Shown: one piece after another, positions 1 through 64,000 of the stretch
How the letters are laid out: each line of letters begins with the position of its first letter
Position numbering within the stretch: the first letter of the stretch is position 1
NCBI RefSeq assembly: GCF_004341365.1
Contig: NZ_SLXH01000025.1
Coordinates: forward strand, 1 to 64,000
DNA: 64,000 nucleotides
Source: Simplicispira metamorpha
Lineage (GTDB): Bacteria; Pseudomonadota; Gammaproteobacteria; Burkholderiales; Burkholderiaceae_C
Reading direction: 5' to 3'
The notes under the pieces: model-generated
The model's database searches: none
Seen by the model: the letters and a program-made list of their open reading frames with translations, nothing else
Told to the model about the DNA's origin: nothing
Position numbers and translations under genes: made by a program

Positions 1-329
1 GGTTGTTCCTTATCGACCAGCGCTTTCAGGAGCTTGGCCACGGCCAGGGGCTGCAGCTCGGCGTCGGTTTCGACCAGGATGGCGCGGTCGGCGCCGATGG
101 CCATGGCCGTGCGCAGGGTTTCCTGGCATTTGGCGTCGCCGCACGAGACGGCGATGACCTCGGTGGCCACGCCTTTTTCTTTCAGGCGCACGGCCTCTTC
201 GACGGCGATTTCGTCAAAGGGGTTCATGCTCATCTTGACGTTGGCGATGTCCACACCCGTGTTGTCCGATTTGACGCGGACCTTCACGTTGTAGTCCACC
301 ACGCGCTTGACGGGAACGAGAATTTTCAT
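1..329 (-). CDS. etfB: electron transfer flavoprotein beta subunit (3' end outside window)
   Basis: Start of EtfB, the AMP-binding subunit of the heterodimeric flavoprotein that takes electrons from acyl-CoA dehydrogenases and passes them to ETF:ubiquinone oxidoreductase. The visible N-terminus, [20 protein letters not shown], followed by the [16 protein letters not shown] stretch, is diagnostic of the family. About 109 residues are present; the C-terminal half runs off the left edge. It lies next to a beta-oxidation operon carrying two acyl-CoA dehydrogenases, whose electrons it would accept. The start ATG at 329 is preceded by a weak AAGG-like ribosome site. Identity is secure. Confidence 0.95.
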
Positions 330-511
330 CAGAGGGTTTCCTTGTGGATAGCGAAAGTGAAACGGGGCACACGCGCCTGCATGGCAGGCGTTACTCGTTG
401 GAGATGCCCTTGTCGCGGATCAGTTGGCCCCAGCCCGGCCAGGGTGGTGGTGCGGGAAAAAGGCATGGGGCGTACTGTCAGTGGATGGTGATGGGGGTGA
501 CGGCAGGGCAA

Positions 512-1519
512 TCAGTCCAGCCGGGCGCCAGCGGCCTCGACCAGGTGTTTCCAGATCGGCAGGTCGCGCTGGTAGTTCTGCTGGAACTCCTGCGGGCTGT
601 TCATCAGCGGCAGAAAGCCAGCGCCGGAGATGCGTTCCAGCACCTTGGGGTCTTTGGCCACTTCGCGCAGGTGGGCGTAGAGCTGGTCGATCACGTCTTT
701 GGGCGTGCCTGCCGGTGCGCCCACGGCCACCCAGCCAAAGATGGAGTAGGCATCGTCCTGCACGCCCTGCTCAAAGATGGTGGGCACCTTGGGCAGGATG
801 TCCATGCGCTGCGTGCCGGTCACGCCGATGGCCTTGACGCGGCCCGCGTCAATGAAGGGCTTGGTGTTGAGCGCGCTGGAAAAGCACAGCTGCAACTGGC
901 CGCCGATCAGCTCCTGGATCATGGGCGCCTCGCCCTTGTAGGCGACGTGAACCATGTCGGCATCCATGGACTTGCTCATGTACGCGCCCGCCAGGTGGGC
1001 ATACGAGCCCGTGCCCCAGGAGCCATACGAGAGCTTGCCCTTGTGGGATTTGGCATAGGCCAGCAGCTCTTTCATGTTGTTGGCGGGCACCGAGGGGTGT
1101 ACCACCAGCGTCACCGGGGCGGCGGCAATCTGCGTCACCAACGCCAGGTCTTTTTGCGGGTTGTAGGGCAGCTTGGTGTACAGAAACTGGTTGATCAGCA
1201 TCGAGGTGCTGAGCGACAGCAGCAGCGTGTGGCCGTCAGCGGGGGCCTTGGCCACGGCATCGGTGCCCAGAATGCCTGCGGCGCCGCCCTTGTTGTCCAC
1301 CACCACGGGCTGGCCGATGCGCTTGGACAGGGCCTCGCCCACAGTGCGGGCGATGATGTCGGTGGCGCCACCGGCGTTGAAGGGCACCACCAGCCGGATC
1401 GGCTTGGTGGGCCAGGCGGTCTTGGCCGACTGGGCCAGGGCCGGGCCCAGCAAGTGGGCGCCGCCCAGTGCGGCCATGCCTTGCAGCAGGCTGCGGCGTT
1501 GGGGGGATGAAAAGCGCAT
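512..1519 (-). CDS. Bug/TctC-family tripartite tricarboxylate transporter substrate-binding protein
   Basis: Periplasmic binding protein of about 335 residues from the Bug family, greatly expanded in Burkholderiales; members bind carboxylates and other small organic acids. The N-terminus has a Tat-like signal (QRRSLLQG, then a hydrophobic stretch and ALAQS). The mature start WPTKPIRLVVPFNAGGATD is the classic Bug motif. I chose the ATG at 1519 rather than the longer upstream frame because AGGAGACACAC immediately precedes it. No membrane components are nearby, as is usual for Bug orphans. The ligand is unknown; its position beside the acyl-CoA operon suggests a carboxylate (inference). Confidence 0.9.
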   Translation of the reverse strand: MRFSSPQRRSLLQGMAALGGAHLLGPALAQSAKTAWPTKPIRLVVPFNAGGATDIIARTVGEALSKRIGQPVVVDNKGGAAGILGTDAVAKAPADGHTLLLSLSTSMLINQFLYTKLPYNPQKDLALVTQIAAAPVTLVVHPSVPANNMKELLAYAKSHKGKLSYGSWGTGSYAHLAGAYMSKSMDADMVHVAYKGEAPMIQELIGGQLQLCFSSALNTKPFIDAGRVKAIGVTGTQRMDILPKVPTIFEQGVQDDAYSIFGWVAVGAPAGTPKDVIDQLYAHLREVAKDPKVLERISGAGFLPLMNSPQEFQQNYQRDLPIWKHLVEAAGARLD

Positions 1520-1540
1520 GTGTGTCTCCTTTTTTATGCC

Positions 1541-1593
1541 AAAACAGGCCCTGACCCTTGCGTGGTGGGCGCGAGCAGCTATCAATTTTGAAT
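1541..1593 (+). repeat. dispersed ~60-bp repeat, copy A
   Basis: Intergenic copy of the window-wide repeat family, recognised by GCGAGCAGCTATCAATTTTG near its right end. It fills the gap between the Bug protein start and the CaiB stop. Confidence 0.75.
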
Positions 1594-1596
1594 GGC

Positions 1597-2847
1597 TTAC
1601 AGCGGCGGCAGCGTCAGCACGCCCTTGTCGCGCAGGGCCTGCAACTCGCTCTCTGGCAGCTGCAAGAGCTGCTGCAACACCTCGCGCGTGGCCTCGCCCA
1701 ACGTGGGCGGAGCGCGGCGAATCGGCAGGCGCTGGCCGTCCAGGCGGTAGGGCGGCGCAAACACATGGGTGGTGCCCGCCACCGGGTGGGGCATTTCTTG
1801 CAGCAGACCGCCCCGGCGGGTGCGCTCGCTGGTCAGGGCTTCGTGCAGACCGGCGACGCGGCCACAGGGAATGCCAGCCGCCGTGAGGCGCTGCAACAGC
1901 AGGTCGCGCGGAAAGCTGGCAATCAGCTCCTTGAGCATGGGCCCCAGCGCCAGGCGGTTTTTGGCGCGCTCGACGTTGGTGGCAAAGCGCGGGTCTTCCA
2001 CGATGTCGGGGCGCTCGATGACCTGGCGGCAGAACTTGTCGAACTGGCTGTTGTTGCCCACGGCGATGATGAGCGGGCCATCAGCGGCGTCGTACATACC
2101 GTAGGGCACGATGGACGGGTGGGCGTTGCCGTAGCGCTGCGGGTCGTGGCCCAGCAGCATGGCGTCCAGGCCGTAGTAGCCGGTGATCATCAGGCCGCAG
2201 TCGTACAGCGCCATTTCGATGTGGCGGCCCTGGCCCGTGGTGCTGCGCCGGAACAGGGCGGCCAGCACGGCCTGGGCAGCGTACATGCCGGTCATCATGT
2301 CCACGGCGGCCACGCCAAATTTCAGCGGCGGCTGGCTGGCCTCGCCGTTGAGGGCCATCAGGCCCGCCTCGCCCTGGATCACCAGGTCGTAGCCGGGGCG
2401 CTTGGCCTCGGGGCCGGAGCTGTCGTAGCCCGCCACCGAGCAGTAAATCAAATCCGGCTTGATGGCCTTGAGCTGCGCGTAGCCCAGACCGAGTTTTTCG
2501 GCGCCGCCGGTCTTGAAGTTCTGTATCACCACGTCGCACTGGGGCAGCAGGTCGTGGATGATTTTCACGCCCTCGGGCGTTTGCAAATCCACCGTGATCG
2601 ACCGCTTGTTGCGGTTCATGCTGTTGTAGTAGGTGGTTTCGGTGTGGCCTATGCGCATGCCCCAGTCGCGCGTGTCGTCGCCGCGCCCGGGGTGCTCGAC
2701 CTTGATGACCTCGGCGCCAAAATCGGCCAGCACCATGCCGCACAGCGGCCCGGCAAACACGCGCGAGAGGTCGAGCACGCGCACGCCCTCCAGCGGAAAG
2801 TCCATGCCGCCGGGCGCTGCGGTGGGAGAGGTGGGGGAAGTGGTCAT
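1597..2847 (-). CDS. CaiB/BaiF family CoA transferase
   Basis: Class III CoA transferase of 416 residues that moves CoA between acyl groups. Family signs are the GVRVLDLSRVFAGPLCGMVLAD start, with the fold's Rossmann loop, and the VIKVEHPGRGDDTRDWG block that precedes the catalytic Asp region. It is the last gene of the beta-oxidation operon, 24 bp after the enoyl-CoA hydratase. It could activate the pathway's acid by CoA transfer, since no acyl-CoA ligase is in the cluster (inference). The start at 2847 has AGGAGACAC upstream. Substrate specificity cannot be read from the sequence. Confidence 0.9.
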   Translation of the reverse strand: MTTSPTSPTAAPGGMDFPLEGVRVLDLSRVFAGPLCGMVLADFGAEVIKVEHPGRGDDTRDWGMRIGHTETTYYNSMNRNKRSITVDLQTPEGVKIIHDLLPQCDVVIQNFKTGGAEKLGLGYAQLKAIKPDLIYCSVAGYDSSGPEAKRPGYDLVIQGEAGLMALNGEASQPPLKFGVAAVDMMTGMYAAQAVLAALFRRSTTGQGRHIEMALYDCGLMITGYYGLDAMLLGHDPQRYGNAHPSIVPYGMYDAADGPLIIAVGNNSQFDKFCRQVIERPDIVEDPRFATNVERAKNRLALGPMLKELIASFPRDLLLQRLTAAGIPCGRVAGLHEALTSERTRRGGLLQEMPHPVAGTTHVFAPPYRLDGQRLPIRRAPPTLGEATREVLQQLLQLPESELQALRDKGVLTLPPL

Positions 2848-2871
2848 GGGGGGTGTCTCCTTGCCTGCGCG

Positions 2872-3672
2872 TTAGGCGCAGCGGTGGCGCAGGGGTGCGA
2901 AATCGGGCGAACGTTTTTCCAGAAAGGCGCCAATGCCCTCGCGGGACTCTTCGGTCTCTTGCGACTGCACCATGTACTGGGCTTCCTGCTCCAGCTGGGC
3001 GTCCAGCGGCTGCGCATAGGCGTTGCGGCACAGCGCCTTGATGCGGGCCATGGCCAGCTCGGGGCCAGAGGCCACCTGGGCGGCCAGCACCAGCGCCTGC
3101 GCCAAGGCATCGCCCGGCTCGGCCAAGCGATTCACAGCACCCAGCGCGTGCAGGCGCTCGCCCGAGATGCGTTCGCCCGTCAGGCACAGCTCGGTCAGCA
3201 CCTGGCGCGAGACAAACTCGGCCAAAAACGCCGTGGCGCCGCCGTCGGGCGTCAGGCCCACTTTCACGTAGGCCACCGAGAACACGGCGTTTTTGGCGGC
3301 CACCAGCAGGTCGCAGGCCAGCGCCAGCGACAGGCCAGCGCCAGCGGCAGCGCCCTCCACCGCCGCAATCACCGGCTTGCGGCAATCGCGCACGGTGCGG
3401 ATCAGGTCGTGCAGGCCTTCGAGCTTGGCGCGGCGCTCATCCACCGGCAGTTCACGGCGCTTGGCCAGCTGGCGCAGGTCGCCGCCCGAGCAAAAATGCC
3501 CGCCCTCGCCCGTCAGCACGATGGCGCCCACGCTGGGGTCATCCTGCGCAGCAGCCAGCGCCTGGGTCAGCGCGGCATAAAACGCGGGCGACAGCGCATT
3601 GCGCGCTGCCGGGTTGTTGTTGGACAGCACCAGCACCGCGCCCTCGCGGCGTTGCAGCAGCGGCTCGCTCAT
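2872..3672 (-). CDS. enoyl-CoA hydratase/isomerase family protein
   Basis: Crotonase-fold protein of 266 residues. The two oxyanion-hole segments are visible as LTGEGGHFCSGGDLRQL and VEGAAAGAGLSLALACDLLVAA. It would hydrate or isomerise an enoyl-CoA intermediate. It lies only 4 bp after the acyl-CoA dehydrogenase stop and is clearly in the same operon, in the place occupied by pimE in the pimeloyl-CoA gene order (established for Rhodopseudomonas; the equivalence here is inference). The cluster already encodes a hydratase domain in the fused protein at 7348-9465, so this one probably acts on a different chain length or double-bond position. Confidence 0.88.
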   Translation of the reverse strand: MSEPLLQRREGAVLVLSNNNPAARNALSPAFYAALTQALAAAQDDPSVGAIVLTGEGGHFCSGGDLRQLAKRRELPVDERRAKLEGLHDLIRTVRDCRKPVIAAVEGAAAGAGLSLALACDLLVAAKNAVFSVAYVKVGLTPDGGATAFLAEFVSRQVLTELCLTGERISGERLHALGAVNRLAEPGDALAQALVLAAQVASGPELAMARIKALCRNAYAQPLDAQLEQEAQYMVQSQETEESREGIGAFLEKRSPDFAPLRHRCA

Positions 3673-3676
3673 GGCT

Positions 3677-4810
3677 TCAGCCCTCGCCCAGCGCGATGTA
3701 GCGCGCCAGGTGGTGGTCTTCGTCGCCCAGCTCGTGATCGATCATGACCAGGCGCTTGGCGTAGTGCGACAGCGGCAGCTCCCAGGTCATGCCGATGCCG
3801 CCGTGCATCTGGATGCTTTCTTCCGACACCAGCGCGCCAATGCGGCCAATGGTGAACTTGGCTGCCGACAGCGCGCGTTCGCGCTCGGTGCGGTCGGTGC
3901 TGTCGATGGCGGCAGCGGCGTTGATGACTGCCGAGCGCGACTGCTCCACCTCCAGCAGCAAATCGGCCATGCGGTGTTGCAGTGCCTGGAAGCTGCCAAT
4001 GGGCACGCCAAACTGCTTGCGCGTTTGCAGGTATTCGAGGGTGTCTTTTTTGGCCACTTCCATGGCGCCCAGCGCTTCGGCGCACAGCGCCAGCACGCCC
4101 CAGCCCACGGCCCGCTCCAGCGTGGCAAAGCCCTGGCCCTCGGTGCCCAGCAGCGCATCCATGCCTACCTGCACGTTGTCGAGGGTGATTTCGGCCACGC
4201 GGCCACCGTCGATGCGGCCCATGCCCCGGCGCGCCACGCCCGCGCTGTCGGCAGGCACCAGGAACAGCGAGATGCCGTCCTCGCTGTCCACATCGCCTGC
4301 GGTGCGGGCCGACACCAGCAAGAGCTGGGCGTTGTCGCCCTGCACCACCACGGCCTTGGCGCCGGTGAGCTGCCAGCCATCACCGCTGCGCACGGCGCGG
4401 GTGCTGACGCGGGCCATTTCGTAGTGGCTGCCGGGCTCGTCGTGCGCCAGTGCGGCCACGGTGCTGCCGTCGATCAGGCTGGCAATGCGCTCTTTTTGCG
4501 CGGCGGTGCCCGCTGCGGCCAGGGCACGCCCCACCACCAGCGCGCCCAAAAAGGGCTCGACCACCAGCCCCCGGCCCAGGGCCTCAAACACCACGGCCAC
4601 GTCAAAGCCTGCGCCGCCAAAGCCGCCGTCCTCTTCGGTAAACAGCGCGCCAATGGCGCCCAGCTCGGCAAACTGCGCCCACAGCGCAGGCGCCATGCCC
4701 ACGTCGCCATAGGCGATGGCGTTGCGGGTGTCAAAACCGTACTGCTCGGCCACAAAACGGTTCAGCGTGTCCGCCAGCATGCGGCGGTCTTCGGTGTGTT
4801 CAAAATTCAT
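3677..4810 (-). CDS. acyl-CoA dehydrogenase (PimD-like small subunit)
   Basis: Acyl-CoA dehydrogenase-fold flavoprotein of 377 residues. The sequence runs from MNFEHTEDRRMLADTLNRFV, through the alpha domain and the QLTGAKAVVVQGDNA beta domain, to the C-terminal QMHGGIGMTWELPLSHYAKR block characteristic of the family. It lies directly downstream of a second acyl-CoA dehydrogenase, as in pimCD, where the two chains are described as large and small subunits of a dicarboxyl-CoA dehydrogenase. Electrons would go to ETF, whose beta subunit is encoded at the left edge. The dicarboxylate assignment is from gene order only. Confidence 0.88.
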   Translation of the reverse strand: MNFEHTEDRRMLADTLNRFVAEQYGFDTRNAIAYGDVGMAPALWAQFAELGAIGALFTEEDGGFGGAGFDVAVVFEALGRGLVVEPFLGALVVGRALAAAGTAAQKERIASLIDGSTVAALAHDEPGSHYEMARVSTRAVRSGDGWQLTGAKAVVVQGDNAQLLLVSARTAGDVDSEDGISLFLVPADSAGVARRGMGRIDGGRVAEITLDNVQVGMDALLGTEGQGFATLERAVGWGVLALCAEALGAMEVAKKDTLEYLQTRKQFGVPIGSFQALQHRMADLLLEVEQSRSAVINAAAAIDSTDRTERERALSAAKFTIGRIGALVSEESIQMHGGIGMTWELPLSHYAKRLVMIDHELGDEDHHLARYIALGEG

Positions 4811-4820
4811 GGGGTCAACC

Positions 4821-6029
4821 TCACAGGCCCAGGATCATCTTGGAGATGATGTTTTTCTGGATTTCATTGGAGCCGCCAAAAATCGACAGCTTGCGGTAGT
4901 TGAAATAGCTGGCCGCTGCGGTAGCGGCCTCTTTGGGCCCCACGGGCGCATCGGCATAGCCTTCGTATTGCGCCGCTTCAATGAAGGGCAGCGCATACGG
5001 CCCCATGGCGCGGCGGATCAGCGACAAAATCTCCTGGCGGATTTCGGTGCCACGGATCTTGAGCATGGAGCTTTCAGCGCCCGGCACGCCGCCACCGGCC
5101 ACGGCGGCAATCACGCGCAGGTTGGTGGTTTTCATGTTCTCCAGGTCGATTTCGACCTGGGCCATCCGGGCGGCAAACTGCGCGTCCTGGTTCAGGGGCT
5201 TGCCGTTGCGCTGCACCTTGGCGGCGATGACCTTGAGCTTTTCCAGCGCAGCCACCGAGAAGCCCACGCCCGCAATGCCGGTGCGCTCGTAGGTGAGCAA
5301 GAACTTGGCGTAGGTCCAGCCCTTGTTCTCTTCGCCCACCAGGTTCTCGGCGGGCACGCGCACATCGGTGAAGAACACTTCGTTGACTTCGCGGTCGCCG
5401 TCCAGCGTGCGGATGGGGCGAACCTCCACGCCGGGCGTGTTCATGTCCACCAGCAAGAAGCTGATGCCCGACTGGGGGCGCGCTTCGCGGTCGGTGCGCA
5501 CCAGGCAGAAGATCATGTTGGCGTGCTGGCCCTGGGTCGTCCAGGTCTTTTGGCCGTTGACGATGTAGTGGTCGCCTTGCGCGTCCACGCCGCGCACCGC
5601 CGTGGTCTTGACCGAGGCCAAGTCCGAGCCCGAGCCTGGCTCGGAGTAGCCCTGGCACCACCAGTCGGCGCCGCTCAGAATGCGCGGCAGCCAGTACTGC
5701 TTTTGCGCCTCGTTGCCGTACTTGATGAGCACCGGGCCCAGCATGTTGACGCCAAAGGGCACGATGCGCGGGCCACCGGCCAGGGCACACTCGTTGTCAA
5801 AAATAAACTTCTGCACCGCGCCCCAGCCGGGGCCGCCGTACTGCTCGGGCCAGTGGTTGGCCAGCCAGCCGCGTTCGTTGAGGATGGCGTGCCACTCCTC
5901 CTGGTCGGCCTTGGTCAGGCGCTGCCCGGCCTTGACCTTGTTGGCAATGCGGGCGGGCAGTTTGTCGCGCAGAAAAGCCTGCACCTCGGCGCGGAAGGCT
6001 TCTTCTTCGGGGGTGAAATTCAGGTCCAT
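4821..6029 (-). CDS. acyl-CoA dehydrogenase (PimC-like large subunit)
   Basis: Acyl-CoA dehydrogenase of 402 residues starting MDLNFTPEEEAFRAEVQAFL. The flavin/substrate loop GYSEPGSGSDLASVKTTA and the C-terminal LSIFGGSNEIQKNIISKMIL are hallmarks; the latter carries the GSNEIQ motif that contacts FAD. It sits 15 bp after the thiolase stop and 10 bp before the second dehydrogenase. Pairing with a dissimilar partner that lacks the GSNEI motif suggests a heteromeric enzyme (inference). It introduces the alpha-beta double bond in the first step of a beta-oxidation round. Confidence 0.9.
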   Translation of the reverse strand: MDLNFTPEEEAFRAEVQAFLRDKLPARIANKVKAGQRLTKADQEEWHAILNERGWLANHWPEQYGGPGWGAVQKFIFDNECALAGGPRIVPFGVNMLGPVLIKYGNEAQKQYWLPRILSGADWWCQGYSEPGSGSDLASVKTTAVRGVDAQGDHYIVNGQKTWTTQGQHANMIFCLVRTDREARPQSGISFLLVDMNTPGVEVRPIRTLDGDREVNEVFFTDVRVPAENLVGEENKGWTYAKFLLTYERTGIAGVGFSVAALEKLKVIAAKVQRNGKPLNQDAQFAARMAQVEIDLENMKTTNLRVIAAVAGGGVPGAESSMLKIRGTEIRQEILSLIRRAMGPYALPFIEAAQYEGYADAPVGPKEAATAAASYFNYRKLSIFGGSNEIQKNIISKMILGL

Positions 6030-6044
6030 ATCGTTCCTTGGTAG

Positions 6045-7220
6045 TCAGAAGATCTCAAACAAGCCAGCGGCGCCCATGCCCCCGGCAATGCACATGGTGA
6101 CCACGCCGTACTTGGCTTTGCGGCGGCGCCCTTCCAGCAGCAAATGGCCCACCAGGCGCGCACCGGTCATGCCAAACGGGTGGCCAATCGAGATGGCGCC
6201 GCCGTTGACGTTGAGCCGCTCGGTGGGGATGCCCAGCGTGCGCTGGCAGTACAGCGCCTGCGAGGCAAACGCTTCGTTCATCTCCCACAGGTCGATGTCC
6301 TGCACCGTCAGGCCGTGGCGCGCCAGCAGCTTCGGCACCGCAAACACCGGGCCAATGCCCATCTCATCGGGCTCGCAACCGGCCACGGCAAAGCCCCGGA
6401 AGGCGCCCAGCGGTGAGAGGCCCAGGCGCTCGGCCTGGGTGGCCTCCATCAGCACGCAGGCGCTGGAGCCGTCCGACAGCTGCGAGGCGTTGCCCGCCGT
6501 GACGAACTGGCCCGGGCCTTTGACGGGTTCGAGCTGCGCCAGCGCCTCCAGCGTGGTGCTGGGGCGGTTGCAGTTGTCGCGCGTGGCCACCACGTCGCGG
6601 TAAGTGACTTCGCCCGTCTCTTTGTTCTTTTCTGCCATGCGGGTGGCGCAGGGCACGATCTCGTCGGCAAACAGGCCCTGGGCCTGCGCGGCGGCGGTGC
6701 GCTGCTGGCTCAGCAGCGAGAAGGCGTCCTGGTCTTCGCGCGTGATGCCGTAGCGGTGGGCCACGGTGTCGGCGGTGTCGATCATGGCCATGTAGAGGTC
6801 GGGCTTGTGCGCTTTCAGCCAGGGGTCGATGTCGGCGGGCAGACCGGCGCGGATGGCCGAGATGCTCTCCACACCGCCCGCCACCATGGCGGGCACGCCT
6901 TCGGCCACGATGCGGTCGGCCGCCGTGGCAATGGCCTGCAAGCCCGAGGCGCAAAAGCGGCTCACGGCCACGCCCGCCACCGACAGCGGCAAACCGGCGC
7001 GCACCACGGTCTGGCGGCCAATGTTTTTGCCGGTGATGCCTTCGGGGTAGCCGCAGCCCATCACCAAATCTTCGATCAACGCGGGGTCGATGCCCGCGCG
7101 CTCCACGGCGGCCTTGACCGAGAAGGCGGCCAGTTGCGGCCCCGGCGTGGCGTTGAATTCACCCCGGTGGGATTTGGCCAGCGGCGTGCGGGCGGTAGAA
7201 ACGATAACGGCTTGGCGCAT
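6045..7220 (-). CDS. acetyl-CoA C-acyltransferase (thiolase)
   Basis: Thiolase of 391 residues that cleaves 3-ketoacyl-CoA with CoA to release acetyl-CoA. The nucleophile is Cys90 in [11 protein letters not shown]. The C-terminal catalytic motifs are [19 protein letters not shown] and [14 protein letters not shown]. The start at 7220 opens with [16 protein letters not shown], typical of degradative thiolases. It corresponds to pimB by position. It is separated from the upstream bifunctional gene by 127 bp holding two copies of the dispersed repeat, so it may be less tightly coupled than the rest of the operon. Confidence 0.92.
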
Positions 7221-7230
7221 GGTTTTGCTC

Positions 7231-7331
7231 CTTTTTTGCTAGCTGGTAGCGCTTACTGCACACGGTTTTGATGATAAAAAACCACTCAAACCCAGCGCAG
7301 GAAAGCGCTAGCAGCTATTGTTTTAATAGTT
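7231..7331. repeat. two head-to-head copies of the dispersed repeat, copy B
   Basis: A partial copy (TTGCTAGCTGGTAGCGCTTA, 7237-7256) is followed by an inverted fuller copy ending GCGCTAGCAGCTATTG (7306-7321). Together they fill the thiolase to hydratase/dehydrogenase gap and could form a long stem-loop in the operon mRNA. Confidence 0.7.
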
Positions 7332-7347
7332 CTCGGTGGCCAGCCGC

Positions 7348-9465
7348 TCAGGCGCTGTGGTTCAGGCTGTCGAAGTTGCGCCCTTCCTGCACCAGCTTGA
7401 GCAACAGCGGCGAGGGCTTCCAGAACAGCGGGTCTTCTTTGGCAAACGCTTCGATGTCGGCCAGCAGCTGGGGCAGGCCGTACATGTCGGCCCACTTCAT
7501 GGGGCCACCGCGAAAGCGCGGAAAGCCGTAGCCCGAGATAAAGGTCACGTCCACGTCCAGCGGGCGCAGGGCAATGCCTTCGTTGACCACGTTGGCGCCT
7601 TCGTTGGCCATGGCGGCCATGTAGCGGCGCATGATCTCGTCGGCGGTAAAGCTGCGCGGCGTGATGCCTTTTTTGGCGCGCTCGGCGTCCACGATGGCCA
7701 GCACTTCAGGGTCAGGCTGGCCCGTGCGGGCGCCTGCGGGGTAGAGGTAAAAACCGCGCTGGGTTTTCTGGCCAAACCAGCCGCGCTCGCAGATGCGGTC
7801 GGACACTTCAACGTAGCGCGCTTTGGGGTCGCGCGTGGCGGCGCGGCGCTTGCGCGTGGCCCAGCCGATGTCGCCACCGGCCAAATCCGTCACCTGGAAC
7901 GGACCCATGGCAAAGCCAAAGCCGCGCACGGCCTCGTCGATCTCGTAGGGGCTGGCGCCGTCTTCCATCAAATAATCGGCCGCCTGGCGGTACACGGCCA
8001 GGATGCGGTTGCCGATGAAGCCATCGCACACGCCGGCGCGCACGGGCACTTTTTTCAGCTTGTTGGCCAGCTCGAAGGCGGTGGCCACCACGTCGGCGCT
8101 GACCTGCGCGGGCACCACAATTTCCAGCAGCTTCATGATGTTGGCCGGGCTGAAAAAGTGCAGGCCAATCACGTCTTGCGGGCGGCTGGTGGCAGCGGCA
8201 ATGGCGTCAATGTCGAGGTACGAGGTGTTGGTGGCCAGCACGGCGCCGGGTTTGCACACGCGGTCCAGCTCCTTGAACACGGCTTTTTTCACTTCGAGGT
8301 CTTCAAACACGGCCTCGATCACCAAGTCCACGTTGGCCAGGTCGTCATACGAGGTGCTGCCGGTGTAGCGGGCCAGCACGGCGGCCTTGGCCTCCTCGGT
8401 CATGCGGCCTTTGGCGACCAGGCCGGTATAGACCTTTTCGACGTTGGCGCGGCCCCGGGCAATGGAGTCGGCGTCGCGCTCGACCATGGTCACGGGGTAG
8501 CCCGCATCCAGCGCCGAGACGGCAATGCCCGCGCCCATGGTGCCGCCGCCGATGATGGCGATGCTGGCAAACGCGCGCGGTGCGGCGGCCTTGGCCTCGG
8601 GCACCTTGACCACTTCGCGCTCGGCAAAAAAGGCGTGGATCAGGCCAGCGCGCTGCGGGCTGTCAATGCACTGCAAGAACAGCGAGCGCTCCAGCGCCAT
8701 GCCCTCGTCAAACGGCAGCTGCACCGCCGCCTGCACGCATTCGATGATTTTCAGGGGCGAGAACAGGCCCCGGGTTTTCTTGGCGGTGTCTGCCTTGAGC
8801 GCATCCAGCTCGGCCAGCGCGGCGGCTGGGTCGGGGATAGCGATGTCGCGGGTGCGGCGCACGGGGGCGTTTTGCGCCAGCAGCGCGTTGGCGTAGGCCA
8901 GGCCAGCGGCCAGGGCGTCGTCACCTTCCACCAGTTGATCGACCAGACCCGCCGCCAGCGCGGCCTTGGCCGACAGGTGCTTGCCGCTGAGCATCAGCTC
9001 GGTGGCAGATTTCACACCCATCAGGCGCGGGGCGCGCTGCGTGCCGCCCGAGCCGGGCAGCAGGCCCAGCGTCACTTCGGGCAGGCCCAGCTTGGCGGCA
9101 GGCAGTGCCAGGCGGTAGTGGGCCGACAGCGCCACCTCCAGGCCACCGCCCAAGGCGGCGCCGTGCAGCACGGCCACCACGGGCTTGGTGCAGTCTTCGA
9201 TGGCGCGGCACACCTCGGGCAGCGAGGGCGGCATGGCGGGCTTGCCAAACTCGCGGATGTCGGCACCGGCAATAAAGGCCTTGCCCGCGCCCACCAGCAG
9301 CACCCCCGCCACGGCGGCATCGGCCTGGGCCTGCGCGATGGCAGCGGCCAGACCCTGGCGCACGGCCACGCCCAGCGCGTTGACCGGCGGGTTGTCGATG
9401 GTGACCACCAGAATGGCGCCCGTGCGGGCAGTGGTGACAACGGAATCGGGAATAGCTGCGGCCAT
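7348..9465 (-). CDS. bifunctional enoyl-CoA hydratase / 3-hydroxyacyl-CoA dehydrogenase (FadJ/PimF-like)
   Basis: Fused beta-oxidation enzyme of 705 residues catalysing hydration of enoyl-CoA and NAD-dependent oxidation of the hydroxyacyl-CoA. Residues about 1-190 form a crotonase domain (GAGKAFIAGADIREFGKP, LHGAALGGGLEVALSAHYRL). After a linker the dehydrogenase Rossmann motif SIAIIGGGTMGAGIAVSALD lies near residue 310, followed by the 3HCDH C-terminal repeats (GNRILAVYRQAADYL). It is the first gene of the operon and is transcribed away from the LysR gene. The start at 9465 has AGGAGACTCCCGC upstream. pimF occupies this position in the pimeloyl-CoA operon. Confidence 0.93.
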   Translation of the reverse strand: MAAAIPDSVVTTARTGAILVVTIDNPPVNALGVAVRQGLAAAIAQAQADAAVAGVLLVGAGKAFIAGADIREFGKPAMPPSLPEVCRAIEDCTKPVVAVLHGAALGGGLEVALSAHYRLALPAAKLGLPEVTLGLLPGSGGTQRAPRLMGVKSATELMLSGKHLSAKAALAAGLVDQLVEGDDALAAGLAYANALLAQNAPVRRTRDIAIPDPAAALAELDALKADTAKKTRGLFSPLKIIECVQAAVQLPFDEGMALERSLFLQCIDSPQRAGLIHAFFAEREVVKVPEAKAAAPRAFASIAIIGGGTMGAGIAVSALDAGYPVTMVERDADSIARGRANVEKVYTGLVAKGRMTEEAKAAVLARYTGSTSYDDLANVDLVIEAVFEDLEVKKAVFKELDRVCKPGAVLATNTSYLDIDAIAAATSRPQDVIGLHFFSPANIMKLLEIVVPAQVSADVVATAFELANKLKKVPVRAGVCDGFIGNRILAVYRQAADYLMEDGASPYEIDEAVRGFGFAMGPFQVTDLAGGDIGWATRKRRAATRDPKARYVEVSDRICERGWFGQKTQRGFYLYPAGARTGQPDPEVLAIVDAERAKKGITPRSFTADEIMRRYMAAMANEGANVVNEGIALRPLDVDVTFISGYGFPRFRGGPMKWADMYGLPQLLADIEAFAKEDPLFWKPSPLLLKLVQEGRNFDSLNHSA

Positions 9466-9541
9466 GCGGGAGTCTCCTGGTAGTTGGGAATGAGCCTGCT
9501 ATTGTTGATGCGCCAAACAATCTTGACAATTACATTAACGA

Positions 9542-9556
9542 TTGACAGACTGTCAA
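9542..9556. promoter_or_regulatory. LysR-type operator palindrome in the divergent promoter
   Basis: TTGACAGACTGTCAA is a perfect 7+1+7 palindrome between the divergent LysR gene and the beta-oxidation operon. It fits the T-N11-A rule for LysR boxes. On the minus strand its half TTGACA can serve as a -35 element, with TGTAAT 16 bp downstream as a -10. Two further TTGACA-like half-sites lie at 9522-9527 and 9563-9569. Binding by the neighbouring regulator is inferred. Confidence 0.6.
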
Positions 9557-9595
9557 ATATTCTTTGACACAAACGGCATATCAACGCCCCCTCCC

Positions 9596-10537
9596 ATGGA
9601 AATCACGTCCCTGACCGTGCTGGTGGACATTCTGGACGCGGGCAACTTGAGCCAGGCCGCGCGCAACCTCAAGATGACGCGCGCCAACGTCAGCTACCAC
9701 CTCAGCCAGCTGGAAAAATCAGTGGGCGTGCAGCTGGTGCGCCGCACCACGCGCCGCGTCGAGCCCACCGAGGTGGGCCTGCGCCTGTACCAGCATGGCC
9801 GCGCCATCCAGAACGAGATGCGGGCCGCGCGCGAAACCATCGCCACGCTGGGCCAGGGCCTGCAAGGCCGCGTGGGCCTGAGCGTGCCCAGCGGCTACGG
9901 GCAGATGGTGATGTCGGACTGGCTGATCGACTTCAAGCGCCTGTACCCCGGCATCGTGCTCGATGTGCGCTTTGAAAACCGCGTGGACGACCTGATCCGC
10001 GACGAGGTGGACATTGCCATCCGCGTCATGCCCGAGCCCCCGCCCACGCTGGTGGCGCGCGACATGGGGGCGGTGCGCTACACGGCCTGCGCCTCACGCG
10101 AGTACGCCCAGGCGCACGGCCTGCCCACCGGGCTGGAGGCGCTGCGCACCGCGCCGCTGATCACGGCGGGCGTGGTGGGGCGCCAGCTACGCCTGCGCGC
10201 CTACCAGGGCACGCAGCGCGAAGAGGTGACGCTGGAGCCAACGCTGATCTCCGAGCACTTTCCGTTTCTGCGCCAAGGCATTCTGGCCGGGCTGGGCGTG
10301 GGGCTGGTGCCCGACTACGTGGTGCAAGACGCCGTGGCCAGTGGCGAGGTGCTGACCACGCTGGACGAGTGGCGGCTGAGCATTTTCGGCACACAGATGT
10401 TCATGCTCTATATGCCCGACCGCCACCAGACGCGGGCGGTGCGCACCTGCATCGAGTATTTGCTGGGCCGTGCCCTGCCCGCAGGCACCTCCCCGGCCCC
10501 CACACCGGCCCCGCTGCCCTGCCCGGCCGCGCCCTGA
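9596..10537 (+). CDS. LysR family transcriptional regulator
   Basis: Regulator of 313 residues. The N-terminal winged helix-turn-helix is MEITSLTVLVDILDAGNLSQ followed by AARNLKMTRANVSYHLSQLE; the effector-binding domain begins near residue 90 with GLQGRVGLSVPSGYGQMVMS. I chose the ATG at 9596 because the upstream part of the open frame overlaps the promoter and does not look like protein. It is divergent from the beta-oxidation operon with 130 bp between the starts, the usual layout for a LysR activator of its neighbour. The inducer is probably an acyl-CoA or acid of that pathway (inference). Confidence 0.88.
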   Translation: MEITSLTVLVDILDAGNLSQAARNLKMTRANVSYHLSQLEKSVGVQLVRRTTRRVEPTEVGLRLYQHGRAIQNEMRAARETIATLGQGLQGRVGLSVPSGYGQMVMSDWLIDFKRLYPGIVLDVRFENRVDDLIRDEVDIAIRVMPEPPPTLVARDMGAVRYTACASREYAQAHGLPTGLEALRTAPLITAGVVGRQLRLRAYQGTQREEVTLEPTLISEHFPFLRQGILAGLGVGLVPDYVVQDAVASGEVLTTLDEWRLSIFGTQMFMLYMPDRHQTRAVRTCIEYLLGRALPAGTSPAPTPAPLPCPAAP

Positions 10538-10568
10538 GCGCATAAGCGCCTCTGGCCGGGCGCCCCGC

Positions 10569-11453
10569 TCAATCCAGCGCCAGCGCCAGCGCGATGGGCA
10601 AAAACACCACCGCCGCCACGTTGCCGATCAGCACCATGGAGGCCACCTTGTCGGGCTCTTGCTGGTAGCGCTCGGCAAACATGTAGTTCAGCACGGCGGG
10701 CGGCAGCGCGCCAAACACCAGCACCAGCGCCTGCTCGCGCGCGGGCAAGTCCAGCACCTGGAGCACCGCCCAGGCCAGGCCCAGACCGACGATGGGGCGC
10801 AGCGCCGCACCCAACAGGCCCACGCCCACGGCGGTGATTTTGGAATCGGCCAGGCGCGCGCCCAGGGCAAACAGCATCAAAGGGATGGAGATATCGCCCA
10901 CCATCTTCACCGACATCAACAACGGCGGCCACACCGTAACGCCCGCCAGCCCCACCGCCAGACCTGCCAGCGTGGCCAGGATGACGGGCGAGCGCCACAG
11001 CGTCAGCAGCCGGGTGCGGTGGTCCAGCAGCCAGGCGCCAAACGAGAAATGCAGCAGGTTGGACACCAGAAACATCACCACCGCCGGGGCCAGCGCCGTC
11101 TCGCCAAACGCCAGCACGGCCAGCGGCAGGCCCAGGTTGCCGCAGTTGTTGAACATCATGGGCGGCACCAGGGTTTTGGGCTGCATGCCCAGGGCCTTGG
11201 CCGCCAGCCAACCCACCACGCCCGAGCCCAGCATCATGAACGCCGCCGCCCCGGCCAGCGGCAGGTACTCGGTCAGGCGGAAGTCTTTGCTGACCATGGC
11301 GGCAAACACCAGCGCGGGCACGAACACATCCATGTTCAGCTGGTTGGCGTGGCTCAGGTCGGGGCGGCTGCGCCGTCCCACCCAAAAACCCAGGGCGGTG
11401 ATGGCGAACATGGGAAACAAAATGGCAACAATGCGCAGCAGCATGGGAAGCAC
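10569..11453 (-). CDS. AEC family transporter (auxin efflux carrier type permease)
   Basis: Polytopic membrane protein of 294 residues with about ten hydrophobic segments. It starts MLPMLLRIVAILFPMFAITA and carries the conserved PALVFAAM and FNNCGNLGLPLAVL segments of the AEC/mem_trans family; the Asn-Asn-Cys/Asn-x-Gly patch in the crossover region is typical. Bacterial members export or import small carboxylates such as malonate or malate, but the substrate here is unknown. It is convergent with the LysR gene, with only 31 bp between stops. Confidence 0.82.
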   Translation of the reverse strand: MLPMLLRIVAILFPMFAITALGFWVGRRSRPDLSHANQLNMDVFVPALVFAAMVSKDFRLTEYLPLAGAAAFMMLGSGVVGWLAAKALGMQPKTLVPPMMFNNCGNLGLPLAVLAFGETALAPAVVMFLVSNLLHFSFGAWLLDHRTRLLTLWRSPVILATLAGLAVGLAGVTVWPPLLMSVKMVGDISIPLMLFALGARLADSKITAVGVGLLGAALRPIVGLGLAWAVLQVLDLPAREQALVLVFGALPPAVLNYMFAERYQQEPDKVASMVLIGNVAAVVFLPIALALALD

Positions 11454-11461
11454 CGAAGAAT

Positions 11462-11489
11462 AAAAAAAGCCTGCGGTGGCAGGCAGGCT
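11462..11489 (-). terminator. rho-independent terminator after the YbhB-type gene
   Basis: On the minus strand AGCCTGC and GCAGGCT arms (11483-11489 and 11468-11474) flank a short loop and are followed by seven T residues. It lies 59 bp past the stop of the YbhB-like gene and just before the AEC transporter start. Confidence 0.8.
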
Positions 11490-11547
11490 CCGATTGTCGG
11501 ACTTTCAGGGGGCGGGCGTCGCCCCCAGCGGCCGCCCAGGCGCTCCG

Positions 11548-12045
11548 TCAGGGGCGGCCATAAGTGGCCGTGAAGCTGGCCTTGGCCAGCGTGTGGGCGT
11601 TGACCATGAAGCCCGCCAGCGCCGCCGTGGCATCGTCGGGAATCTCCAGCTTGGGCACCCCCAGGGCGTGTACGGTGAAGATGTAGCGGTGCGGCTTGTC
11701 GCCTGGCGGCGGGCACACGCCGCCCCAGGCAAAGCTGCCGTAGTCGTTGCGAATCTGGCGCGCACCCGCAGGCAACCCGGCGCTGCCCTGCGCGCCCGCG
11801 TTGGGCGCCAGCGCAGTGGTGGTGGCGGGCACATCCACCACAAACCAGTGCCACCAGCCCGAGCCGGTGGGCGCATCGGGGTCGTACACCGTCACGGCAA
11901 AGCTCTGCGTGCCCTCGGGCGCGCCGCTCCACTGCAACACGGGCGATTCGTTGCGGCCCGAGCAGCCAAAGCCGTCGAACTCGAAATGCTGCGGCACGGT
12001 GCCGCCGCTGGCGATGTCGGGGCTGGAGAGGGTGAATGTGGTCAT
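11548..12045 (-). CDS. YbhB/YbcL family Raf-kinase-inhibitor-like (PEBP) protein
   Basis: PEBP-fold protein of 165 residues. Motifs are FTLSSPDIASGGTVPQHFEF, the ligand-site YDPDAPTGSGWWHWFVVDVP and GVCPPPGDKPHRYIFTVHAL. The cellular role of bacterial members is unresolved. The ATG at 12045 is preceded by AAGGAACCTGCCC; the longer upstream frame runs into the dispersed repeat and was not used. A good terminator follows. Family assignment is firm, function is not. Confidence 0.92.
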   Translation of the reverse strand: MTTFTLSSPDIASGGTVPQHFEFDGFGCSGRNESPVLQWSGAPEGTQSFAVTVYDPDAPTGSGWWHWFVVDVPATTTALAPNAGAQGSAGLPAGARQIRNDYGSFAWGGVCPPPGDKPHRYIFTVHALGVPKLEIPDDATAALAGFMVNAHTLAKASFTATYGRP

Positions 12046-12060
12046 GGGCAGGTTCCTTGG

Positions 12061-12127
12061 TAAAAAATCAGACAAAAAGTGGCTCCAGGGCTTACGTGGC
12101 GTGCGCAAGCAGCTATCAATAATGAAG
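12061..12127 (+). repeat. dispersed ~60-bp repeat, copy C (left flank of cassette array)
   Basis: Contains GTGGCTCCAGGGCTTACGTG, then GCGCAAGCAGCTATCAATAA. It separates the YbhB-like gene from hicB and marks the left limit of the AT-rich island. Confidence 0.75.
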
Positions 12128-12131
12128 CCAT

Positions 12132-12153
12132 GTTGGATTGGGCGCAACCCAAC
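12132..12153 (-). terminator. small hairpin downstream of hicB
   Basis: Inverted repeat TTGGG/CCCAA around CGCAA, nested in a GTTGG/CCAAC pair, 10 bp after the hicB stop. There is no T run, so it is a weak terminator candidate or a degraded recombination site. Confidence 0.3.
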
Positions 12154-12162
12154 CCACGAGGC

Positions 12163-12495
12163 TCAAGATGCCACACGGATACGCAGAGCTTCTTGGGCCA
12201 GCATGTTGATACTTTTACCTTCGGCTTGTGCAGCAATAGCCAATTGTTCATGCAACTCTGGCGGGATTCTGAGATTGAATTTTCCAGAGAAATGCTTTCT
12301 GGGTTCGATGCCTTTCTCGTTGCAAACCTCCAGAAAGACTTGCAAGGATTTCTTGAACTCGGTTCGCAAATCTTCTGGATTTTTGCCATAAAAGTCAGCG
12401 CCACCGTTTAACCCAAGAATCTCACCACGAAAGAGATCAAGCTCTTCGTCGCACTCAATCTTGGCGTGATAGCCGTCCACTGTCATTACGTTCAT
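12163..12495 (-). CDS. hicB: HicB-type antitoxin
   Basis: Antitoxin of 110 residues. The N-terminal half (YHAKIECDEELDLFRGEILG, FYGKNPEDLRTEFKKSLQVF) is the HicB-like partial-RNase-H fold. The C-terminus FNLRIPPELHEQLAIAAQAE followed by GKSINMLAQEAL is a ribbon-helix-helix DNA-binding domain. HicB normally neutralises the HicA mRNA interferase and represses the operon. Here the hicA reading frame, once restored, would overlap the hicB start by four bases (ATGA). Since hicA is frameshifted, hicB may be an orphan antitoxin. Confidence 0.9.
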   Translation of the reverse strand: MNVMTVDGYHAKIECDEELDLFRGEILGLNGGADFYGKNPEDLRTEFKKSLQVFLEVCNEKGIEPRKHFSGKFNLRIPPELHEQLAIAAQAEGKSINMLAQEALRIRVAS

Positions 12496-12736
12496 GGTTC
12501 TACTCCGTGCTGCTCAAGCCATTTGCGAGCGCTTGCGATGGCACCTTTATAGGTATTGAGCGAGGGATGCGGTCTGTGAAAGACACGTACTTCGCCAAAC
12601 AGCACAACCGCCACACGGCAGCCTTCTCGCTCACTGACTGCGCACCCAGCTCCTCAAACAAGCCTTCGATGTCGCGCCACTGAACGTTTGGTCTGGCAAA
12701 GATGAGCTTCAGCGTGCGTTGGTGTTTTCGCTTCAT
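12492..12736 (-). pseudogene. hicA: hicA mRNA interferase toxin, broken by a one-base frameshift
   Basis: The N-terminus MKRKHQRTLKLIFARPNVQW and the following RDIEGLFEELGA match HicA, but frame 0 then becomes nonsense and stops at 12500. Shifting frame near 12632 gives VSEREGCRVAVVLFGEVRVF then HRPHPSLNTYKGAIASARKW and LEQHGVEP, the canonical HicA C-terminus with its catalytic region and the usual ATGA overlap with hicB. The break is best explained by loss of one base in the Glu/Gln-Val codons after LGA. Either the toxin is dead or this is a sequencing error. Confidence 0.85.
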
Positions 12737-12795
12737 CGCCTGATGGTGCCGTTATTTGGTACCTTTTCAAGAATGCAAGGAATCTTTGCCTTGTT

Positions 12796-12854
12796 GTCTA
12801 ACGCCCTGAGTTCAGTCGCCGCCGTAGGCGGTCGGCTGCGACGAATAGTTAGAA
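12796..12854 (-). other. attC recombination site 3 (integron cassette)
   Basis: 59-bp site in the orientation of the genes. The R'' box is TTCTAAC (12854-12848) and the R' box GTTAGAC (12802-12796). Between them are imperfect inverted arms GCAGCCGACCGCC and GGCGGCGACTGAAC around a TAC loop. It begins at the stop codon of the 62-residue gene and is followed by the hicAB leader. Confidence 0.82.
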
Positions 12855-13043
12855 CTATTGCGAATCAATTATTCCTTTTGCTTTTTCAATTGCCTCTGCC
12901 GCATTGCCTGAGGCTAGATCTTTCAAGATTGCTCCCGCTCCGAGAAGAATAAGTCCGACAGCTGCAACTTTTTCTGTAGGAAGATCTTTGGCAGTTTCCA
13001 GCAACTCTTTGAGGCCGGCAGTGATTGAGTCAAGTGTGGACAT
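12855..13043 (-). CDS. small single-pass membrane protein, cassette gene of unknown function
   Basis: Protein of 62 residues that I do not recognise. An amphipathic N-terminal half (MSTLDSITAGLKELLETAKD) leads into one hydrophobic segment, VAAVGLILLGAGAILKDLAS, then a charged tail. It is enclosed by two attC sites: its stop codon touches the attC at 12854, and the previous attC ends 35 bp before its ATG, so it is the sole gene of a cassette. AGAGAAA upstream of the start is a plausible ribosome site. Small membrane proteins of this kind occur in toxin-antitoxin and defence cassettes, but nothing here proves such a role. Confidence 0.65.
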   Translation of the reverse strand: MSTLDSITAGLKELLETAKDLPTEKVAAVGLILLGAGAILKDLASGNAAEAIEKAKGIIDSQ

Positions 13044-13077
13044 TCAGTTTCTCTTTTTGGTGTGATGAAGCTTAATT

Positions 13078-13137
13078 TTCTAACGAATGACTTAAGCCGC
13101 CAGCCGAAGGCAGGTCGGCTTGACTGTATAGTTAGAC
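13078..13137 (-). other. attC recombination site 2 (best conserved)
   Basis: 60-bp site that matches the classical 59-base element closely: R'' GTCTAAC (13137-13131), arm GTCAAGCCG, short loop region, arm CGGCTTAAGTC with the extra unpaired base usual in L', and R' GTTAGAA (13084-13078). Confidence 0.9.
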
Positions 13138-13175
13138 CTATTAATTAGACACAAGTTTTAAACGAATATTTAAAA

Positions 13176-13559
13176 TTATTCACCGCAAATGTAATCAATA
13201 AGTTCATTATATTTTTCATTTAACGCAGGAATATCTTTTTTGCCGTCATACAATGTAATCGAACTTAAACTAGGGAGCCACATGAATTTCACATAGCCAA
13301 CATATGCACCATATGAATTTTTTGCATTCAATTCACCACACACATTTGTATTAATTTTTGTCTCATCTCTTTGTGCGGGTTTTGTAACAACACGGACATT
13401 GCGGAATTTCGCACTATCCGGATCTTTGAGATCGTATTTCGCTACCTCTTTTGCCTTCTCAATTAATTGTTTGTCTTTTTTGACTTCAGCGAATACAGGA
13501 TTTAAAAACACAAAAGTAAAATATAAACATCCCAACAGAGAATGGACAATTTTTTTCAT
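13176..13559 (-). CDS. secreted small protein, cassette gene (DPxSAxFRNV/CGExNAKNSYG motif)
   Basis: Protein of 127 residues with a clear signal peptide (MKKIVHSLLGCLYFTFVFLN, cleavage after VFA). The mature part has LKDPDSAKFRNVRVV and VCGELNAKNSYGAYVGYVKF. I have seen this pairing in many short uncharacterised proteins of mobile elements and cassettes; no biochemical function is known to me. Two mature cysteines (in NVCGEL and YICGE) could form a disulfide in the periplasm. The gene is strikingly AT-rich against the GC-rich surroundings. It is bounded by attC sites on both sides, with its ATG 17 bp after the upstream R' box. Confidence 0.75.
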   Translation of the reverse strand: MKKIVHSLLGCLYFTFVFLNPVFAEVKKDKQLIEKAKEVAKYDLKDPDSAKFRNVRVVTKPAQRDETKINTNVCGELNAKNSYGAYVGYVKFMWLPSLSSITLYDGKKDIPALNEKYNELIDYICGE

Positions 13560-13576
13560 AGAAATTTCATAATTCT

Positions 13577-13634
13577 TAATAACGAACCAAAGTAACCGGC
13601 TGCGAAGCCGTCCGCGTTGACTGCCATGTTAGAG
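13577..13634 (-). other. attC recombination site 1 (degenerate)
   Basis: 58-bp site: R'' CTCTAAC (13634-13628), arms around GGACGGCTTCGCAGCCGG, and a degenerate R' GTTATTA (13583-13577). It starts just after the stop of the gene at 13640. The hairpin GGCTTCGCAGCC is clear; R' departs from consensus. Confidence 0.7.
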
Positions 13635-13639
13635 CTTGT

Positions 13640-14023
13640 TTAGCTTGTGACGATTTCATAAGCCATCACGATTTTCTCGATCTGTATAGATGCGCTCCTT
13701 CTGTCATCCGCGACGGCGGTAATTAACTTTATGTCCTTGTTGTTCGGAACTTCATCAGGGGTAAGTAGTTCGACATCCATCCACTTACCGTCATCGGAAA
13801 TGGCAGATATTCTTCCAATGGCGATTGTGTGGCCGCTAGTGGTTACTAGCCCGAAATACCACTGGTCTTGCATCATTCGGCTTGTATACCAAGCAGGAAG
13901 TATTTCGGCTGCCTTTCCGGCGTTACTTAGCATGCCAATTTTGGCTTTGACCTTCTTCCACTGCTCATTAGAAATCCAGAGGCTGGCTAAGCCTGTCACA
14001 GCACCAATAATTGAAAGAACCAT
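13640..14023 (-). CDS. N-terminally membrane-anchored protein of unknown function, cassette gene
   Basis: Protein of 127 residues from the ATG at 14023. It opens with a hydrophobic anchor (MVLSIIGAVTGLASLWI), followed by a soluble domain rich in beta-strand-like segments (WYFGLVTTSGHTIAIGRISA, KWMDVELLTPDEV). I do not recognise it. I preferred 14023 over the 27-residue longer frame because GGAA precedes it and because a GTTAGAG core at 14056-14062 gives a cassette boundary with a 32-bp leader; the longer start would cross that boundary. AT content and codon use match the other cassettes and not the host genes. Confidence 0.6.
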   Translation of the reverse strand: MVLSIIGAVTGLASLWISNEQWKKVKAKIGMLSNAGKAAEILPAWYTSRMMQDQWYFGLVTTSGHTIAIGRISAISDDGKWMDVELLTPDEVPNNKDIKLITAVADDRRSASIQIEKIVMAYEIVTS

Positions 14024-14055
14024 TTCCAAAATAGCTATCCTTGTACGGCAGTAAA

Positions 14056-14062
14056 CTCTAAC
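14056..14062 (-). other. possible cassette junction core (GTTAGAG)
   Basis: A GTTRRR-type core in the same orientation as the three attC R' boxes, 32 bp before the first cassette gene. I find no convincing R''/L'' partner upstream, so it could be the end of an attI-like site or a remnant. Confidence 0.35.
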
Positions 14063-14284
14063 TAGAATTAGACGGCAGCCATCGTAAGCAAACTGGTCTG
14101 CCAAAAAATATTTATCTATTGGTACACAGGGATAGTATCGAGATAATTATTTTTGGGCAAACCTCAATTTTTCCGGATGACATCGTTTTCCAATCGTGCG
14201 GCACCCGCCGCAGCGGCCATGCCGGGGGCCGTCCCAGCGCCCCAGCTGTTGGATCGCAGAAAACCGGGGCAAGCTTCCAATTCA

Positions 14285-14345
14285 ATGCCAAATCAGCCTC
14301 CAGCCCTTGCGCAGAAAGCGCGAGCAGCTCTTATTTCAGGAGCAT
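14285..14345 (+). repeat. dispersed ~60-bp repeat, copy D (right flank of cassette array)
   Basis: Contains AAATCAGCCTCCAGCCCTTG and GCGCGAGCAGCTCTTATTTC, in the same orientation as copy C, so the array is bracketed by direct copies. Confidence 0.7.
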
Positions 14346-14364
14346 TTACTGATGGCGGCGCGCC

Positions 14365-15360
14365 TCAAATCCGCCCCTCCTCCACCGCATGGCAGGCGAT
14401 GCGGATGCCGCCCAGGCTCAGCAGCGCGGGGCGCTCGGTGCGGCAGCGCGCGTTGGCGTGCGGGCAGCGCGGGTTGAAGGCACAGCCCGGCGGTGGGTTG
14501 AGGGGGTTGGGCACCTCGCCCTGCACCGGGGTGCGCGCGCGGCCCGTGTCGTGCATCTTGGGGATGGCGTCGAGCAACATGCGCGTGTAGGGGTGGCGCG
14601 GGGTGTCGAACAGGGTGTGCTTGTCGGCCAGCTCCACCAGGCGGCCCAGGTACATCACGCCCACCTGGTCGCTCACGTGGCGCACCACGGCCAGGTTGTG
14701 GCTGATGAACAAATAGGTCAGCTGGCGCTGGCGTTGCAGGTCTTTCATGATGTTGAGCACCTGCGCCTGCACCGACACATCCAGCGCGCTGGTGGGCTCG
14801 TCGCAGACCAGAAACTCGGGCTCGGTGGCCAGCGCCCGCGCTATCGAGATGCGCTGGCGCTGCCCGCCCGAGAACTGGTGCGGAAACTTCACCCTGTCCA
14901 GCGGCGACAGGCCCACGCTGCTGAGCAGCTCGCCCACGCGCGCCTGCAATTGGGCCTTGCCGTGGATAAGGCCGTGCGTGCGCAGCGGCTCGGCCACGAT
15001 GTCCTCGACCCGCCAGCGCGGGTTCAGGCTGGCGTAGGGGTCTTGAAAAATCATCTGGATGCGCCGGCGCATGGCTTTGGCGTTGCGGCCCTTGAAGGCG
15101 GCGTGCGCGTCCTGGCCATCAAACGTGAGGCCGCCGCGCGTGGGCTCGTACAGGCCCACCAGCAGGCGCGCCACGGTGCTTTTGCCGCAGCCCGATTCGC
15201 CCACCAGGGCCAGGGTTTTGCCCTTCTCGATCTCGAAACTGACGCCATCGACGGCGTGCAACAGCGCGCGCGGCTTGCCCTCCAGCACGCGGTTGAGCCA
15301 GGGCGCCGAGACATCAAACGTCTTGGCCAGATCGTGCGCCTGCACCAGCGGGGCGTTCAT
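14365..15360 (-). CDS. peptide/opine-type ABC transporter ATP-binding protein (DppF/OppF)
   Basis: ATPase of 331 residues. Walker A GESGCGKST, signature FSGGQRQRISIARAL and Walker B FLVCDEPTSALD are intact. The C-terminal oligopeptide-transporter extension (PLNPPPGCAFNPRCPHANAR) is present. It energises import by the permease pair encoded upstream. Its ATG overlaps the stop of the other ATPase gene by four bases, indicating translational coupling. It is the last gene of the operon. Confidence 0.92.
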   Translation of the reverse strand: MNAPLVQAHDLAKTFDVSAPWLNRVLEGKPRALLHAVDGVSFEIEKGKTLALVGESGCGKSTVARLLVGLYEPTRGGLTFDGQDAHAAFKGRNAKAMRRRIQMIFQDPYASLNPRWRVEDIVAEPLRTHGLIHGKAQLQARVGELLSSVGLSPLDRVKFPHQFSGGQRQRISIARALATEPEFLVCDEPTSALDVSVQAQVLNIMKDLQRQRQLTYLFISHNLAVVRHVSDQVGVMYLGRLVELADKHTLFDTPRHPYTRMLLDAIPKMHDTGRARTPVQGEVPNPLNPPPGCAFNPRCPHANARCRTERPALLSLGGIRIACHAVEEGRI

Positions 15361-16349
15361 GCGCGCACCTCTGGCGGCGCGGCGTGCAGCCAGCAGGCGG
15401 CCTGGGTGGCGCCGGCACTGAGCAGGTCGGGGCGCTGCGCGGTGCAGCGGTCAAAGGCGCGCGGGCAGCGCGGGTGGAAGGCGCAGCCGGGGGGAATGGC
15501 GTTGAGGCGGGGCATGGCACCGTCGATCTGGTTCAGGCGCTCGCGGTCTTGCGCCATGTCGGGGATGGCGGCCATCAGACCCACCGTGTACGGGTGGGCG
15601 GGGTGGTTGATGACCTCGTGTACCGGGCCGATCTCGGCGATGCGCCCGGCGTACAGCACGGCCACGCGGTCGCAGGTTTCGGCAATCACGCCCATGTCGT
15701 GCGTGATGAGCATCACGGCGGCGCCGCGTGCGTGGCACACCGATTTCAGCAGCTGGATGATTTGTGCCTGGATAGACACGTCCAGCGCCGTGGTCGGCTC
15801 GTCGGCCACGATGAGCTGGGGTTCGGCGGCCAGCGCCAGGGCAATCACCACGCGCTGGCGCATCCCGCCCGAGAACTGGTGCGGGTAGTGGTCGATGCGC
15901 TGCGCGGGCGCGGGGATGCCGGTGTCGCCCAGCAAATCAATGGCCCGCTGGCGCGCCTGGGCAGCGCTGACGGGCAAGTGCGCCAGGATGGTTTCGATGA
16001 GCTGCTGGCCCACGGTGTAGAGCGGGTTCAGCGAGGTCAGCGGGTCTTGGAAGATGGCGCCAATGCGCCGCCCGCGAATGTGGCGCATCTGCGCGTGATC
16101 GAGGTGGTCAATGCGCTGGCCGCCCAGCAGAATCTGCCCGCCCGCCACGCGCCCCGGTGGCTCCAGCAGGCCGATGATGGCCGCGCCCGTGAGCGATTTG
16201 CCCGCGCCCGACTCGCCCACCACGCCCAGAATCTCGCCCGGCGCGATGGCAAAAGAGATGTCGTCCAGCGCGCGCAGCGTGCCCCGGCGGCTGGGAAACT
16301 CAACGACCAGGTTCTTGACTTCGAGCAGGGGCGGGGTGGGTGAATTCAT
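15357..16349 (-). CDS. peptide/opine-type ABC transporter ATP-binding protein (DppD/OppD)
   Basis: ATPase of 330 residues with Walker A GESGAGKSL, signature FSGGMRQRVVIALAL and Walker B LIVADEPTTALD, plus the C-terminal extension IPPGCAFHPRCPRAFDRC. It is the second nucleotide-binding subunit of the heterodimeric engine. It is separated from the DppC-like permease gene by 74 bp occupied by a dispersed repeat copy. Confidence 0.92.
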   Translation of the reverse strand: MNSPTPPLLEVKNLVVEFPSRRGTLRALDDISFAIAPGEILGVVGESGAGKSLTGAAIIGLLEPPGRVAGGQILLGGQRIDHLDHAQMRHIRGRRIGAIFQDPLTSLNPLYTVGQQLIETILAHLPVSAAQARQRAIDLLGDTGIPAPAQRIDHYPHQFSGGMRQRVVIALALAAEPQLIVADEPTTALDVSIQAQIIQLLKSVCHARGAAVMLITHDMGVIAETCDRVAVLYAGRIAEIGPVHEVINHPAHPYTVGLMAAIPDMAQDRERLNQIDGAMPRLNAIPPGCAFHPRCPRAFDRCTAQRPDLLSAGATQAACWLHAAPPEVRA

Positions 16350-16355
16350 CGTTCA

Positions 16356-16423
16356 ATTGCTACTTTTTTGATAGCTTCTTGCGCTGATTGTGCAAGGGCT
16401 AGAGGCTGATTTGGCTCAAAATT
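16356..16423 (-). repeat. dispersed ~60-bp repeat, copy E
   Basis: Reverse-orientation copy: TTGCTACTTTTTTGATAGCT at the left and AGGCTGATTTGGCTCAAAAT at the right. It lies inside the operon, between the DppC-like and DppD-like genes. Confidence 0.8.
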
Positions 16424-17335
16424 TCAGCGCAGGCGCGGGTTCAGCGCATCGCGCAGCCAGTCGCCCAGCAGGTTCACGCTCAGGGCGATGAGCACCAGCA
16501 TCAGGCCGGGGAACACCGTGATCCACCACTCGCCCGAGAACAAATAGTCGTTGCCCACCCGGATCAGCGTGCCCAGCGAGGGCGAGGTGGGCGGCGCGCC
16601 CACGCCCAGAAACGACAGCGTGGCCTCGGTGATGATGGCCGTGGCCACCTGGATGGTGGCCAGCACCAGCACCGGCCCCATCACGTTGGGCAGCACGTGG
16701 CGGCGCATGATGGTCAGCGGCGCCACGCCGGTGACGCGCGCGGCCTGCACGTATTCCTTGTTGCGCTCGACCAGCGTGGAGCCGCGCACCGTGCGCGCGT
16801 ACTGCACCCAGCCGGTGAGCGAAATCGACACGATGAGCACGCCAAAGGCCAGTGACTCGTGCGCGTTGGGCAGCAGCGCCCGGCCCACGCCCGCAATCAG
16901 CAGCGCCACCAAAATGGCCGGAAACGACAGCATCACATCGCACAGGCGCATGAGCAGGCCGTCAATCCAGCCGCCGGTAAAGCCCGCCAGCAGCCCCAGC
17001 GCCACACCCACCACCACCGACAGCAGCACCGAGGCGATGCCCACCACCAGCGAGATGCGCGCGCCGTAGATCAGCGCCGAGAGGATGTCGCGGCCCTGGT
17101 CATCGGTGCCCAGCAGGTATTTGGCGCTGCCGTGCTCGCTCCAGGCGGGGGGCAGGCGCGCGTCGCTCAGCTCCAGCGTGGCCAGGTCAAACGGGTTGTA
17201 CGGCGCCACCCAGGGCGCAAACAGCGCGCAGAACACGCACACCAGCGCCACGGCGGCAGCCACCAACGCCATGGGCGAGGTGCGCAGGCTGTAGCCCACA
17301 TCGCTGTCCCACCAGCGCAGCAAGGTTGCCTTCAT
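16424..17335 (-). CDS. peptide-type ABC transporter permease (DppC/OppC)
   Basis: Inner-membrane permease of 303 residues. It has an N-terminal cytoplasmic stretch, a first membrane segment (LVAAAVALVCVFCALFAPWV) and the OppC N-terminal domain with LGTDDQGRDILSALIYGARI. The EAA loop is VRGSTLVERNKEYVQAARVT. It pairs with the DppB-like permease at 18700-19680. The M20 hydrolase gene sits between the two permease genes, an unusual split. A repeat copy separates this gene from the hydrolase gene. Confidence 0.9.
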   Translation of the reverse strand: MKATLLRWWDSDVGYSLRTSPMALVAAAVALVCVFCALFAPWVAPYNPFDLATLELSDARLPPAWSEHGSAKYLLGTDDQGRDILSALIYGARISLVVGIASVLLSVVVGVALGLLAGFTGGWIDGLLMRLCDVMLSFPAILVALLIAGVGRALLPNAHESLAFGVLIVSISLTGWVQYARTVRGSTLVERNKEYVQAARVTGVAPLTIMRRHVLPNVMGPVLVLATIQVATAIITEATLSFLGVGAPPTSPSLGTLIRVGNDYLFSGEWWITVFPGLMLVLIALSVNLLGDWLRDALNPRLR

Positions 17336-17378
17336 GGCGCGGGTGCCTTGCAGGGGTGGGGCACAGCGCTCTTCGCTA

Positions 17379-17440
17379 CTGAAAAAATAGCTGATCGCGC
17401 TTGACTGGCGTGGCTTGGAGCCGTTTTTTGCTTGAATTTC
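17379..17440 (-). repeat. dispersed ~60-bp repeat, copy F
   Basis: Reverse-orientation copy with AAATAGCTGATCGCGCTTGA and GGCTTGGAGCCGTTTTTTGC, between the permease C gene and the M20 hydrolase gene. Confidence 0.7.
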
Positions 17441-17482
17441 ATGGTGCGATGGTGGTGTGCCACTGGTGCTGCTGCGGGGGCC

Positions 17483-18700
17483 TTACGGCGTGGCCAGGGG
17501 CATGGCCTGCTCGACCAGGCTGGCGTGCAAGGCGGCGCCCAGCGGCAGGATGTCGTCGTTGAAGTCGTAGCGGCTGTTGTGCAACGCACAGGCGCTGGGG
17601 CCACCGCCCTGGCCCAGGCGCAGGTAGGCGCCTGGCTTGCTTTGCAGCATGAAAGAGAAGTCTTCTGCGCCCATGCTGGGTTCGAGGTCGCGCACCACGT
17701 TGTCGGCGCCCACCAGGCGCTCGGCCACATCGCCCGCAAACAGCGCTTCGCTTTCGGTGTTGATGGTGGCGGGGTAAATGCGCTCGTACTGCACCGTGGC
17801 CGTGGCGCCAAAGCCCAGGGCGATGGCGCTGCACAGCTCTTTCAGGCGCTGCTCCACCATGGCCTGCACGGCGGGGTCAAAACTGCGCACCGTGCCCACC
17901 AGGGTGGCGGTGCCCGGCAGCACGCTGAAGGCGCCCAGGTCGCCCGCCTGCACTGCGCACAGGCTGATGACGGCGCTATCGAGTGGCCGCACGTTGCGCG
18001 CCACGATGCCTTGCACGGCGGTGATGATGTGCGCGGCCACCAGCACCACATCCACCGTCTGGTAAGCGTGGGCGCCGTGGCCGCCGCGCCCGGCAATGTG
18101 GATGGTGACGCGGTCAGCAGCGGCCATCATGGCGCCGCTGTTGATGCCCACGGTGCCCGGTTGCATGGCGGGCCAGTTGTGCATGGCGTAGATGGACTGC
18201 ACCGGAAAGCGCTCGAACAGGCCGTCTTCCATCATCACGCGGGCACCGGCAAAGCCTTCTTCGCCGGGCTGAAAAATCAGCACCGCTGTGCCATCAAACT
18301 GGCGCGTGGCCGCCAGGTAGCGCGCAGCACCCACCAGCATGGCGGTGTGGCCGTCGTGGCCGCAGCCATGCATAAGGCCGGGCTTGCCCGACTTCCAGGC
18401 AAAGTCGTTGTGCTCGGCCATGGGCAGCGCGTCCATGTCGGCGCGCAGGCCCACCATGGCGCCGCTCGATTGCCCGCACCCCCGGATCACCCCGACCACG
18501 CCGGTGCGGCCAATGCCGGTATGCACTTCATCGACGCCGCACACCTTGAGCGCCTCGACCACGCGGGCCGCCGTGTAGACCTCTTCAAAACCCAGCTCCG
18601 GGTGGGCGTGCAGGTCGCGGCGCAGCGCGGTCAGCTCCGGGTGGTACTGGGCGATATGGGCAAAGGCCCGGCCCCCGATTTTCCAACGCGAGAACGCCAT
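17483..18700 (-). CDS. M20 family amidohydrolase (hippurate hydrolase/aminoacylase type)
   Basis: Metal-dependent amidohydrolase of 405 residues. Motifs are LRRDLHAHPELGFEE, the metal-site GLMHGCGHDGHTAMLVGAAR and FQPGEEGFAGARVMMEDGLF, and the C-terminal metal ligand region EPSMGAEDFSFMLQ. Such enzymes deacylate N-acyl amino acids or cleave peptides. The ATG at 18700 shares its A with the TGA of the permease gene (TGATG), so the hydrolase is translationally coupled to the transporter and probably processes the imported substrate (inference). Confidence 0.9.
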   Translation of the reverse strand: MAFSRWKIGGRAFAHIAQYHPELTALRRDLHAHPELGFEEVYTAARVVEALKVCGVDEVHTGIGRTGVVGVIRGCGQSSGAMVGLRADMDALPMAEHNDFAWKSGKPGLMHGCGHDGHTAMLVGAARYLAATRQFDGTAVLIFQPGEEGFAGARVMMEDGLFERFPVQSIYAMHNWPAMQPGTVGINSGAMMAAADRVTIHIAGRGGHGAHAYQTVDVVLVAAHIITAVQGIVARNVRPLDSAVISLCAVQAGDLGAFSVLPGTATLVGTVRSFDPAVQAMVEQRLKELCSAIALGFGATATVQYERIYPATINTESEALFAGDVAERLVGADNVVRDLEPSMGAEDFSFMLQSKPGAYLRLGQGGGPSACALHNSRYDFNDDILPLGAALHASLVEQAMPLATP

Positions 18701-19680
18701 CAGTGCCCCCCTGCCTGGCCCACGCGCAGGCGCGGGTCCACAACGAAATACAACAAATCCACCACCAGGTTGATGACCACAAAAATCAGCGCAATCAGAC
18801 ACAAATAGGCGGCCATGACGGGAATATCGGCAAACGTCACCGCCTGGATGAACAACAGGCCCATGCCGGGCCACTGGAACACCGTCTCGGTGATGATGGC
18901 AAAGGCAATCAGCCCGCCCAATTGCAGGCCGGTGATGGTCATCACCGGCACCAAGGTGTTTTTCAGGGCATGGCCGAAGTGGATGGCCCGGTCAGACAGG
19001 CCGCGCGCCCGGGCAAACTTGATGTAGTCGGTGCGCAGCACTTCCAGCATTTCAGCGCGCACCAGCCGCATGATCAGCGTGAGCTGAAAAATCGCCAGCG
19101 TGATGGCCGGCAGCGTGATGTGGTGCCAGCCCTTGAGCGTGAGCAGCCCCGTGCTCCACCAGCCCAGTTGCACCACCTCACCCCGGCCAAAGCTGGGAAA
19201 CCAGCCCAGCGTCACGGAAAACACCAGAATCAACAGGATGCCGATCAGGAACGTGGGCAGCGATACGCCCAGCAACGAGAGCGTCATGAACAACTGGCTG
19301 GTGAAGGTGCCCCGCTTGAGCGCGGCATAGACCCCCATGGGCACGCCCACGGCCAGCGCCAGAAAAGCGGCCACCAGGGCCAACTCCAGCGTGGCCGGAA
19401 AACGCTCTGCCATCAGGCTGGACACCTTGGCGCCCTGGCGCAGGCTCAGGCCAAACTCCCCCTGCGCCGCATTGAGCAGAAAGTGCCAGAACTGCACGAT
19501 GAAAGGCTGGTCCAGCCCCAGATCGGCGCGCAGGGCACGGATCTGCTCGGGCGTGGCGTCCTGCCCGAGCAAGAACACCACGGGGTCGCCCACATACTGG
19601 AACAGCATGAACGACACCAGGGCCACCGTGACCATGACCATCACCGCCTGGATCAGGCGGCGCAGTATGAAAGCAAGCAT
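18700..19680 (-). CDS. peptide-type ABC transporter permease (DppB/OppB)
   Basis: Permease of 326 residues with six membrane spans, starting MLAFILRRLIQAVMVMVTVA. It has the family block LGLDQPFIVQFWHFLLNAAQ and the EAA loop MLEVLRTDYIKFARARGLSD. The ATG at 19680 was chosen because the longer frame upstream has the composition of noncoding sequence. It heads the transporter operon. No solute-binding protein gene is found on either side, so the binding protein must be encoded elsewhere. Confidence 0.9.
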   Translation of the reverse strand: MLAFILRRLIQAVMVMVTVALVSFMLFQYVGDPVVFLLGQDATPEQIRALRADLGLDQPFIVQFWHFLLNAAQGEFGLSLRQGAKVSSLMAERFPATLELALVAAFLALAVGVPMGVYAALKRGTFTSQLFMTLSLLGVSLPTFLIGILLILVFSVTLGWFPSFGRGEVVQLGWWSTGLLTLKGWHHITLPAITLAIFQLTLIMRLVRAEMLEVLRTDYIKFARARGLSDRAIHFGHALKNTLVPVMTITGLQLGGLIAFAIITETVFQWPGMGLLFIQAVTFADIPVMAAYLCLIALIFVVINLVVDLLYFVVDPRLRVGQAGGH

Positions 19681-19828
19681 CAAAAAAGGTGGTGTGTGTG
19701 GTCGATAACGCCGCAGACGGGCTGCGGCGACAAAGCGGACAAGGATAAAGCAGTTCCACCGCACTGGCAGCCGCAGGGGCAGGCACAGCATGGAACGAAA
19801 ACGAGGATGCTTGTGCGCCCACCAATGC

Positions 19829-19854
19829 AAAGGCCCCGGTACTTCGGAGCCTTT
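19829..19854 (-). terminator. terminator downstream of the first porin
   Basis: On the minus strand AAAGGCTCCG pairs with CGGGGCCTTT across AAGTAC. It lies 24 bp after the porin stop and separates it from the transporter operon. The T run is short. Confidence 0.6.
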
Positions 19855-19878
19855 ACAGCGTGCGGGCAATGGCCTGCG

Positions 19879-21027
19879 TCAGAACCGGTGGCGGATACCG
19901 ATGGTAAAGCCCGTGCGCGACTTGGCACCGTTGGCGCCAGTCGGGTTGGTGGCAGAAACGGCAGCCGCGCTGCTCAGGCTGACGGCGCCTTTGAGCTTGG
20001 TGTGATCCACCTCCAGGTAAGCGTCCGTGCGCTTGGAGAATGCGTAGTCTGCCGCCATGGTGAAGAAGTTGGCCTTGGCATCTGCCATGGCCACGGGGCC
20101 AGTTTGCTTGGCATGGAAATAGTGGGCGGCCACGTTGAGTTGGGGCGTCACCTGGTAGCCCACACCCAGTTTGTAAATCGTGCGCTTGTTGGCGGCCAGG
20201 AATGCGGGGCCCCCAAAGCCACCGTTGATCGTGCCCTGCCACATGGCGCTGAGCACGGCAAAGTCCACCGGGCTGGTCAGTTGATCGACCTTGTTCTCGC
20301 CGTAGCCCAGGTTGATGTACCAGGGGCCGGTGCGGTAGGAGCCGCCCAGCGTCCAGGCTTTGACTTTCTTGCCCGAAGCAAACTCATAGTTCTGGTAGCC
20401 CATGCCAGCGGCCAGGCCATCTGCGGCATAGCGCAGGTAGCCGCCCACGGTCTTGCCGCCTGTCGGGCTGTTGGCGTCAAAGGAATACTGCAAAGCGCCC
20501 CGCACAGGCCCCACCTCGGCCATGTACTTGATCATCTCGTTCTGGCGCGCGCCCAGCGCAAAGCCGATTTCCGGCTTGTAAATCTCCATGTAGGGCGAAT
20601 AAGGGTAAGACGCATAGGTGCTGGTCACCAGATCAAACAGGATGTTGTATTGGCGGCCAAAAGTGACACGCCCGAAGCCCCCCTGCAAACCCAGCCAGGA
20701 CTGCTGGAACGCTGGCGAGGTATTGGCACCGTTGTTGGCGGTAAAACGGTTTTCCATATTGACCAGCGCTTTGAGGCCACCGCCCAGGTCTTCCGTAACG
20801 TTGATACCCCAGCGGCTTTGCGACATGCCGCCACCCACCATCTGGCTCAATGACTCGCCAGGGTTGGTCGCTGGGCCTTCGTTGGTAGTGCGGCGATACG
20901 CCAGATCGACGATGCCGTACAGCTGCACACTGCTGCTTTGTTCAGCACTGCCTTGCGCACAGGCCGTTGCCGACGCCAAGGCCACGACCCCCAGAACACC
21001 CACCTGCTTGAACGTGTTTTTCTTCAT
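19879..21027 (-). CDS. Gram-negative porin (OmpC/Omp32-like)
   Basis: Outer-membrane beta-barrel protein of 382 residues. It has a signal peptide (MKKNTFKQVGVLGVVALASA, cleavage near CAQ), the mature start SVQLYGIVDLAYRR and a terminal aromatic residue (FTIGIRHRF) needed for BAM-dependent insertion. The ATG at 21027 follows GAGAGACAACGAC. The trimeric porin passes small solutes, and Comamonadaceae porins of this family favour anions. It lies immediately upstream of the peptide transporter operon on the same strand but is separated by a terminator. Confidence 0.92.
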   Translation of the reverse strand: MKKNTFKQVGVLGVVALASATACAQGSAEQSSSVQLYGIVDLAYRRTTNEGPATNPGESLSQMVGGGMSQSRWGINVTEDLGGGLKALVNMENRFTANNGANTSPAFQQSWLGLQGGFGRVTFGRQYNILFDLVTSTYASYPYSPYMEIYKPEIGFALGARQNEMIKYMAEVGPVRGALQYSFDANSPTGGKTVGGYLRYAADGLAAGMGYQNYEFASGKKVKAWTLGGSYRTGPWYINLGYGENKVDQLTSPVDFAVLSAMWQGTINGGFGGPAFLAANKRTIYKLGVGYQVTPQLNVAAHYFHAKQTGPVAMADAKANFFTMAADYAFSKRTDAYLEVDHTKLKGAVSLSSAAAVSATNPTGANGAKSRTGFTIGIRHRF

Positions 21028-21171
21028 GTCGTTGTCTCTCTTTCTGTAGTTGGTTACGACCAATTCAGTGTAGTAAGAGCATTACTGACAAAAACCGCTT
21101 GTTGCAAATGGCCTACACGTGATAGCGCTGATTAGAGCCCTCACTCCATTTTTGACCCCGAAAAAACCAAA

Positions 21172-21200
21172 GCCGCCAACCCGAAGGTTGGCGGCTTTTT
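21172..21200 (-). terminator. strong bidirectional terminator between the porins
   Basis: GCCGCCAACC and GGTTGGCGGC form a perfect 10-bp stem with a four-base loop. It is flanked by T runs on both strands and terminates the second porin, whose stop is at 21233. Confidence 0.9.
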
Positions 21201-21232
21201 CTATATCACGACTGGCTTATGCCAGCGGGTGA

Positions 21233-22165
21233 TTAGAAGTTGTGGCGAATGCCCAGGCCCAGGTGGTTCTTGGCGCCAGTAGTCAGCTTCTTTTCGCCGT
21301 CTTTGTAGTAAGCGGCGTAAGCGAAGGTGCGCTTGGACAGGGCGTACTTGCCTTCGACGACCACGTCGGTGTCCTTAGCCTTGGTGTCGCGAGCGATGTC
21401 CAGGGTCACAGAGAAAGCACCGACTGGAACAGTACCGCCAATGGTGAAGCCGCTTTGCTTTTGTTCGCCAGCAATGCCCTTGCCGCCCTTGTAGCCGTCT
21501 TGCCACGAAGCAGCGATCTTGGCCACGCCGAAGTCGTAAGAACCGCCCAAGGAAGCATTGCCCTTGAAGTCCTTGACCTTGTTGTACGACAGAGCAGCAG
21601 CGATGGGGCCGTTTGCGTAGATGACGTTCAGGTCATACTTGGCATTGCCACCGTTGTCGGGCTTCATGATGTAGCCCACGGTTGCGCTGAAACCACCGAA
21701 ATTGGGGGTGGTGTAGGCGAATTGGCTGTCGTTACGCGAACCAGCGGCCACGAAACCGAATTGGTTGGCAGCAGCCGAGTAGTTGGCGGCGCCAGTCAGT
21801 TCCCAGGCAGCCATGCCGTAGTAGCTAGGAGTCAGCGAACGGCCCAGACGCACGGAGCCGAAGTTGCCCGACAGACCCAACCATGCAGCGCGTTGGAATG
21901 TGTTGGCATCGGTCTTGCCGGATTCAGCGTTGATGCCTTGCTCGAAGTTGAAGGAAGCCTTCAGGCCGCCACCCAGGTCTTCCACGCCGCGCACGCCCAG
22001 ACGGCTGTTGCCGTTGTTCATGGTGCCATTGCCGGTCATTTGAGCGGAAATGCCGTTGGATTTGACCAAGCCGAGGTCAGCCACGCCGTACAGAGTGACG
22101 GAAGATTGAGCCATGGCGACGCCGGAAGCAGCCAGCACGGCCAGGGCAATCAGGGATTTTTTCAT
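21233..22165 (-). CDS. Gram-negative porin (OmpC family), second copy
   Basis: Porin of 310 residues with signal peptide [20 protein letters not shown], mature start [18 protein letters not shown] and C-terminal LGLGIRHNF. It is shorter than the neighbouring porin and clearly divergent in the loops, so not a recent tandem duplicate. Codon use looks more uniform than in surrounding genes, which fits a highly expressed major porin (inference). GGAGTAACTCGCA upstream supports the start at 22165. Confidence 0.93.
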
Positions 22166-22476
22166 TGCGAGTTACTCCAAGGTTAAACATAGGGCGCCGG
22201 TACGGGGGGTCTTGGGTGTTGTGGCACCTGCTCAGTCCCGCCGGTTCCCCGGGCCAACCTCCTGGTGGGGAAGTTGTATCTATTGCACCAGACACGGGAC
22301 AGTTTCGCAAAGGAATTCACCCACAATGGGCGCCAAAGCCAAAATTCGTTGCACGCCTGCAACATAGCGGGGGAGATGGCACTGACCAATCCGTCTGGAG
22401 ACCACGTCAAGTCCAAAAACCTGCTTTTTTGTATCCGAATGAAAATTTCGCAGCAAACAAATCTCAGGAGAAACCG
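22166..22476. promoter_or_regulatory. divergent promoter region between porin and coq7
   Basis: 311 bp with no gene, holding the promoters of the minus-strand porin and plus-strand coq7. The coq7 ribosome site CAGGAGA is at 22465-22471. I see no palindrome or repeat strong enough to call an operator. Confidence 0.45.
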
Positions 22477-23094
22477 ATGGATCAATTACTCACCGCTGCC
22501 GATGCAGCCCTGCGCACGCTCTTTGCCACACCACGCGCCAATGAAGAATCGCCCGGAAAGCAACATCCCGTTGGTGATCTCGACGCCGCAGAGCAGCGCT
22601 TGTCGGGGGCATTGATGCGCGTCAACCATGTGGGCGAAGTGTGCGCACAGGCGCTGTATACCGCCCAGGCCGCTGTCACCAAAGACCCGCAATTGCGCGC
22701 CCACCTGCTGGAGGCCGCCCGAGAAGAGGGCGACCACCTAGCTTGGACGCGCGAGCGCCTGCAAGAGCTGGGCACGCGCCCCAGCCTGCTCAACCCGCTG
22801 TGGTACGCGGGCGCATTTGCGCTGGGGGTGGTGGCCTCCAAAGTGAGTGACGCCATGAGCCTGGGCTTTGTGGTGGAAACCGAAACCCAGGTGGCCGCGC
22901 ACCTGCAAAGCCACCTTGATCGGTTGCCGGAACAAGATTTGGCCTCGCGCGCCATCGTCGAGCGCATGAAGGACGACGAAGAGCGCCATGCGGCCAACGC
23001 GCTGGCCGCAGGCGCCGTGGACATTCCACTGCCCGCGCGGGCGCTGATGCAGGCAGCAGCCAAGGTCATGACCACCACAGCGCATTACATCTGA
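22477..23094 (+). CDS. coq7: 2-nonaprenyl-3-methyl-6-methoxy-1,4-benzoquinol hydroxylase (Coq7/CAT5)
   Basis: Di-iron hydroxylase of 205 residues carrying out the last ring hydroxylation of ubiquinone biosynthesis, an alternative to the flavoprotein UbiF. Ligand motifs are [43 protein letters not shown] and [13 protein letters not shown], that is repeated ExxH pairs. The ATG at 22477 follows CAGGAGAAACCG; the longer upstream frame runs through the promoter region. Likely associated with the inner membrane face. Confidence 0.93.
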
Positions 23095-23133
23095 ACTGAA
23101 TGCGCTGCACTTTGCTGGGGGCCATACCGTTTG

Positions 23134-23583
23134 TCAGGCCTCCAGCACCTCAAAGCTGGTGGTGATGGCCGCTGTCTTGCCCAGCATGATGCTGGCCGAG
23201 CAGTATTTGTCATGGCTCATGGCAATGGCGCGCTCCACGACGGGCGCAGCCAGGCCTTTGCCGGTCACGGTGAAGTGCATGTGGATGGCGGTGAACACCT
23301 TGGGATCGGTGGCGGCGCGCTCGGTGGTCAGCTTGACGCTGCAACCGCGCACATCATGGCGCCCGCGCTTCAGGATCAAGACCACGTCATAGGCAGTGCA
23401 ACCGCCCGTGCCGGCCAGCACCGTTTCCATGGGCCGGGGCGCCAGGTTCTGGCCACCGTTGGCGGGGTTGGCAGCGTCGGGCGCACCATCCATGGTCAGC
23501 ACATGGCCGCTGCCCGTCTCTGCCACAAAACCCATGCCTGAGCGCGTGCCCGCGCCACCTGTCCAACTCACTGTGCATTCCAT
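23134..23583 (-). CDS. OsmC family protein
   Basis: OsmC/Ohr-fold protein of 149 residues. The two conserved cysteines are in GTGGCTAYDVVLIL and DVRGCSVKLTTERA, which in this family form the peroxidase centre. The start at 23583 (MECTVSWTGGAGTRSGMGFV) follows AAAGGTC. It probably reduces organic hydroperoxides or handles another thiol-reactive compound. It is convergent with coq7 and divergent from the ilvA leader. Confidence 0.88.
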   Translation of the reverse strand: MECTVSWTGGAGTRSGMGFVAETGSGHVLTMDGAPDAANPANGGQNLAPRPMETVLAGTGGCTAYDVVLILKRGRHDVRGCSVKLTTERAATDPKVFTAIHMHFTVTGKGLAAPVVERAIAMSHDKYCSASIMLGKTAAITTSFEVLEA

Positions 23584-23942
23584 GCCGATGACCTTTGTTA
23601 TGTGAAATGATTTTTGCCTGAGCGCCTTGCCCACCCCCACGTGCAGCCACATGGAACAGGGCAAAGATTGCTTTAACCCCTGAATTGTCCCGGATTTTGT
23701 TGCGACGCAACATTCACACGGCAATTAGGGTAAACTCCCATCCAGCGCTGCCAGTTGATTGCAACAGGCACCGGCAAAGTGGCTATGCCACCTGCCCTCG
23801 CAACGTTTGTCTCCTCCATCTCCTCAAAGGATGGATTCAGCCCCAAGCCTCACGGCCTGGGGCTTTTTTTTGGTCTTTTCCTGGAGGCAGTGCCTGGATG
23901 CGGGCGCCTATGATTGCTGCGAACTTTCCTGGCACCCCCACC
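23584..23942 (+). ncRNA. structured leader RNA or small RNA ending in a terminator, upstream of ilvA
   Basis: No gene fits here. On the plus strand 23756-23812 folds as nested stems: TTGC/GCAA outside, AGGCA/TGCCCT next, and GTGGC-TAT-GCCAC at the tip (23777-23789). A second hairpin pairs TCCATC with GATGGA (23815-23835), then comes the terminator at 23840-23872. The OsmC gene reads the other way, so any transcript reaching this terminator must start within about 250 bp. This suggests either an attenuator for ilvA or an independent small RNA of 100-140 nt. I do not recognise a known riboswitch class. Confidence 0.5.
23840..23872 (+). terminator. rho-independent terminator in the ilvA leader
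   Basis: AGCCCCA and TGGGGCT arms, extended by GCC/GGC around a TCAC loop, are followed by eight T residues. It lies about 70 bp before the ilvA start, on the same strand. Confidence 0.88.
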
Positions 23943-25508
23943 ATGACCCAGCAACTCACTCCCCTCGATTACCTGAAAAAGATCCTGACCGCGCGCGTGT
24001 ACGACGTGGCCACCGAAACCCACCTGGAGCTGGCCAAAAACCTGAGCCAGCGCCTGCACAACAAGGTGCTGCTCAAGCGCGAAGACCAGCAGCCCGTGTT
24101 CAGCTTCAAGCTGCGCGGCGCCTACAACAAGATGGCCCACCTCACGCCGGGCCAGCTCGAGCGCGGCGTGATCTGCGCATCCGCGGGCAACCACGCCCAG
24201 GGCGTGGCCATGAGCGCGCAAAAGCTGGGTACGCGCGCCATCATCGTCATGCCGACCACCACGCCGCAGCTCAAGATCGACGCCGTGCGCGCCCTGGGCG
24301 GCGAGGTGGTGCTGGCTGGCGAGAGCTACTCCGATGCCTACGCCCATTCCGTCAAGCTCGAAAAAGAGCTGGGCCTGACCTTCGTCCACCCCTTTGACGA
24401 CCCTGACGTGATCGCGGGCCAGGGCACCATCGCCATGGAAATCCTGCGCCAGCTGCCCCAGCTGGGCAGCCACCGGCTGGATGCGGTGTTCGTGGCCATT
24501 GGCGGCGGCGGCCTGATCTCCGGCGTGGCCAACTACATCAAGGCCGTGCGCCCCGAGATCAAGGTGATCGGCGTGCAGATGAACGACTCCGACGCCATGG
24601 CGCAGTCGGTGGCCCACGGCGAGCGCGTCACGCTGCCCGATGTGGGACTGTTCTCGGACGGCACCGCCGTCAAGCTGGTGGGCGAAGAAACCTTCCGCAT
24701 CGCCCAGGGGCTGGTCGATGGGTTCATCACCGTCGATACCGATGCCGTCTGCGCGGCCATCAAGGACGTGTTTGTCGATACGCGCAGCATCGTCGAACCC
24801 GCCGGTGCGCTGGCGGTGGCCGCCATCAAGCAGTACGTGGCCCAGCACCAGACGCAGGGCGAAACCTACGCCGCCATTTTGTGCGGCGCCAACATGAACT
24901 TTGACCGCCTGCGCTTTGTGGCCGAGCGCGCCGAAGTGGGCGAGGAGCGCGAGGCCCTGCTGGCCGTCACCATCCCCGAAGAGCGCGGCAGCTTTCGGCG
25001 CTTTTGCGAGGTGATTGGCGGCCTGCCCGGCGGCCCGCGCAACGTCACCGAGTTCACCTACCGCATCAGCGATGCCCACCGCGCCCACGTGTTTGTCGGG
25101 CTGACCACACAGGGCAAGGGCGAGTCGGCGCAACTGGCGCAAACCTTCAGCCAGCACGGCTTTGGTGCGCTGGACTTGACGCACGACGAGCTGGCCAAAG
25201 AGCACCTGCGCCACCTGGTGGGTGGCCACTCGGCGCTGGCGCAGGACGAGCGGCTGCTGCGCTTTGTCTTTCCCGAGCGGCCCGGCGCACTGCTCAAGTT
25301 CTTGAGCCTGATGCAGCCGACGTGGAACATCTCGCTGTTCCACTACCGCAACCAGGGCGCCGACTATGGCCGCATCCTGGTGGGTTTGCAGGTGCCCCCC
25401 GAAGACGCCGATGCTTTTGCCGCCTTTTTGGCCACGCTGGGCTATCCGTATGTCGAGGAAACGCTCAACCCGGCCTACCGGCTGTTCTTGCAGACGCCGC
25501 AAGCCTGA
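23943..25508 (+). CDS. ilvA: threonine ammonia-lyase, biosynthetic
   Basis: PLP enzyme of 521 residues converting threonine to 2-oxobutanoate, the first committed step of isoleucine synthesis. The catalytic lysine is in QPVFSFKLRGAYNKM and the PLP phosphate-binding loop is VAIGGGGLISGVANY. Two ACT-like regulatory repeats after residue 330 (EERGSFRRFCEVIGGLPGGP and FPERPGALLKFLSLM) match the isoleucine-inhibited type. The start at 23943 has only a poor ribosome site. A leader with a terminator upstream suggests control by attenuation, though I cannot identify the signal. Confidence 0.95.
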   Translation: MTQQLTPLDYLKKILTARVYDVATETHLELAKNLSQRLHNKVLLKREDQQPVFSFKLRGAYNKMAHLTPGQLERGVICASAGNHAQGVAMSAQKLGTRAIIVMPTTTPQLKIDAVRALGGEVVLAGESYSDAYAHSVKLEKELGLTFVHPFDDPDVIAGQGTIAMEILRQLPQLGSHRLDAVFVAIGGGGLISGVANYIKAVRPEIKVIGVQMNDSDAMAQSVAHGERVTLPDVGLFSDGTAVKLVGEETFRIAQGLVDGFITVDTDAVCAAIKDVFVDTRSIVEPAGALAVAAIKQYVAQHQTQGETYAAILCGANMNFDRLRFVAERAEVGEEREALLAVTIPEERGSFRRFCEVIGGLPGGPRNVTEFTYRISDAHRAHVFVGLTTQGKGESAQLAQTFSQHGFGALDLTHDELAKEHLRHLVGGHSALAQDERLLRFVFPERPGALLKFLSLMQPTWNISLFHYRNQGADYGRILVGLQVPPEDADAFAAFLATLGYPYVEETLNPAYRLFLQTPQA

Positions 25509-25521
25509 GGGCAGAGATAAC

Positions 25522-25578
25522 AGTCAAAATGGCTGCCTGTGCTTATGCAGTAAGCGCTGGCAGCTATCAATTTTGAAT
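25522..25578 (+). repeat. dispersed ~60-bp repeat, copy G
   Basis: Contains AAGCGCTGGCAGCTATCAAT. It lies between ilvA and the diguanylate cyclase gene. Confidence 0.8.
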
Positions 25579-25646
25579 CTCTGTACCTGACCCGGTTTTT
25601 CAGCAACGCCGCCTCGATCGCCAGAGTGCCACGGCACACGCACGCC

Positions 25647-28600
25647 ATGCTTTCCAAAATTCGCATCCCTGGCTCGCTCAAGGCCCGCATCACGTTGTTC
25701 ATGCTGGTGATTTTTGTCGCCAGCCTGTGGTCGCTGACCTTGTATGCCAGCCGGATGTTGCGCCAGGACATGCAGCAGCAGCTGAGCGAGCAGCAGTTGG
25801 CGGTGGTGTCCTTCATCGCCCGGGCTGCCGACGCCCATCTGCACGAGCGCATCCAGGCACTGACGCTGCTGGCCAACAGCATCGGGCCAGAAGCGATGGC
25901 CGACAGCGCCGGGCTACAGCACCTTCTGGACAGCCAGCCCCTGCTGCCCAGCCTGTTCAGCGGGGGCGTGCTCATTACCCGCGCCGATGGCATGGCGGTG
26001 GCCGAAACACCCCGCGCCCTGGGGCGCACTGGCGTCAACTTCATAGACCGCGCCGCCGTGGCCATGGCGATGAAGGACGGTCAGACCGTGGTCGGCACCC
26101 CGGTCATGGACAAAAGAATGGCGGTGCCGGTGATTGGCATCGCCGCACCGATCCGGGATGCCACGGGGCGCAGCATCGGGACGCTGGCTGGCGTCATTGC
26201 GCTGCGAAACGCTGACTTCCTCGACCAGCTGACGCAGAGCCCTTACGGCAAGACAGGCAGTTATTTTCTGGTGGCACGGCAAGAGCGCCTGATCATTGCC
26301 GCGACCAAAAAAGAGCGCATCATGCAGCCCCTGCCACCGCGCGGCACCACGGCGGCCATCGACCGTTTTATCGACGGCTTTGAGGGCTCGCAGGTGTACA
26401 TCAACCCCAAAGGCATTGAGGTGATGGGCTCGGCCAGGCGCATGACGGCGGTGGATTGGGGGGTGGCTGCATCCATCTCTGCCACCGAAGCGTTTGCACC
26501 CATCCATGCCATGCAGCAGCGTGTGGTCACAGCTGCCCTGCTGCTGACGGTGCTGGCGGGCGCGCTGACCTGGTGGATGCTGCGGCGCGAACTCTGGCCG
26601 CTGCTGGACACCGCCCAGATGCTGGCGCACATGTCCCCAACCGAAGTGCCAGCCCAGCCCCTGCCAGTGGCGCGCCAGGACGAGATTGGAACGCTGATCA
26701 TGGGCTTCAATCACCTGGTGGGCAGCCTGGAGGCGCAGAAATCAGCCCTGGAAAAGCAGCTGCGGCTGTTTTCCGCCTTCATTGACGCCCTGCCCAATCC
26801 AATTTTCATCAAGAACGCACACACCGTTTTCACGGCCTGCAACACCGCCTACGAGGAGGCGTTCGGCATCCGGCGCGAAGTGTTTGTCGGCAAGACGGTG
26901 CTGGAGCTGGACTACCTTCCCCTGGCCGCACGGGAAGCTTTCCAGGCCGCCGATCTGGCGCTGCTCAGCCAAGGCGGCCAGACCAGCGAGGAGATCGAAA
27001 TCGCTTTTGCCGATGGCATCGTGCGCACCGCCCTGTACCAGCGGCGTGCGTTTGATCTGGGTGGCGGCCAGGGCAGCGCCATGCTGGGCCTGATCGTGGA
27101 TATTTCCGACCGCAAACGCATGGAGCAAGACCTCAAAACCAGCGAGGAGCGCTACCGCCTGCTGGCCGAAAACGCCAACGATGTGATCTGGACGCTGGAT
27201 ATGCAGGGGCGCTTCACCTACGTCAGCCCGTCGGTGCGCAAGCTGCTGGGCTACACCAGCGTCGAGGCCATGCAGCAGACGCTGCACGATTCACTGATGC
27301 CCCAAGCCAGGCTCCTGATTGACGAGGCCATCCGAGGCAACGCAGCGGCCATCCGGGCAGGCTTGCCCATACCGCAATTCCACGCCGAGCTGGAGCACAC
27401 CCGCAAAGACGGCAGCCCCGTCTGGACAGAGGTCACGGCCAATGGCGTGCTCAACGCCGAGGGGCGGTATGTAGGGCTGCTGGGCATCACCCGCGACATC
27501 TCCGAGCGCAAACAGCGCGACGACTACAAACACTTTTACAGCCACATCCTGGAAATGCTGGCCACAGGCCACGGGCTGGCAACGATTTTGCAAGCCATCG
27601 TCCAAGGCATCGAGGCACTGCACCCAGACAAGCTGTGCAGCATTTTGCTGCTCGACGAGGCAGGCCAGCGCGTGCAGCGCTGCATTGCACCCAGCCTGCC
27701 AGAGGCCTACAACGCCGCCCTGGAAGGGCTGGAAATCGGCATGGGGGTGGGCTCTTGCGGCACTGCCGCCTTCACCAGCGAGCGCGTGGTGGTCGAGGAC
27801 ATCGCCTCGCACCCTTACTGGGCCGACTTCAAGGATTTGGCAGCGCAGGCCGGGCTGGGGGCATGCTGGTCGCAACCCATTCGCTCAGGCACCCACCGGG
27901 TTCTGGGCACTTTTGGGATTTACCACCGTGGCACCTACCACCCCAGCGCGACCGACATTGCCCTGATCGAACAAACCGCCAGGCTGGCCAGCATCACCAT
28001 TGAAAAAACGCTGGCCGAGGAGCGCCTGCACGAGAGCCAGGCCTTTGCACAGGCCGTGCTCAATTCGGTGGCCAACGAGATTGTGGTGATTGACCAGCGC
28101 GGGTGCATCGTCGGGGTCAATGAAGCGTGGCGCCAGTTCTCGGTACAAAACAGCAGCATTCCTGGGCAAATGGCGCCCCACACCGAGCTGGGCGCGAACT
28201 ACCTGGGCGCCTGCCTCACCGACCAGGGCCATACCGACACGGCGCGCAGTGCACTGGAGGGCATCCAGGCCGTGCTGGACGGGAAACTGCCCTCTTTTCA
28301 CCAGGAATACGCCTGCCACTCACCGACAGAGCAGCGCTGGTTTTTCATGACCGTCTCGCCGCTGGCCGAAGGCCGACTGGGCGCCGTCATAGTCCACACC
28401 AACATCACCGAGCGCAAACAGGCCGAGGAGCAAATCCGCAACCTGGCCTATTACGACAGCCTGACACGCTTGCCCAACCGGCGCATGCTGGACGAGCGGC
28501 TGCTGCAAGCCCTGGCCAGCAGCCAGCGCACCAGGCAGTACGGTGCGCTGATGCTGCTGGATCTGGACAACTTCAAACCGCTCAATGACACGCATGGCCA

Positions 28601-29027
28601 TGGCGTGGGCGATCTGCTGCTGATCGAGGTGGCCGCGCGGCTGGTGGCCAGCATCCGTGAAGTCGATACGGTGGCGCGTTTGGGCGGCGATGAGTTTGTG
28701 GTGGTGCTGGGGGGCCTGAGCGCCCACACCCACCTGGCCCAGCCGCAGGCCATCGCCGTGGCAGAGAAAATACGCTTGGCGCTGGCCCGCCCCTACCACC
28801 TGAAGGCCCCCCAGCCAGACGCGCCTGCGCGCACCATCGAGCACCACTGCGCCGCCAGCATCGGCGTTACTTTGTGGGCGGGCTGGGGCAGCGCCAGCCC
28901 CCAAGAGATCCTCAAGCAGGCAGACGATGCGATGTACCAGGCCAAAGAGTCGGGCCGCAACACTATCCATTTCTCGTCGCCCGGTATGTTCCCCCCTGAG
29001 AGCGCGCCCCTGGCGGGCACGCCCTGA
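25647..29027 (+). CDS. membrane-bound diguanylate cyclase with Cache, HAMP, PAS, GAF and GGDEF domains
   Basis: Signalling protein of 1126 residues. TM1 lies at about 16-35, a periplasmic Cache-type sensor at about 40-290 and TM2 at about 292-312, followed by HAMP. Then come PAS (about 375-490), PAS/PAC (500-625), GAF (640-790), PAS (800-925) and a C-terminal GGDEF domain. The catalytic motif GGDEF (1013-1017) is intact, and REVD five residues before it is a complete I-site, so product inhibition by c-di-GMP is expected. No EAL domain follows. I preferred the ATG at 25647 over a GTG seven codons upstream. The ligands of the sensor domains are unknown. Confidence 0.9.
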   Translation: MLSKIRIPGSLKARITLFMLVIFVASLWSLTLYASRMLRQDMQQQLSEQQLAVVSFIARAADAHLHERIQALTLLANSIGPEAMADSAGLQHLLDSQPLLPSLFSGGVLITRADGMAVAETPRALGRTGVNFIDRAAVAMAMKDGQTVVGTPVMDKRMAVPVIGIAAPIRDATGRSIGTLAGVIALRNADFLDQLTQSPYGKTGSYFLVARQERLIIAATKKERIMQPLPPRGTTAAIDRFIDGFEGSQVYINPKGIEVMGSARRMTAVDWGVAASISATEAFAPIHAMQQRVVTAALLLTVLAGALTWWMLRRELWPLLDTAQMLAHMSPTEVPAQPLPVARQDEIGTLIMGFNHLVGSLEAQKSALEKQLRLFSAFIDALPNPIFIKNAHTVFTACNTAYEEAFGIRREVFVGKTVLELDYLPLAAREAFQAADLALLSQGGQTSEEIEIAFADGIVRTALYQRRAFDLGGGQGSAMLGLIVDISDRKRMEQDLKTSEERYRLLAENANDVIWTLDMQGRFTYVSPSVRKLLGYTSVEAMQQTLHDSLMPQARLLIDEAIRGNAAAIRAGLPIPQFHAELEHTRKDGSPVWTEVTANGVLNAEGRYVGLLGITRDISERKQRDDYKHFYSHILEMLATGHGLATILQAIVQGIEALHPDKLCSILLLDEAGQRVQRCIAPSLPEAYNAALEGLEIGMGVGSCGTAAFTSERVVVEDIASHPYWADFKDLAAQAGLGACWSQPIRSGTHRVLGTFGIYHRGTYHPSATDIALIEQTARLASITIEKTLAEERLHESQAFAQAVLNSVANEIVVIDQRGCIVGVNEAWRQFSVQNSSIPGQMAPHTELGANYLGACLTDQGHTDTARSALEGIQAVLDGKLPSFHQEYACHSPTEQRWFFMTVSPLAEGRLGAVIVHTNITERKQAEEQIRNLAYYDSLTRLPNRRMLDERLLQALASSQRTRQYGALMLLDLDNFKPLNDTHGHGVGDLLLIEVAARLVASIREVDTVARLGGDEFVVVLGGLSAHTHLAQPQAIAVAEKIRLALARPYHLKAPQPDAPARTIEHHCAASIGVTLWAGWGSASPQEILKQADDAMYQAKESGRNTIHFSSPGMFPPESAPLAGTP

Positions 29028-29039
29028 CCACCAGCTCAC

Positions 29040-29062
29040 GCCCGGCCACACGGGCCTTTTTT
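29040..29062 (+). terminator. terminator after the diguanylate cyclase gene
   Basis: GCCCG and CGGGC arms around GCCACA are followed by six T residues, 12 bp after the stop and 16 bp before the cobS start. Confidence 0.75.
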
Positions 29063-29077
29063 CAAGGTTTTTTCTGG

Positions 29078-29902
29078 ATGCAAGCCCTTCGCCACTACCT
29101 GCTGGCCGTGCAGTTTTTTACGCGCATTCCCGTCACCGGGCGGCTGGCCGACTGGGTGGGCTTCAGCCCCGCCATGCTGCGTGCCAGCAGCGCGCACTTT
29201 CCGGGCGTGGGCTGGCTGGTGGCGGCGGCAGCGGCGCTGGCGTATGGCGCGCTGCACTGGGCGCTGGCGCCCAACCCGCTGGCGCCAGCGGTGGCTGCCG
29301 TGGGCTGCACCATCGCCACCGTGCTGCTCACCGGCGGTTTTCACGAAGACGGTCTGGCCGATGTGGCCGACGGCCTGGGCGGCAGCTACGACCGCGAGCG
29401 CGCACTGGACATCATGAAAGACTCGCGCATCGGCGCTTTTGGCGCCATGGCACTGGTGCTGGCGCTGCTGGCCAAGGTCAGCCTGCTGGCCCTGCTGGGC
29501 GCGCACAGCCTGAGCGCCGCGCTGGCCGCGCTGGTGGGCGGCCATGTGCTCTCGCGCTGGTGGCCGCTGTGGCTGGTGCGGTGGCTGCCGCATGTGGGTG
29601 ATACGGCCCGCTCCAAAAGCAAGCCGCTGGCCGACCAGATCAGCGCCCAGGCCCTGGCAGCGGCTGGTTTATGGTGTTTTTTGCCTCTGGCCCTTGTCTG
29701 GAAAGCGCAAGCAGCTCTGTTTTTAATAGCAGCCGTGGTGTGCAGCGCCCTGGCTGCGGGGCACATGGCGCGGCGCCTGGCGCGGCGCTTGCAGGGCTTC
29801 ACGGGTGACGGCCTGGGTGCCGTGCAGCAGGTCAGCGAAGTGGGCTTTTACCTGGGCGCGGCGCTGGCGCTGGGGCCGCTGGCGCTTTGGGTGGCCGCAT
29901 GA
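29078..29902 (+). CDS. cobS: adenosylcobinamide-GDP ribazoletransferase (cobalamin synthase)
   Basis: Polytopic inner-membrane enzyme of 274 residues that joins adenosylcobinamide-GDP to alpha-ribazole, completing the cobalamin nucleotide loop. Conserved segments are LLAVQFFTRIPV, GGFHEDGLADVADGLGGSYD with the acidic active-site residues, and ALDIMKDSRIGAFG. The hydrophobic stretch GLWCFLPLALVWKAQAALFL (about residues 197-216) is encoded by a copy of the dispersed repeat and uses TTA and ATA codons that are otherwise rare here. Its stop overlaps the cobC start (ATGA). Confidence 0.93.
   Translation: MQALRHYLLAVQFFTRIPVTGRLADWVGFSPAMLRASSAHFPGVGWLVAAAAALAYGALHWALAPNPLAPAVAAVGCTIATVLLTGGFHEDGLADVADGLGGSYDRERALDIMKDSRIGAFGAMALVLALLAKVSLLALLGAHSLSAALAALVGGHVLSRWWPLWLVRWLPHVGDTARSKSKPLADQISAQALAAAGLWCFLPLALVWKAQAALFLIAAVVCSALAAGHMARRLARRLQGFTGDGLGAVQQVSEVGFYLGAALALGPLALWVAA
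29675..29733 (+). repeat. dispersed repeat copy H, in frame inside cobS
   Basis: TTTTTTGCCTCTGGCCCTTG followed by AAAGCGCAAGCAGCTCTGTT and TTTAATAGCAGC match the family consensus. It is translated as part of a membrane segment. Confidence 0.72.
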
Positions 29903-30483
29903 CAGCGCCCCAACGCCAGCTCTGGCTGGTGCGCCACGCACAACCGCTGATGGCCCCCGGCCACTGCTACGGCGCGTTGGACGTGCCCGCCGACCCCGCC
30001 GCCACCACCCACAGCGCCCGCCAACTGGCTGGCTGCCTGCCCCAGGGCCTGATCGCCCACCACTCGCCGCTACAAAGATGTGAGCTGCTCGCGCATACTC
30101 TGCAAGGCTTGCGGCCCGATTTGGTATCAAAACCCGATGCCAGACTGGCCGAAATGGACTTTGGCGCCTGGGAGGGCCGCCCCTGGGACGACATCGGCCA
30201 CACCGCCCTGGACGCCTGGACCGCCGACTTTGCCGCGCACCGCCCCGGCGGCGGCGAAAACCTGGTCGCCGTGCTGGCGCGTGTGGCGGCAGCGCTGCAA
30301 GCGGCCCGCCAGACTGCCCGGCGCCAGCAGCGCGATGTGCTCTGGATCACCCACGCCGGTGTGGCGCGCTGCGTGCAGTGGCTGGTGCAGACAGCGCCCG
30401 GCCCCAGCACGCCCCCGCGCGCCGACCAGTGGCCGCTGGCCGCGCCCGCGTTTGGCGCCTGGAGCACCATCGCGCTCGATTGA
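29899..30483 (+). CDS. cobC: histidine phosphatase family protein, probable alpha-ribazole phosphatase
   Basis: Phosphoglycerate-mutase-like phosphatase of 194 residues. The phosphohistidine motif is LWLVRHAQPL; further catalytic residues are in HHSPLQRCELLAHTL (Arg), LAEMDFGAWEGRPW and LWITHAGVARCVQ (second His). The overlap with cobS supports the role of dephosphorylating alpha-ribazole 5'-phosphate in cobalamin loop assembly. I chose the ATG overlapping the cobS stop. It converges on cydB with 48 bp between stops and no obvious terminator. Confidence 0.88.
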   Translation: MTAPQRQLWLVRHAQPLMAPGHCYGALDVPADPAATTHSARQLAGCLPQGLIAHHSPLQRCELLAHTLQGLRPDLVSKPDARLAEMDFGAWEGRPWDDIGHTALDAWTADFAAHRPGGGENLVAVLARVAAALQAARQTARRQQRDVLWITHAGVARCVQWLVQTAPGPSTPPRADQWPLAAPAFGAWSTIALD

Positions 30484-30531
30484 GCAGGGCACGGGGCAGG
30501 TGCGCCCACGGGAGCCCCGCGCCCACACGCC

Positions 30532-31542
30532 TCACAACCCGTAGGTCAGCGTGCGCGCCTTGCCCCAGAACACCCGGTACATGAAGATGGTGTAGACGAT
30601 GATGACCGGCAGCGTCAGCGCCACGCCCAGCGCAATCACCACCAGCGACTCGGTCGCGCTGGCGGCCTGCCAGACGGTGATGCGGTCGATCACGATGTAG
30701 GGGTACAGGCTGTAGGCCAGACCGAAAAAGGCCAGCACAAAAATCAGCACCATGCCGCCAAAGACGATCCAGCCATAGCCCGCTTCCACCACGCGCGGCG
30801 TGCGCAGCACATGGCGGATGGCCCAAAACGCCGCCGCACAGGCCAGCGGGATGGGCAGCAGCACAAACAACTCGGGCAGCACAAACCACTTGGCCCGCAC
30901 CGTGGCGCTGACCAGCGGCGTGGCCACAGAAATCGCCACCAGTGCCAGCCCCATGGGCCACAGCACCCGGCGCCCCCAGGCCGCAGCTTTGCGCTGCAAG
31001 TCGCCTTCGGCCTTCATCAGCAGCCAGCCAGCTCCCAGCAGAGCGTAGGCAGCGGGCAGCGTCAGGGCGATGCCTGCGGCAAACAGCCAGCCCCACAGGT
31101 CGTCCTGAAAGCCCGTCACGTAAGCGCCCAGCATCCAGCCCTGTGCCAGCGCCGTGACCAGAGAGCCGCCCGCAAAAATGCGGTTCCAGGTGGCCTTGTG
31201 GGCGTCGCGGGCCTTGACGCGAAAGTCAAACGCCACGCCGCGCAGCACCAGGCCCAGCAGCATCACCGTCACCGGCAGGTACAGCGCCGACAGCACCACG
31301 CCCTGCGCCATCGGAAACGCCACCAGCAGCACGCCCACGCCCAGCACCAGCCAGGTCTCGTTGGCATCCCAAAAGGGGCCGATGCTCGACACCATCACGT
31401 CTTTTTCTGCATCGGTGGCAAAGGGCAGCAAGATGCCCACGCCCAGGTCGTAGCCGTCCAGCACCACGTAAGCCAGCAGCGCCAGGCCCATGATGGCCAT
31501 GAAAGCCAGCGGCAGCGCCGTGGCCAGAGTCAGTTGTTCCAT
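30532..31542 (-). CDS. cydB: cytochrome bd-type quinol oxidase subunit II
   Basis: Membrane subunit of 336 residues starting MEQLTLATALPLAFMAIMGL. It carries the characteristic YVVLDGYDLGVGILLPFATD and GPFWDANETWLVLGVGVLLV. It partners CydA in a quinol-oxidising terminal oxidase that does not pump protons and supports respiration at low oxygen or with inhibitors. The ATG at 31542 follows AGGAGTACCCC and lies 10 bp past the cydA stop. No small cydX-like gene follows; the convergent cobC gene leaves no room for one. Confidence 0.93.
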   Translation of the reverse strand: MEQLTLATALPLAFMAIMGLALLAYVVLDGYDLGVGILLPFATDAEKDVMVSSIGPFWDANETWLVLGVGVLLVAFPMAQGVVLSALYLPVTVMLLGLVLRGVAFDFRVKARDAHKATWNRIFAGGSLVTALAQGWMLGAYVTGFQDDLWGWLFAAGIALTLPAAYALLGAGWLLMKAEGDLQRKAAAWGRRVLWPMGLALVAISVATPLVSATVRAKWFVLPELFVLLPIPLACAAAFWAIRHVLRTPRVVEAGYGWIVFGGMVLIFVLAFFGLAYSLYPYIVIDRITVWQAASATESLVVIALGVALTLPVIIVYTIFMYRVFWGKARTLTYGL

Positions 31543-31552
31543 GGGGTACTCC

Positions 31553-32926
<1,374 letters not shown>

Positions 32927-32928
32927 GG

Positions 32929-33510
32929 TTACAACCCCTTGTCTTTGGCCGGGCCACCCTTGCCGGTCAGTCGGTCTTTGAGTTCCAGCACGCGGGTGAC
33001 AGCGGTGCCCATGCCCATCAGTTGCAAGGCGGTTTCGGGCGCCAGCCGCTGCACGTCATCAAACCAGGTCATGAGCCGGTCAATCAGCTCGTGCATGTCG
33101 CGCATGCGCTCTTGCGCGTAGCGCTCTTCCTCGGTGGCGGGCGCCTCCAGCAAGGCCATGCGCAGCATGGACAGCGTGGGCTCGATCTCGCGGCGGCGGC
33201 GCTCTTCGGCCAGCACCCGGAAAATCTCCCACACATCCTGCGGCGCCTCGAAATACTCACGCCGGTCACCCGGCTGGTGACGCAGTTTGACCAGGCGCCA
33301 GGCTTGCAGTTCCTTCAGTCCCATGCTGACGTTGGAGCGCGAAAACTCCAGCGCCTCAGCGATTTCATCGGCATTGACAGCGCGCTGGGACAAAAAAATC
33401 AGTGCATAAATCTGGCCCACAGTGCGGTTAATGCCCCAACGGCTGCCCATTTCACCAAAATGGGCCACGAACTGGCGGTTCAGAGGAGGAAGTGGATTGA
33501 TGTAGGTCAT
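32929..33510 (-). CDS. GbsR/MarR family transcriptional regulator
   Basis: Winged-helix regulator of 193 residues. It starts MTYINPLPPLNRQFVAHFGE; the recognition region is NADEIAEALEFSRSNVSMGL and the wing RHQPGDRREYFEAP, which fit the GbsR branch. A long C-terminal helix (about 130-185) should dimerise it. It is the first gene of the operon with cydAB, and a perfect 26-bp palindrome lies 27 bp upstream of its start, so autoregulation and control of the oxidase are very likely. The signal is unknown; oxygen or redox state and inhibitors such as cyanide or NO are candidates. Confidence 0.88.
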   Translation of the reverse strand: MTYINPLPPLNRQFVAHFGEMGSRWGINRTVGQIYALIFLSQRAVNADEIAEALEFSRSNVSMGLKELQAWRLVKLRHQPGDRREYFEAPQDVWEIFRVLAEERRRREIEPTLSMLRMALLEAPATEEERYAQERMRDMHELIDRLMTWFDDVQRLAPETALQLMGMGTAVTRVLELKDRLTGKGGPAKDKGL

Positions 33511-33536
33511 GGACAGAATTGTGCCTTGCGATTATT

Positions 33537-33562
33537 GAATTTTCAGTAATTACTGAAAATTC
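33537..33562. promoter_or_regulatory. perfect 26-bp palindrome, operator of the regulator-cydAB operon
   Basis: GAATTTTCAGTAA is followed immediately by its exact reverse complement. It ends 27 bp before the regulator ATG and overlaps plausible -35/-10 elements on the minus strand (TTGTGA, 17 bp, AAAATT). A symmetric site of this length suits a dimeric MarR/GbsR protein. Confidence 0.85.
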
Positions 33563-33719
33563 ACAACGAAGACAACATGGGAATGGCGTTAGCCGCACCA
33601 CCCCAGCCCGCAGGCAAGTGCATAAAACGGGTTCGCGATGCTTCAGGTGCAGCGCAGCACCGCAGGAGGTCTTTTGCGGGCAGGCCCTGGTTTGGTGGGA
33701 GGCTGCCGCGTGTGTTGCC

Positions 33720-34169
33720 CTAGCGGCGCTGCGGCATTTCCAGCGTCAGCGCAGCCTGGCCGTTGAGCGCGGCCCCCAAGCGGGCCTGGCGCGGCCCGAG
33801 AGACTGCAACACCCAACCTGCATCGACCTGCGCGCCGACACGGTACGGCTTGGGTGGCTGGCCATCCAGCGCGATCAGGGCGACGCCGCCACCGCTGTCG
33901 CGCCCGGCCAGTACCCCCACCAGCGCAAAGCGGCTCGACGCCGATGGTGCGGGCGCTGCGGCCGGTGCTGCCACTGGCCCGGCACCCAACAAACGGGCCA
34001 TGGCCTGCACATCGGGCGCGGGCGGCGCCACTGCCACAGCCGCCTCGGGCAGCGTGGCTGCCGGAGCCGACAGGCGCAAACCCCAATAGGCCACACTGGC
34101 CGCTGCCAACGCTGCCAGTGCAAAGGTTGCCAGGCGCACGCCCCAGCTGTGGTCAAGATTTGTCACCAT
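33720..34169 (-). CDS. gspC: type II secretion protein GspC
   Basis: Inner-membrane clamp protein of 149 residues that links the secretin to the inner-membrane platform. A single N-terminal span (LATFALAALAAASVAYWGL) is followed by a Pro/Ala-rich linker and the homology region SSRFALVGVLAGRDSGGGVA followed by LIALDGQPPKPYRVGAQV. There is no PDZ domain, so this is a short GspC. The ATG at 34169 is preferred; the frame extends upstream but only through the divergent promoter. It is divergent from gspG, whereas in most systems gspC leads the operon. Confidence 0.88.
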   Translation of the reverse strand: MVTNLDHSWGVRLATFALAALAAASVAYWGLRLSAPAATLPEAAVAVAPPAPDVQAMARLLGAGPVAAPAAAPAPSASSRFALVGVLAGRDSGGGVALIALDGQPPKPYRVGAQVDAGWVLQSLGPRQARLGAALNGQAALTLEMPQRR

Positions 34170-34269
34170 CGCAGGATTATCATTCAGCCGATTTGCGCGG
34201 CGCCTGTGCCGCACCTGCCGCGCTGTGCCCCGCACCGCACCCTGTTTCCCCCACCCGATTGCCCTTGCC

Positions 34270-34719
34270 ATGACACGCTCTTTCCCCTTGGTGCGCACCG
34301 CGCGCCGCCGCCTGGCCGCTGGTTTCACGCTGATCGAGTTGATGGTGGTACTGGTCATCATCGGCGTACTGGCAGCGCTGGTCGTGCCCAACGTGCTCGA
34401 TCGCGCCGATGACGCCCGCACCACCGCCGCGCGCACCGATGTCACCAACCTGATGCAGGCGCTCAAGCTCTACCGCCTGGACAACCAGCGCTACCCCACC
34501 GCCGAGCAGGGTCTGCAAGCGCTGATTGCCAAGCCCACCACCGGCCCGCAGCCGATGAACTGGAAGCCCTACCTCGAAAAGTTGCCCAACGATCCCTGGG
34601 GCCGCCCCTACCAGTACCTCAACCCCGGTGTGAAGGGCGAGATCGATGTGATGTCCTTCGGCGCCGACGGCCAATCGGGTGGCGAGGGCAAGGATGCGGA
34701 TATCGGCAGTTGGCAGTGA
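34270..34719 (+). CDS. gspG: type II secretion major pseudopilin GspG
   Basis: Major pseudopilin of 149 residues. The prepilin peptidase site is AAG/FTLIELMVVLVIIGVLAA, with Glu5 present. The globular domain has RLDNQRYPTAEQGLQALI and the C-terminal calcium-binding-type segment PGVKGEIDVMSFGADGQSGG. It polymerises into the pseudopilus that pushes substrates through the secretin. The ATG at 34270 gives a 23-residue leader rich in arginine. It is the first gene of the plus-strand gsp operon. Confidence 0.93.
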   Translation: MTRSFPLVRTARRRLAAGFTLIELMVVLVIIGVLAALVVPNVLDRADDARTTAARTDVTNLMQALKLYRLDNQRYPTAEQGLQALIAKPTTGPQPMNWKPYLEKLPNDPWGRPYQYLNPGVKGEIDVMSFGADGQSGGEGKDADIGSWQ

Positions 34720-35144
34720 CTTTGCGGCGCGCGCGGGGCTTCACGCTGCTGGAGCTGCTGGTGGTCGTCAGCATCATGGCGCTGGCTACCGCCGGTGTGG
34801 GGCTGGCGCTGCGCGATGGCAGCCAGCAGTCGCTGGAGCGCGAGGGTGAGCGGCTGGCGGCGCTGCTGGAGTCGGCGCGGGCGCAATCGCGTGCCAGCGG
34901 GGTGCTGGTGCGCTGGCGGGCGGTGGAGGGGGGCTTTCGTTTCGATGGCCTGCGCGCAGGCACCCTTCCCACGCAGTGGCTGGACAACAGCACCCGCGTG
35001 CGCGGCCCGGGCAGCCTGGTGCTGGGCCCCGAGCCACTGATCGGCCCCCAGCAAGTCATCCTGGTGCAGCCCCAGCACCCTGAGCACGCCCTGCGCGTGG
35101 CCACCGACGGCCTGCGCCCCTTCACCACCGGGCCAGCCCCATGA
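34716..35144 (+). CDS. gspH: type II secretion minor pseudopilin GspH
   Basis: Minor pseudopilin of 142 residues with the processing site ARG/FTLLELLVVVSIMALATA. I chose the GTG at 34716, which overlaps the gspG stop (GTGA); a TTG two codons upstream is the alternative. The globular part is beta-rich with LAALLESARAQSRASG, typical of GspH. It contributes to the pseudopilus and is coupled to both neighbours. Confidence 0.85.
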   Translation: MTLRRARGFTLLELLVVVSIMALATAGVGLALRDGSQQSLEREGERLAALLESARAQSRASGVLVRWRAVEGGFRFDGLRAGTLPTQWLDNSTRVRGPGSLVLGPEPLIGPQQVILVQPQHPEHALRVATDGLRPFTTGPAP

Positions 35145-35497
35145 CACAGCGCGGCTTCACCCTGATCGAGGTGCTGGTAGCACTGGCCATTGTGGCGATT
35201 GCACTCATGGCGGGTCTGCAAGCCACCACTGCCTTGGCGCGCAACGCCCAGCGCCAATCTGACATCCTGCTGGCCCACCTGTGCGCAGAGAACGAACTGG
35301 TCAAAACCCGCCTGTCGCGCCAAATGCCCGCCGTGGGCGACAGTGCCCAGCCCTGCGAACAGGCAGGCCGCAGCTTTACCGTGAACCTGGTGGTGCGGCC
35401 CACGCCCAACCCCAGCTTCCGGCGCGTAGATGCCCAGGTGACAGACGATGGCGCCAGCCCGGTGCTGCGCCTTTCCACCATCGTGGGGCGGCGCTGA
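35141..35497 (+). CDS. gspI: type II secretion minor pseudopilin GspI
   Basis: Minor pseudopilin of 118 residues with a very short leader (MTQRG/FTLIEVLVALAIVA). The conserved LARNAQRQSDILLAHLCAEN segment fits GspI. It nucleates the pseudopilus tip together with GspJ and GspK. The ATG overlaps the gspH stop by four bases. Confidence 0.9.
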   Translation: MTQRGFTLIEVLVALAIVAIALMAGLQATTALARNAQRQSDILLAHLCAENELVKTRLSRQMPAVGDSAQPCEQAGRSFTVNLVVRPTPNPSFRRVDAQVTDDGASPVLRLSTIVGRR

Positions 35498-35498
35498 G

Positions 35499-36239
35499 AT
35501 GACCATCTCCCTGCACACGCGCAGGCAGCGCAGATCCCAGGCACAGCACCGACCGCAGCCGCCACGCTCCCCGCCAGCACACCGGCCACGCGGCTTCACG
35601 CTGGTGGAGCTGCTGGTGGCGCTGGCGGTGATGGCGCTGCTAGCCATCGTCAGCTGGCGCGGCCTTGATGGCATGGTGCGTGCGCAAGAACAGACCCGCC
35701 AGCGCGGCAACGAACTGCTGGTGCTGCAAGCCGCGCTGGCGCAGTGGGGCAACGACCTTGACGCCCTGCTGCCCCTGCCGCACACCGTGCCCCTCGATTG
35801 GGACGGCCAGGTGCTGCGCCTGACGCGCCGCAGCAGCGCCGTGCCCGACGAGGGCGCGCTGGTGGTGGCCTGGACACGGCGCAATGTGCAGGGCACCGAC
35901 CAATGGCTGCGCTGGCAATCGCCCCCCGTGCGCACCCGCGCCGACTGGCAGCAGGCCTGGCAAGAAGCCGCCGTGTGGGCACGCACCCCCGGCGAGGCAC
36001 AAAGGCGCTATGAAGTCGTGCTCATGCCGCTGGCCGACTGGCAAATCTTTTATTACCGCAGCGACGCCTGGACCAACCCCCTCTCCAGCGGCAACACCAC
36101 CGCCGACAACGCCGACACAGCCAACGTGATGGTGCCCGATGGCGTGCGGCTGCAACTGCAACTGCCCCCGGGCCAGGCGCTGGCCGGGCTGTTGCGGCGC
36201 GACTGGGTCAACCCGCTCAAGAGCGCAGGCAAAACATGA
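35499..36239 (+). CDS. gspJ: type II secretion minor pseudopilin GspJ
   Basis: Minor pseudopilin of 246 residues. The site RPRG/FTLVELLVALAVMALLAI follows an unusually long leader of about 32 residues rich in Arg, Gln and Pro. Family segments are ISWRGLDGMVRAQEQTRQRG-like (here with IV before SWRG) and RRYEVVLMPLADWQIFYYRS. It starts one base after the gspI stop and overlaps gspK by four bases. Confidence 0.9.
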   Translation: MTISLHTRRQRRSQAQHRPQPPRSPPAHRPRGFTLVELLVALAVMALLAIVSWRGLDGMVRAQEQTRQRGNELLVLQAALAQWGNDLDALLPLPHTVPLDWDGQVLRLTRRSSAVPDEGALVVAWTRRNVQGTDQWLRWQSPPVRTRADWQQAWQEAAVWARTPGEAQRRYEVVLMPLADWQIFYYRSDAWTNPLSSGNTTADNADTANVMVPDGVRLQLQLPPGQALAGLLRRDWVNPLKSAGKT

Positions 36240-37258
36240 ACACCCCGCACCCCAGCCTGGGCCACCGGCTGCGCCAGCGCGGCGCCGCGCTGCTGGCGGC
36301 CATGCTCACCGTGACGCTGGTGGCCACCTTTGCCTCCGCCGCCATGTGGCAGCAGTGGCGCGCCATCGAGATTGAAACCGCCGAGCGCGCGCGCGTGCAA
36401 TCAGCCTGGATACTGATCGGGGCGCTGGACTGGTCGCGCCTGATCCTGTACGAAGACCTGCGCTCGGGCAGCAACAGTTACCTGGACAGCAACGACCACC
36501 TGGCCGAACCCTGGGCCGTGCCACTGGAAGAAGCGCGCCTGTCGAGCTTTCTGGCGGCCGACCGGGGCGTGACGCAGCAAGAAGACGCCAGCACCGACAC
36601 CACCGACGCGTTCTTGTCCGGCCAGATCCTCGACCTGCAAGCGCGCCTGAACCTGGCCAACCTGGTGGACAAAGCCACCGTCAACGCCGAGGCCAAAGCG
36701 CAGTTTGCGCGCCTGTTTGCGCGCCTGGGCCTGGCCCCTGGCGAACTCGACACCCTCACCGAGGCCCTGCGCCAAGCCCAGGACAGCGACAACCCCAACG
36801 CCCCTTTGGCGCCACCCACCCTGGCCCAGCTGACCTGGCTGGGCGTGGCGCCAGCCACCGTGGCGGCGCTGGCGCCCCATGTGGTGGTGCTGCCCCAGCG
36901 CAGCACACTCAACCTGAACACCGCCGACGCCGAGGCACTGATGGCCAGCATCGAGGGGCTGGACGCGGCCGGCGCCAACAAGCTGCAAGCCGTGCGCCAG
37001 ATGCAGCACTTTCGCAGCCTGGACGATGTGCGCGCCCTGTTGGGCCAGAACGTGCAGCTCAATCCCAACTGGCACGACGTGAAGTCCAATTACTTCGAGG
37101 TGCGCGGGCGCCTGCGCCTGGGCGATACCACGGTACAAGAGCGCTCCTGGGTACGGCGCCAGAACCAGACCGTGACCACCTTCTGGCGCGAGCGCGGCGC
37201 CAGCGCACAGGCAGACGGCCTGCCCCGGCAAAGCCCCGACGGCGCCAGCGCACCCTGA
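36236..37258 (+). CDS. gspK: type II secretion minor pseudopilin GspK
   Basis: Large minor pseudopilin of 340 residues that caps the pseudopilus. The leader ends QRG/AALLAAMLTVTLVATF, lacking the Glu5 found in the other pseudopilins, as is normal for GspK. The alpha domain (QILDLQARLNLANLVDKATV onward) and a helix-hairpin-helix-like stretch (LNLNTADAEALMASIEGLDA) are visible. It is coupled to gspJ by an ATGA overlap. Confidence 0.92.
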   Translation: MNTPHPSLGHRLRQRGAALLAAMLTVTLVATFASAAMWQQWRAIEIETAERARVQSAWILIGALDWSRLILYEDLRSGSNSYLDSNDHLAEPWAVPLEEARLSSFLAADRGVTQQEDASTDTTDAFLSGQILDLQARLNLANLVDKATVNAEAKAQFARLFARLGLAPGELDTLTEALRQAQDSDNPNAPLAPPTLAQLTWLGVAPATVAALAPHVVVLPQRSTLNLNTADAEALMASIEGLDAAGANKLQAVRQMQHFRSLDDVRALLGQNVQLNPNWHDVKSNYFEVRGRLRLGDTTVQERSWVRRQNQTVTTFWRERGASAQADGLPRQSPDGASAP

Positions 37259-37302
37259 GCACCGTCAAAACCGCCCCCTACAATGGCCCGCGAAATTTCT
37301 CC

Positions 37303-38574
37303 ATGAGCACCCTGATCATCCACCTGCCCCTGACGCACCCGGGGCCCCACACCGAATACCGCTACACGCTGAGCACCGATGGCCACAGCGCCACCGGTCA
37401 TGCCAGCGCGCGCGCGGCGCTGCTGCCTGCACCCGGGCGCGCTGCTGGCGAGATCGTGGCCGTGGTGCCCGCGCGCGCGCTGTCGTGGCAGCGTGTGCAG
37501 CTGCCCCAGGGCGTAGGCAGTGCATCGCCGCGCCTGCGTGCCGTGCTCGAAGGGCTGCTGGAAGATCGCCTGCTGGACGACCCCGCGCAACTGCACTTTG
37601 CCCTGCAAAGCGGCGCTCGGGCGGGCAGCACCGTGTGGGTAGCGGTATGCGATCGCGCCTGGCTGCGCGCCTGCCTGCAAGCGCTGGAAGCGGCAGGCCG
37701 CCCGCCCGCCCGCGTGGTGCCCGAATTTGCCCCGGTCGATGGCACCGACAACAGCACCCACCACAGCGCTACCGACCCGCACGCGCCCGGCGCCTGCTAC
37801 GTGCAAGGCACCCCGGAAGACGCCCACCTGGTCATCACCCACTACGGCAGCGACCACGGTGTGGCCGTACTGCCGCTTGGCGCCGCCGCGCTGGCGTTGG
37901 GCCAGCTGGCCGGGGCCGATCACGCAGCCACACCGCTGTACGCCGAGCCCGCCGTGGCCGCGCTGGCCGAACGCCTGCTGGGCCGCCCGGTGCAACTGCA
38001 CACCAGCAGCGATCGTGCCGTACTGGCCGCGCGCAGCCGCTGGGACTTGGCGCAGTTCGATCTGTCCAGCTCGGGCCGCACCCGCGCCCTGCGCAAAGTG
38101 GGCACGCTGGCCGGTGCCATGCTGCAAGCGCCCCAGTGGCGCGCTGCGCGCTGGAGCGCCGCCGCGCTGGTGCTGGCACACCTGGTCGGCCTGAACGTCT
38201 GGGCCTGGCAAGAGCGGCAGGCGCTGGCCACCAAACAGGCCGCCGTGCGCAACGCACTGACCGATACCTTTACACAGGTGAAAGTGGTGGTTGACGCACC
38301 GGTGCAAATGGAGCGCGAGCTGGCCCTGCTGCGCCAAAGTGCTGGCAGCCTGTCGCCGCGTGACCTGGAACCCTTGCTGGCTGCTGCCGCCGGCGCCTTG
38401 CCCCCCACCTGGCAAGCCAGCAGCATCGACTACACCCCTGGCGAGCTGCGCCTGGGCGGCCCGCCCCTGAGCGAGCAAGAACACACCGCCGCCCACAGCA
38501 ACGCCCGCGCCAGCGGCTATACCCTGCACACCGAAGGCAACACCCTGGTGCTGCGCCCCGGAGCCACGCCATGA
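37303..38574 (+). CDS. gspL: type II secretion protein GspL
   Basis: Bitopic assembly-platform protein of 423 residues. The cytoplasmic actin-like domain occupies residues 1 to about 280 and contacts GspE. One transmembrane helix (WSAAALVLAHLVGLNVWAW, about 284-303) and a periplasmic ferredoxin-like domain follow. Conserved PARALSWQRVQLPQGVG matches the family. A 44-bp gap after gspK is the largest in the cluster's first half. It overlaps gspM by four bases. Confidence 0.88.
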   Translation: MSTLIIHLPLTHPGPHTEYRYTLSTDGHSATGHASARAALLPAPGRAAGEIVAVVPARALSWQRVQLPQGVGSASPRLRAVLEGLLEDRLLDDPAQLHFALQSGARAGSTVWVAVCDRAWLRACLQALEAAGRPPARVVPEFAPVDGTDNSTHHSATDPHAPGACYVQGTPEDAHLVITHYGSDHGVAVLPLGAAALALGQLAGADHAATPLYAEPAVAALAERLLGRPVQLHTSSDRAVLAARSRWDLAQFDLSSSGRTRALRKVGTLAGAMLQAPQWRAARWSAAALVLAHLVGLNVWAWQERQALATKQAAVRNALTDTFTQVKVVVDAPVQMERELALLRQSAGSLSPRDLEPLLAAAAGALPPTWQASSIDYTPGELRLGGPPLSEQEHTAAHSNARASGYTLHTEGNTLVLRPGATP

Positions 38575-39230
38575 ACACCGCTGCCCCATCCACCCACGCC
38601 TCCGCACTGCGCGCACGCTGGCAAGCCCTGGCGCCGCGTGAACAGCGCCTGATGCTGGCTGCCAGCGCCCTGGTCGCACTGGCCCTGCTGTGGTGGCTGG
38701 CGCTGGCACCGGCACTGCACACGCTGCGCACGGCCCCCGCACGCCACGCCAGCCTGGATGCCCAACTGCACACCATGCAGGCCCTGCGTGCCGAAGCCCA
38801 GCAGCTGCAAAACGCCACGCGCATCCACCCCGACACCGCCCTGCGCGCATTGCAAACTTCGGTCACCGAGCGCTTTGGCACCAGCGCCCGCCTGGGCCTG
38901 GGCGGCGACCGTGCCACCCTCACGCTGCAAGGCACTGCCGCCGATGCCCTGCTGCCTTGGCTGGCACAGGCCCGCAGCAATGCCCGCGCACTGCCCCAGG
39001 AAGTCCACCTGGTACGCGCCAGCGTGGCCGAGCGCACTGCGGCCACCGGCGCAGCCCGGCCCCCTGCCACGCCCACCACCCTCTCCACCGCCACGCCGCT
39101 GCCTGGCGCACGCAGCCTCTCCAGCGCCAATGGCACCGCATCGGCGCGCCCCACCAGCGCGCCAGACCACCACGCCAGCGCCGCCGTGCGCTGGAGCGGA
39201 ACGCTGGTGCTGGCCCTGCCCGCGCGCTGA
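38571..39230 (+). CDS. gspM: type II secretion protein GspM
   Basis: Platform protein of 219 residues. A short cytoplasmic N-terminus with RARWQALAPREQRLMLAASA leads into a single span (LVALALLWWLALAPALHTL), then a periplasmic domain with the LHTMQALRAEAQQLQN coiled stretch. A low-complexity Ala/Thr/Pro insert occupies about residues 160-200. It binds GspL and positions GspE. The ATGA overlap with gspL supports the assignment. Confidence 0.88.
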   Translation: MNTAAPSTHASALRARWQALAPREQRLMLAASALVALALLWWLALAPALHTLRTAPARHASLDAQLHTMQALRAEAQQLQNATRIHPDTALRALQTSVTERFGTSARLGLGGDRATLTLQGTAADALLPWLAQARSNARALPQEVHLVRASVAERTAATGAARPPATPTTLSTATPLPGARSLSSANGTASARPTSAPDHHASAAVRWSGTLVLALPAR

Positions 39231-39245
39231 GCGCACTGCTGGCCC

Positions 39246-40124
39246 GTGCCGCCCCTGCCTGCCGTGACTGCCTCCCCCCGCCCCACATCCCGCCACACCG
39301 CACGCAGCGCTGTGCCTGCACCGCGCTGGTCACGCACAGCCACACCCCATCGCGCCCGGCGTGCGCCCTGGGGCTGGGCACTGGCGGGCGTGCTGGCCGG
39401 GGCCATCCCAGCGGTGCTGGCATTTGCCCCGGCACAGTGGCTGGCGGCGGGCGTGGCCCAGGCCAGTGCAGAGCGGGTGCTGCTGATTCAACCGCGCGGC
39501 ACGGTCTGGACGGGTTCGGCCCAGCTCGTGCTGACGGGCGGGGCAGCCAGCCAGGATCGCGCGGCCCTGCCCGGGCGCATCAGTTGGCGCCTGCGCCCCA
39601 CGCTGGACGGGCTGCGCGCGCAGCTCCATGCCAGTTGCTGCACCAGCGCCCCCCTGCAAGCGCAGGTGCAACTGCGCTGGGGCGGTGCCCGCCTCACCGT
39701 GGCCGACGGCCACAGCCAATGGCCCGCCGCCGCGCTGACCGGGCTGGGCACCCCCTGGAATACCGTGCAGCCCCAGGGCCAGCTGCTGCTGCGCACCCAG
39801 GGCCTGCAAGCCGACTGGGCCAGTGGCCGCCTGCAGCTGGGCGGCCAGGTGCAGCTTGATGCGCTGGCGCTGTCGTCGCGCCTGTCCACGCTCAAACCCA
39901 TGGGCAGCTACCGCCTGGTGCTGCAAGGCGCCAGCGTGCCCACCCTCACCCTGCAAACCCTGGAAGGCGCGCTGCAACTGAGCGGCAGCGGCCAATGGGT
40001 GGGCCAGCGCCTGCGCTTTTCTGGCGAGGCCCGCGCCTCCCCCGAGCGCGAGGCCGCGCTGTCCAACCTCCTGAACATCATTGGGCGGCGCAGCGGCGCG
40101 CGCTCGCTTATCACCCTGGGTTAA
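39246..40124 (+). CDS. gspN: type II secretion protein GspN
   Basis: Protein of up to 292 residues. After an Arg/Pro-rich N-terminal stretch there is one membrane segment (WALAGVLAGAIPAVLAFAPA) and a periplasmic domain with LIQPRGTVWTGSAQLVLTGG and PGRISWRLRPTLDGLRAQLH, typical of GspN. The start is uncertain: GTG at 39246 gives the full length, and downstream starts are possible. GspN is dispensable in many systems and its role is poorly defined. Confidence 0.8.
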   Translation: MPPLPAVTASPRPTSRHTARSAVPAPRWSRTATPHRARRAPWGWALAGVLAGAIPAVLAFAPAQWLAAGVAQASAERVLLIQPRGTVWTGSAQLVLTGGAASQDRAALPGRISWRLRPTLDGLRAQLHASCCTSAPLQAQVQLRWGGARLTVADGHSQWPAAALTGLGTPWNTVQPQGQLLLRTQGLQADWASGRLQLGGQVQLDALALSSRLSTLKPMGSYRLVLQGASVPTLTLQTLEGALQLSGSGQWVGQRLRFSGEARASPEREAALSNLLNIIGRRSGARSLITLG

Positions 40125-40135
40125 CCGTCCACACC

Positions 40136-42385
40136 ATGCACCACCTGACCAAGCACCCTTTGCAAATTGCTATTCAAATGATAGCTGCTGGCGCTTTACT
40201 GGTAAGCGCTAGCGGCCATATTCATGCACAAACCGCCATCGATACCGGCACCGCCAGCGTGCGCCCGGGCGAACCCGTCACGCTGAACTTTGCCAACGCC
40301 GACATCGAGGCCGTGGCCCGCACCATGGCCACCATCACCGGGCGCAACGTGGTGGTTGACCCGCGCGTCAAAGGCCAGCTCAATCTGGTGACCGAGCGCG
40401 CCGTGACGCCCGCCGCCGCCTTCCAGCAGTTTCTGGCGGCGCTGCGCTTGCAGGGTTACACGGTGGTGGAGGCTGCGGGCCTTTACAAAGTGGTGCCCGA
40501 GGCCGATGCCAAACTGCAAGGCGGCAGCGTCAGCGTGGCCCAGCCGGGCAGCAGCGGCCCGGCGGGTGGGCAAATCGTCACGCAAATCTTCAAGCTCAAC
40601 TACGAAAGCGCGGGCAACCTGGTGCCGGTGCTGCGCCCGCTCATCAGCCCGAACAACACCATCAACGTCAACCCCGGCACCAACGCGCTGGTGATCACGG
40701 ACTACGCCGACAACCTGCAACGCCTGGGCAAGATCATTGCGGCCATGGATGTGTCCAATGCCAGCGACGTGGAAGTGATTGCGCTGCAACACGCCATTGC
40801 CGCCGACCTGGCGCCGCTGGTGGCGCGGCTGATCGACTCGGGCAGCGGCACAGGCAGCGCGGGCACAGGCGCAGGTGCGCAGGGCCAGACCGACACCTCG
40901 TTCAAAACCACGCTGCTGGCCGAGCCGCGCAGCAACTCGCTGGTGCTGCGCGCGGCCAACCCCGCGCGCGTGGCCCAGGTGCGGGCGCTGGTGGCCAAGC
41001 TCGACCAGGCGCCCGCGCCCGGCAGCAGCGCTGCCCACGGCAACATCCACGTCGTCTATCTGAAAAACGCCGACGCCACCAAGCTGGCCATCACGTTGCG
41101 CGCGGCCATGTCGGCCATAGCGGGCAACGCCAGTGCCGCCACGGGCAGTGCTGGCGGCAGTGCCTCTGCGGCCAGCGCGTCCAGCAGCGCCAGCACGAAC
41201 GCCGGCATGGGCAACACCAGCAGCATGGGCGCCGGTGGCGGTCTGGGCGCAAGCGGCCCCATGGGCAATGCCAACGCCAACCAGCCCTCCACGGGCGGAC
41301 AAATCCAGGCCGACCCGAGCACCAACTCGCTCATCATCACCGCGCCCGAGCCGCAGTACCGCCAGCTGCGCGCCGTCATCGACAAGCTCGATGGCCGCCG
41401 CGCCCAGGTGCTGGTCGAGAGCCTGATCGTCGAGGTCAACGCCAACAAGCTGGCCGAGTTCGGTATCCAGTGGCAAAGCGTTCTGGGCAACAAGGGCGAT
41501 GGCACCGTGGGCCTGATTGGCACCAACTCCAACAAATCCGGCGCCAACATCATTGGGGTCATGGCAGGCATTGCGCAGGGTGCCACCAAACTGGGCGAAA
41601 CCGCAGGCACGCTGGGCCGTGGCCTGAACCTGGCGCTGGCACCGCGCATCAATGGCCAGTATTACCTGGGCGCGCTGGCCAACTTTTTGCAAAACAGTGG
41701 CGACTCCAACGTGCTGTCCACCCCCAACCTGATGACGCTGGACAACGAAGAGGCAAAAATCGTCATCGGCAAGAACGTGCCCTTTCCCACCGGCTCCTAC
41801 ACCAACACCGGCGGCAACAACGGCGCGGTCAATCCCTTCACCACCGTCGAACGCAAAGACGTGGGCCTGATGCTGCGCGTGCGCCCGCAGATCAACGAAA
41901 ACGGCACCGTGAAGATGTCGATTTACCAGGAAGTCTCGAACATCGACACCGCCACGCTCGGCGACAAAAACGGCCCCACCACCAGCAAGCGCTCCATCGA
42001 ATCGAACGTGCTGGTGGAAGACGGCAGCATCATCGTCATTGGCGGCCTGCTCGAAGACAGCTACTCGCAGGCCGAAGACAAGGTGCCGGTGATGGGCGAC
42101 ATCCCCGTGCTGGGCAACCTGTTCCGCAGCGAAAACCGCGAACGCAAAAAAACCAATCTGATGGTGTTCCTGCGCCCCGTGGTGGTGCGCGACGCGGCCA
42201 CCAGCGACTCGTTGATGGTGGACCGCTACGACGCCATCCGCGCCATGCAACAGGTGGTGCAACCCCAGCCCAGCGTGGTGCTGGGCACCGTCTCGGGCGC
42301 GCCTTTGCTGCCTGCGCTGCCCGCACCAGCCGCCACCCCGGCGCCCGCTGCGGCGCCCTCGGCCCCACCCGCCAGCGCTCTGTAA
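40136..42385 (+). CDS. gspD: type II secretion secretin GspD
   Basis: Outer-membrane secretin of 749 residues. The signal peptide, residues 1-31, is partly encoded by a dispersed repeat (IAIQMIAAGALLVSA). The N0 domain begins VTLNFANADIEAVARTMATI; N1-N3 follow. A Gly/Ala/Ser/Asn-rich insert lies at about 327-388 inside N3. The secretin core holds VLSTPNLMTLDNEEAKIVIG and VPVMGDIPVLGNLFRSENRE. A Pro/Ala tail ends the protein. It forms the exit channel of the system. The ATG at 40136 lies 11 bp past gspN. Confidence 0.93.
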   Translation: MHHLTKHPLQIAIQMIAAGALLVSASGHIHAQTAIDTGTASVRPGEPVTLNFANADIEAVARTMATITGRNVVVDPRVKGQLNLVTERAVTPAAAFQQFLAALRLQGYTVVEAAGLYKVVPEADAKLQGGSVSVAQPGSSGPAGGQIVTQIFKLNYESAGNLVPVLRPLISPNNTINVNPGTNALVITDYADNLQRLGKIIAAMDVSNASDVEVIALQHAIAADLAPLVARLIDSGSGTGSAGTGAGAQGQTDTSFKTTLLAEPRSNSLVLRAANPARVAQVRALVAKLDQAPAPGSSAAHGNIHVVYLKNADATKLAITLRAAMSAIAGNASAATGSAGGSASAASASSSASTNAGMGNTSSMGAGGGLGASGPMGNANANQPSTGGQIQADPSTNSLIITAPEPQYRQLRAVIDKLDGRRAQVLVESLIVEVNANKLAEFGIQWQSVLGNKGDGTVGLIGTNSNKSGANIIGVMAGIAQGATKLGETAGTLGRGLNLALAPRINGQYYLGALANFLQNSGDSNVLSTPNLMTLDNEEAKIVIGKNVPFPTGSYTNTGGNNGAVNPFTTVERKDVGLMLRVRPQINENGTVKMSIYQEVSNIDTATLGDKNGPTTSKRSIESNVLVEDGSIIVIGGLLEDSYSQAEDKVPVMGDIPVLGNLFRSENRERKKTNLMVFLRPVVVRDAATSDSLMVDRYDAIRAMQQVVQPQPSVVLGTVSGAPLLPALPAPAATPAPAAAPSAPPASAL
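40165..40217 (-). repeat. dispersed repeat copy I, in frame inside the gspD signal peptide
   Basis: Reverse-orientation copy ATTGCTATTCAAATGATAGC, then TGCTGGCGCTTTACTGGTAA and GCGCTAGCGGCC. It supplies the hydrophobic core of the GspD signal peptide. Confidence 0.82.
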
Positions 42386-42391
42386 GCCGCC

Positions 42392-43780
42392 ATGCGCTAC
42401 CCCCTGCCCTACGCCTTTGCACGCACCGCCCAGCTGCTGCTGGAGGACGACGGCCAGCAACTCGTGCTCTGCCACGGCCCGGCGCCCGAGGCCACCGCCC
42501 TGTCCGAAGTGCTGCGCAAACACCGCGTACACCAACTGCAAGCCCTGGACGCGCACAGCCTGGCCCAGCGCATCAGCGCCGCCTACGCACAGGGCGAATC
42601 GAGCGCTGCCACCGTGGTCAGCGAAGTGGAAGAAGGCGCCGATCTCTCGCGCATGATGCAAGAGCTGCCAGCGGTAGAAGACTTGCTGGAGGCCGCCGAC
42701 GACGCCCCCATCATCCGCATGCTCAATGCCCTGCTCACGCAGGCCGCGCGCGACGGCGCCAGCGACATCCACATCGAGCCCTACGAGCGCCACAGCAGCG
42801 TGCGTTTTCGCGTCGATGGCTCGCTGCGCGAGGTGGTGCAGCCCAACCGCGCACTGCACGCCGCCCTGATCTCGCGCCTGAAAATCATGGCCGACCTGGA
42901 TATTTCCGAAAAGCGCCTGCCACAAGATGGCCGCATCAGCCTGCGCCTGGGCACCCGTGCGATTGACGTGCGCGTCTCCACCCTGCCCAGCGCCCACGGC
43001 GAACGCGCCGTGCTGCGCCTGCTGGACAAAAGCAGCGGCACCCTGAGCCTGGAATCGGTGGGCATGCAGGGCGACACCTTGCAGCGCTTTACCAGCCTGA
43101 TTGCCCAGCCACACGGCATCGTGCTGGTCACCGGCCCCACCGGCTCAGGCAAGACGACCACGCTGTACGCTGCCCTCTCGCGCCTGGACGCCACGCAGAG
43201 CAACATCATGACGGTGGAAGACCCGATCGAGTACGAGTTGCCGGGTGTGGGGCAAACGCAGGTCAATAGCAAGATCGACCTGACCTTTGCCAAGGCCCTG
43301 CGCGCCATCCTGCGCCAGGACCCGGACGTGATCATGATTGGTGAAATCCGCGACTTCGAGACCGCGCAGATCGCCATCCAGGCCAGCCTGACGGGCCACC
43401 TGGTGCTGGCCACGCTGCACACCAACGACGCCGCCAGCGCCGTCACGCGCCTGACGGACATGGGCGTGGAGCCGTTTTTGCTCAGCTCATCGCTCTTGGG
43501 CGTGCTGGCCCAGCGGCTGGTGCGCAAATACTGCGGCCACTGCCACGGCAAGGGCTGCGAGCACTGTGGCCACACGGGCTACGCGGGCCGCACTGGCGTG
43601 TTCGAGCTGCTGACCACCACCGACGCCATCCGGGCGCAAATCCACAACCAGGCATCGGAAGCCGACATCCGCGCCGCCGCGCTGACCGATGGCATGCAAC
43701 TGATGCGCGACGACGGCGAGCGCCTGATTGCCGCAGGCATCACCAGCCGCGAAGAAGTGCTGCGGGTCACGCGCGACTGA
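42392..43780 (+). CDS. gspE: type II secretion ATPase GspE
   Basis: Cytoplasmic ATPase of 462 residues driving pseudopilus assembly. It has a short N-terminal domain binding GspL, Walker [11 protein letters not shown] (about 248-257), the Asp box [17 protein letters not shown], Walker [13 protein letters not shown] (about 310-321) and the His box [12 protein letters not shown]. The zinc motif is compact: CGHC at about 380 and CEHC only four residues later, instead of the long tetracysteine loop of classical GspE. It ends the main gsp operon; gspF is missing here and lies at 50556. Confidence 0.93.
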
Positions 43781-44010
43781 GGGCCGCGCCACACACGCCG
43801 CAGCCGTGCGCCCGCCAGGCGCCATATAACCAAGACACGCACAAAACAGCGTCGTATGATGCGCCGAGGGGGTGAGGGGCTGAAACACGGCGGCGGGTGT
43901 TTTTATTTTGACGACCCATATCAATCCCATTTTTCCGGCACATCCCACCCGAAACACTTTCACCATTGCAGGTAATCACCGCTCCATCCAACCCGCCAGA
44001 AAGGACTTTT

Positions 44011-44502
44011 ATGAGCAACGCGCAAAACGACCATGAGAAATTCATTCGAATGGCCATTGAGCTTTCTGCCAGAGCCGCACTGGAATACGCCACGGGCGGG
44101 GCTTTTGGCTCCGTGATTGTCAAAGATGGCAAAGTGATTTCTACCGGCATGAACCGGGTGGTTGCCAGCCATGATCCCACCTGGCACGGTGAGATGGAAG
44201 CCATACGGTTGGCCTGCATTACGCTGCAAAGCTTCAAATTGCCAGGTTGCATTCTGTACACATCGGCTGAACCCTGCCCCATGTGCATGGCCACCTGCTA
44301 CTGGGCAGGTATTGATCAGGTTTTTTATGCCGCCACCGTAGAAGACGCTTTGGAATATGGCAACTTTGATGACCGGCCCATTTATGAGCAACTGGCCCTA
44401 CCCAAAGAACAGCGCTCCATCAAAATGACGCAAATGCTGCAAAAAGAAGCGGTAGATGTGTGGAAAGAATACAAAGCCAAGCCTGACAAAATACCGTATT
44501 AA
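44011..44502 (+). CDS. nucleoside deaminase (guanine/cytosine deaminase-like)
   Basis: Zinc deaminase of 163 residues. The zinc-binding and catalytic motifs are WHGEMEAIRLAC (His and the proton-shuttling Glu) and SAEPCPMCMATCYWAGI. The C-terminus (YEQLALPKEQRSIKMTQMLQ) is close to bacterial guanine deaminases of the CMP/dCMP deaminase superfamily. The ATG at 44011 has AAAGGAC upstream. Base composition is lower in GC than its neighbours, as is that of the next gene, so the pair may be a later acquisition (inference). Confidence 0.88.
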   Translation: MSNAQNDHEKFIRMAIELSARAALEYATGGAFGSVIVKDGKVISTGMNRVVASHDPTWHGEMEAIRLACITLQSFKLPGCILYTSAEPCPMCMATCYWAGIDQVFYAATVEDALEYGNFDDRPIYEQLALPKEQRSIKMTQMLQKEAVDVWKEYKAKPDKIPY

Positions 44503-44564
44503 TCCGCCCACGGCCACCCTATTGGCAAAAGCAGGCATTCTCAAAACACTGCATCCAGTACAAA

Positions 44565-45518
44565 ATGAGCTCTATTGCTGTGCTTGTCCTTTCTGCCAAG
44601 GTACGCCCAGAAAAAATCAGAGATTTTTTTGAGTGGCAGCTCCAATACAGCAAGGCTGTCACGGTATTTCCGGGATTTTCCAGCAGCGATGTCATTCCTC
44701 CCGCAGAGGAAAAAGGCACCGACTGGACGATGATTCTGAATTTTCGCTCCGACAAAGAACTGGCAGCCTGGAAAGAAAATCCCCAATCCCACCAGCTGGC
44801 TGACGCTGCCCGCATTTTTCTTGACAACAGCCGCCTGGAAGAAAAGGTGCCCGCCAGTGCCCCTGGCGATGCGCCGGGCACCTATGTCACGGAGGCTATT
44901 TTTTCGTCTATCAAACCTGGGATGGAAAACACCTACCGCGAGTGGACATTCCGGATTCAGGCGGCCCAGGCCAAATACCCAGGGTATCGCGGCATGTATT
45001 TACAAGCGCCCGCCTCCAGCCAGGGGCACCACTGGACTACCCTTTTGCGCTATGCCAGCGCCCAGGAGCTTGAAGCCTGGATGACCTCGGCAGAGCGGGC
45101 TGAACTGCTGAAAGAATCCAAGGGCTTTATCGACAATGAAGAGTCCATGCGCTTCGGCACCGCATTTCCCGGCTGGATACCTGTGCCCTCCCACCATGGC
45201 AAGAGCGCACCGCCCTGGAAAATAGCGCTTCTGGTGCTTTTGGGCTTGTTCCCCGTGGTGATGCTGGAGATCAAGTTTCTTTCCCCCTTGCTGGCCCCGT
45301 TGGGCTGGGGCGTGTCGGCCACCACTTTTATCGGCAATGCCCTCAGCGTTGCAGTTACCAGTTTTTATACGGTGCCCGCGTCCATTCGGTGGTTTAACTG
45401 GTGGCTTTTCCCGGATCAGCAAAAAGCAGGCGCTGTCTCTTTGCAAGGCCTTGCGGTTCTGGCCGTTTTGTTTGCCCTTGAAATCGTGTTTTTTTCCTGG
45501 CTATTGAGCGGCGCCTGA
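44565..45518 (+). CDS. double ABM-domain protein with C-terminal membrane segments
   Basis: Protein of 317 residues with two antibiotic-biosynthesis-monooxygenase-like (ABM) ferredoxin-fold repeats, about 4-90 (VLVLSAKVRPEKIRDFFEWQ) and about 108-200 (TEAIFSSIKPGMENTYREWT). A hydrophobic C-terminal half follows with three likely spans (IALLVLLGLFPVVML, VSATTFIGNALSVAVTSFYT, LAVLAVLFALEIVFFSWLL). ABM domains act as small cofactor-free oxygenases or dimerisation units; the substrate is unknown. It starts 62 bp after the deaminase gene on the same strand and shares its lower GC. Confidence 0.75.
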   Translation: MSSIAVLVLSAKVRPEKIRDFFEWQLQYSKAVTVFPGFSSSDVIPPAEEKGTDWTMILNFRSDKELAAWKENPQSHQLADAARIFLDNSRLEEKVPASAPGDAPGTYVTEAIFSSIKPGMENTYREWTFRIQAAQAKYPGYRGMYLQAPASSQGHHWTTLLRYASAQELEAWMTSAERAELLKESKGFIDNEESMRFGTAFPGWIPVPSHHGKSAPPWKIALLVLLGLFPVVMLEIKFLSPLLAPLGWGVSATTFIGNALSVAVTSFYTVPASIRWFNWWLFPDQQKAGAVSLQGLAVLAVLFALEIVFFSWLLSGA

Positions 45519-45573
45519 AGCAGGCCAAGGCATGTAAACACCCGCCTGCCCCGACACGCCAAGGTTTTTCAAT

Positions 45574-45628
45574 GCTTTTTATGGCTCCAAGCCTTATGGA
45601 GTGGGCGCGAGCAGCTATCAAATTTGGG
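45574..45628 (+). repeat. dispersed ~60-bp repeat, copy J
   Basis: Contains TTATGGCTCCAAGCCTTATG and GCGCGAGCAGCTATCAAATT, between the convergent ABM gene and the small gene at 45631. Confidence 0.8.
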
Positions 45629-45630
45629 GT

Positions 45631-45831
45631 TTAACCGCGTGCCCCGCTCCCCGCGTTGGAGCGAAACTGCTCCAGGGCGCGGTGCGTGACCACCAGCCGC
45701 TCGCGTTCCAGGCAATGCTTGATGAACTCGTTGGCCGTGGTTTCGTGCATTCCCTCCAGGGCGCGCTGCTGGCGCTCTTGTAGCCAACGAGAGAACTCTT
45801 CCAGCGTCAGTGGTGTGGTCTCAGTGCTCAT
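45631..45831 (-). CDS. small hypothetical protein
   Basis: Putative protein of 66 residues, MSTETTPLTLEEFSRWLQER, then QQRALEGMHETTANEFIKHC and a basic tail. It looks helical and soluble with no known motif. The longer frame to 45945 was rejected because its extra N-terminus has noncoding composition. The ribosome site is weak. The coding call rests on codon pattern and on an open frame confined between a repeat and a plausible start. Confidence 0.5.
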   Translation of the reverse strand: MSTETTPLTLEEFSRWLQERQQRALEGMHETTANEFIKHCLERERLVVTHRALEQFRSNAGSGARG

Positions 45832-45971
45832 TTTTTCTTGGCGGGGCAAAAGTGCAATGCAGAAAATGGTGTGTCGGTGGGCATGGGCTGGCGACAGGGA
45901 TGGTGCCCCACCCATGGGATGGATGAATGGCACATATTGCCGCACCGGTCACAAAGAGTAACGCATTACGC

Positions 45972-46014
45972 CCCCAGCATGGCTGGGGAAAAGCCGGGAT
46001 TTCAGGCTTTTTTT
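45972..46014. terminator. hairpin pair downstream of the acyl-CoA synthetase
   Basis: CCCCAGC/GCTGGGG hairpin (45972-45988), directly followed by AAAAGCC/GGCTTTTTTT (45989-46014). The second has T runs on both strands, so it can terminate the minus-strand synthetase gene ending at 46079. Confidence 0.65.
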
Positions 46015-46078
46015 GCGCGTTTCATCACGGTAGTGCATCGGCCGCCGCCCCACGTCCCTCCGAGGCGCTGGGGTGTTT

Positions 46079-47683
46079 TTACCGCAACAGATGCTTCTGG
46101 ATTTTGCCGCTGGTGGTTTTGGGCAGTGCCTGGACAAAGTGGTAGCGGCGCGGGCGCTTGTAGTGCGCCAGCCGGTCGCCGTGCAGCAAAAAGCCGTCCA
46201 GCACCTCTGGGCTCAGTGGCACGCCCGGCTTGGCCACCACATGGGCAGCGACGATGTGGCCCCAGGTCGGGTCGGGCTCGCCCACCACGGCCACTTCCAG
46301 GATGCCGGGGTGCTCGATCAGGGCGTCTTCGACTTCGCGTGGATAGACGTTCTCGGCGCCGGAATTGATCATGTGGTCGATGCGGTCGCGAATCCACAGG
46401 TAGCCCTGGACATCAAGGCTGCCCAGGTCGCCGGTGTGGTACCAGCCAAACGCCAGCGCCTTGGCATTGGCTTCGGGGCGGTTGAGGTAGCCGCGCATCA
46501 TGCAGGGGCCGCGCACCAAAATTTCTCCGACCTCGTCGGGCGCGCACAGGTCGGCAGGGTCAGAGGGGCTGCCATCGGGCGGCACGCGGGCAATGCACAG
46601 GTCGTGGTTGAGCGATGGCAGGCCGCCCGAACCGGCGTGGCTCAGTTGCTCGTGCGGATAAAGCACGGCCATGCACGGGCCCATTTCGGTGGTGCCGTAC
46701 ACCTGCACCAGGCCCGCGCCCACCTGCTTGTCCCATTCACGGATGAGATGCGGCGCCATGGAGGCGCCGCCGTATTCCACCAGGCGCAGGCTGGCCAGGT
46801 TGCGCCGCGCCACGTCCGGGTGGTGCAGCAGCAAAGTGACCATGGTCGGGGCGGCAAAGAAGTGGCTGACTTGCTCGGCCTCGACCAGGCGCCAGGCTTC
46901 CCCGGCGTCAAAGCGGCGCAGCAGCACCTGCGTAGCGCCCAGTTGCAGCCGGGGCAGAAAGCTGGTGTGCAACTCGGCGGTGTGGTTCAGGGGCGCCACC
47001 GACAGGCCCACGTCTTCGCGCGTCAGCCCCATCGCCTGGTGCATCAGGGCGTTGTGCGCCAGCTTGCTGCGGTGGCTGTGGATGACGCCTTTGGGCCGCC
47101 CGGTGGTGCCGCTGGTGTACATCAGGATGCACGGGTCTTGCTCGTCCACGCACACGGGCGGCGCGCTGTCGCTCTGGTGCTGCACCAGCGCGGGCAGGCG
47201 GGCGCTGGCAAAGGCGGGCGCGGCATCCGCGTCGGCGTACACCCAGTGCTGGGTGGGCGTGCCGTGCTCGCGGGCTTTTTCCACTACGTCGCTGCCTTCG
47301 CGCTCGAACAGCAGCACCTTGGCGCCGCCGTCGTTCAGGATGAAGGCCAGCTCCTGGGGCGCCAGCCGGTAGTTGATGGGGTTGAAGATGGCACCCACGC
47401 GCGCCGCCGCCAGCAGGGCAAAGACAAACGCGGGCGTGTTGTACAGAAAGGCGGCCACCACGTCGCCCTTTTGCACCCCCAGGCCCAGCAGGGCGTGGGC
47501 GTGGCGGTTGACCTCGGCGTCGAGCTGGGCAAACGTCCAGACGTGGCGCTGGGCGCCAGCGCCCTCGGCATCCCAGGCGATCAGCGCGGGCTTGTGCGGA
47601 AAGTAGCGGGCGGGCCAGGCAAGCGTGTCCCCCAGGGTCAGTCCGCGGCCCAAAGCGTGCGCAGCGCAGGCGTGGTCGTTCAT
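46079..47683 (-). CDS. AMP-dependent acyl-CoA synthetase/ligase
   Basis: Adenylate-forming ligase of 534 residues that activates a carboxylic acid to its CoA thioester via an acyl-AMP. Motifs are the P-loop-like LMYTSGTTGRPKGVIHSHRS, the A5 region VQVYGTTEMGP, the hinge GWYHTGDLGSLDVQGYLWIRDR and the catalytic lysine near the C-terminus in LPKTTSGKIQKHLLR. It stands alone on the minus strand, flanked by a terminator. Chain length and substrate cannot be read. No thioesterase or dehydrogenase is adjacent. Confidence 0.92.
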   Translation of the reverse strand: MNDHACAAHALGRGLTLGDTLAWPARYFPHKPALIAWDAEGAGAQRHVWTFAQLDAEVNRHAHALLGLGVQKGDVVAAFLYNTPAFVFALLAAARVGAIFNPINYRLAPQELAFILNDGGAKVLLFEREGSDVVEKAREHGTPTQHWVYADADAAPAFASARLPALVQHQSDSAPPVCVDEQDPCILMYTSGTTGRPKGVIHSHRSKLAHNALMHQAMGLTREDVGLSVAPLNHTAELHTSFLPRLQLGATQVLLRRFDAGEAWRLVEAEQVSHFFAAPTMVTLLLHHPDVARRNLASLRLVEYGGASMAPHLIREWDKQVGAGLVQVYGTTEMGPCMAVLYPHEQLSHAGSGGLPSLNHDLCIARVPPDGSPSDPADLCAPDEVGEILVRGPCMMRGYLNRPEANAKALAFGWYHTGDLGSLDVQGYLWIRDRIDHMINSGAENVYPREVEDALIEHPGILEVAVVGEPDPTWGHIVAAHVVAKPGVPLSPEVLDGFLLHGDRLAHYKRPRRYHFVQALPKTTSGKIQKHLLR

Positions 47684-47811
47684 GGCAATGCAATCGGGAA
47701 GTTTTGGAGGCGCAAGAGCATAAGTGCGCCGCTGCGCAGCGCGAAATACAGATTTCTTCTTTGCTCAAGCCTGCCGCGCACCCCCACCGGGGCAGGGCCA
47801 GCCCCGGCCCC

Positions 47812-48297
47812 TTAGCGCCCCAGACCGCGCTGCAACTCGTGCAGCAGCAGCGTGATCTGGCTACCGGCATGGCGGCATGCCTTGTGTACCTGCGCGGCCT
47901 GTGCCAGGTCGCCCGCCTGCACCAGGGCGACCATCTCGGCCGCCTGCGCATGGAAGTAACGGTGGCGGCGCACCAGCATGTGGTAGGCCGGGTAGTGCTC
48001 CAGTGGCGCGCGCCCGGCGCCGTGCAACCATTGGCCCAGATGGCAGCAGGTGTCGTCGTGGGCCATGGCGGGCTGCATGGCTGCGTCGGGGGTACCTTCC
48101 AGCACGTCTTGCAGGCGCTGGCTCCAGGCCTGGTGGCTGGCGATGGCGTCGTCAATGTCCAGTTGCAGCATCAGCGTGGCGGCATCGTCACCAAACAGCA
48201 CCAGTTCGCTGGCGTTGTCCTCGGGCAACACCGTCCACTCGTCCGAGATGGGCTTGCCATCGGCGCGTGGCGGAAACAAGCGGCTGAAAAATCCCAT
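47812..48297 (-). CDS. soluble CZB (chemoreceptor zinc-binding) domain protein
   Basis: Protein of 161 residues. The CZB signature is DDTCCHLGQWLHG, preceded by conserved His in DDAIASHQAWSQRL and followed by HYPAYHMLVRRHRYFHAQAA, giving the expected His3Cys zinc site. CZB domains usually terminate chemoreceptors or precede GGDEF domains and report zinc or hypochlorite. Here the domain is alone after a 50-residue N-terminus (MGFFSRLFPPRADGKPISDE). The ATG at 48297 follows AGGAGGGAACC. No chemotaxis gene is next to it. Confidence 0.85.
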   Translation of the reverse strand: MGFFSRLFPPRADGKPISDEWTVLPEDNASELVLFGDDAATLMLQLDIDDAIASHQAWSQRLQDVLEGTPDAAMQPAMAHDDTCCHLGQWLHGAGRAPLEHYPAYHMLVRRHRYFHAQAAEMVALVQAGDLAQAAQVHKACRHAGSQITLLLHELQRGLGR

Positions 48298-48487
48298 GGT
48301 TCCCTCCTGAAAACACCAGCCGTGTCGCCCGATAGCGCAAAGCCTGCTTTTTTTGATCGGGCCCATTATGGTGACGCCCCCGGTGTGCGTGAAGCCGTGA
48401 AGTGCCAACGCCATCACCAACGCCACCACCCAAGTGGCTAATCCTGTAGCCAGCACGGGTTGGCGCGGCGCGCCCACAATGGGCGCC

Positions 48488-49492
48488 ATGACATCCATTC
48501 AACGCCCTGTTCTTTCCATGCTGGATCTGGTGGCCGTGCGCGAAGGCGGCACGGTGGCCGACGCCCTGCACATTGCCCTGCGCACCGCCCAACACGCCGA
48601 ATCGCTGGGCTTTACCCGCTACTGGCTGGCCGAGCACCACAACATGCCCGGCATTGCCAGCTCGGCCACGGCGGTGCTGGTGGGCCACATTGCCGGGGGC
48701 ACGCAGCGCATCCGCGTGGGCTCGGGCGGCATCATGCTGCCCAACCACGCGCCGCTGGTGGTGGCCGAGGCCTTTGGCACGCTGGCCGAGCTGTACCCGG
48801 GCCGCATCGACCTGGGCCTGGGCCGCGCCCCCGGCACCGATGGCCCCACCATGCGCGCCCTGCGCCGCGACCGCGTCGAAACCGAAGAAGACTTTCCGCG
48901 CGATGTGGCCGAACTGCAACGCCTGCTGGGCCCGGCGCAGCCCGGCCAGCGCATCACCGCCGTACCGGGCGCGGGCACCCATGTGCCGATCTGGCTGCTG
49001 GGGTCCAGCCTGTTCTCGGCGCAGCTGGCGGCGCACATGGGGCTGCCGTATGCGTTTGCCTCGCACTTTGCGCCGCGCATGCTGCTGCAAGCGCTGGCGC
49101 TGTACCGGCAGTTGTTCCGCCCCTCGGCCACGCTGGCCAAGCCGTATGTGGTGGTGGGCGTGCCCGTGGTGGCCGCACCCACCGACGCCGAAGCCGAGTT
49201 TCTGGCCAGCAGCACCTACCAGCGCGTGCTGGGCATCCTGACCGGGCGGCGCGGCCAGCTGCCAGCGCCTGTGGAGAACTTCATGGCCACGCTGGGCCCG
49301 CAAGAGCGCGCGGGCATTGCCGACTTCCTGGCCGCAGCGGTCATCGGCGGCCCCGACACGGTGCGCGCCGGTTTTGCCGCGCTGGCCCAGGCCACGCAGG
49401 CCGACGAGTTCATGCTGGTGAGCGATGTGTTCGACCCGGCGCTGCGCCTGCGCTCGCTGGACATCGCCGCCGCCGCGCAGGCCACGCTCTGA
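48488..49492 (+). CDS. LLM class flavin-dependent oxidoreductase
   Basis: Luciferase-like monooxygenase fold protein of 334 residues, beginning [20 protein letters not shown] with [20 protein letters not shown] and [20 protein letters not shown], a pattern common to the alkanal-monooxygenase-like (YhbW/MsnO8) group. It probably uses FMNH2 or F420-like flavin cofactor chemistry; the substrate is unknown. The ATG at 48488 is chosen over the longer frame. It is divergent from the CZB gene with 190 bp between them. Confidence 0.88.
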
Positions 49493-49514
49493 AGCACGGC
49501 TGCATCGCCTCCAA

Positions 49515-49580
49515 TTTGCTCCTGAAATAGGAGCTTATAGCGCACGACTGGCGCGGCTTGGAGGCAGTTTTTGCTTCATT
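49515..49580 (-). repeat. dispersed ~60-bp repeat, copy K
   Basis: Divergent reverse copy with TAGGAGCTTATAGCGCACGA and GGCTTGGAGGCAGTTTTTGC, between two convergent genes. Confidence 0.6.
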
Positions 49581-49602
49581 TTTACCCGCAGCCGCATCCG
49601 GC

Positions 49603-50352
49603 TCAACGCGCCAGGTAGCCGCCATCGACGGGGTAATACGCCCCCGTGACGAACGAGGCACGGTCTGAACTGAGCCAGGCCACCAGCTCGGCCACCTCTT
49701 CGGGCTTGCCCAGGCGGCCCAAGGGGTGGGCCTTGACCAGCGCGGCGTGGGTGGCGGCGTCTTGCTCCAGGGTGCTGATCATGGGTGTGTGGATGAAGGC
49801 CGGGCCCACGGCGTTGATGCGCACCCCGCGCGCGCCGTACTCCAGTGCGGCCGCCTGCGTCAGCCCGACCACGCCGTGCTTGGCCGCCGTGTATGCCGGG
49901 GCGTTGGCAAAGCCCACCGCGCCCAGAATGGACGCCACGTTCACGATGGAGCCACCGCCGCTCTCCAGCATGGCCGCAATCTGCTGCTGCATGCCGTAAA
50001 ACACCCCCGACAGGTTGATGCGGATGACCTGCTCCCACGCCTGCACGGGGTAGTCGGCGGTGGGGGCCTGCACGCCGCCAATGCCAGCGTTGTTGCAGGC
50101 CACATCCAGCCGCCCAAAATGCGCCACCGTGCGCTGCACCAGGGCGGCGGCGTCGGCGCTCTGGCCCACATCGGCGGGCACGAACAGTGCCTGGGCCCCA
50201 TGAACACGCACCAGGGCCGCGGTTTCCTCGCCCCCATCGACGTTGGTATCGGACACCACCACCGAGGCGCCTTCCCGGGCCCACACCAGGGCGATGGCGC
50301 GCCCGATGCCCGATGCACCCCCCGTCACCAATGCCACCTTGTTTTTCAGCAT
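49603..50352 (-). CDS. SDR family oxidoreductase
   Basis: Classical short-chain dehydrogenase of 249 residues. The cofactor motif is ALVTGGASGIGRAIALVWAR, followed by CNNAGIGG and the catalytic Ser...YxxxK (VNVASILG, then AYTAAKHGVVGL). Asp at the end of beta-2 (VVVSDTNVDGG) favours NAD over NADP. The C-terminus FVTGAYYPVDGGYLAR is standard. The ATG at 50352 follows CAGGAGGTTTGC. The substrate is unknown. Confidence 0.92.
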   Translation of the reverse strand: MLKNKVALVTGGASGIGRAIALVWAREGASVVVSDTNVDGGEETAALVRVHGAQALFVPADVGQSADAAALVQRTVAHFGRLDVACNNAGIGGVQAPTADYPVQAWEQVIRINLSGVFYGMQQQIAAMLESGGGSIVNVASILGAVGFANAPAYTAAKHGVVGLTQAAALEYGARGVRINAVGPAFIHTPMISTLEQDAATHAALVKAHPLGRLGKPEEVAELVAWLSSDRASFVTGAYYPVDGGYLAR

Positions 50353-50555
50353 GCAAACCTCCTGAACCACCTTTTGCCTGGCCCCCTGCGCTGCGGCACT
50401 GCGGCAGCTCACCGCCACGCGCCGACCGCAGACTGAGCCAACATCATGCCGCAACCACTGCACGCGCACCATCTGCCGCCAGCCGCCCGCCACAGTCAAC
50501 CGCTACCATGGCGCCCTGACTTTTCTGCCCTTGCACACCCGCCAAGCCACCTTCC

Positions 50556-51785
50556 ATGCCTGCTTTTTCTTTTGAAGCCCTCGACGCCCAGGGCCAGACC
50601 CGCAAAGGCGTGCTGGAGGCCGACACCGCCAAGGCCGCGCGCGGCCAACTGCGCGCACAGGCGCTGGTGCCGCTGGCCGTGCAGCCTGTGGATGCGGGCC
50701 AGGCCGCAGGCGCCAGCGCGCACTGGAGCCAGCGCCTGTTCACGCGCGCGGCCTTCAGCGCCACCGCTCTGGCGGTGTGGACGCGCCAGCTCGCCGGTCT
50801 GGTGGCCTCGGGCCTGCCGCTGGAGCGCGCGCTCACCGCCCTGGCCGAAGAGGCCGACGACGAGCGCCAGCACCACCTGGTGGCCGTGCTGCGCGCCGAG
50901 GTCAACGCGGGCTCCACCTTTGCCCGTGCGCTGCAACAGCACCCGCGCGAGTTCTCGGACATTTACTGCGCCGTCATCGGTGCGGGCGAGGCCAGCGGCA
51001 GCCTGGGCCTGGTGCTGGAGCGCCTGGCCGATGACCTGGAAGAGCGCCAGGCGCTGCAAGCCAAGCTGGTGGGCGCGGCGCTGTACCCGGCCATCGTCAC
51101 GCTGGTGGCCATCACCATCGTGCTGTTTCTGGTCACTTACGTGGTGCCGCAGGTGGCCAGCGTGTTTGCGGGCACCAAACGCGCCCTGCCCTTCCTCACC
51201 GTGGCCATGCTGGGCCTGAGCAGCGGCGTGCGCAACTATGGCTGGCTGATGCTATCCACTCTTGTTTTGATAGCTGTTGGCGCACGTCTGGCCTTGTCAA
51301 AAGCCGATTTTCGTGAAAAATTTGACGCCGCCTGGCTCACGCTGCCGCTGGTCGGGCGGCTGGCGCGCGGCTACAACGCGGCGCGTTTTGCCAGCACGCT
51401 GGCGATGCTGGCGGGTGCGGGCGTGCCCATCCTGAAAGCGCTGCAAGCCGCCGCCGAAACGCTGAACAACCGCGCCATGCGCGCCGATGCCCTGGACGCC
51501 CTGGTGCTGGTGCGCGAGGGCGCGCCCCTGGCCTCGGCGCTGGCGCAGAAAAAGCGCTTTCCGGGTCTGGTCGCCATGTTTGCCCGGCTGGGCGAACAAA
51601 CCGGCCAGCTGCCCGTGATGCTGCAACGCGCCGCCACCCAGCTGTCTGCCGAGGTACAGCGCCGCGCCCTGCAACTGGCCACCATCCTGGAGCCGCTGCT
51701 GATCGTGGCCATGGGGCTGATCGTCATGCTCATCGTGCTGGCGGTGCTGCTGCCCATCATCCAGCTCAACCAGTTCGTCAAATGA
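50556..51785 (+). CDS. gspF: type II secretion inner-membrane protein GspF
   Basis: Platform protein of 409 residues, starting MPAFSFEALDAQGQTRKGVL. It has two homologous cytoplasmic helical domains (ALAVWTRQLAGLVASGLPLE and ARFASTLAMLAGAGVPILKA), each followed by membrane spans, and the C-terminal LPIIQLNQFVK. It completes the gsp set but lies 6.8 kb downstream of gspE behind unrelated genes. The segment WLMLSTLVLIAVGARLAL (about residues 230-248) is encoded by a dispersed repeat copy and includes CTA and ATA codons. Confidence 0.93.
   Translation: MPAFSFEALDAQGQTRKGVLEADTAKAARGQLRAQALVPLAVQPVDAGQAAGASAHWSQRLFTRAAFSATALAVWTRQLAGLVASGLPLERALTALAEEADDERQHHLVAVLRAEVNAGSTFARALQQHPREFSDIYCAVIGAGEASGSLGLVLERLADDLEERQALQAKLVGAALYPAIVTLVAITIVLFLVTYVVPQVASVFAGTKRALPFLTVAMLGLSSGVRNYGWLMLSTLVLIAVGARLALSKADFREKFDAAWLTLPLVGRLARGYNAARFASTLAMLAGAGVPILKALQAAAETLNNRAMRADALDALVLVREGAPLASALAQKKRFPGLVAMFARLGEQTGQLPVMLQRAATQLSAEVQRRALQLATILEPLLIVAMGLIVMLIVLAVLLPIIQLNQFVK
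51250..51315 (-). repeat. dispersed repeat copy L, in frame inside gspF
   Basis: Reverse-orientation copy with TTGTTTTGATAGCTGTTGGC and CAAAAGCCGATTTTCGTGAA, read in the same frame as the gspD copy (ATA GCT GTT GGC GC). Confidence 0.78.
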
Positions 51786-51939
51786 GTACCCCCCTGCGGC
51801 GCTGCGCGCCATCCCCCCCAAGGGGACGCCACCAGCGCGGCGGGGCGGCCCTTGCGCGGTGGCCGCTGGCTGGGGCCACGCCATTGCGTGCGCTGCGCAT
51901 GGTGCGAGCGCACAGTGAAGCCCACTACGGAGATACCCG
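51786..51939. other. intergenic region with GC-rich inverted repeats
   Basis: 154 bp between gspF and the nucleotidase gene. It contains CCCCCCAAGGGG and several GC-rich palindromic stretches (GCGGCGCTGCGCGCC, GCGGTGGCCGC), unlike the ATAGCT repeat family. No gene is seen. Confidence 0.4.
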
Positions 51940-52872
51940 ATGGCTTTGAACCTGCATGACCAACTGGTGGTTGCCATCTCCTCGCGCGCCCTGTTCGACT
52001 TTGAGGAAGAGAACAACGTCTTCGAGCACGGCAACGATGCGGCCTACGTCGCCCTGCAACGCCAGCGGCTGGAGCTGCCCGCCGCGCCCGGCGTAGCGTT
52101 TTCGCTGGTGCGCAAGCTCCTGGCCTTCAACAGCGCCGAGCACCAGCGCGTGGAGGTGGTGTTGCTGTCGCGCAACGACCCGGTCAGCGGCATGCGGGTG
52201 TTCCGCTCCTGCCGCGCCCACGGCCTGCCCAGCGTGCAGCGCGGCGTGTTCACCCAGGGGCGCGACCCGTTTGGCTACCTGCGGCCCTTGGGCGCGCACC
52301 TGTTCTTGTCGGCCAACGAAGCCGATGTGCGCCAGGCCCTGCACCTGGGCTACCCGGCCGCGCGCGTGCTGACCGAATCGGTGCAGGCCGGCGACGCCCA
52401 CCCGCACGAGGTGCGCATTGCCTTTGACGGCGACGCGGTGCTGTTCTCCGACGAGGCCGAGCGCGTGTTCCAGGCCCAGGGCTTAGCGGCCTTTCAGCAG
52501 CACGAAACCGACAAGGCCGCGCAGCCATTGCCCGAGGGCCCGTTCAAGCCGCTGCTGGTGGCGCTGCACCGCCTGCAACAGGCCGCCGACACCGGCATGC
52601 GCGTGCGCACCGCGCTGGTCACGGCGCGCAGCGCGCCCGCGCACGAGCGCGCCATCCGCACGCTGATGGACTGGAACATTGCGGTGGATGAAGCCATGTT
52701 TCTGGGCGGCCTGCCCAAGGGGGAGTTTCTGCGCGAATTCGAGCCCGATTTTTTCTTTGACGACCAGACCGGCCACGTCACCTCAGCGGCGCAGCATGTG
52801 CCCTCGGGCCACGTCAGCAGCGGCATCGCCAACCCACCCCCAGTGGGCACAGCACAGAAAAATATGGGTTAA
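51940..52872 (+). CDS. 5'-nucleotidase (PF06189-type)
   Basis: Cytosolic 5'-nucleotidase family protein of 310 residues. Conserved segments are LVVAISSRALFDFEEENNVF with the first acidic motif, VEVVLLSRNDPVSGMRVFRS, VRIAFDGDAVLFSDEAERVF (the DGD core) and MFLGGLPKGEFLREFEPDFF with FFDDQ. It should dephosphorylate nucleoside monophosphates. The start at 51940 follows GGAGATACCCG. It is on the same strand as gspF but 154 bp away. Confidence 0.88.
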   Translation: MALNLHDQLVVAISSRALFDFEEENNVFEHGNDAAYVALQRQRLELPAAPGVAFSLVRKLLAFNSAEHQRVEVVLLSRNDPVSGMRVFRSCRAHGLPSVQRGVFTQGRDPFGYLRPLGAHLFLSANEADVRQALHLGYPAARVLTESVQAGDAHPHEVRIAFDGDAVLFSDEAERVFQAQGLAAFQQHETDKAAQPLPEGPFKPLLVALHRLQQAADTGMRVRTALVTARSAPAHERAIRTLMDWNIAVDEAMFLGGLPKGEFLREFEPDFFFDDQTGHVTSAAQHVPSGHVSSGIANPPPVGTAQKNMG

Positions 52873-52928
52873 ATCGGCACCAAACGCTTGCACAGCAAGC
52901 GCTAATAGCTATCAAATGAATAGCAATC
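52869..52928 (+). repeat. dispersed ~60-bp repeat, copy M
   Basis: Contains CAAGCGCTAATAGCTATCAA and an ATAGCAA end. Overlaps the nucleotidase stop codon region. Confidence 0.8.
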
Positions 52929-52956
52929 AAACCCCATTGCAGGGCCTGCAACCAGA

Positions 52957-53394
52957 CTACAAACCGCCGGTGCGCTTGACCTTGGGGTCAGAGTAGGTGA
53001 TGGGCTCGTCGTTCTTGACCTGCTGGGCCATGCGCTCTTGCAGGGTGGTCTTGTTGATTTCCTGCGCCATCTCGATGGCGGTGCCGCTGGCACGCCACAT
53101 CGACTGGATGAACTCCAGCAGTTGCTTGTAAATAGGCTCTTTGGGGGGCTCGGGCGGGGTTTCTTCAACCTCTTTCTTTTCTTCTGACAGCGTCCAGTCG
53201 CGGTTGGGCGTGTCGGGGTCAGAAGGCTTCTCGGGGGTCTTGACGATGGCGCCCTCGCCCAGCCTGTCCATGGACTCGACCGGATTGGCCGCATGGATGG
53301 GGCGCACCGGAACCGCACCCGAGGCTCCGGTGGAATACAAGTCAGCGCCCTGGGGACGCCACAGCGGCGATCGGTCAACAGGTGGCAGTTGCAT
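52957..53394 (-). CDS. conserved hypothetical protein, Pro/Glu/Lys-rich
   Basis: Protein of 145 residues starting MQLPPVDRSPLWRPQGADLY. The middle is acidic and proline-rich (SEEKKEVEETPPEPPKEPIY), and the C-terminal helix is QLLEFIQSMWRASGTAIEMA. No signal peptide or known domain is seen. An ATG five codons upstream is the alternative start. The regular codon use supports a real gene; the function is unknown. Confidence 0.7.
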   Translation of the reverse strand: MQLPPVDRSPLWRPQGADLYSTGASGAVPVRPIHAANPVESMDRLGEGAIVKTPEKPSDPDTPNRDWTLSEEKKEVEETPPEPPKEPIYKQLLEFIQSMWRASGTAIEMAQEINKTTLQERMAQQVKNDEPITYSDPKVKRTGGL

Positions 53395-53545
53395 GGCAAT
53401 AGTCCGCAAAGTAAGAAGGGAGCGACAGCCTCTTACCGCCGTCTCGTACCTTTATTACGGCAAAAAGCGGGGCAAATTAAGCCCTTTTTCACCAATCAGA
53501 CCGCCCGGCCTTTTGACTACAGCCCCTCCCGCACAGCCTCGGAGG

Positions 53546-54025
53546 CTACAAAAAGCGCTCCAGCAGACGGCGTGAATGGCGGTCCAGTGCCAGGGTGTCG
53601 GGCACCTTGTATTGCAGGCCATCGCTGCCGGTGATGAGCAAGCGGGTGCGGCCGCTGAGGCGGCGGATATCTTCCTCGGCCTTGAGCACCAGCTGCGTGG
53701 CGCCCCGGTCGGTCTGCACCGTCCAGGTGCTGGGCGTGGAGAACCCGGACACGGCGATGATTTTCTCGATGGTGGGCACAAACTCGCGCACGGCCAGTTC
53801 TTCTTCGATCAGGGTGCGTGCGGAGGCAGGCACATCGGCCAGACGCTCAATCCAGAGCAGCTCGTGGCCATCGCTGCCGACCAGGGAGAGCCCTTCGCCG
53901 GGCGCAGCAATCGGGAAGGCGCGTACCGGCAGCACGCCCGCGTGCTCGGTGCCGTCAGGCAGGGTAAGCACCAGACGGCCATGGGCGTTGCGGTGCAGTG
54001 GCAGGGAGAAAGACGTATCGGACAT
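53546..54025 (-). CDS. DUF1854 family protein, cyanophycin-associated
   Basis: Protein of 159 residues. Conserved parts are RNAHGRLVLTLPDGTEHAGV, SLVGSDGHELLWIERLADVP and VLKAEEDIRRLSGRTRLLIT. Its N-terminal half resembles in pattern the N-terminus of the ABC transporter encoded 20 bp upstream (ADG/DGTEW and DQRLL-type strands), and the two families are known to travel together beside cyanophycin synthetase genes. It is probably an accessory of that transporter; the molecular role is unknown. Confidence 0.85.
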   Translation of the reverse strand: MSDTSFSLPLHRNAHGRLVLTLPDGTEHAGVLPVRAFPIAAPGEGLSLVGSDGHELLWIERLADVPASARTLIEEELAVREFVPTIEKIIAVSGFSTPSTWTVQTDRGATQLVLKAEEDIRRLSGRTRLLITGSDGLQYKVPDTLALDRHSRRLLERFL

Positions 54026-54045
54026 GGTGGGGTGCCTTGCGGGTT

Positions 54046-56436
54046 TCAGGGGTTGCCTGCGGGATGGGCCGAGTGCAGCAAGCCGCTGTCCACCAAAATC
54101 CCGGCGGCCTGTGCGTCTTCTTCGGCGCGGCGCGCCTGGGCTTCGTACAGCCGCCAGTAGGCGCCCTGTTTTTCCATCAGTTCGTCGTGCGGACCCACTT
54201 CAACGACTTCACCACGGTCCATCACCACCAGGCGGTCGGCCTTGCGCAGTGTGGACAGGCGGTGGGCAATGGCGATGGTGGTGCGGCCCTGCACCAGGTT
54301 GTCCAGCGCTTTCTGGATTTCTTTCTCGGTCTCGGTATCGACAGCGGAGGTGGCCTCGTCCAGGATCAGGATGCGCGGGTCAATCAAGAGCGCGCGGGCA
54401 ATGCTGATGCGCTGGCGCTCGCCGCCCGACAGGCCCTGGCCGCGCTCGCCCACCAGACTGTCGTAGCCGTGCGGCAGGCGCAGGATGAACTCGTGCGCGT
54501 GGGCCGCGCGGGCGGCTGCCACGATCTCGGCGCGCGTGGCCTCGGGTTTGCCATAGGCGATGTTTTCGGCGATGGTGCCAAAGAACAGAAATGGCTCTTG
54601 CAGCACCAGGCCAATGTGGCGCCGGTAGTCGCTCACGGCCATGCGGCGGATGTCGATGCCATCGACCTGGATGGAGCCCTCGCTCACATCGTAAAAACGG
54701 CAGATCAGGTTCACCAGCGTGCTTTTGCCCGAGCCGCTGTGGCCCACCAGGCCGATCATCTCGCCGGGGCGAATGTCCAGCTCCAGCCCCTTGATGACCG
54801 AGCGGCTGCCGTAGCGAAAGCCCAGATTGCGCAGGCCGATGGCGCCCTGCACCTTGTCCACCTTCACGGGCTGGGCCGGGTCGGGCACGTTGCTGACGTG
54901 GTCGAGGATGTCAAAAATGCGCTTGGCCCCGGCAGCGGCCTTTTGCGTGACCGACACGATGCGGCTCATCGAGTCGAGTCGGCCATAAAAGCGCCCGATG
55001 TAGGCGATGAAGGCCGTGAGCACGCCCACCGTGATCTGGCTCTTGGACACCAGCCAGATGCCAAAGCCCCAGACCACCAGCAGGCCGATTTCGGTCAGCA
55101 GCGAGACGGTGGGCGTGAACAGGCTCCAGGTGCGGTTGAGCTTGTCGTTGACCTCCAGGTTGTGCTGGTTGGCGTCGTGGAAACGCTGGGCCTCGCGCTT
55201 TTCCTGGGCAAAGGCCTTGACCACGCGGATGCCGGGGATGGTGTCGGCCAGCACGTTGGTCACTTCCGACCAGACGCGGTCGATTTTTTCAAAACCGGTG
55301 CGCAGGCGGTCGCGCACGGTGTGGATCATCCAGCCGATGAAGGGCAACGGCACCAGCGTGACCAGCGCCAGCCAGGGGTTGATGCTGAACAAAATGGCCG
55401 CCGTCATGCAGATCATCAGCACGTCGGTGATGAAGTCGAGGGCGTGCAGCGACAGGAATACGTTGATGCGGTCGGTCTCGGAGCCTATGCGCGCCATCAG
55501 GTCGCCGGTGCGCTTGCCGCCAAAGTAGTCCAGTGACAGCTTGAGCAAATGCTCGTAGGTGGTGGTGCGCAAATCGGCACCAATGCGCTCGGACACCAGC
55601 GCCAGGATGTAGGTGCGCGCCCAGCCCAAGCCCCAGGCGGCCAGCGCCGACAGCAGCAGCCCGCCCAGGTACATCAGCACCAGAGCCGGGTCAATCTGCT
55701 GGCCGTTCTGGAACGGGATCAGGATGTCGTCCATCAGCGGAATGGTCAGGTACGGCGGCACCAGCGTAGCCGCCGTGGAAGCCAGCGTGAGGCCAAACCC
55801 GGCAGCCAGCTGCCAACGGTAAGGGTGGGCAAAACGCCACAGGCGCAGCAGCACCCAGGTCGAGGTTTGGGGCCGCTGGGCGCGGGCGCAGGCCGGGCAC
55901 TCGTCGCTGTCCGGGGGCAGCGGGGTGTGGCAGCTGGGGCACAGGGGCGCTGTCTGCTCGTCATCGGCAGAGACCGCACCGGGTTGCAAGCGCTGCAATT
56001 GGCGCTCAAAGCGCTGCACCAGCCGCAGGGCCTGGGCCTGCGCGCCCAAGGTGAAGCGCCACAACGCCAGGCGCTGGCGGGCATCGTGCAGCTCCAGCGT
56101 ACCGACGCCACCGTGGTCGATCAGGCGCAGCTCCAGGCCCGGGGCCAGAGGCCACTGGCGCAGGCCCGGCCCCTGCGGGTCAGCGTCCATGCGCGAGAGC
56201 AAGCGCTGGTCGGTGAGCACAATCTGGCCCGTCTGGAAACGCAGGTCAGCGCTCAGGTCAACCGCCAGCGCCTCCAGCACGTTTTCGTGGGGAGCGAGCA
56301 CGGCTCGCCACTCGGTCCCGTCGGGGCCTGTCAAGACACCCGAAGCATTCACAGGAAGATGTTGCATGTTGGTTTGTATTTCCGCTACCGGCGGCATACT
56401 GCAAAGGCCCGCGCGGGAGTGCGGATTCTCTCCCAT
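54046..56436 (-). CDS. cyanophycin-associated ABC transporter with N-terminal zinc ribbon
   Basis: Exporter-type half transporter of up to 796 residues. An N-terminal beta-rich domain (about 25-150) precedes a zinc ribbon with Cys166, Cys169, Cys180 and Cys183 (CPSC and CPAC). Then come six membrane spans of ABC_membrane type, and an ATPase domain with Walker A GHSGSGKSTLVNL, signature LSGGERQRISIARAL and Walker B ILILDEATSAVD. GGAGG lies 5 bp before the ATG at 56436; ATGs at 56397 and 56367 are alternatives. It is divergent from cphA'. It may move cyanophycin-derived peptides or a signal (inference). Confidence 0.88.
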   Translation of the reverse strand: MGENPHSRAGLCSMPPVAEIQTNMQHLPVNASGVLTGPDGTEWRAVLAPHENVLEALAVDLSADLRFQTGQIVLTDQRLLSRMDADPQGPGLRQWPLAPGLELRLIDHGGVGTLELHDARQRLALWRFTLGAQAQALRLVQRFERQLQRLQPGAVSADDEQTAPLCPSCHTPLPPDSDECPACARAQRPQTSTWVLLRLWRFAHPYRWQLAAGFGLTLASTAATLVPPYLTIPLMDDILIPFQNGQQIDPALVLMYLGGLLLSALAAWGLGWARTYILALVSERIGADLRTTTYEHLLKLSLDYFGGKRTGDLMARIGSETDRINVFLSLHALDFITDVLMICMTAAILFSINPWLALVTLVPLPFIGWMIHTVRDRLRTGFEKIDRVWSEVTNVLADTIPGIRVVKAFAQEKREAQRFHDANQHNLEVNDKLNRTWSLFTPTVSLLTEIGLLVVWGFGIWLVSKSQITVGVLTAFIAYIGRFYGRLDSMSRIVSVTQKAAAGAKRIFDILDHVSNVPDPAQPVKVDKVQGAIGLRNLGFRYGSRSVIKGLELDIRPGEMIGLVGHSGSGKSTLVNLICRFYDVSEGSIQVDGIDIRRMAVSDYRRHIGLVLQEPFLFFGTIAENIAYGKPEATRAEIVAAARAAHAHEFILRLPHGYDSLVGERGQGLSGGERQRISIARALLIDPRILILDEATSAVDTETEKEIQKALDNLVQGRTTIAIAHRLSTLRKADRLVVMDRGEVVEVGPHDELMEKQGAYWRLYEAQARRAEEDAQAAGILVDSGLLHSAHPAGNP

Positions 56437-56566
56437 CGGGGCCTCCGGGCAGGGGCCGATCCCCGCTTAACGCACACACCGCACCGCGCGCTGACACCTG
56501 CCAGCGCGCACAATGAACCACCCTCTTCCCCGCAAGGGCCGTCACACCCCTTACCCGCTGCAACCC

Positions 56567-58786
56567 ATGGCGAAATTCAACGACATCCAACTGCTGCGCA
56601 TCAACTACCTGCGCGGCCCCAACATCTGGACTTACCGCCCTGTGCTGGAAGTCTGGCTCGATCTGGGCGCCCTCGAAGACCACCCCTCCCACCAGATTCC
56701 CGGCTTCAATGACCGCCTCACGGCCTGGTTGCCCGCACTGGTCGAGCACCACTGCGGCGTGGGCGAGCGCGGCGGCTTCTTGCAGCGCCTGCAAGAGGGC
56801 ACCTGGTGCGGCCACGTGCTGGAGCACATCGTCATCGAGCTGCTGAACCTGGCAGGCATGCCCACCGGCTTTGGCCAAACGCGCAGCACCTCGCAGCACG
56901 GCGTCTACCGCATGGTGTTCCGCGCCCGTGAAGAACAAGTGGCGCGCGTGGCGCTGGAGTGCGGCCACCGCCTGATCATGGCCGCCATCAACGACGAACC
57001 CTTTGACGTGGCCGCCGCCGTGGCGCGCGTGCGCACCGAGGTCGATGACCGCTACCTCGGCCCAAGCACGGCCTGCATCGTCACGGCAGCGGGCGACCGG
57101 GGCATTCCGCACATCCGCCTCAACGATGGCAATCTGGTGCAACTGGGCTACGGCGCCCGCCAGCGGCGCATCTGGACGGCCGAGTCCGAATACACCAGCG
57201 CCATTGCCGAAGGCATTGCCAGCGACAAAGACCTGACCAAAAGCCTGCTCAAAGCCTGCGGCGTGCCCATCCCCGAGGGCCAGGTGGTGGCCACGCCCGA
57301 AGAAGCCTGGGAGGCCGCTCAGGACATCGGCCTGCCGGTGGTGGTCAAGCCCTCCAATGGCAACCACGGGCGCGGCGTGACCCTGGACCTGCGTCGGCGC
57401 GAAGAAATTGAAGCGGCCTGGCACGTGGCCGAGCCCGAGGGGCGCGAGGTGATGGTCGAGCGCTTCATCCCCGGCGACGAACACCGCCTGCTGGTGGTGG
57501 GCGGCAAGGTGGTGGCGGCGGCGCGCGGCGAGGTGCTGTGCATCACCGGCAACGGCCAATCCACCGTGGCAGAACTGATCGCCACCCAGCTCAACTCCGA
57601 CCCGCGCCGGGGCTACGAAGAGGAATATCCCCTCGAAATCATCGACGTGGCCACCGACGCCAAGGTGCAGCTCGAACTCAAGCGCCAAGACCTGAGCGCC
57701 GACGCCGTGCCCGCTGCGGGCCAGCAGGTGGTGGTGCAGCGCAACGGCAACGTGGCCGTGGACTGCACCGACGACGTTCACCCCGAGGTGGCCTACATCG
57801 CCCAACTGGCGGCCAAGGTGGTGGGCCTGGACATTGCGGGCATCGACATGGTGGCGCAAGACATCTCCAAGCCGCTGCACACCCAGGGTGGTGCGATTGT
57901 GGAAGTCAACGCTGGCCCTGGCCTGCTGATGCACCTCAAGCCCGCCGAGGGCGCGCCCCGCCCCGTGGGCCAGGCCATTGCAGAACACCTGTTCCCCATC
58001 GACGACGCCCAAGGCGGCGACGAGGCCGGGCGCATTCCGGTGGTGGGCGTGGCGGGCACCCGGGACGCCTCCACCATCGCCCGCCTGGTGGCCTGGCTGC
58101 TGCACCTGGGCGGGCACTACACCGGCCTGGCCTGCAAAGACGGCATGTTCATGAACGAGCGCTGCGTGGACACCCGCGACAGCGCCCACTGGGCGGGCGC
58201 ACACCGCCTGCTGATGAGCCAGATGGTGCAGGCCGCCGTGATCGAGAACGACGCCCGCACCATCCTGCGCGATGGCCTGGCCTATGACCGCTGCACCGTG
58301 GGCGTGGTCACCGACATGGACGGTTTTGACACCCTGGCCGATTTCGACATCCAGACCCCCGAGCAAATGGCCAAGGTGATGCGCACCCAGGTCGATGTGG
58401 TGCTGCCCAGCGGGGCCGCCGTGCTCAACGCTGCCGAGCCCGAAGTGGCCGACCTGGCCCGGCTGTGCGATGGCGCCGTCATCCTCTACGCCACCGACCC
58501 CGACCTGCCCGCCATCACCGCGCACCGCGCCAACGACCACGGCCGCGCCGTGCTGGTGCGCGGCGGCCACGTCGTGCTGGCCACCGGCAGCAGCGAAAAA
58601 TCCCTGGGCGCGCTCGATCGCCTGGGCTTTGGCCGCGACACGCCCAACGTCCACACGCTGCTGGCGGCCATCGGTGCGGCCTGGGCGCTGGACATTGCCC
58701 CCGACCTGATCGCCGCAGGCATCAAGACCTTCGAGCCCCAAGTGCCCGCTGTCGGCGGCGCACGCACCCCTGTTCTTCCCCTTTGA
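56567..58786 (+). CDS. CphA'-type cyanophycin synthetase paralogue
   Basis: Protein of 739 residues related to cyanophycin synthetase: N-terminal domain (INYLRGPNIWTYRPVLEVWL), ATP-grasp domain (PVVVKPSNGNHGRGVTLDLR, IVEVNAGPGLLMHLKP) and Mur-ligase-like C-terminal domain. In the Mur domain the P-loop expected as GTNGKTTT reads GTRDAST (residues 497-503), so the Lys that binds ATP is absent, while the flanking fold is kept. The ATP-grasp site, which adds aspartate, looks complete. It is 20 bp upstream of cphA and cotranscribed. It may act as a partner or a primer-extending enzyme (inference). Confidence 0.88.
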   Translation: MAKFNDIQLLRINYLRGPNIWTYRPVLEVWLDLGALEDHPSHQIPGFNDRLTAWLPALVEHHCGVGERGGFLQRLQEGTWCGHVLEHIVIELLNLAGMPTGFGQTRSTSQHGVYRMVFRAREEQVARVALECGHRLIMAAINDEPFDVAAAVARVRTEVDDRYLGPSTACIVTAAGDRGIPHIRLNDGNLVQLGYGARQRRIWTAESEYTSAIAEGIASDKDLTKSLLKACGVPIPEGQVVATPEEAWEAAQDIGLPVVVKPSNGNHGRGVTLDLRRREEIEAAWHVAEPEGREVMVERFIPGDEHRLLVVGGKVVAAARGEVLCITGNGQSTVAELIATQLNSDPRRGYEEEYPLEIIDVATDAKVQLELKRQDLSADAVPAAGQQVVVQRNGNVAVDCTDDVHPEVAYIAQLAAKVVGLDIAGIDMVAQDISKPLHTQGGAIVEVNAGPGLLMHLKPAEGAPRPVGQAIAEHLFPIDDAQGGDEAGRIPVVGVAGTRDASTIARLVAWLLHLGGHYTGLACKDGMFMNERCVDTRDSAHWAGAHRLLMSQMVQAAVIENDARTILRDGLAYDRCTVGVVTDMDGFDTLADFDIQTPEQMAKVMRTQVDVVLPSGAAVLNAAEPEVADLARLCDGAVILYATDPDLPAITAHRANDHGRAVLVRGGHVVLATGSSEKSLGALDRLGFGRDTPNVHTLLAAIGAAWALDIAPDLIAAGIKTFEPQVPAVGGARTPVLPL

Positions 58787-58806
58787 GCCGCCCGAAAGAC
58801 ACCCCC

Positions 58807-61374
58807 ATGGACGTATCCCGCATCCGGGCCCTGCGCGGCCCCAACCTCTGGAGCCGCAACACCGCCATCGAGGCCGTTGTAGCCTGTGCCCCCCACGAGC
58901 GCGCCATGGCGCAAATCACCGGTTTTGAAGCCCGGCTGCGCGCCCTGTTCCCCGCCATCGGCACGCTGCACCCCGAGGGCAGCGACAGCGACATCTCGCT
59001 GGCCCACGTACTGCAATCGGCTGCGCTGGCGCTGCAAGCGCAGGCGGGCTGCCAAGTCACCTTCAGCCGCACTGCCGCCACCCACGACGCTGGCGTGTAC
59101 CAGGTCATCGTCGAATACACCGAAGAAGCCGTGGGCCGCCAGGCCTTTGCCGACGCGCAGGCGCTGATCCAGGCCGCCCTGGACGGCGGCAGCTTTGACA
59201 GCAACGCCGTGGTCGCCAGCCTGCGTGAATTGGACGAAGACGAGCGCCTGGGCCCCAGCACCGGCGCCATCGTCGAGGCCGCTGCCGCGCGCGGTATTCC
59301 GTGGCGCCGCCTCACCCAGGGCAGCCTGGTGCAGTTTGGCTGGGGCAGCAAGCAGCGGCGCATCCAGGCCGCTGAAATCGACGCCACCAGCGCCGTAGCC
59401 GAATCCATCGCCCAGGACAAAGACCTGACCAAGCGCCTGCTGCACGCCGCCGGTGTGCCCGTGCCCCTGGGCCGCCCGGTCGAGAGCCTGGACGATGCCT
59501 GGGCCGTGGCCCTGGAAGTGGGCCTGCCCGTGGTGGTCAAGCCGCAAGACGGCAACCAGGGCAAGGGCGTCACGGTCAACATCACCGAGCGCGCGCAACT
59601 CGAAGACGCCTACCGCGTGGCCGAGGAGTACGGCACGGTGATGGTCGAGCGCTTTTTGCCCGGCCACGATTTCCGCCTGCTGGTGGTGGGCGACCAGCTG
59701 GTCGCCGCCGCCCGGCGCGAGCCGCCGCAGGTGCTGGGCGACGACATCCACACCGTGCGCGAACTGGTCGATCTGGTCAACCTCGACCCACGCCGGGGCG
59801 AGGGCCACGCCACATCGCTGACCAAAATCCGCCTCGATGACATAGCCATCGCGCGCCTGGCCGCACAGGGTTTGAGCCCCGAATCCGTGCCCGCCAAAGG
59901 CCAGCGCGTGGTGCTGCGCAACAACGCCAACCTGTCCACTGGCGGCACCGCCACCGACGTGACCGACGACGTTCACCCCGACCTGGCCGCGCGCGCCGTG
60001 GCGGCGGCGCAAATGATCGGCCTGCACATTTGCGGCGTCGATCTGGTCTGCGAGAGCGTGCTGCACCCCATCGAAGAACAAGGCGGCGGCATCGTGGAAG
60101 TGAACGCCGCCCCCGGCCTGCGCATGCACCTGGCGCCCAGCTACGGCAAGCCGCGCGCCGTGGGCACCGCCATGGTCAACGAAGTGTTTGCCCCTGGCCA
60201 GGACGGGCGCATCCCCGTGGTGGCCGTGACCGGCACCAACGGCAAAACCACCACCGCGCGCCTGATTGCCCACCTGTTTGCCGCCCAGGGCCTGCGCGTG
60301 GGCATGACCAACACCGACGGCGTGTACGTCAATGGCCGCCAGATTGACAGCGGCGACTGCTCGGGCCCGCGCAGCGCGCGCAACGTGCTGCTGCACCCCG
60401 AAGTCGATGCCGCCGTGTTTGAAACCGCGCGCGGCGGCATCCTGCGCGAGGGCCTGGGCTTTGACCGCTGCCAGGTTGCCGTGGTCACCAACATCGGTGA
60501 GGGCGACCACCTGGGCATGAACTACATCACCACCGTGGAAGACCTGGCCGTCTTGAAGCGCGTGATCGTGCAGAACGTGGCCCCCGATGGCTATGGCGTG
60601 CTCAACGCCGCCGACCCCATCGTGGCCGCCATGGCCCCGGCCTGCCCCGGCAAGATCATCTACTTTGCCGCCGACCGCCACCACCCGGTGATGGCCACGC
60701 ACCGCGCCCAAGGCAACCGCTCGGTGTACGTCGATGGCGACTCGGTGGTGGCCGCCGAAGGCTCGTGGCGCGAAACCATCCACCTGCGCGATGTGCCCAT
60801 CACGCGCAATGGCCGCATTGGTTTTCAGGTGGAAAACGTGATGGCCGCCGTGGCCGCCGCCTGGGGCGCGGGCCTGCCGTGGCAGACCATCCGCCGGGGC
60901 CTGTCGGGCTTTGTCAATGACAGCGACAACGCCCCTGGCCGCTTCAACGTGATGGATTACCGTGGCGCCACCGTCATTGCCGACTACGGCCACAACCCCG
61001 ACGCCATGCGCGCACTCGTGGCCGCTGTCGATGCCCTGCCTGGCAACCGCCGCAGCGTGGTCATCAGTGGCGCGGGCGACCGGCGCGACGAGGACATCCG
61101 CGCGCAAACCGTCATTTTGGGCAAGGCGTTTGACGACGTGATCCTGTACCAGGACGCCGCCCAGCGCGGGCGCGGCGACGGCGAGGTGATGGCGCTCCTG
61201 CGCGAGGGCCTGCAAGGCGCCACGCGCACGCGCCATGTGGAAGAAATCTACGGCGAGTTCACCGCCATCGACGCCGCGCTGGCACGCCTGCAACCGGGCG
61301 ACCTGTGCCTGGTGCTGGTCGATCAGGTCGAAGAGGCCCTGGCCCACCTGGCCCAGTGCTGTAGCCAGAACTGA
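58807..61374 (+). CDS. cphA: cyanophycin synthetase
   Basis: Full-length enzyme of 855 residues that makes multi-L-arginyl-poly-L-aspartate. It has the N-terminal domain with RALRGPNLWSRNTAIEAVVA, an ATP-grasp domain adding Asp (LPVVVKPQDGNQGKGVTVNI, IVEVNAAPGLRMHLAPSYGK), and a Mur-ligase-like domain adding Arg with an intact P-loop GTNGKTTT at about 476-483 and NVMDYRGATVIADYGHNPDA near 715. Cyanophycin stores nitrogen as intracellular granules. The ATG at 58807 is used; the frame extends upstream into cphA'. A terminator follows. No cyanophycinase gene is in the window. Confidence 0.95.
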   Translation: MDVSRIRALRGPNLWSRNTAIEAVVACAPHERAMAQITGFEARLRALFPAIGTLHPEGSDSDISLAHVLQSAALALQAQAGCQVTFSRTAATHDAGVYQVIVEYTEEAVGRQAFADAQALIQAALDGGSFDSNAVVASLRELDEDERLGPSTGAIVEAAAARGIPWRRLTQGSLVQFGWGSKQRRIQAAEIDATSAVAESIAQDKDLTKRLLHAAGVPVPLGRPVESLDDAWAVALEVGLPVVVKPQDGNQGKGVTVNITERAQLEDAYRVAEEYGTVMVERFLPGHDFRLLVVGDQLVAAARREPPQVLGDDIHTVRELVDLVNLDPRRGEGHATSLTKIRLDDIAIARLAAQGLSPESVPAKGQRVVLRNNANLSTGGTATDVTDDVHPDLAARAVAAAQMIGLHICGVDLVCESVLHPIEEQGGGIVEVNAAPGLRMHLAPSYGKPRAVGTAMVNEVFAPGQDGRIPVVAVTGTNGKTTTARLIAHLFAAQGLRVGMTNTDGVYVNGRQIDSGDCSGPRSARNVLLHPEVDAAVFETARGGILREGLGFDRCQVAVVTNIGEGDHLGMNYITTVEDLAVLKRVIVQNVAPDGYGVLNAADPIVAAMAPACPGKIIYFAADRHHPVMATHRAQGNRSVYVDGDSVVAAEGSWRETIHLRDVPITRNGRIGFQVENVMAAVAAAWGAGLPWQTIRRGLSGFVNDSDNAPGRFNVMDYRGATVIADYGHNPDAMRALVAAVDALPGNRRSVVISGAGDRRDEDIRAQTVILGKAFDDVILYQDAAQRGRGDGEVMALLREGLQGATRTRHVEEIYGEFTAIDAALARLQPGDLCLVLVDQVEEALAHLAQCCSQN

Positions 61375-61407
61375 GCACGCGCGCTGCCAGACCAGCGCCC
61401 GCCAGAC

Positions 61408-61442
61408 AAAAGCCCCCGGCGCTGCCAGCACCGGGGGCTTTA
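61408..61442. terminator. bidirectional terminator after cphA
   Basis: AGCCCCCGG and CCGGGGGCT form a perfect 9-bp stem around an 11-base loop, with a T run on the plus strand and AAAA on the other side. It ends cphA and may also stop the convergent binding-protein transcript. Confidence 0.9.
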
Positions 61443-61443
61443 C

Positions 61444-61505
61444 TATTGATTTGATAGCTGGTAGCGCTTACCCAGCAAGCGCCAGAGGCCGATTTGGCTT
61501 GAAAA
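61444..61505 (-). repeat. dispersed ~60-bp repeat, copy N (close to consensus)
   Basis: TTGATTTGATAGCTGGTAGC, then GCTTACCCAGCAAGCGCCAG and AGGCCGATTTGGCTTGAAAA. It is one of the most complete copies and shows the inner AGCGCTT/AAGCGC palindrome. Confidence 0.85.
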
Positions 61506-61520
61506 CCGTGGCGCGGCCAA

Positions 61521-62732
61521 TCACTTCTTGACCAGCGGGCAGCTCGAATCGGCCAGCGGCTTGAACGCAATCTGCGCGGGCACGGTGCTGATGGTTTTGT
61601 AATAGTCCCAAGGGCCTTTGGACTCCGAAGGCTTCTTCACCTGGAACAGGTACATGTCGTGTACCACGCGCCCGTCGGGACGGATGCTGGCGTTGCGCAT
61701 GATGGGGTCCTGGATGGGCAGCTCGCGCATCTTCTGCGCCACCACCTTGGAGTCATCGGTCTTGGCCGCAGCCACCGACTTGAGGTAGTGCAGCACGCTG
61801 GAATACACGCCCGCCTGCACCATGGTTGGCTTGTAGTTCTTGTGCAGCTTGGCAAAGCGCGCCGAGAAGGCCCGCGTCTGGTCATCCATGTCCCAGTAAA
61901 AGCCTTCCGAGAACATCAGCCCTTGCGCCACGTTCAGGCCCATGGAATGCACGTCGGTCAAAAACACCAGCAGCGCCGCCACGGTCTGGTCTTTGCCACC
62001 AATGCCGAACTCGCGCGCCACCTTGATGGCGTTGACCGTGTCCTGCCCGCCGTTGGCCAGGCCAATCACCTTGGCCTTGGAGCTTTGCGCTTGCAGCAGG
62101 AACGAAGAAAAATCGCTGGCATTGAGCGGGTGGCGCACGCTGCCCAGCACGTTGCCACCGTACGCTTTGACGATATCGCCCGCTTCTTTTTCCAGCGAAT
62201 GGCCAAACGCATAGTCCACGGTGACGAAGTACCACGACTTGGCGCCCGCGCGCGTCAGCGCCGCCGCAGGCCCGGCAGCCAGCGAGTAAGAGTCGAACAT
62301 CCAGTGAAAGCCGTTGGGCGCGCAATCTTCGTTGGTCAGGCGCGTGGTGGCCGGGCCGCTGTACAGCGCAATGCCGCCCTTGTCCTTGATGAGCTTTTGC
62401 ACCGCCAGGGCGCCCGCCGAGTTGGTCAGGTCGGCCAGCGCATCGACCTTGTCGCGCTCGAGCCACTCGCGCGCCTTGGTGGCGGCGATGTCGGCCTTGT
62501 TCTGGTGGTCCACGCTGATGACTTCGATGTTCATGCCCTTGCACTCGGCTTTGAGGCAGTCTTCAATGGCCATTTTGGCCGCCACCACCGAGCCCGCCCC
62601 GCCCATGCCCGAATACGGGCCCGACATGTCCGTCAGAACGCCCACTTTGACCACGCCATCCGAGATTTGCGCCTGGGCCAGGCCACACAAGGCCATGGCG
62701 GCCAGGGCCGTGACTTTTTTCATACCGTACAT
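61521..62732 (-). CDS. branched-chain amino acid type ABC transporter substrate-binding protein
   Basis: Periplasmic binding protein of 403 residues (LivJ/Peripla_BP_6 family). The signal peptide is KKVTALAAMALCGLAQA, the mature start is QISDGVVKVGVLTDMSGPYS, and the ligand lobe has FVTVDYAFGHSLEKEAGDIV. The ATG at 62732 follows CAGGAGACAGAGC. A cysteine pair (CLKAEC) sits in the mature N-terminal region. Permease and ATPase genes are not in view. In this family ligands range from amino acids to aromatic acids, so substrate is open. Confidence 0.9.
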   Translation of the reverse strand: MYGMKKVTALAAMALCGLAQAQISDGVVKVGVLTDMSGPYSGMGGAGSVVAAKMAIEDCLKAECKGMNIEVISVDHQNKADIAATKAREWLERDKVDALADLTNSAGALAVQKLIKDKGGIALYSGPATTRLTNEDCAPNGFHWMFDSYSLAAGPAAALTRAGAKSWYFVTVDYAFGHSLEKEAGDIVKAYGGNVLGSVRHPLNASDFSSFLLQAQSSKAKVIGLANGGQDTVNAIKVAREFGIGGKDQTVAALLVFLTDVHSMGLNVAQGLMFSEGFYWDMDDQTRAFSARFAKLHKNYKPTMVQAGVYSSVLHYLKSVAAAKTDDSKVVAQKMRELPIQDPIMRNASIRPDGRVVHDMYLFQVKKPSESKGPWDYYKTISTVPAQIAFKPLADSSCPLVKK

Positions 62733-62921
62733 GCTCTGTCTCCTGCTGGTTGTTATGCAAAACGCAGCCCCGGCGTGCGCCCGGGCTACCCGGTCACTGT
62801 AACGGCGCTTTGCAGCCCGCCAGCAACCCACCAGTGCAGGCGCACTTTGCAAATATGCACAGCGATGCCCGGCGATACACAACGTGGCCCAGCCCACAGC
62901 CTGCGGCACAATCGCCAGACC

Positions 62922-63425
62922 ATGCACCTGCCCACCCGCCCACCTTCACGCGCCTGGCGCCGCGCCGCCCTGTGGCTGGCCGCCAGTACCCTGGCTGCTG
63001 CCGCCCACGCGGAAAAAATCGGCACCGTGGACACCGCCTTCCAGTGGATTGGCCGTGACCACGACATCCTGGTCGAGGCCTACGACGACCCCGGCGCCCT
63101 GGGCGTGACCTGCTATGTCTCGCGGGCGCGAACGGGCGGCATCAAAGGCACGCTGGGCCTGGCCGAAGACCGCGCCGAGGCCTCGATTGCCTGCCGCCAG
63201 ACCGGGCCCATCAGCTTTCCCAAGCCGCTGCGCAAGCAGGAAGAGGTGTTCAGCGAGCGCATGTCGATTTTGTTCAAGCGCCTGCGCATCGTGCGCATGG
63301 TGGACGCGCCGCGCAACACGCTGGTGTACCTGACCTATTCTGAAAAGCTGATCGACGGTTCGCCGCAAAACAGCATCACGGCGGTGCCGGTGGACCGGGC
63401 CACGCCCATTGTGCTCAGGCCCTGA
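62922..63425 (+). CDS. creA: CreA family protein
   Basis: Secreted protein of 167 residues. A long signal peptide (SRAWRRAALWLAASTLAAAA) is cleaved near AHA. The mature part contains EKIGTVDTAFQWIGRDHDIL, VTCYVSRARTGGIKGTLGLA and ASIACRQTGPISFP, diagnostic of CreA. Two cysteines may form a disulfide. The family is widespread in proteobacteria with no settled function. The ATG at 62922 gives the expected length. Confidence 0.9.
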   Translation: MHLPTRPPSRAWRRAALWLAASTLAAAAHAEKIGTVDTAFQWIGRDHDILVEAYDDPGALGVTCYVSRARTGGIKGTLGLAEDRAEASIACRQTGPISFPKPLRKQEEVFSERMSILFKRLRIVRMVDAPRNTLVYLTYSEKLIDGSPQNSITAVPVDRATPIVLRP

Positions 63426-63432
63426 ATATGTA

Positions 63433-63496
63433 GCCAAAAACAGCTCTGACGCACGCGCAACAAGCGCTAGCAGCTATTAAATCAATAGCAAAAACC
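63433..63496 (+). repeat. dispersed ~60-bp repeat, copy O
   Basis: Contains CAACAAGCGCTAGCAGCTAT, then TAAATCAATAGCAAAAAC, just past the creA stop. Confidence 0.85.
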
Positions 63497-63540
63497 ATTT
63501 TTGCGCCCCGTACCGCGCCCCACCTATTCGCAGAAACCGC

Positions 63541-64000
63541 ATGGCCACATCCGACATGCCCTTCCCCAAGAGCGCCACACCAGGCACTTCGACCACCGCT
63601 GCGGTGCCAGCCCCCGGGGCGGCCTCCGGTGCTGCACCTGCGGGTGCCGGGGGCCCGTCTGCGGCAGCGGCGGTGGCCCGTGCGGGGGGGGGCTCCACCA
63701 CCACCGCCAAAGCGTCTCCCAGCCCGCTGGCCACGCTCTACCACAGCGCACTCGGGCCGGTGGGTCTGGCGCACTACCTGCGGGTTTTTGCCCTTTTTGA
63801 CGCCACCGGCAAGGCCCGCCCTGGCTGGAACTGGGGCGCCGCCCTGCTCACCCTGCACTGGATGCTGTTGCACCAGCTCTGGCGCCCGGCGCTGGCATAT
63901 GCCGCCACGGGGGCAGCGCTGGTGTGGCTGGCCTGGGGAATCGATCCGGCACTGCTGCCCTGGCCCGCGTCGGTGCAATGGGGGCTGCTGGCAGGGTTTG
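63541..64000 (+). CDS. DUF2628-like membrane protein (3' end outside window)
   Basis: First 153 residues of a protein with a low-complexity Ala/Gly/Pro/Thr N-terminus of about 60 residues, then YHSALGPVGLAHYLRVFALF, DATGKARPGWNWGAALLTLH and a hydrophobic region (LAYAATGAALVWLAWG). The order of a short soluble motif with a Trp-Asn-Trp element followed by membrane spans is typical of DUF2628 proteins. Function is unknown. The ATG at 63541 is the first good start after the repeat. Confidence 0.65.
   Translation, partial: MATSDMPFPKSATPGTSTTAAVPAPGAASGAAPAGAGGPSAAAAVARAGGGSTTTAKASPSPLATLYHSALGPVGLAHYLRVFALFDATGKARPGWNWGAALLTLHWMLLHQLWRPALAYAATGAALVWLAWGIDPALLPWPASVQWGLLAGF

Follow-up and report, generated by a model that had tools for sequence, protein, structure and literature searches.

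A palindromic DNA element of Comamonadaceae that overlaps in frame with the signal peptide of the secretin GspD

Background

REP sequences and BIMEs are short palindromic sequences, mostly intergenic and present in hundreds of copies. Rickettsia palindromic elements (RPEs) are repeats reported from many protein genes, where they are translated in frame and lengthen the protein by an additional segment. USS carry A/T tracts beside their core. For the DUS and USS of Neisseriaceae and Pasteurellaceae, hundreds of sites are described, some of them in frame in genes, which change in place without insertion (van Passel 2008, PMC2346458). The BRE, a repeat of 75-91 bp from Bordetella and some Comamonadaceae, has some copies in coding sequences, a GC content of 69% and at most 29 copies (Hot 2011, PMC3110155). 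The closest precedent for the arrangement reported here concerns a putative exported protein of one genus and was read as a fusion.

The locus analysed here lies in a stretch of 64,000 nt from Simplicispira metamorpha (contig NZ_SLXH01000025.1, positions 1 to 64,000, forward strand), referred to below as the window. It contains a copy of a discrete palindromic element of about 70 nt, which is present in hundreds of copies per genome in most Simplicispira and in many other Comamonadaceae, a family with members in water and soil. Like REP sequences and BIMEs, the element is palindromic, mostly intergenic and found in hundreds of copies, but it lacks the link to Y1 transposases of the REP/RAYT system and has a fair number of in-frame intragenic copies. 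It resembles RPEs in being palindromic and in frame inside genes; unlike with RPEs, gspD and cobS contain no whole extra segment, and aroE and PepN no more than 5-10 additional residues. With DUS and USS it shares the hundreds of sites, some in frame in genes, and the A/T tracts, but it is palindromic, about 70 nt long and spaced at about 1.8 per 10 kb, whereas DUS and USS measure 9-12 nt. Identity with the BRE was rejected, since the element is AT-rich and has far more copies; the two are set apart by GC content, copy number and range only. Compared with the closest precedent, a core secretin across a bacterial family is concerned here, with retention at the codon level, colinear alternatives and joint decay with the repeat family.

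The element as such was not found in the open-access literature; subscription journals are mostly outside that literature, so this is no proof of the element being undescribed. As far as the literature searches show, the novelty lies in the involvement of a core gene, the spread across a whole family, the retention of codons and the loss from several genes together, and the element was therefore not filed as a member of the REP, RPE, BRE or DUS groups.

An element copy in the signal peptide of GspD

The identification of the gene as gspD is firm, based on the N0, Secretin_N and Secretin domains detected with Pfam and on the neighbours T2SSN and T2SSE; a longer open reading frame with an alternative start at 39995 is possible. 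The N-terminus, MHHLTKHPLQ-IAIQMIAAGALLVSASGHIHA-Q, shows by eye the short n-region, the hydrophobic core and the small cleavage-site residues of a Sec signal peptide, and the domains begin at residue 50. The features of this region are as follows.

40136..42385, + strand: gspD, type II secretion secretin, 749 aa from the ATG at 40136 (Pfam PF21305 N0, PF03958, PF00263)
40165..40234, + strand: 70-nt palindromic element copy in gspD, in frame; 67.2 bits, 71.8 bits with the gspD-free matrix
40169..40185, + strand: first inverted repeat of this copy, GCTAT...ATAGC, alignment columns 5-21
40179..40196, + strand: exact element core TGATAGCTGCTGGCGCTT, one of the 74 exact TGATAGCTGCTNGCGCTT matches in the genome of origin
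40181..40183, + strand: ATA codon (Ile16), part of the element; ATA in 53 of 54 repeat-like signal peptides
40190..40210, + strand: second inverted repeat, GGCGCTT, 7-nt spacer, AAGCGCT, with G and T as the outermost pair; alignment columns 26-46

The copy corresponds to columns 1-70 of the model (40165-40234) and touches GspD residues 10-33, from the signal-peptide core through the likely cleavage site ...IHA-Q. Its overall pattern is GCTATT...ATAGCTGC.AGCGCTT. The segment 40166-40216 encodes IAIQMIAAGALLVSASG, and the coordinates, frame and peptide given in the original prediction, which saw in this hydrophobic core a near-consensus repeat copy, are correct. The repeat had been placed at 40165-40217; its start holds, and its end lies further downstream, at about 40234.

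A first weight matrix of 70 nt was derived from 31 copies of the same genome, all picked for the exact core and excluding gspD. The gspD copy scored 67.2 bits and the training copies 46-90 bits. When the peptide was recoded synonymously at random 20,000 times under local codon usage, scores averaged -3.6 bits and peaked at 26.0, none reaching 67. A second matrix, likewise free of gspD copies, drew on 121 copies in nine genomes of the genus and gave 71.8 bits for gspD, and the best place in the bodies of 87 gspD genes scored -29.8. That the core of the GspD signal peptide is encoded by a near-consensus copy of a genome-wide palindromic repeat is supported, and the match goes beyond what the protein sequence requires.

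The repeat family

The pattern TGATAGCTGCTNGCGCTT occurs 74 times in the genome of origin, and the reversed pattern is absent. A refined matrix detected about 130 copies in 744 kb taken from this genome and its relatives, a density of about 1.8 per 10 kb, and none in the reversed control; only three of the 133 places above 15 bits lie between 15 and 30. Since few places fall between copies and noise and none occur in the reversed control, the copies constitute a discrete repeat family, of which gspD holds a member. By extrapolation, about 650 copies would be present per genome. The window contains 17 places above 30 bits (31-copy matrix), gspD among them; other copies, in the window and elsewhere, include the following.

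16355..16424, + strand: intergenic copy, best in the window, 87.8 bits
61438..61507, + strand: intergenic copy, 72.7 bits
14278..14347, - strand: intergenic copy, 69.5 bits
7223..7334, no strand assigned: two overlapping copies in opposite orientation between genes, 43.7 and 43.4 bits
29665..29734, - strand: antisense copy inside cobS (29078-29902, + strand), 45.5 bits, encoding part of a hydrophobic segment
30065..30134, + strand: weaker intragenic copy in a histidine-phosphatase gene (Pfam His_Phos_1), 33.2 bits, 44.1 refined
51254..51323, + strand: intragenic copy in a T2SSF/PilC-type gene (50556-51785, + strand; Pfam T2SSF), 33.1 bits, 44.2 refined
G000:C12:59652-60509 (L273): aroE with a copy in frame just before a DLIINAT-like motif; among aroE of 23 other genomes of the genus, the copy is eroded in the three repeat-free species
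Relatives: copies inside genes for aminopeptidase N (L223:3853-3922), a DUF3683/FAD-oxidase protein (L231:9605-9674) and an RNB-domain protein (L151:14368-14437, antisense)

Conserved positions are spread across about 65 nt. The information content is about 62 bits over 70 nt, a figure inflated by thresholding; the mean column identity of the copies is about 70%, and the consensus is AT-rich. The midpoints of 91 of 131 copies lie between genes, and both orientations are present. Another 29 of the 131 are located inside called genes, at a depth of at least 40 nt, eight of these being gspD of different genomes. The gene calls used for this placement are crude, relying on ORF length and GC3, and an open frame at intragenic copies is therefore by construction. 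The copy in the T2SSF/PilC-type gene is read in the same frame as that in gspD and has related copies in genomes G009, G018 and G025. Four element-like places are found within about 3.4 kb in G000:C13:41738-45114.

An Rfam search of the window returned no family at the element; the only match lies elsewhere, at 23808-23870. This match, on the + strand, is to Betaproteobacteria_toxic_sRNA (RF02278) with 65 bits.

Indications for a role as DNA

In 121 copies, the tract at columns 55-57 reads TTT in 96, AAA in 15 and a mixture in six, compared with 46 mixtures expected. At columns 11-14 and 55-57, the A/T tracts switch as a whole between runs of A and runs of T, and mixtures are few at 55-57. Such switches could reflect a bend requirement or an inversion of loops at the palindromes. 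Among the top column-pair signals in 130 copies, no base-pair covariation was detected; a swap from GCTA/TAGC to GCTC/GAGC was noticed by eye in a few copies, without a covariation signal. The gspD mRNA of six species was not clearly more stable than synonymous recodings, a fraction of 0.13 to 0.99 of which was equally stable. The presence of both orientations, the mostly intergenic location, the lack of covariation, the block-wise tracts and the lack of excess mRNA stability together favour a role of the element as DNA that is recognised by a putative protein.

Codon usage in the signal peptide region

The codons ATA and TTA had been called rare in the rest of the gene, and this was confirmed: beyond codon 45 of gspD and in three genes next to it, ATA accounts for two of 75 Ile codons and TTA for none of 225 Leu codons. 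For comparison, gspD of 87 species was used, 26 from the genus and 61 named ones; the latter remained from 80 named loci after 19 rows were dropped, 17 repeating genomes of the genus set plus L067 and L100. A score of at least 22 bits in the signal-peptide region (matrix without gspD copies) was obtained for 56 of the 87 species. The codon motif was located in 73 of the 87 signal peptides; 61 of these 73 species use ATA for the homologous Ile, and 35 use TTA for the Leu. In the bodies of the gspD genes, ATA makes up about 1.4% of Ile codons (1.5% and 1.2% when the genes are split by the repeat score of their signal peptides), and the share of TTA among Leu codons is about 0.22%. When divided by repeat score, 54 repeat-like signal peptides show ATA in 53 and TTA in 34 cases, and the other 19 show ATA in eight and TTA in one; this division is partly circular, the total of 73 is not.

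Association of the gspD copy with the repeat family

The family was counted with a covariance model built without gspD copies, and signal peptides with at least 22 bits were considered repeat-like. Scoring was limited to 150 candidates per genome. Among the 26 genomes of the genus, 23 reach this ceiling or nearly so, with at least 149 model matches, and G001, G015 and G022 have 0, 1 and 5, respectively. A repeat-like signal peptide is present in exactly the 23 repeat-rich genomes and absent from the other three. Completeness falls short in some of the 26 assemblies, with 84% for G015 and 99% for G001 and G022. In the named set, matches were counted in 30 of 61 genomes, chosen mostly for looking repeat-poor or discordant; 13 of them have at most 17 matches and 17 at least 53. 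Combining both sets, repeat-like signal peptides occur in 31 of 40 rich and in none of 16 poor genomes (at most 17 matches), with a Fisher p of 5e-8 that ignores relatedness. The model count leaves 31 of the 87 genomes outside, 25 of which score at least 22 bits. Besides G001, G015 and G022, clades free of the element include the Acidovorax soli pair S00198 and A1169, Comamonas BIGb0152 and koreensis, and Diaphorobacter aerolatus.

Conservation of the same codons in species lacking the repeat, the outcome named as contrary by the original prediction, was not encountered: none of the 16 poor genomes is repeat-like, and three (L119, L127 and L135) retain a lone ATA for the homologous Ile, apparently a vestige of the element. 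Conversely, nine of the 40 rich genomes have a gspD below 22 bits (L123 with -52, L132 with -46 and L118 with -24 bits, as well as L101, L124, L130, L125, L137 and L075), which indicates that the site is not obligatory and can be lost on its own.

Across the 87 species, the gspD score correlates with the density of exact cores (rho 0.76). GC content was considered as a confounder and rejected, the coefficient being unchanged with GC3 held constant. The repeat-free Simplicispira clade has the lowest GC3 (0.72), so the loss of its AT-rich codons was not due to GC pressure. A thin phylogenetic control was made with independent pairs from a quickly built gspD tree and with exact-core density, a cruder measure than the model count: of seven pairs, 5.3 follow the expected direction and 0.0 the opposite one, with a median p of 0.0625. 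At the level of the order, gspD signal peptides are too diverged to be aligned.

Element copies in cobS, aroE and PepN

Comparable patterns are seen in other genes. In cobS, the copy scores above 20 bits in 16 of the 23 genus genomes where it could be read. It is absent from the repeat-free genomes G001 and G022 and also from the rich genomes G003, G006, G011, G018 and G025, in which cobS is diverged. The distance between two anchors is 55 residues in all 23 genomes. In 18 CobS sequences from the order, the stretch differs by -10 to +7 residues, not by 23, in alignments that are uncertain.

In aroE, the element was found in all 22 copies from 21 rich genomes, with 37-81 bits under a matrix whose training includes four of them. 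G001, G015 and G022 have a colinear stretch of 34 residues scoring -13 to -21 bits, and a remnant of the element is present in G001 and G015. The set contains no full aroE from G019 and G020; G021 has two copies (C70:458-1291 and C100:3092-3919) in an assembly rated 7% contaminated. The stretch measures 34 residues with and without the element and 40-44 residues in seven of 25 sequences, which are 6-10 residues longer with the extra residues at the 3' end of the element, so that small indels go with the element in places. In solved AroE, the stretch overlaps the conserved motif around DLIINAT, and AroE bearing the element has five residues more than the PDB homologue. PepN with the element has seven residues more than solved PepN, compared with about 23 that a full unit would add. 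The repeat-free species that lack the gspD copy have also lost the element from cobS and aroE, through substitutions.

Positional stability of the copies

Outside the gsp operon, few flanks in the window map between G000 and the five relatives compared, and the closer pairs G005/G010 and G018/G025 were therefore used. From G025 to G018, 16 distinct places had both flanks mapped, all with an aligned counterpart, two of which are now below 20 bits. Of 15 places mapped in the reverse direction, 14 retain a recognisable copy, and the remaining one holds different DNA of another length. The flanks of these orthologous copies are 75-100% identical. In G005/G010, three distinct places were mapped and all are shared, two of them being gspD and aroE. 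A clean insertion or loss of a unit of about 65 bp was not seen in G018/G025 (16 and 15 places) or in G005/G010 (three places). In the comparison of the window with G009, the 7223/7265 pair, cobS and the T2SSF gene each have a diverged counterpart, while for the window copy at 52859 the corresponding G009 spacer contains none. A RAYT/Y1 transposase as the driver was rejected: G010 has 84 cores and no Y1 gene, and G001 has four Y1 genes and no core.

These results bear on the original proposal of a mobile or amplified palindrome that supplies an essential targeting sequence. Mobility is not supported, given the mapped copies, nearly all of which are orthologous in the close pair without clean gain or loss, and Y1 genes that do not track the repeat. 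The idea that the repeat supplied the sequence by insertion fares no better, as cobS and aroE show the same pattern and AroE and PepN gain five and seven residues instead of 23. This pattern and the small differences in length indicate coding sequence that was tuned to the element or kept as such, rather than a unit dropped in. In aligned gspD N-termini, the repeat-encoded stretch is, as expected, present in some species; the unrelated hydrophobic core expected in its place elsewhere is not found, since the repeat-free Simplicispira have a colinear core of equal length with other codons. On this comparative evidence, insertion of a mobile palindrome at gspD is not supported, and a full extra in-frame peptide of the rickettsial type does not appear to be present in gspD, cobS, aroE or PepN. 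The family must have spread by copying once; its members of today are mostly old, fixed and constrained.

Discussion

An old and positionally stable DNA element, kept by a process acting at the DNA level and with gspD as a dual-use site, is probably the correct explanation. It draws on the repeat family, the in-frame overlap, the codon-level conservation and the stable positions in a close species pair, and on the joint absence of element and codons from gspD, cobS and aroE in repeat-free species without a loss of 23 residues. The gspD DNA would be read twice, by the ribosome as the core of a signal peptide and at the DNA level as one site of the element. A genome-wide process, most simply recognition by a cellular protein, would keep the element; once this process is lost, copies would decay by point mutation, and gspD would keep only what a signal peptide needs, hydrophobicity and the right length. 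Whether gspD acquired the element by insertion or by gradual tuning lies too far back in time to be seen; within the genus, insertions are not visible. With about 62 bits spread over 70 nt, the element is long for something bound by a protein, which counts against this explanation and agrees with a unit that was copied when the family arose. Further points against it are the nine rich genomes with a weak gspD score, the five rich genomes whose cobS lacks the element, the longer aroE forms, the copy at 52859 that is missing from G009, the ATA codon kept in three poor genomes and the thin phylogenetic control.

Several other explanations were weighed. Neutral ectopic gene conversion would homogenise functionless copies, and the gspD copy would drift after loss of its donors; this accounts for the link between presence of the family and gspD codons and for the equal length of the proteins. 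Against this unlikely scenario, each orthologous copy in G018 and G025 has retained much of its individual spacer and flanks, which conversion between paralogs should blur, and 70 nt at about 70% identity is a poor substrate for homologous recombination. A mobile or amplifying element of the REP, MITE or RPE kind, inserted into gspD and exapted as a signal peptide, would agree with a discrete, high-information family, for which copying was needed at some time, with the longer aroE forms and the copy missing from the G009 spacer, and with the in-frame insertion of small repeats described elsewhere (Delihas 2007, PMC2759123). This view is nevertheless distinctly improbable in light of the shared places in G005/G010 (three of three), the single difference among 15 places in G018/G025, which arose through spacer replacement, the Y1 genes that do not track the family, and proteins of equal length that are colinear with and without a copy in gspD, cobS and the 34-residue form of aroE.

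Hairpins acting in the gspD mRNA, in control of translation or stability, were considered because two inverted repeats located 33-74 nt after the start codon are able to fold. Such a role is very unlikely given the stability of recoded mRNAs in six species, the missing covariation in 130 copies, the mostly intergenic location in both orientations and the loss of the gspD copy together with other copies. The hydrophobic frame of the element does suit a signal peptide, and a chance likeness of a sequence rich in Ala, Ile and Leu to the repeat might be imagined; with none of 20,000 recodings coming close, ATA in 61 of 73 species and a best body score of -29.8 over 87 genes, this idea is refuted for all practical purposes.

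Tentatively, the element may be a signal that gives DNA uptake its specificity in competent Comamonadaceae, or a comparable recognition site used throughout the genome under molecular drive, although we regard this as a possibility on the unlikely side. Biased uptake and recombination would create and keep sites in place, the GspD signal peptide and segments of CobS and AroE would be rewritten codon by codon to carry the element, and sites would decay together where competence or the receptor is lost. Sites in place, found family-wide and jointly lost, support such a role. The hundreds of dispersed chromosomal copies, intragenic ones included, in both orientations, resemble those of DUS and USS. 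The short core of 9-12 nt typical of the latter is not seen, conserved positions extending over about 65 nt, and to our knowledge no known DUS has a comparable length. Exact cores number 162 in Acidovorax temperans, 104 in A. facilis, 143 in A. defluvii and 9 in A. delafieldii. In published work that supports the uptake role, A. temperans and A. facilis, both rich in the element, are naturally transformable, with no transformation by DNA of another Acidovorax species, and Verminephrobacter eiseniae shows selective DNA binding (PMC4212676). In the same study, A. defluvii and A. delafieldii gave no transformants, and A. temperans did not take A. facilis markers (PMC4212676); as both bear the element, it cannot alone explain this species barrier. 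That the equally rich A. defluvii was not transformed, and that the length is unlike that of DUS, speaks against the uptake role. A single 86-nt query from a window copy, run with no positive control, matched none of 50,697 phage records and gave one weak match in 72,556 plasmid records. Exact core matches occur in 47 stretches of viral contigs.

Conclusions

The gspD copy provides a clear example from nature of bacterial coding DNA in dual use: an element found throughout the genome influences the codons, and to some extent the amino acids, of a targeting sequence in a whole bacterial family, and those of metabolic enzymes as well. In some clades the element has disappeared along with its traces in coding sequences, which offers a ready comparative system for finding the factor that maintains it. 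If the DNA-uptake reading is true, the Comamonadaceae would gain a signal sequence, and their published uptake selectivity would become directly testable.
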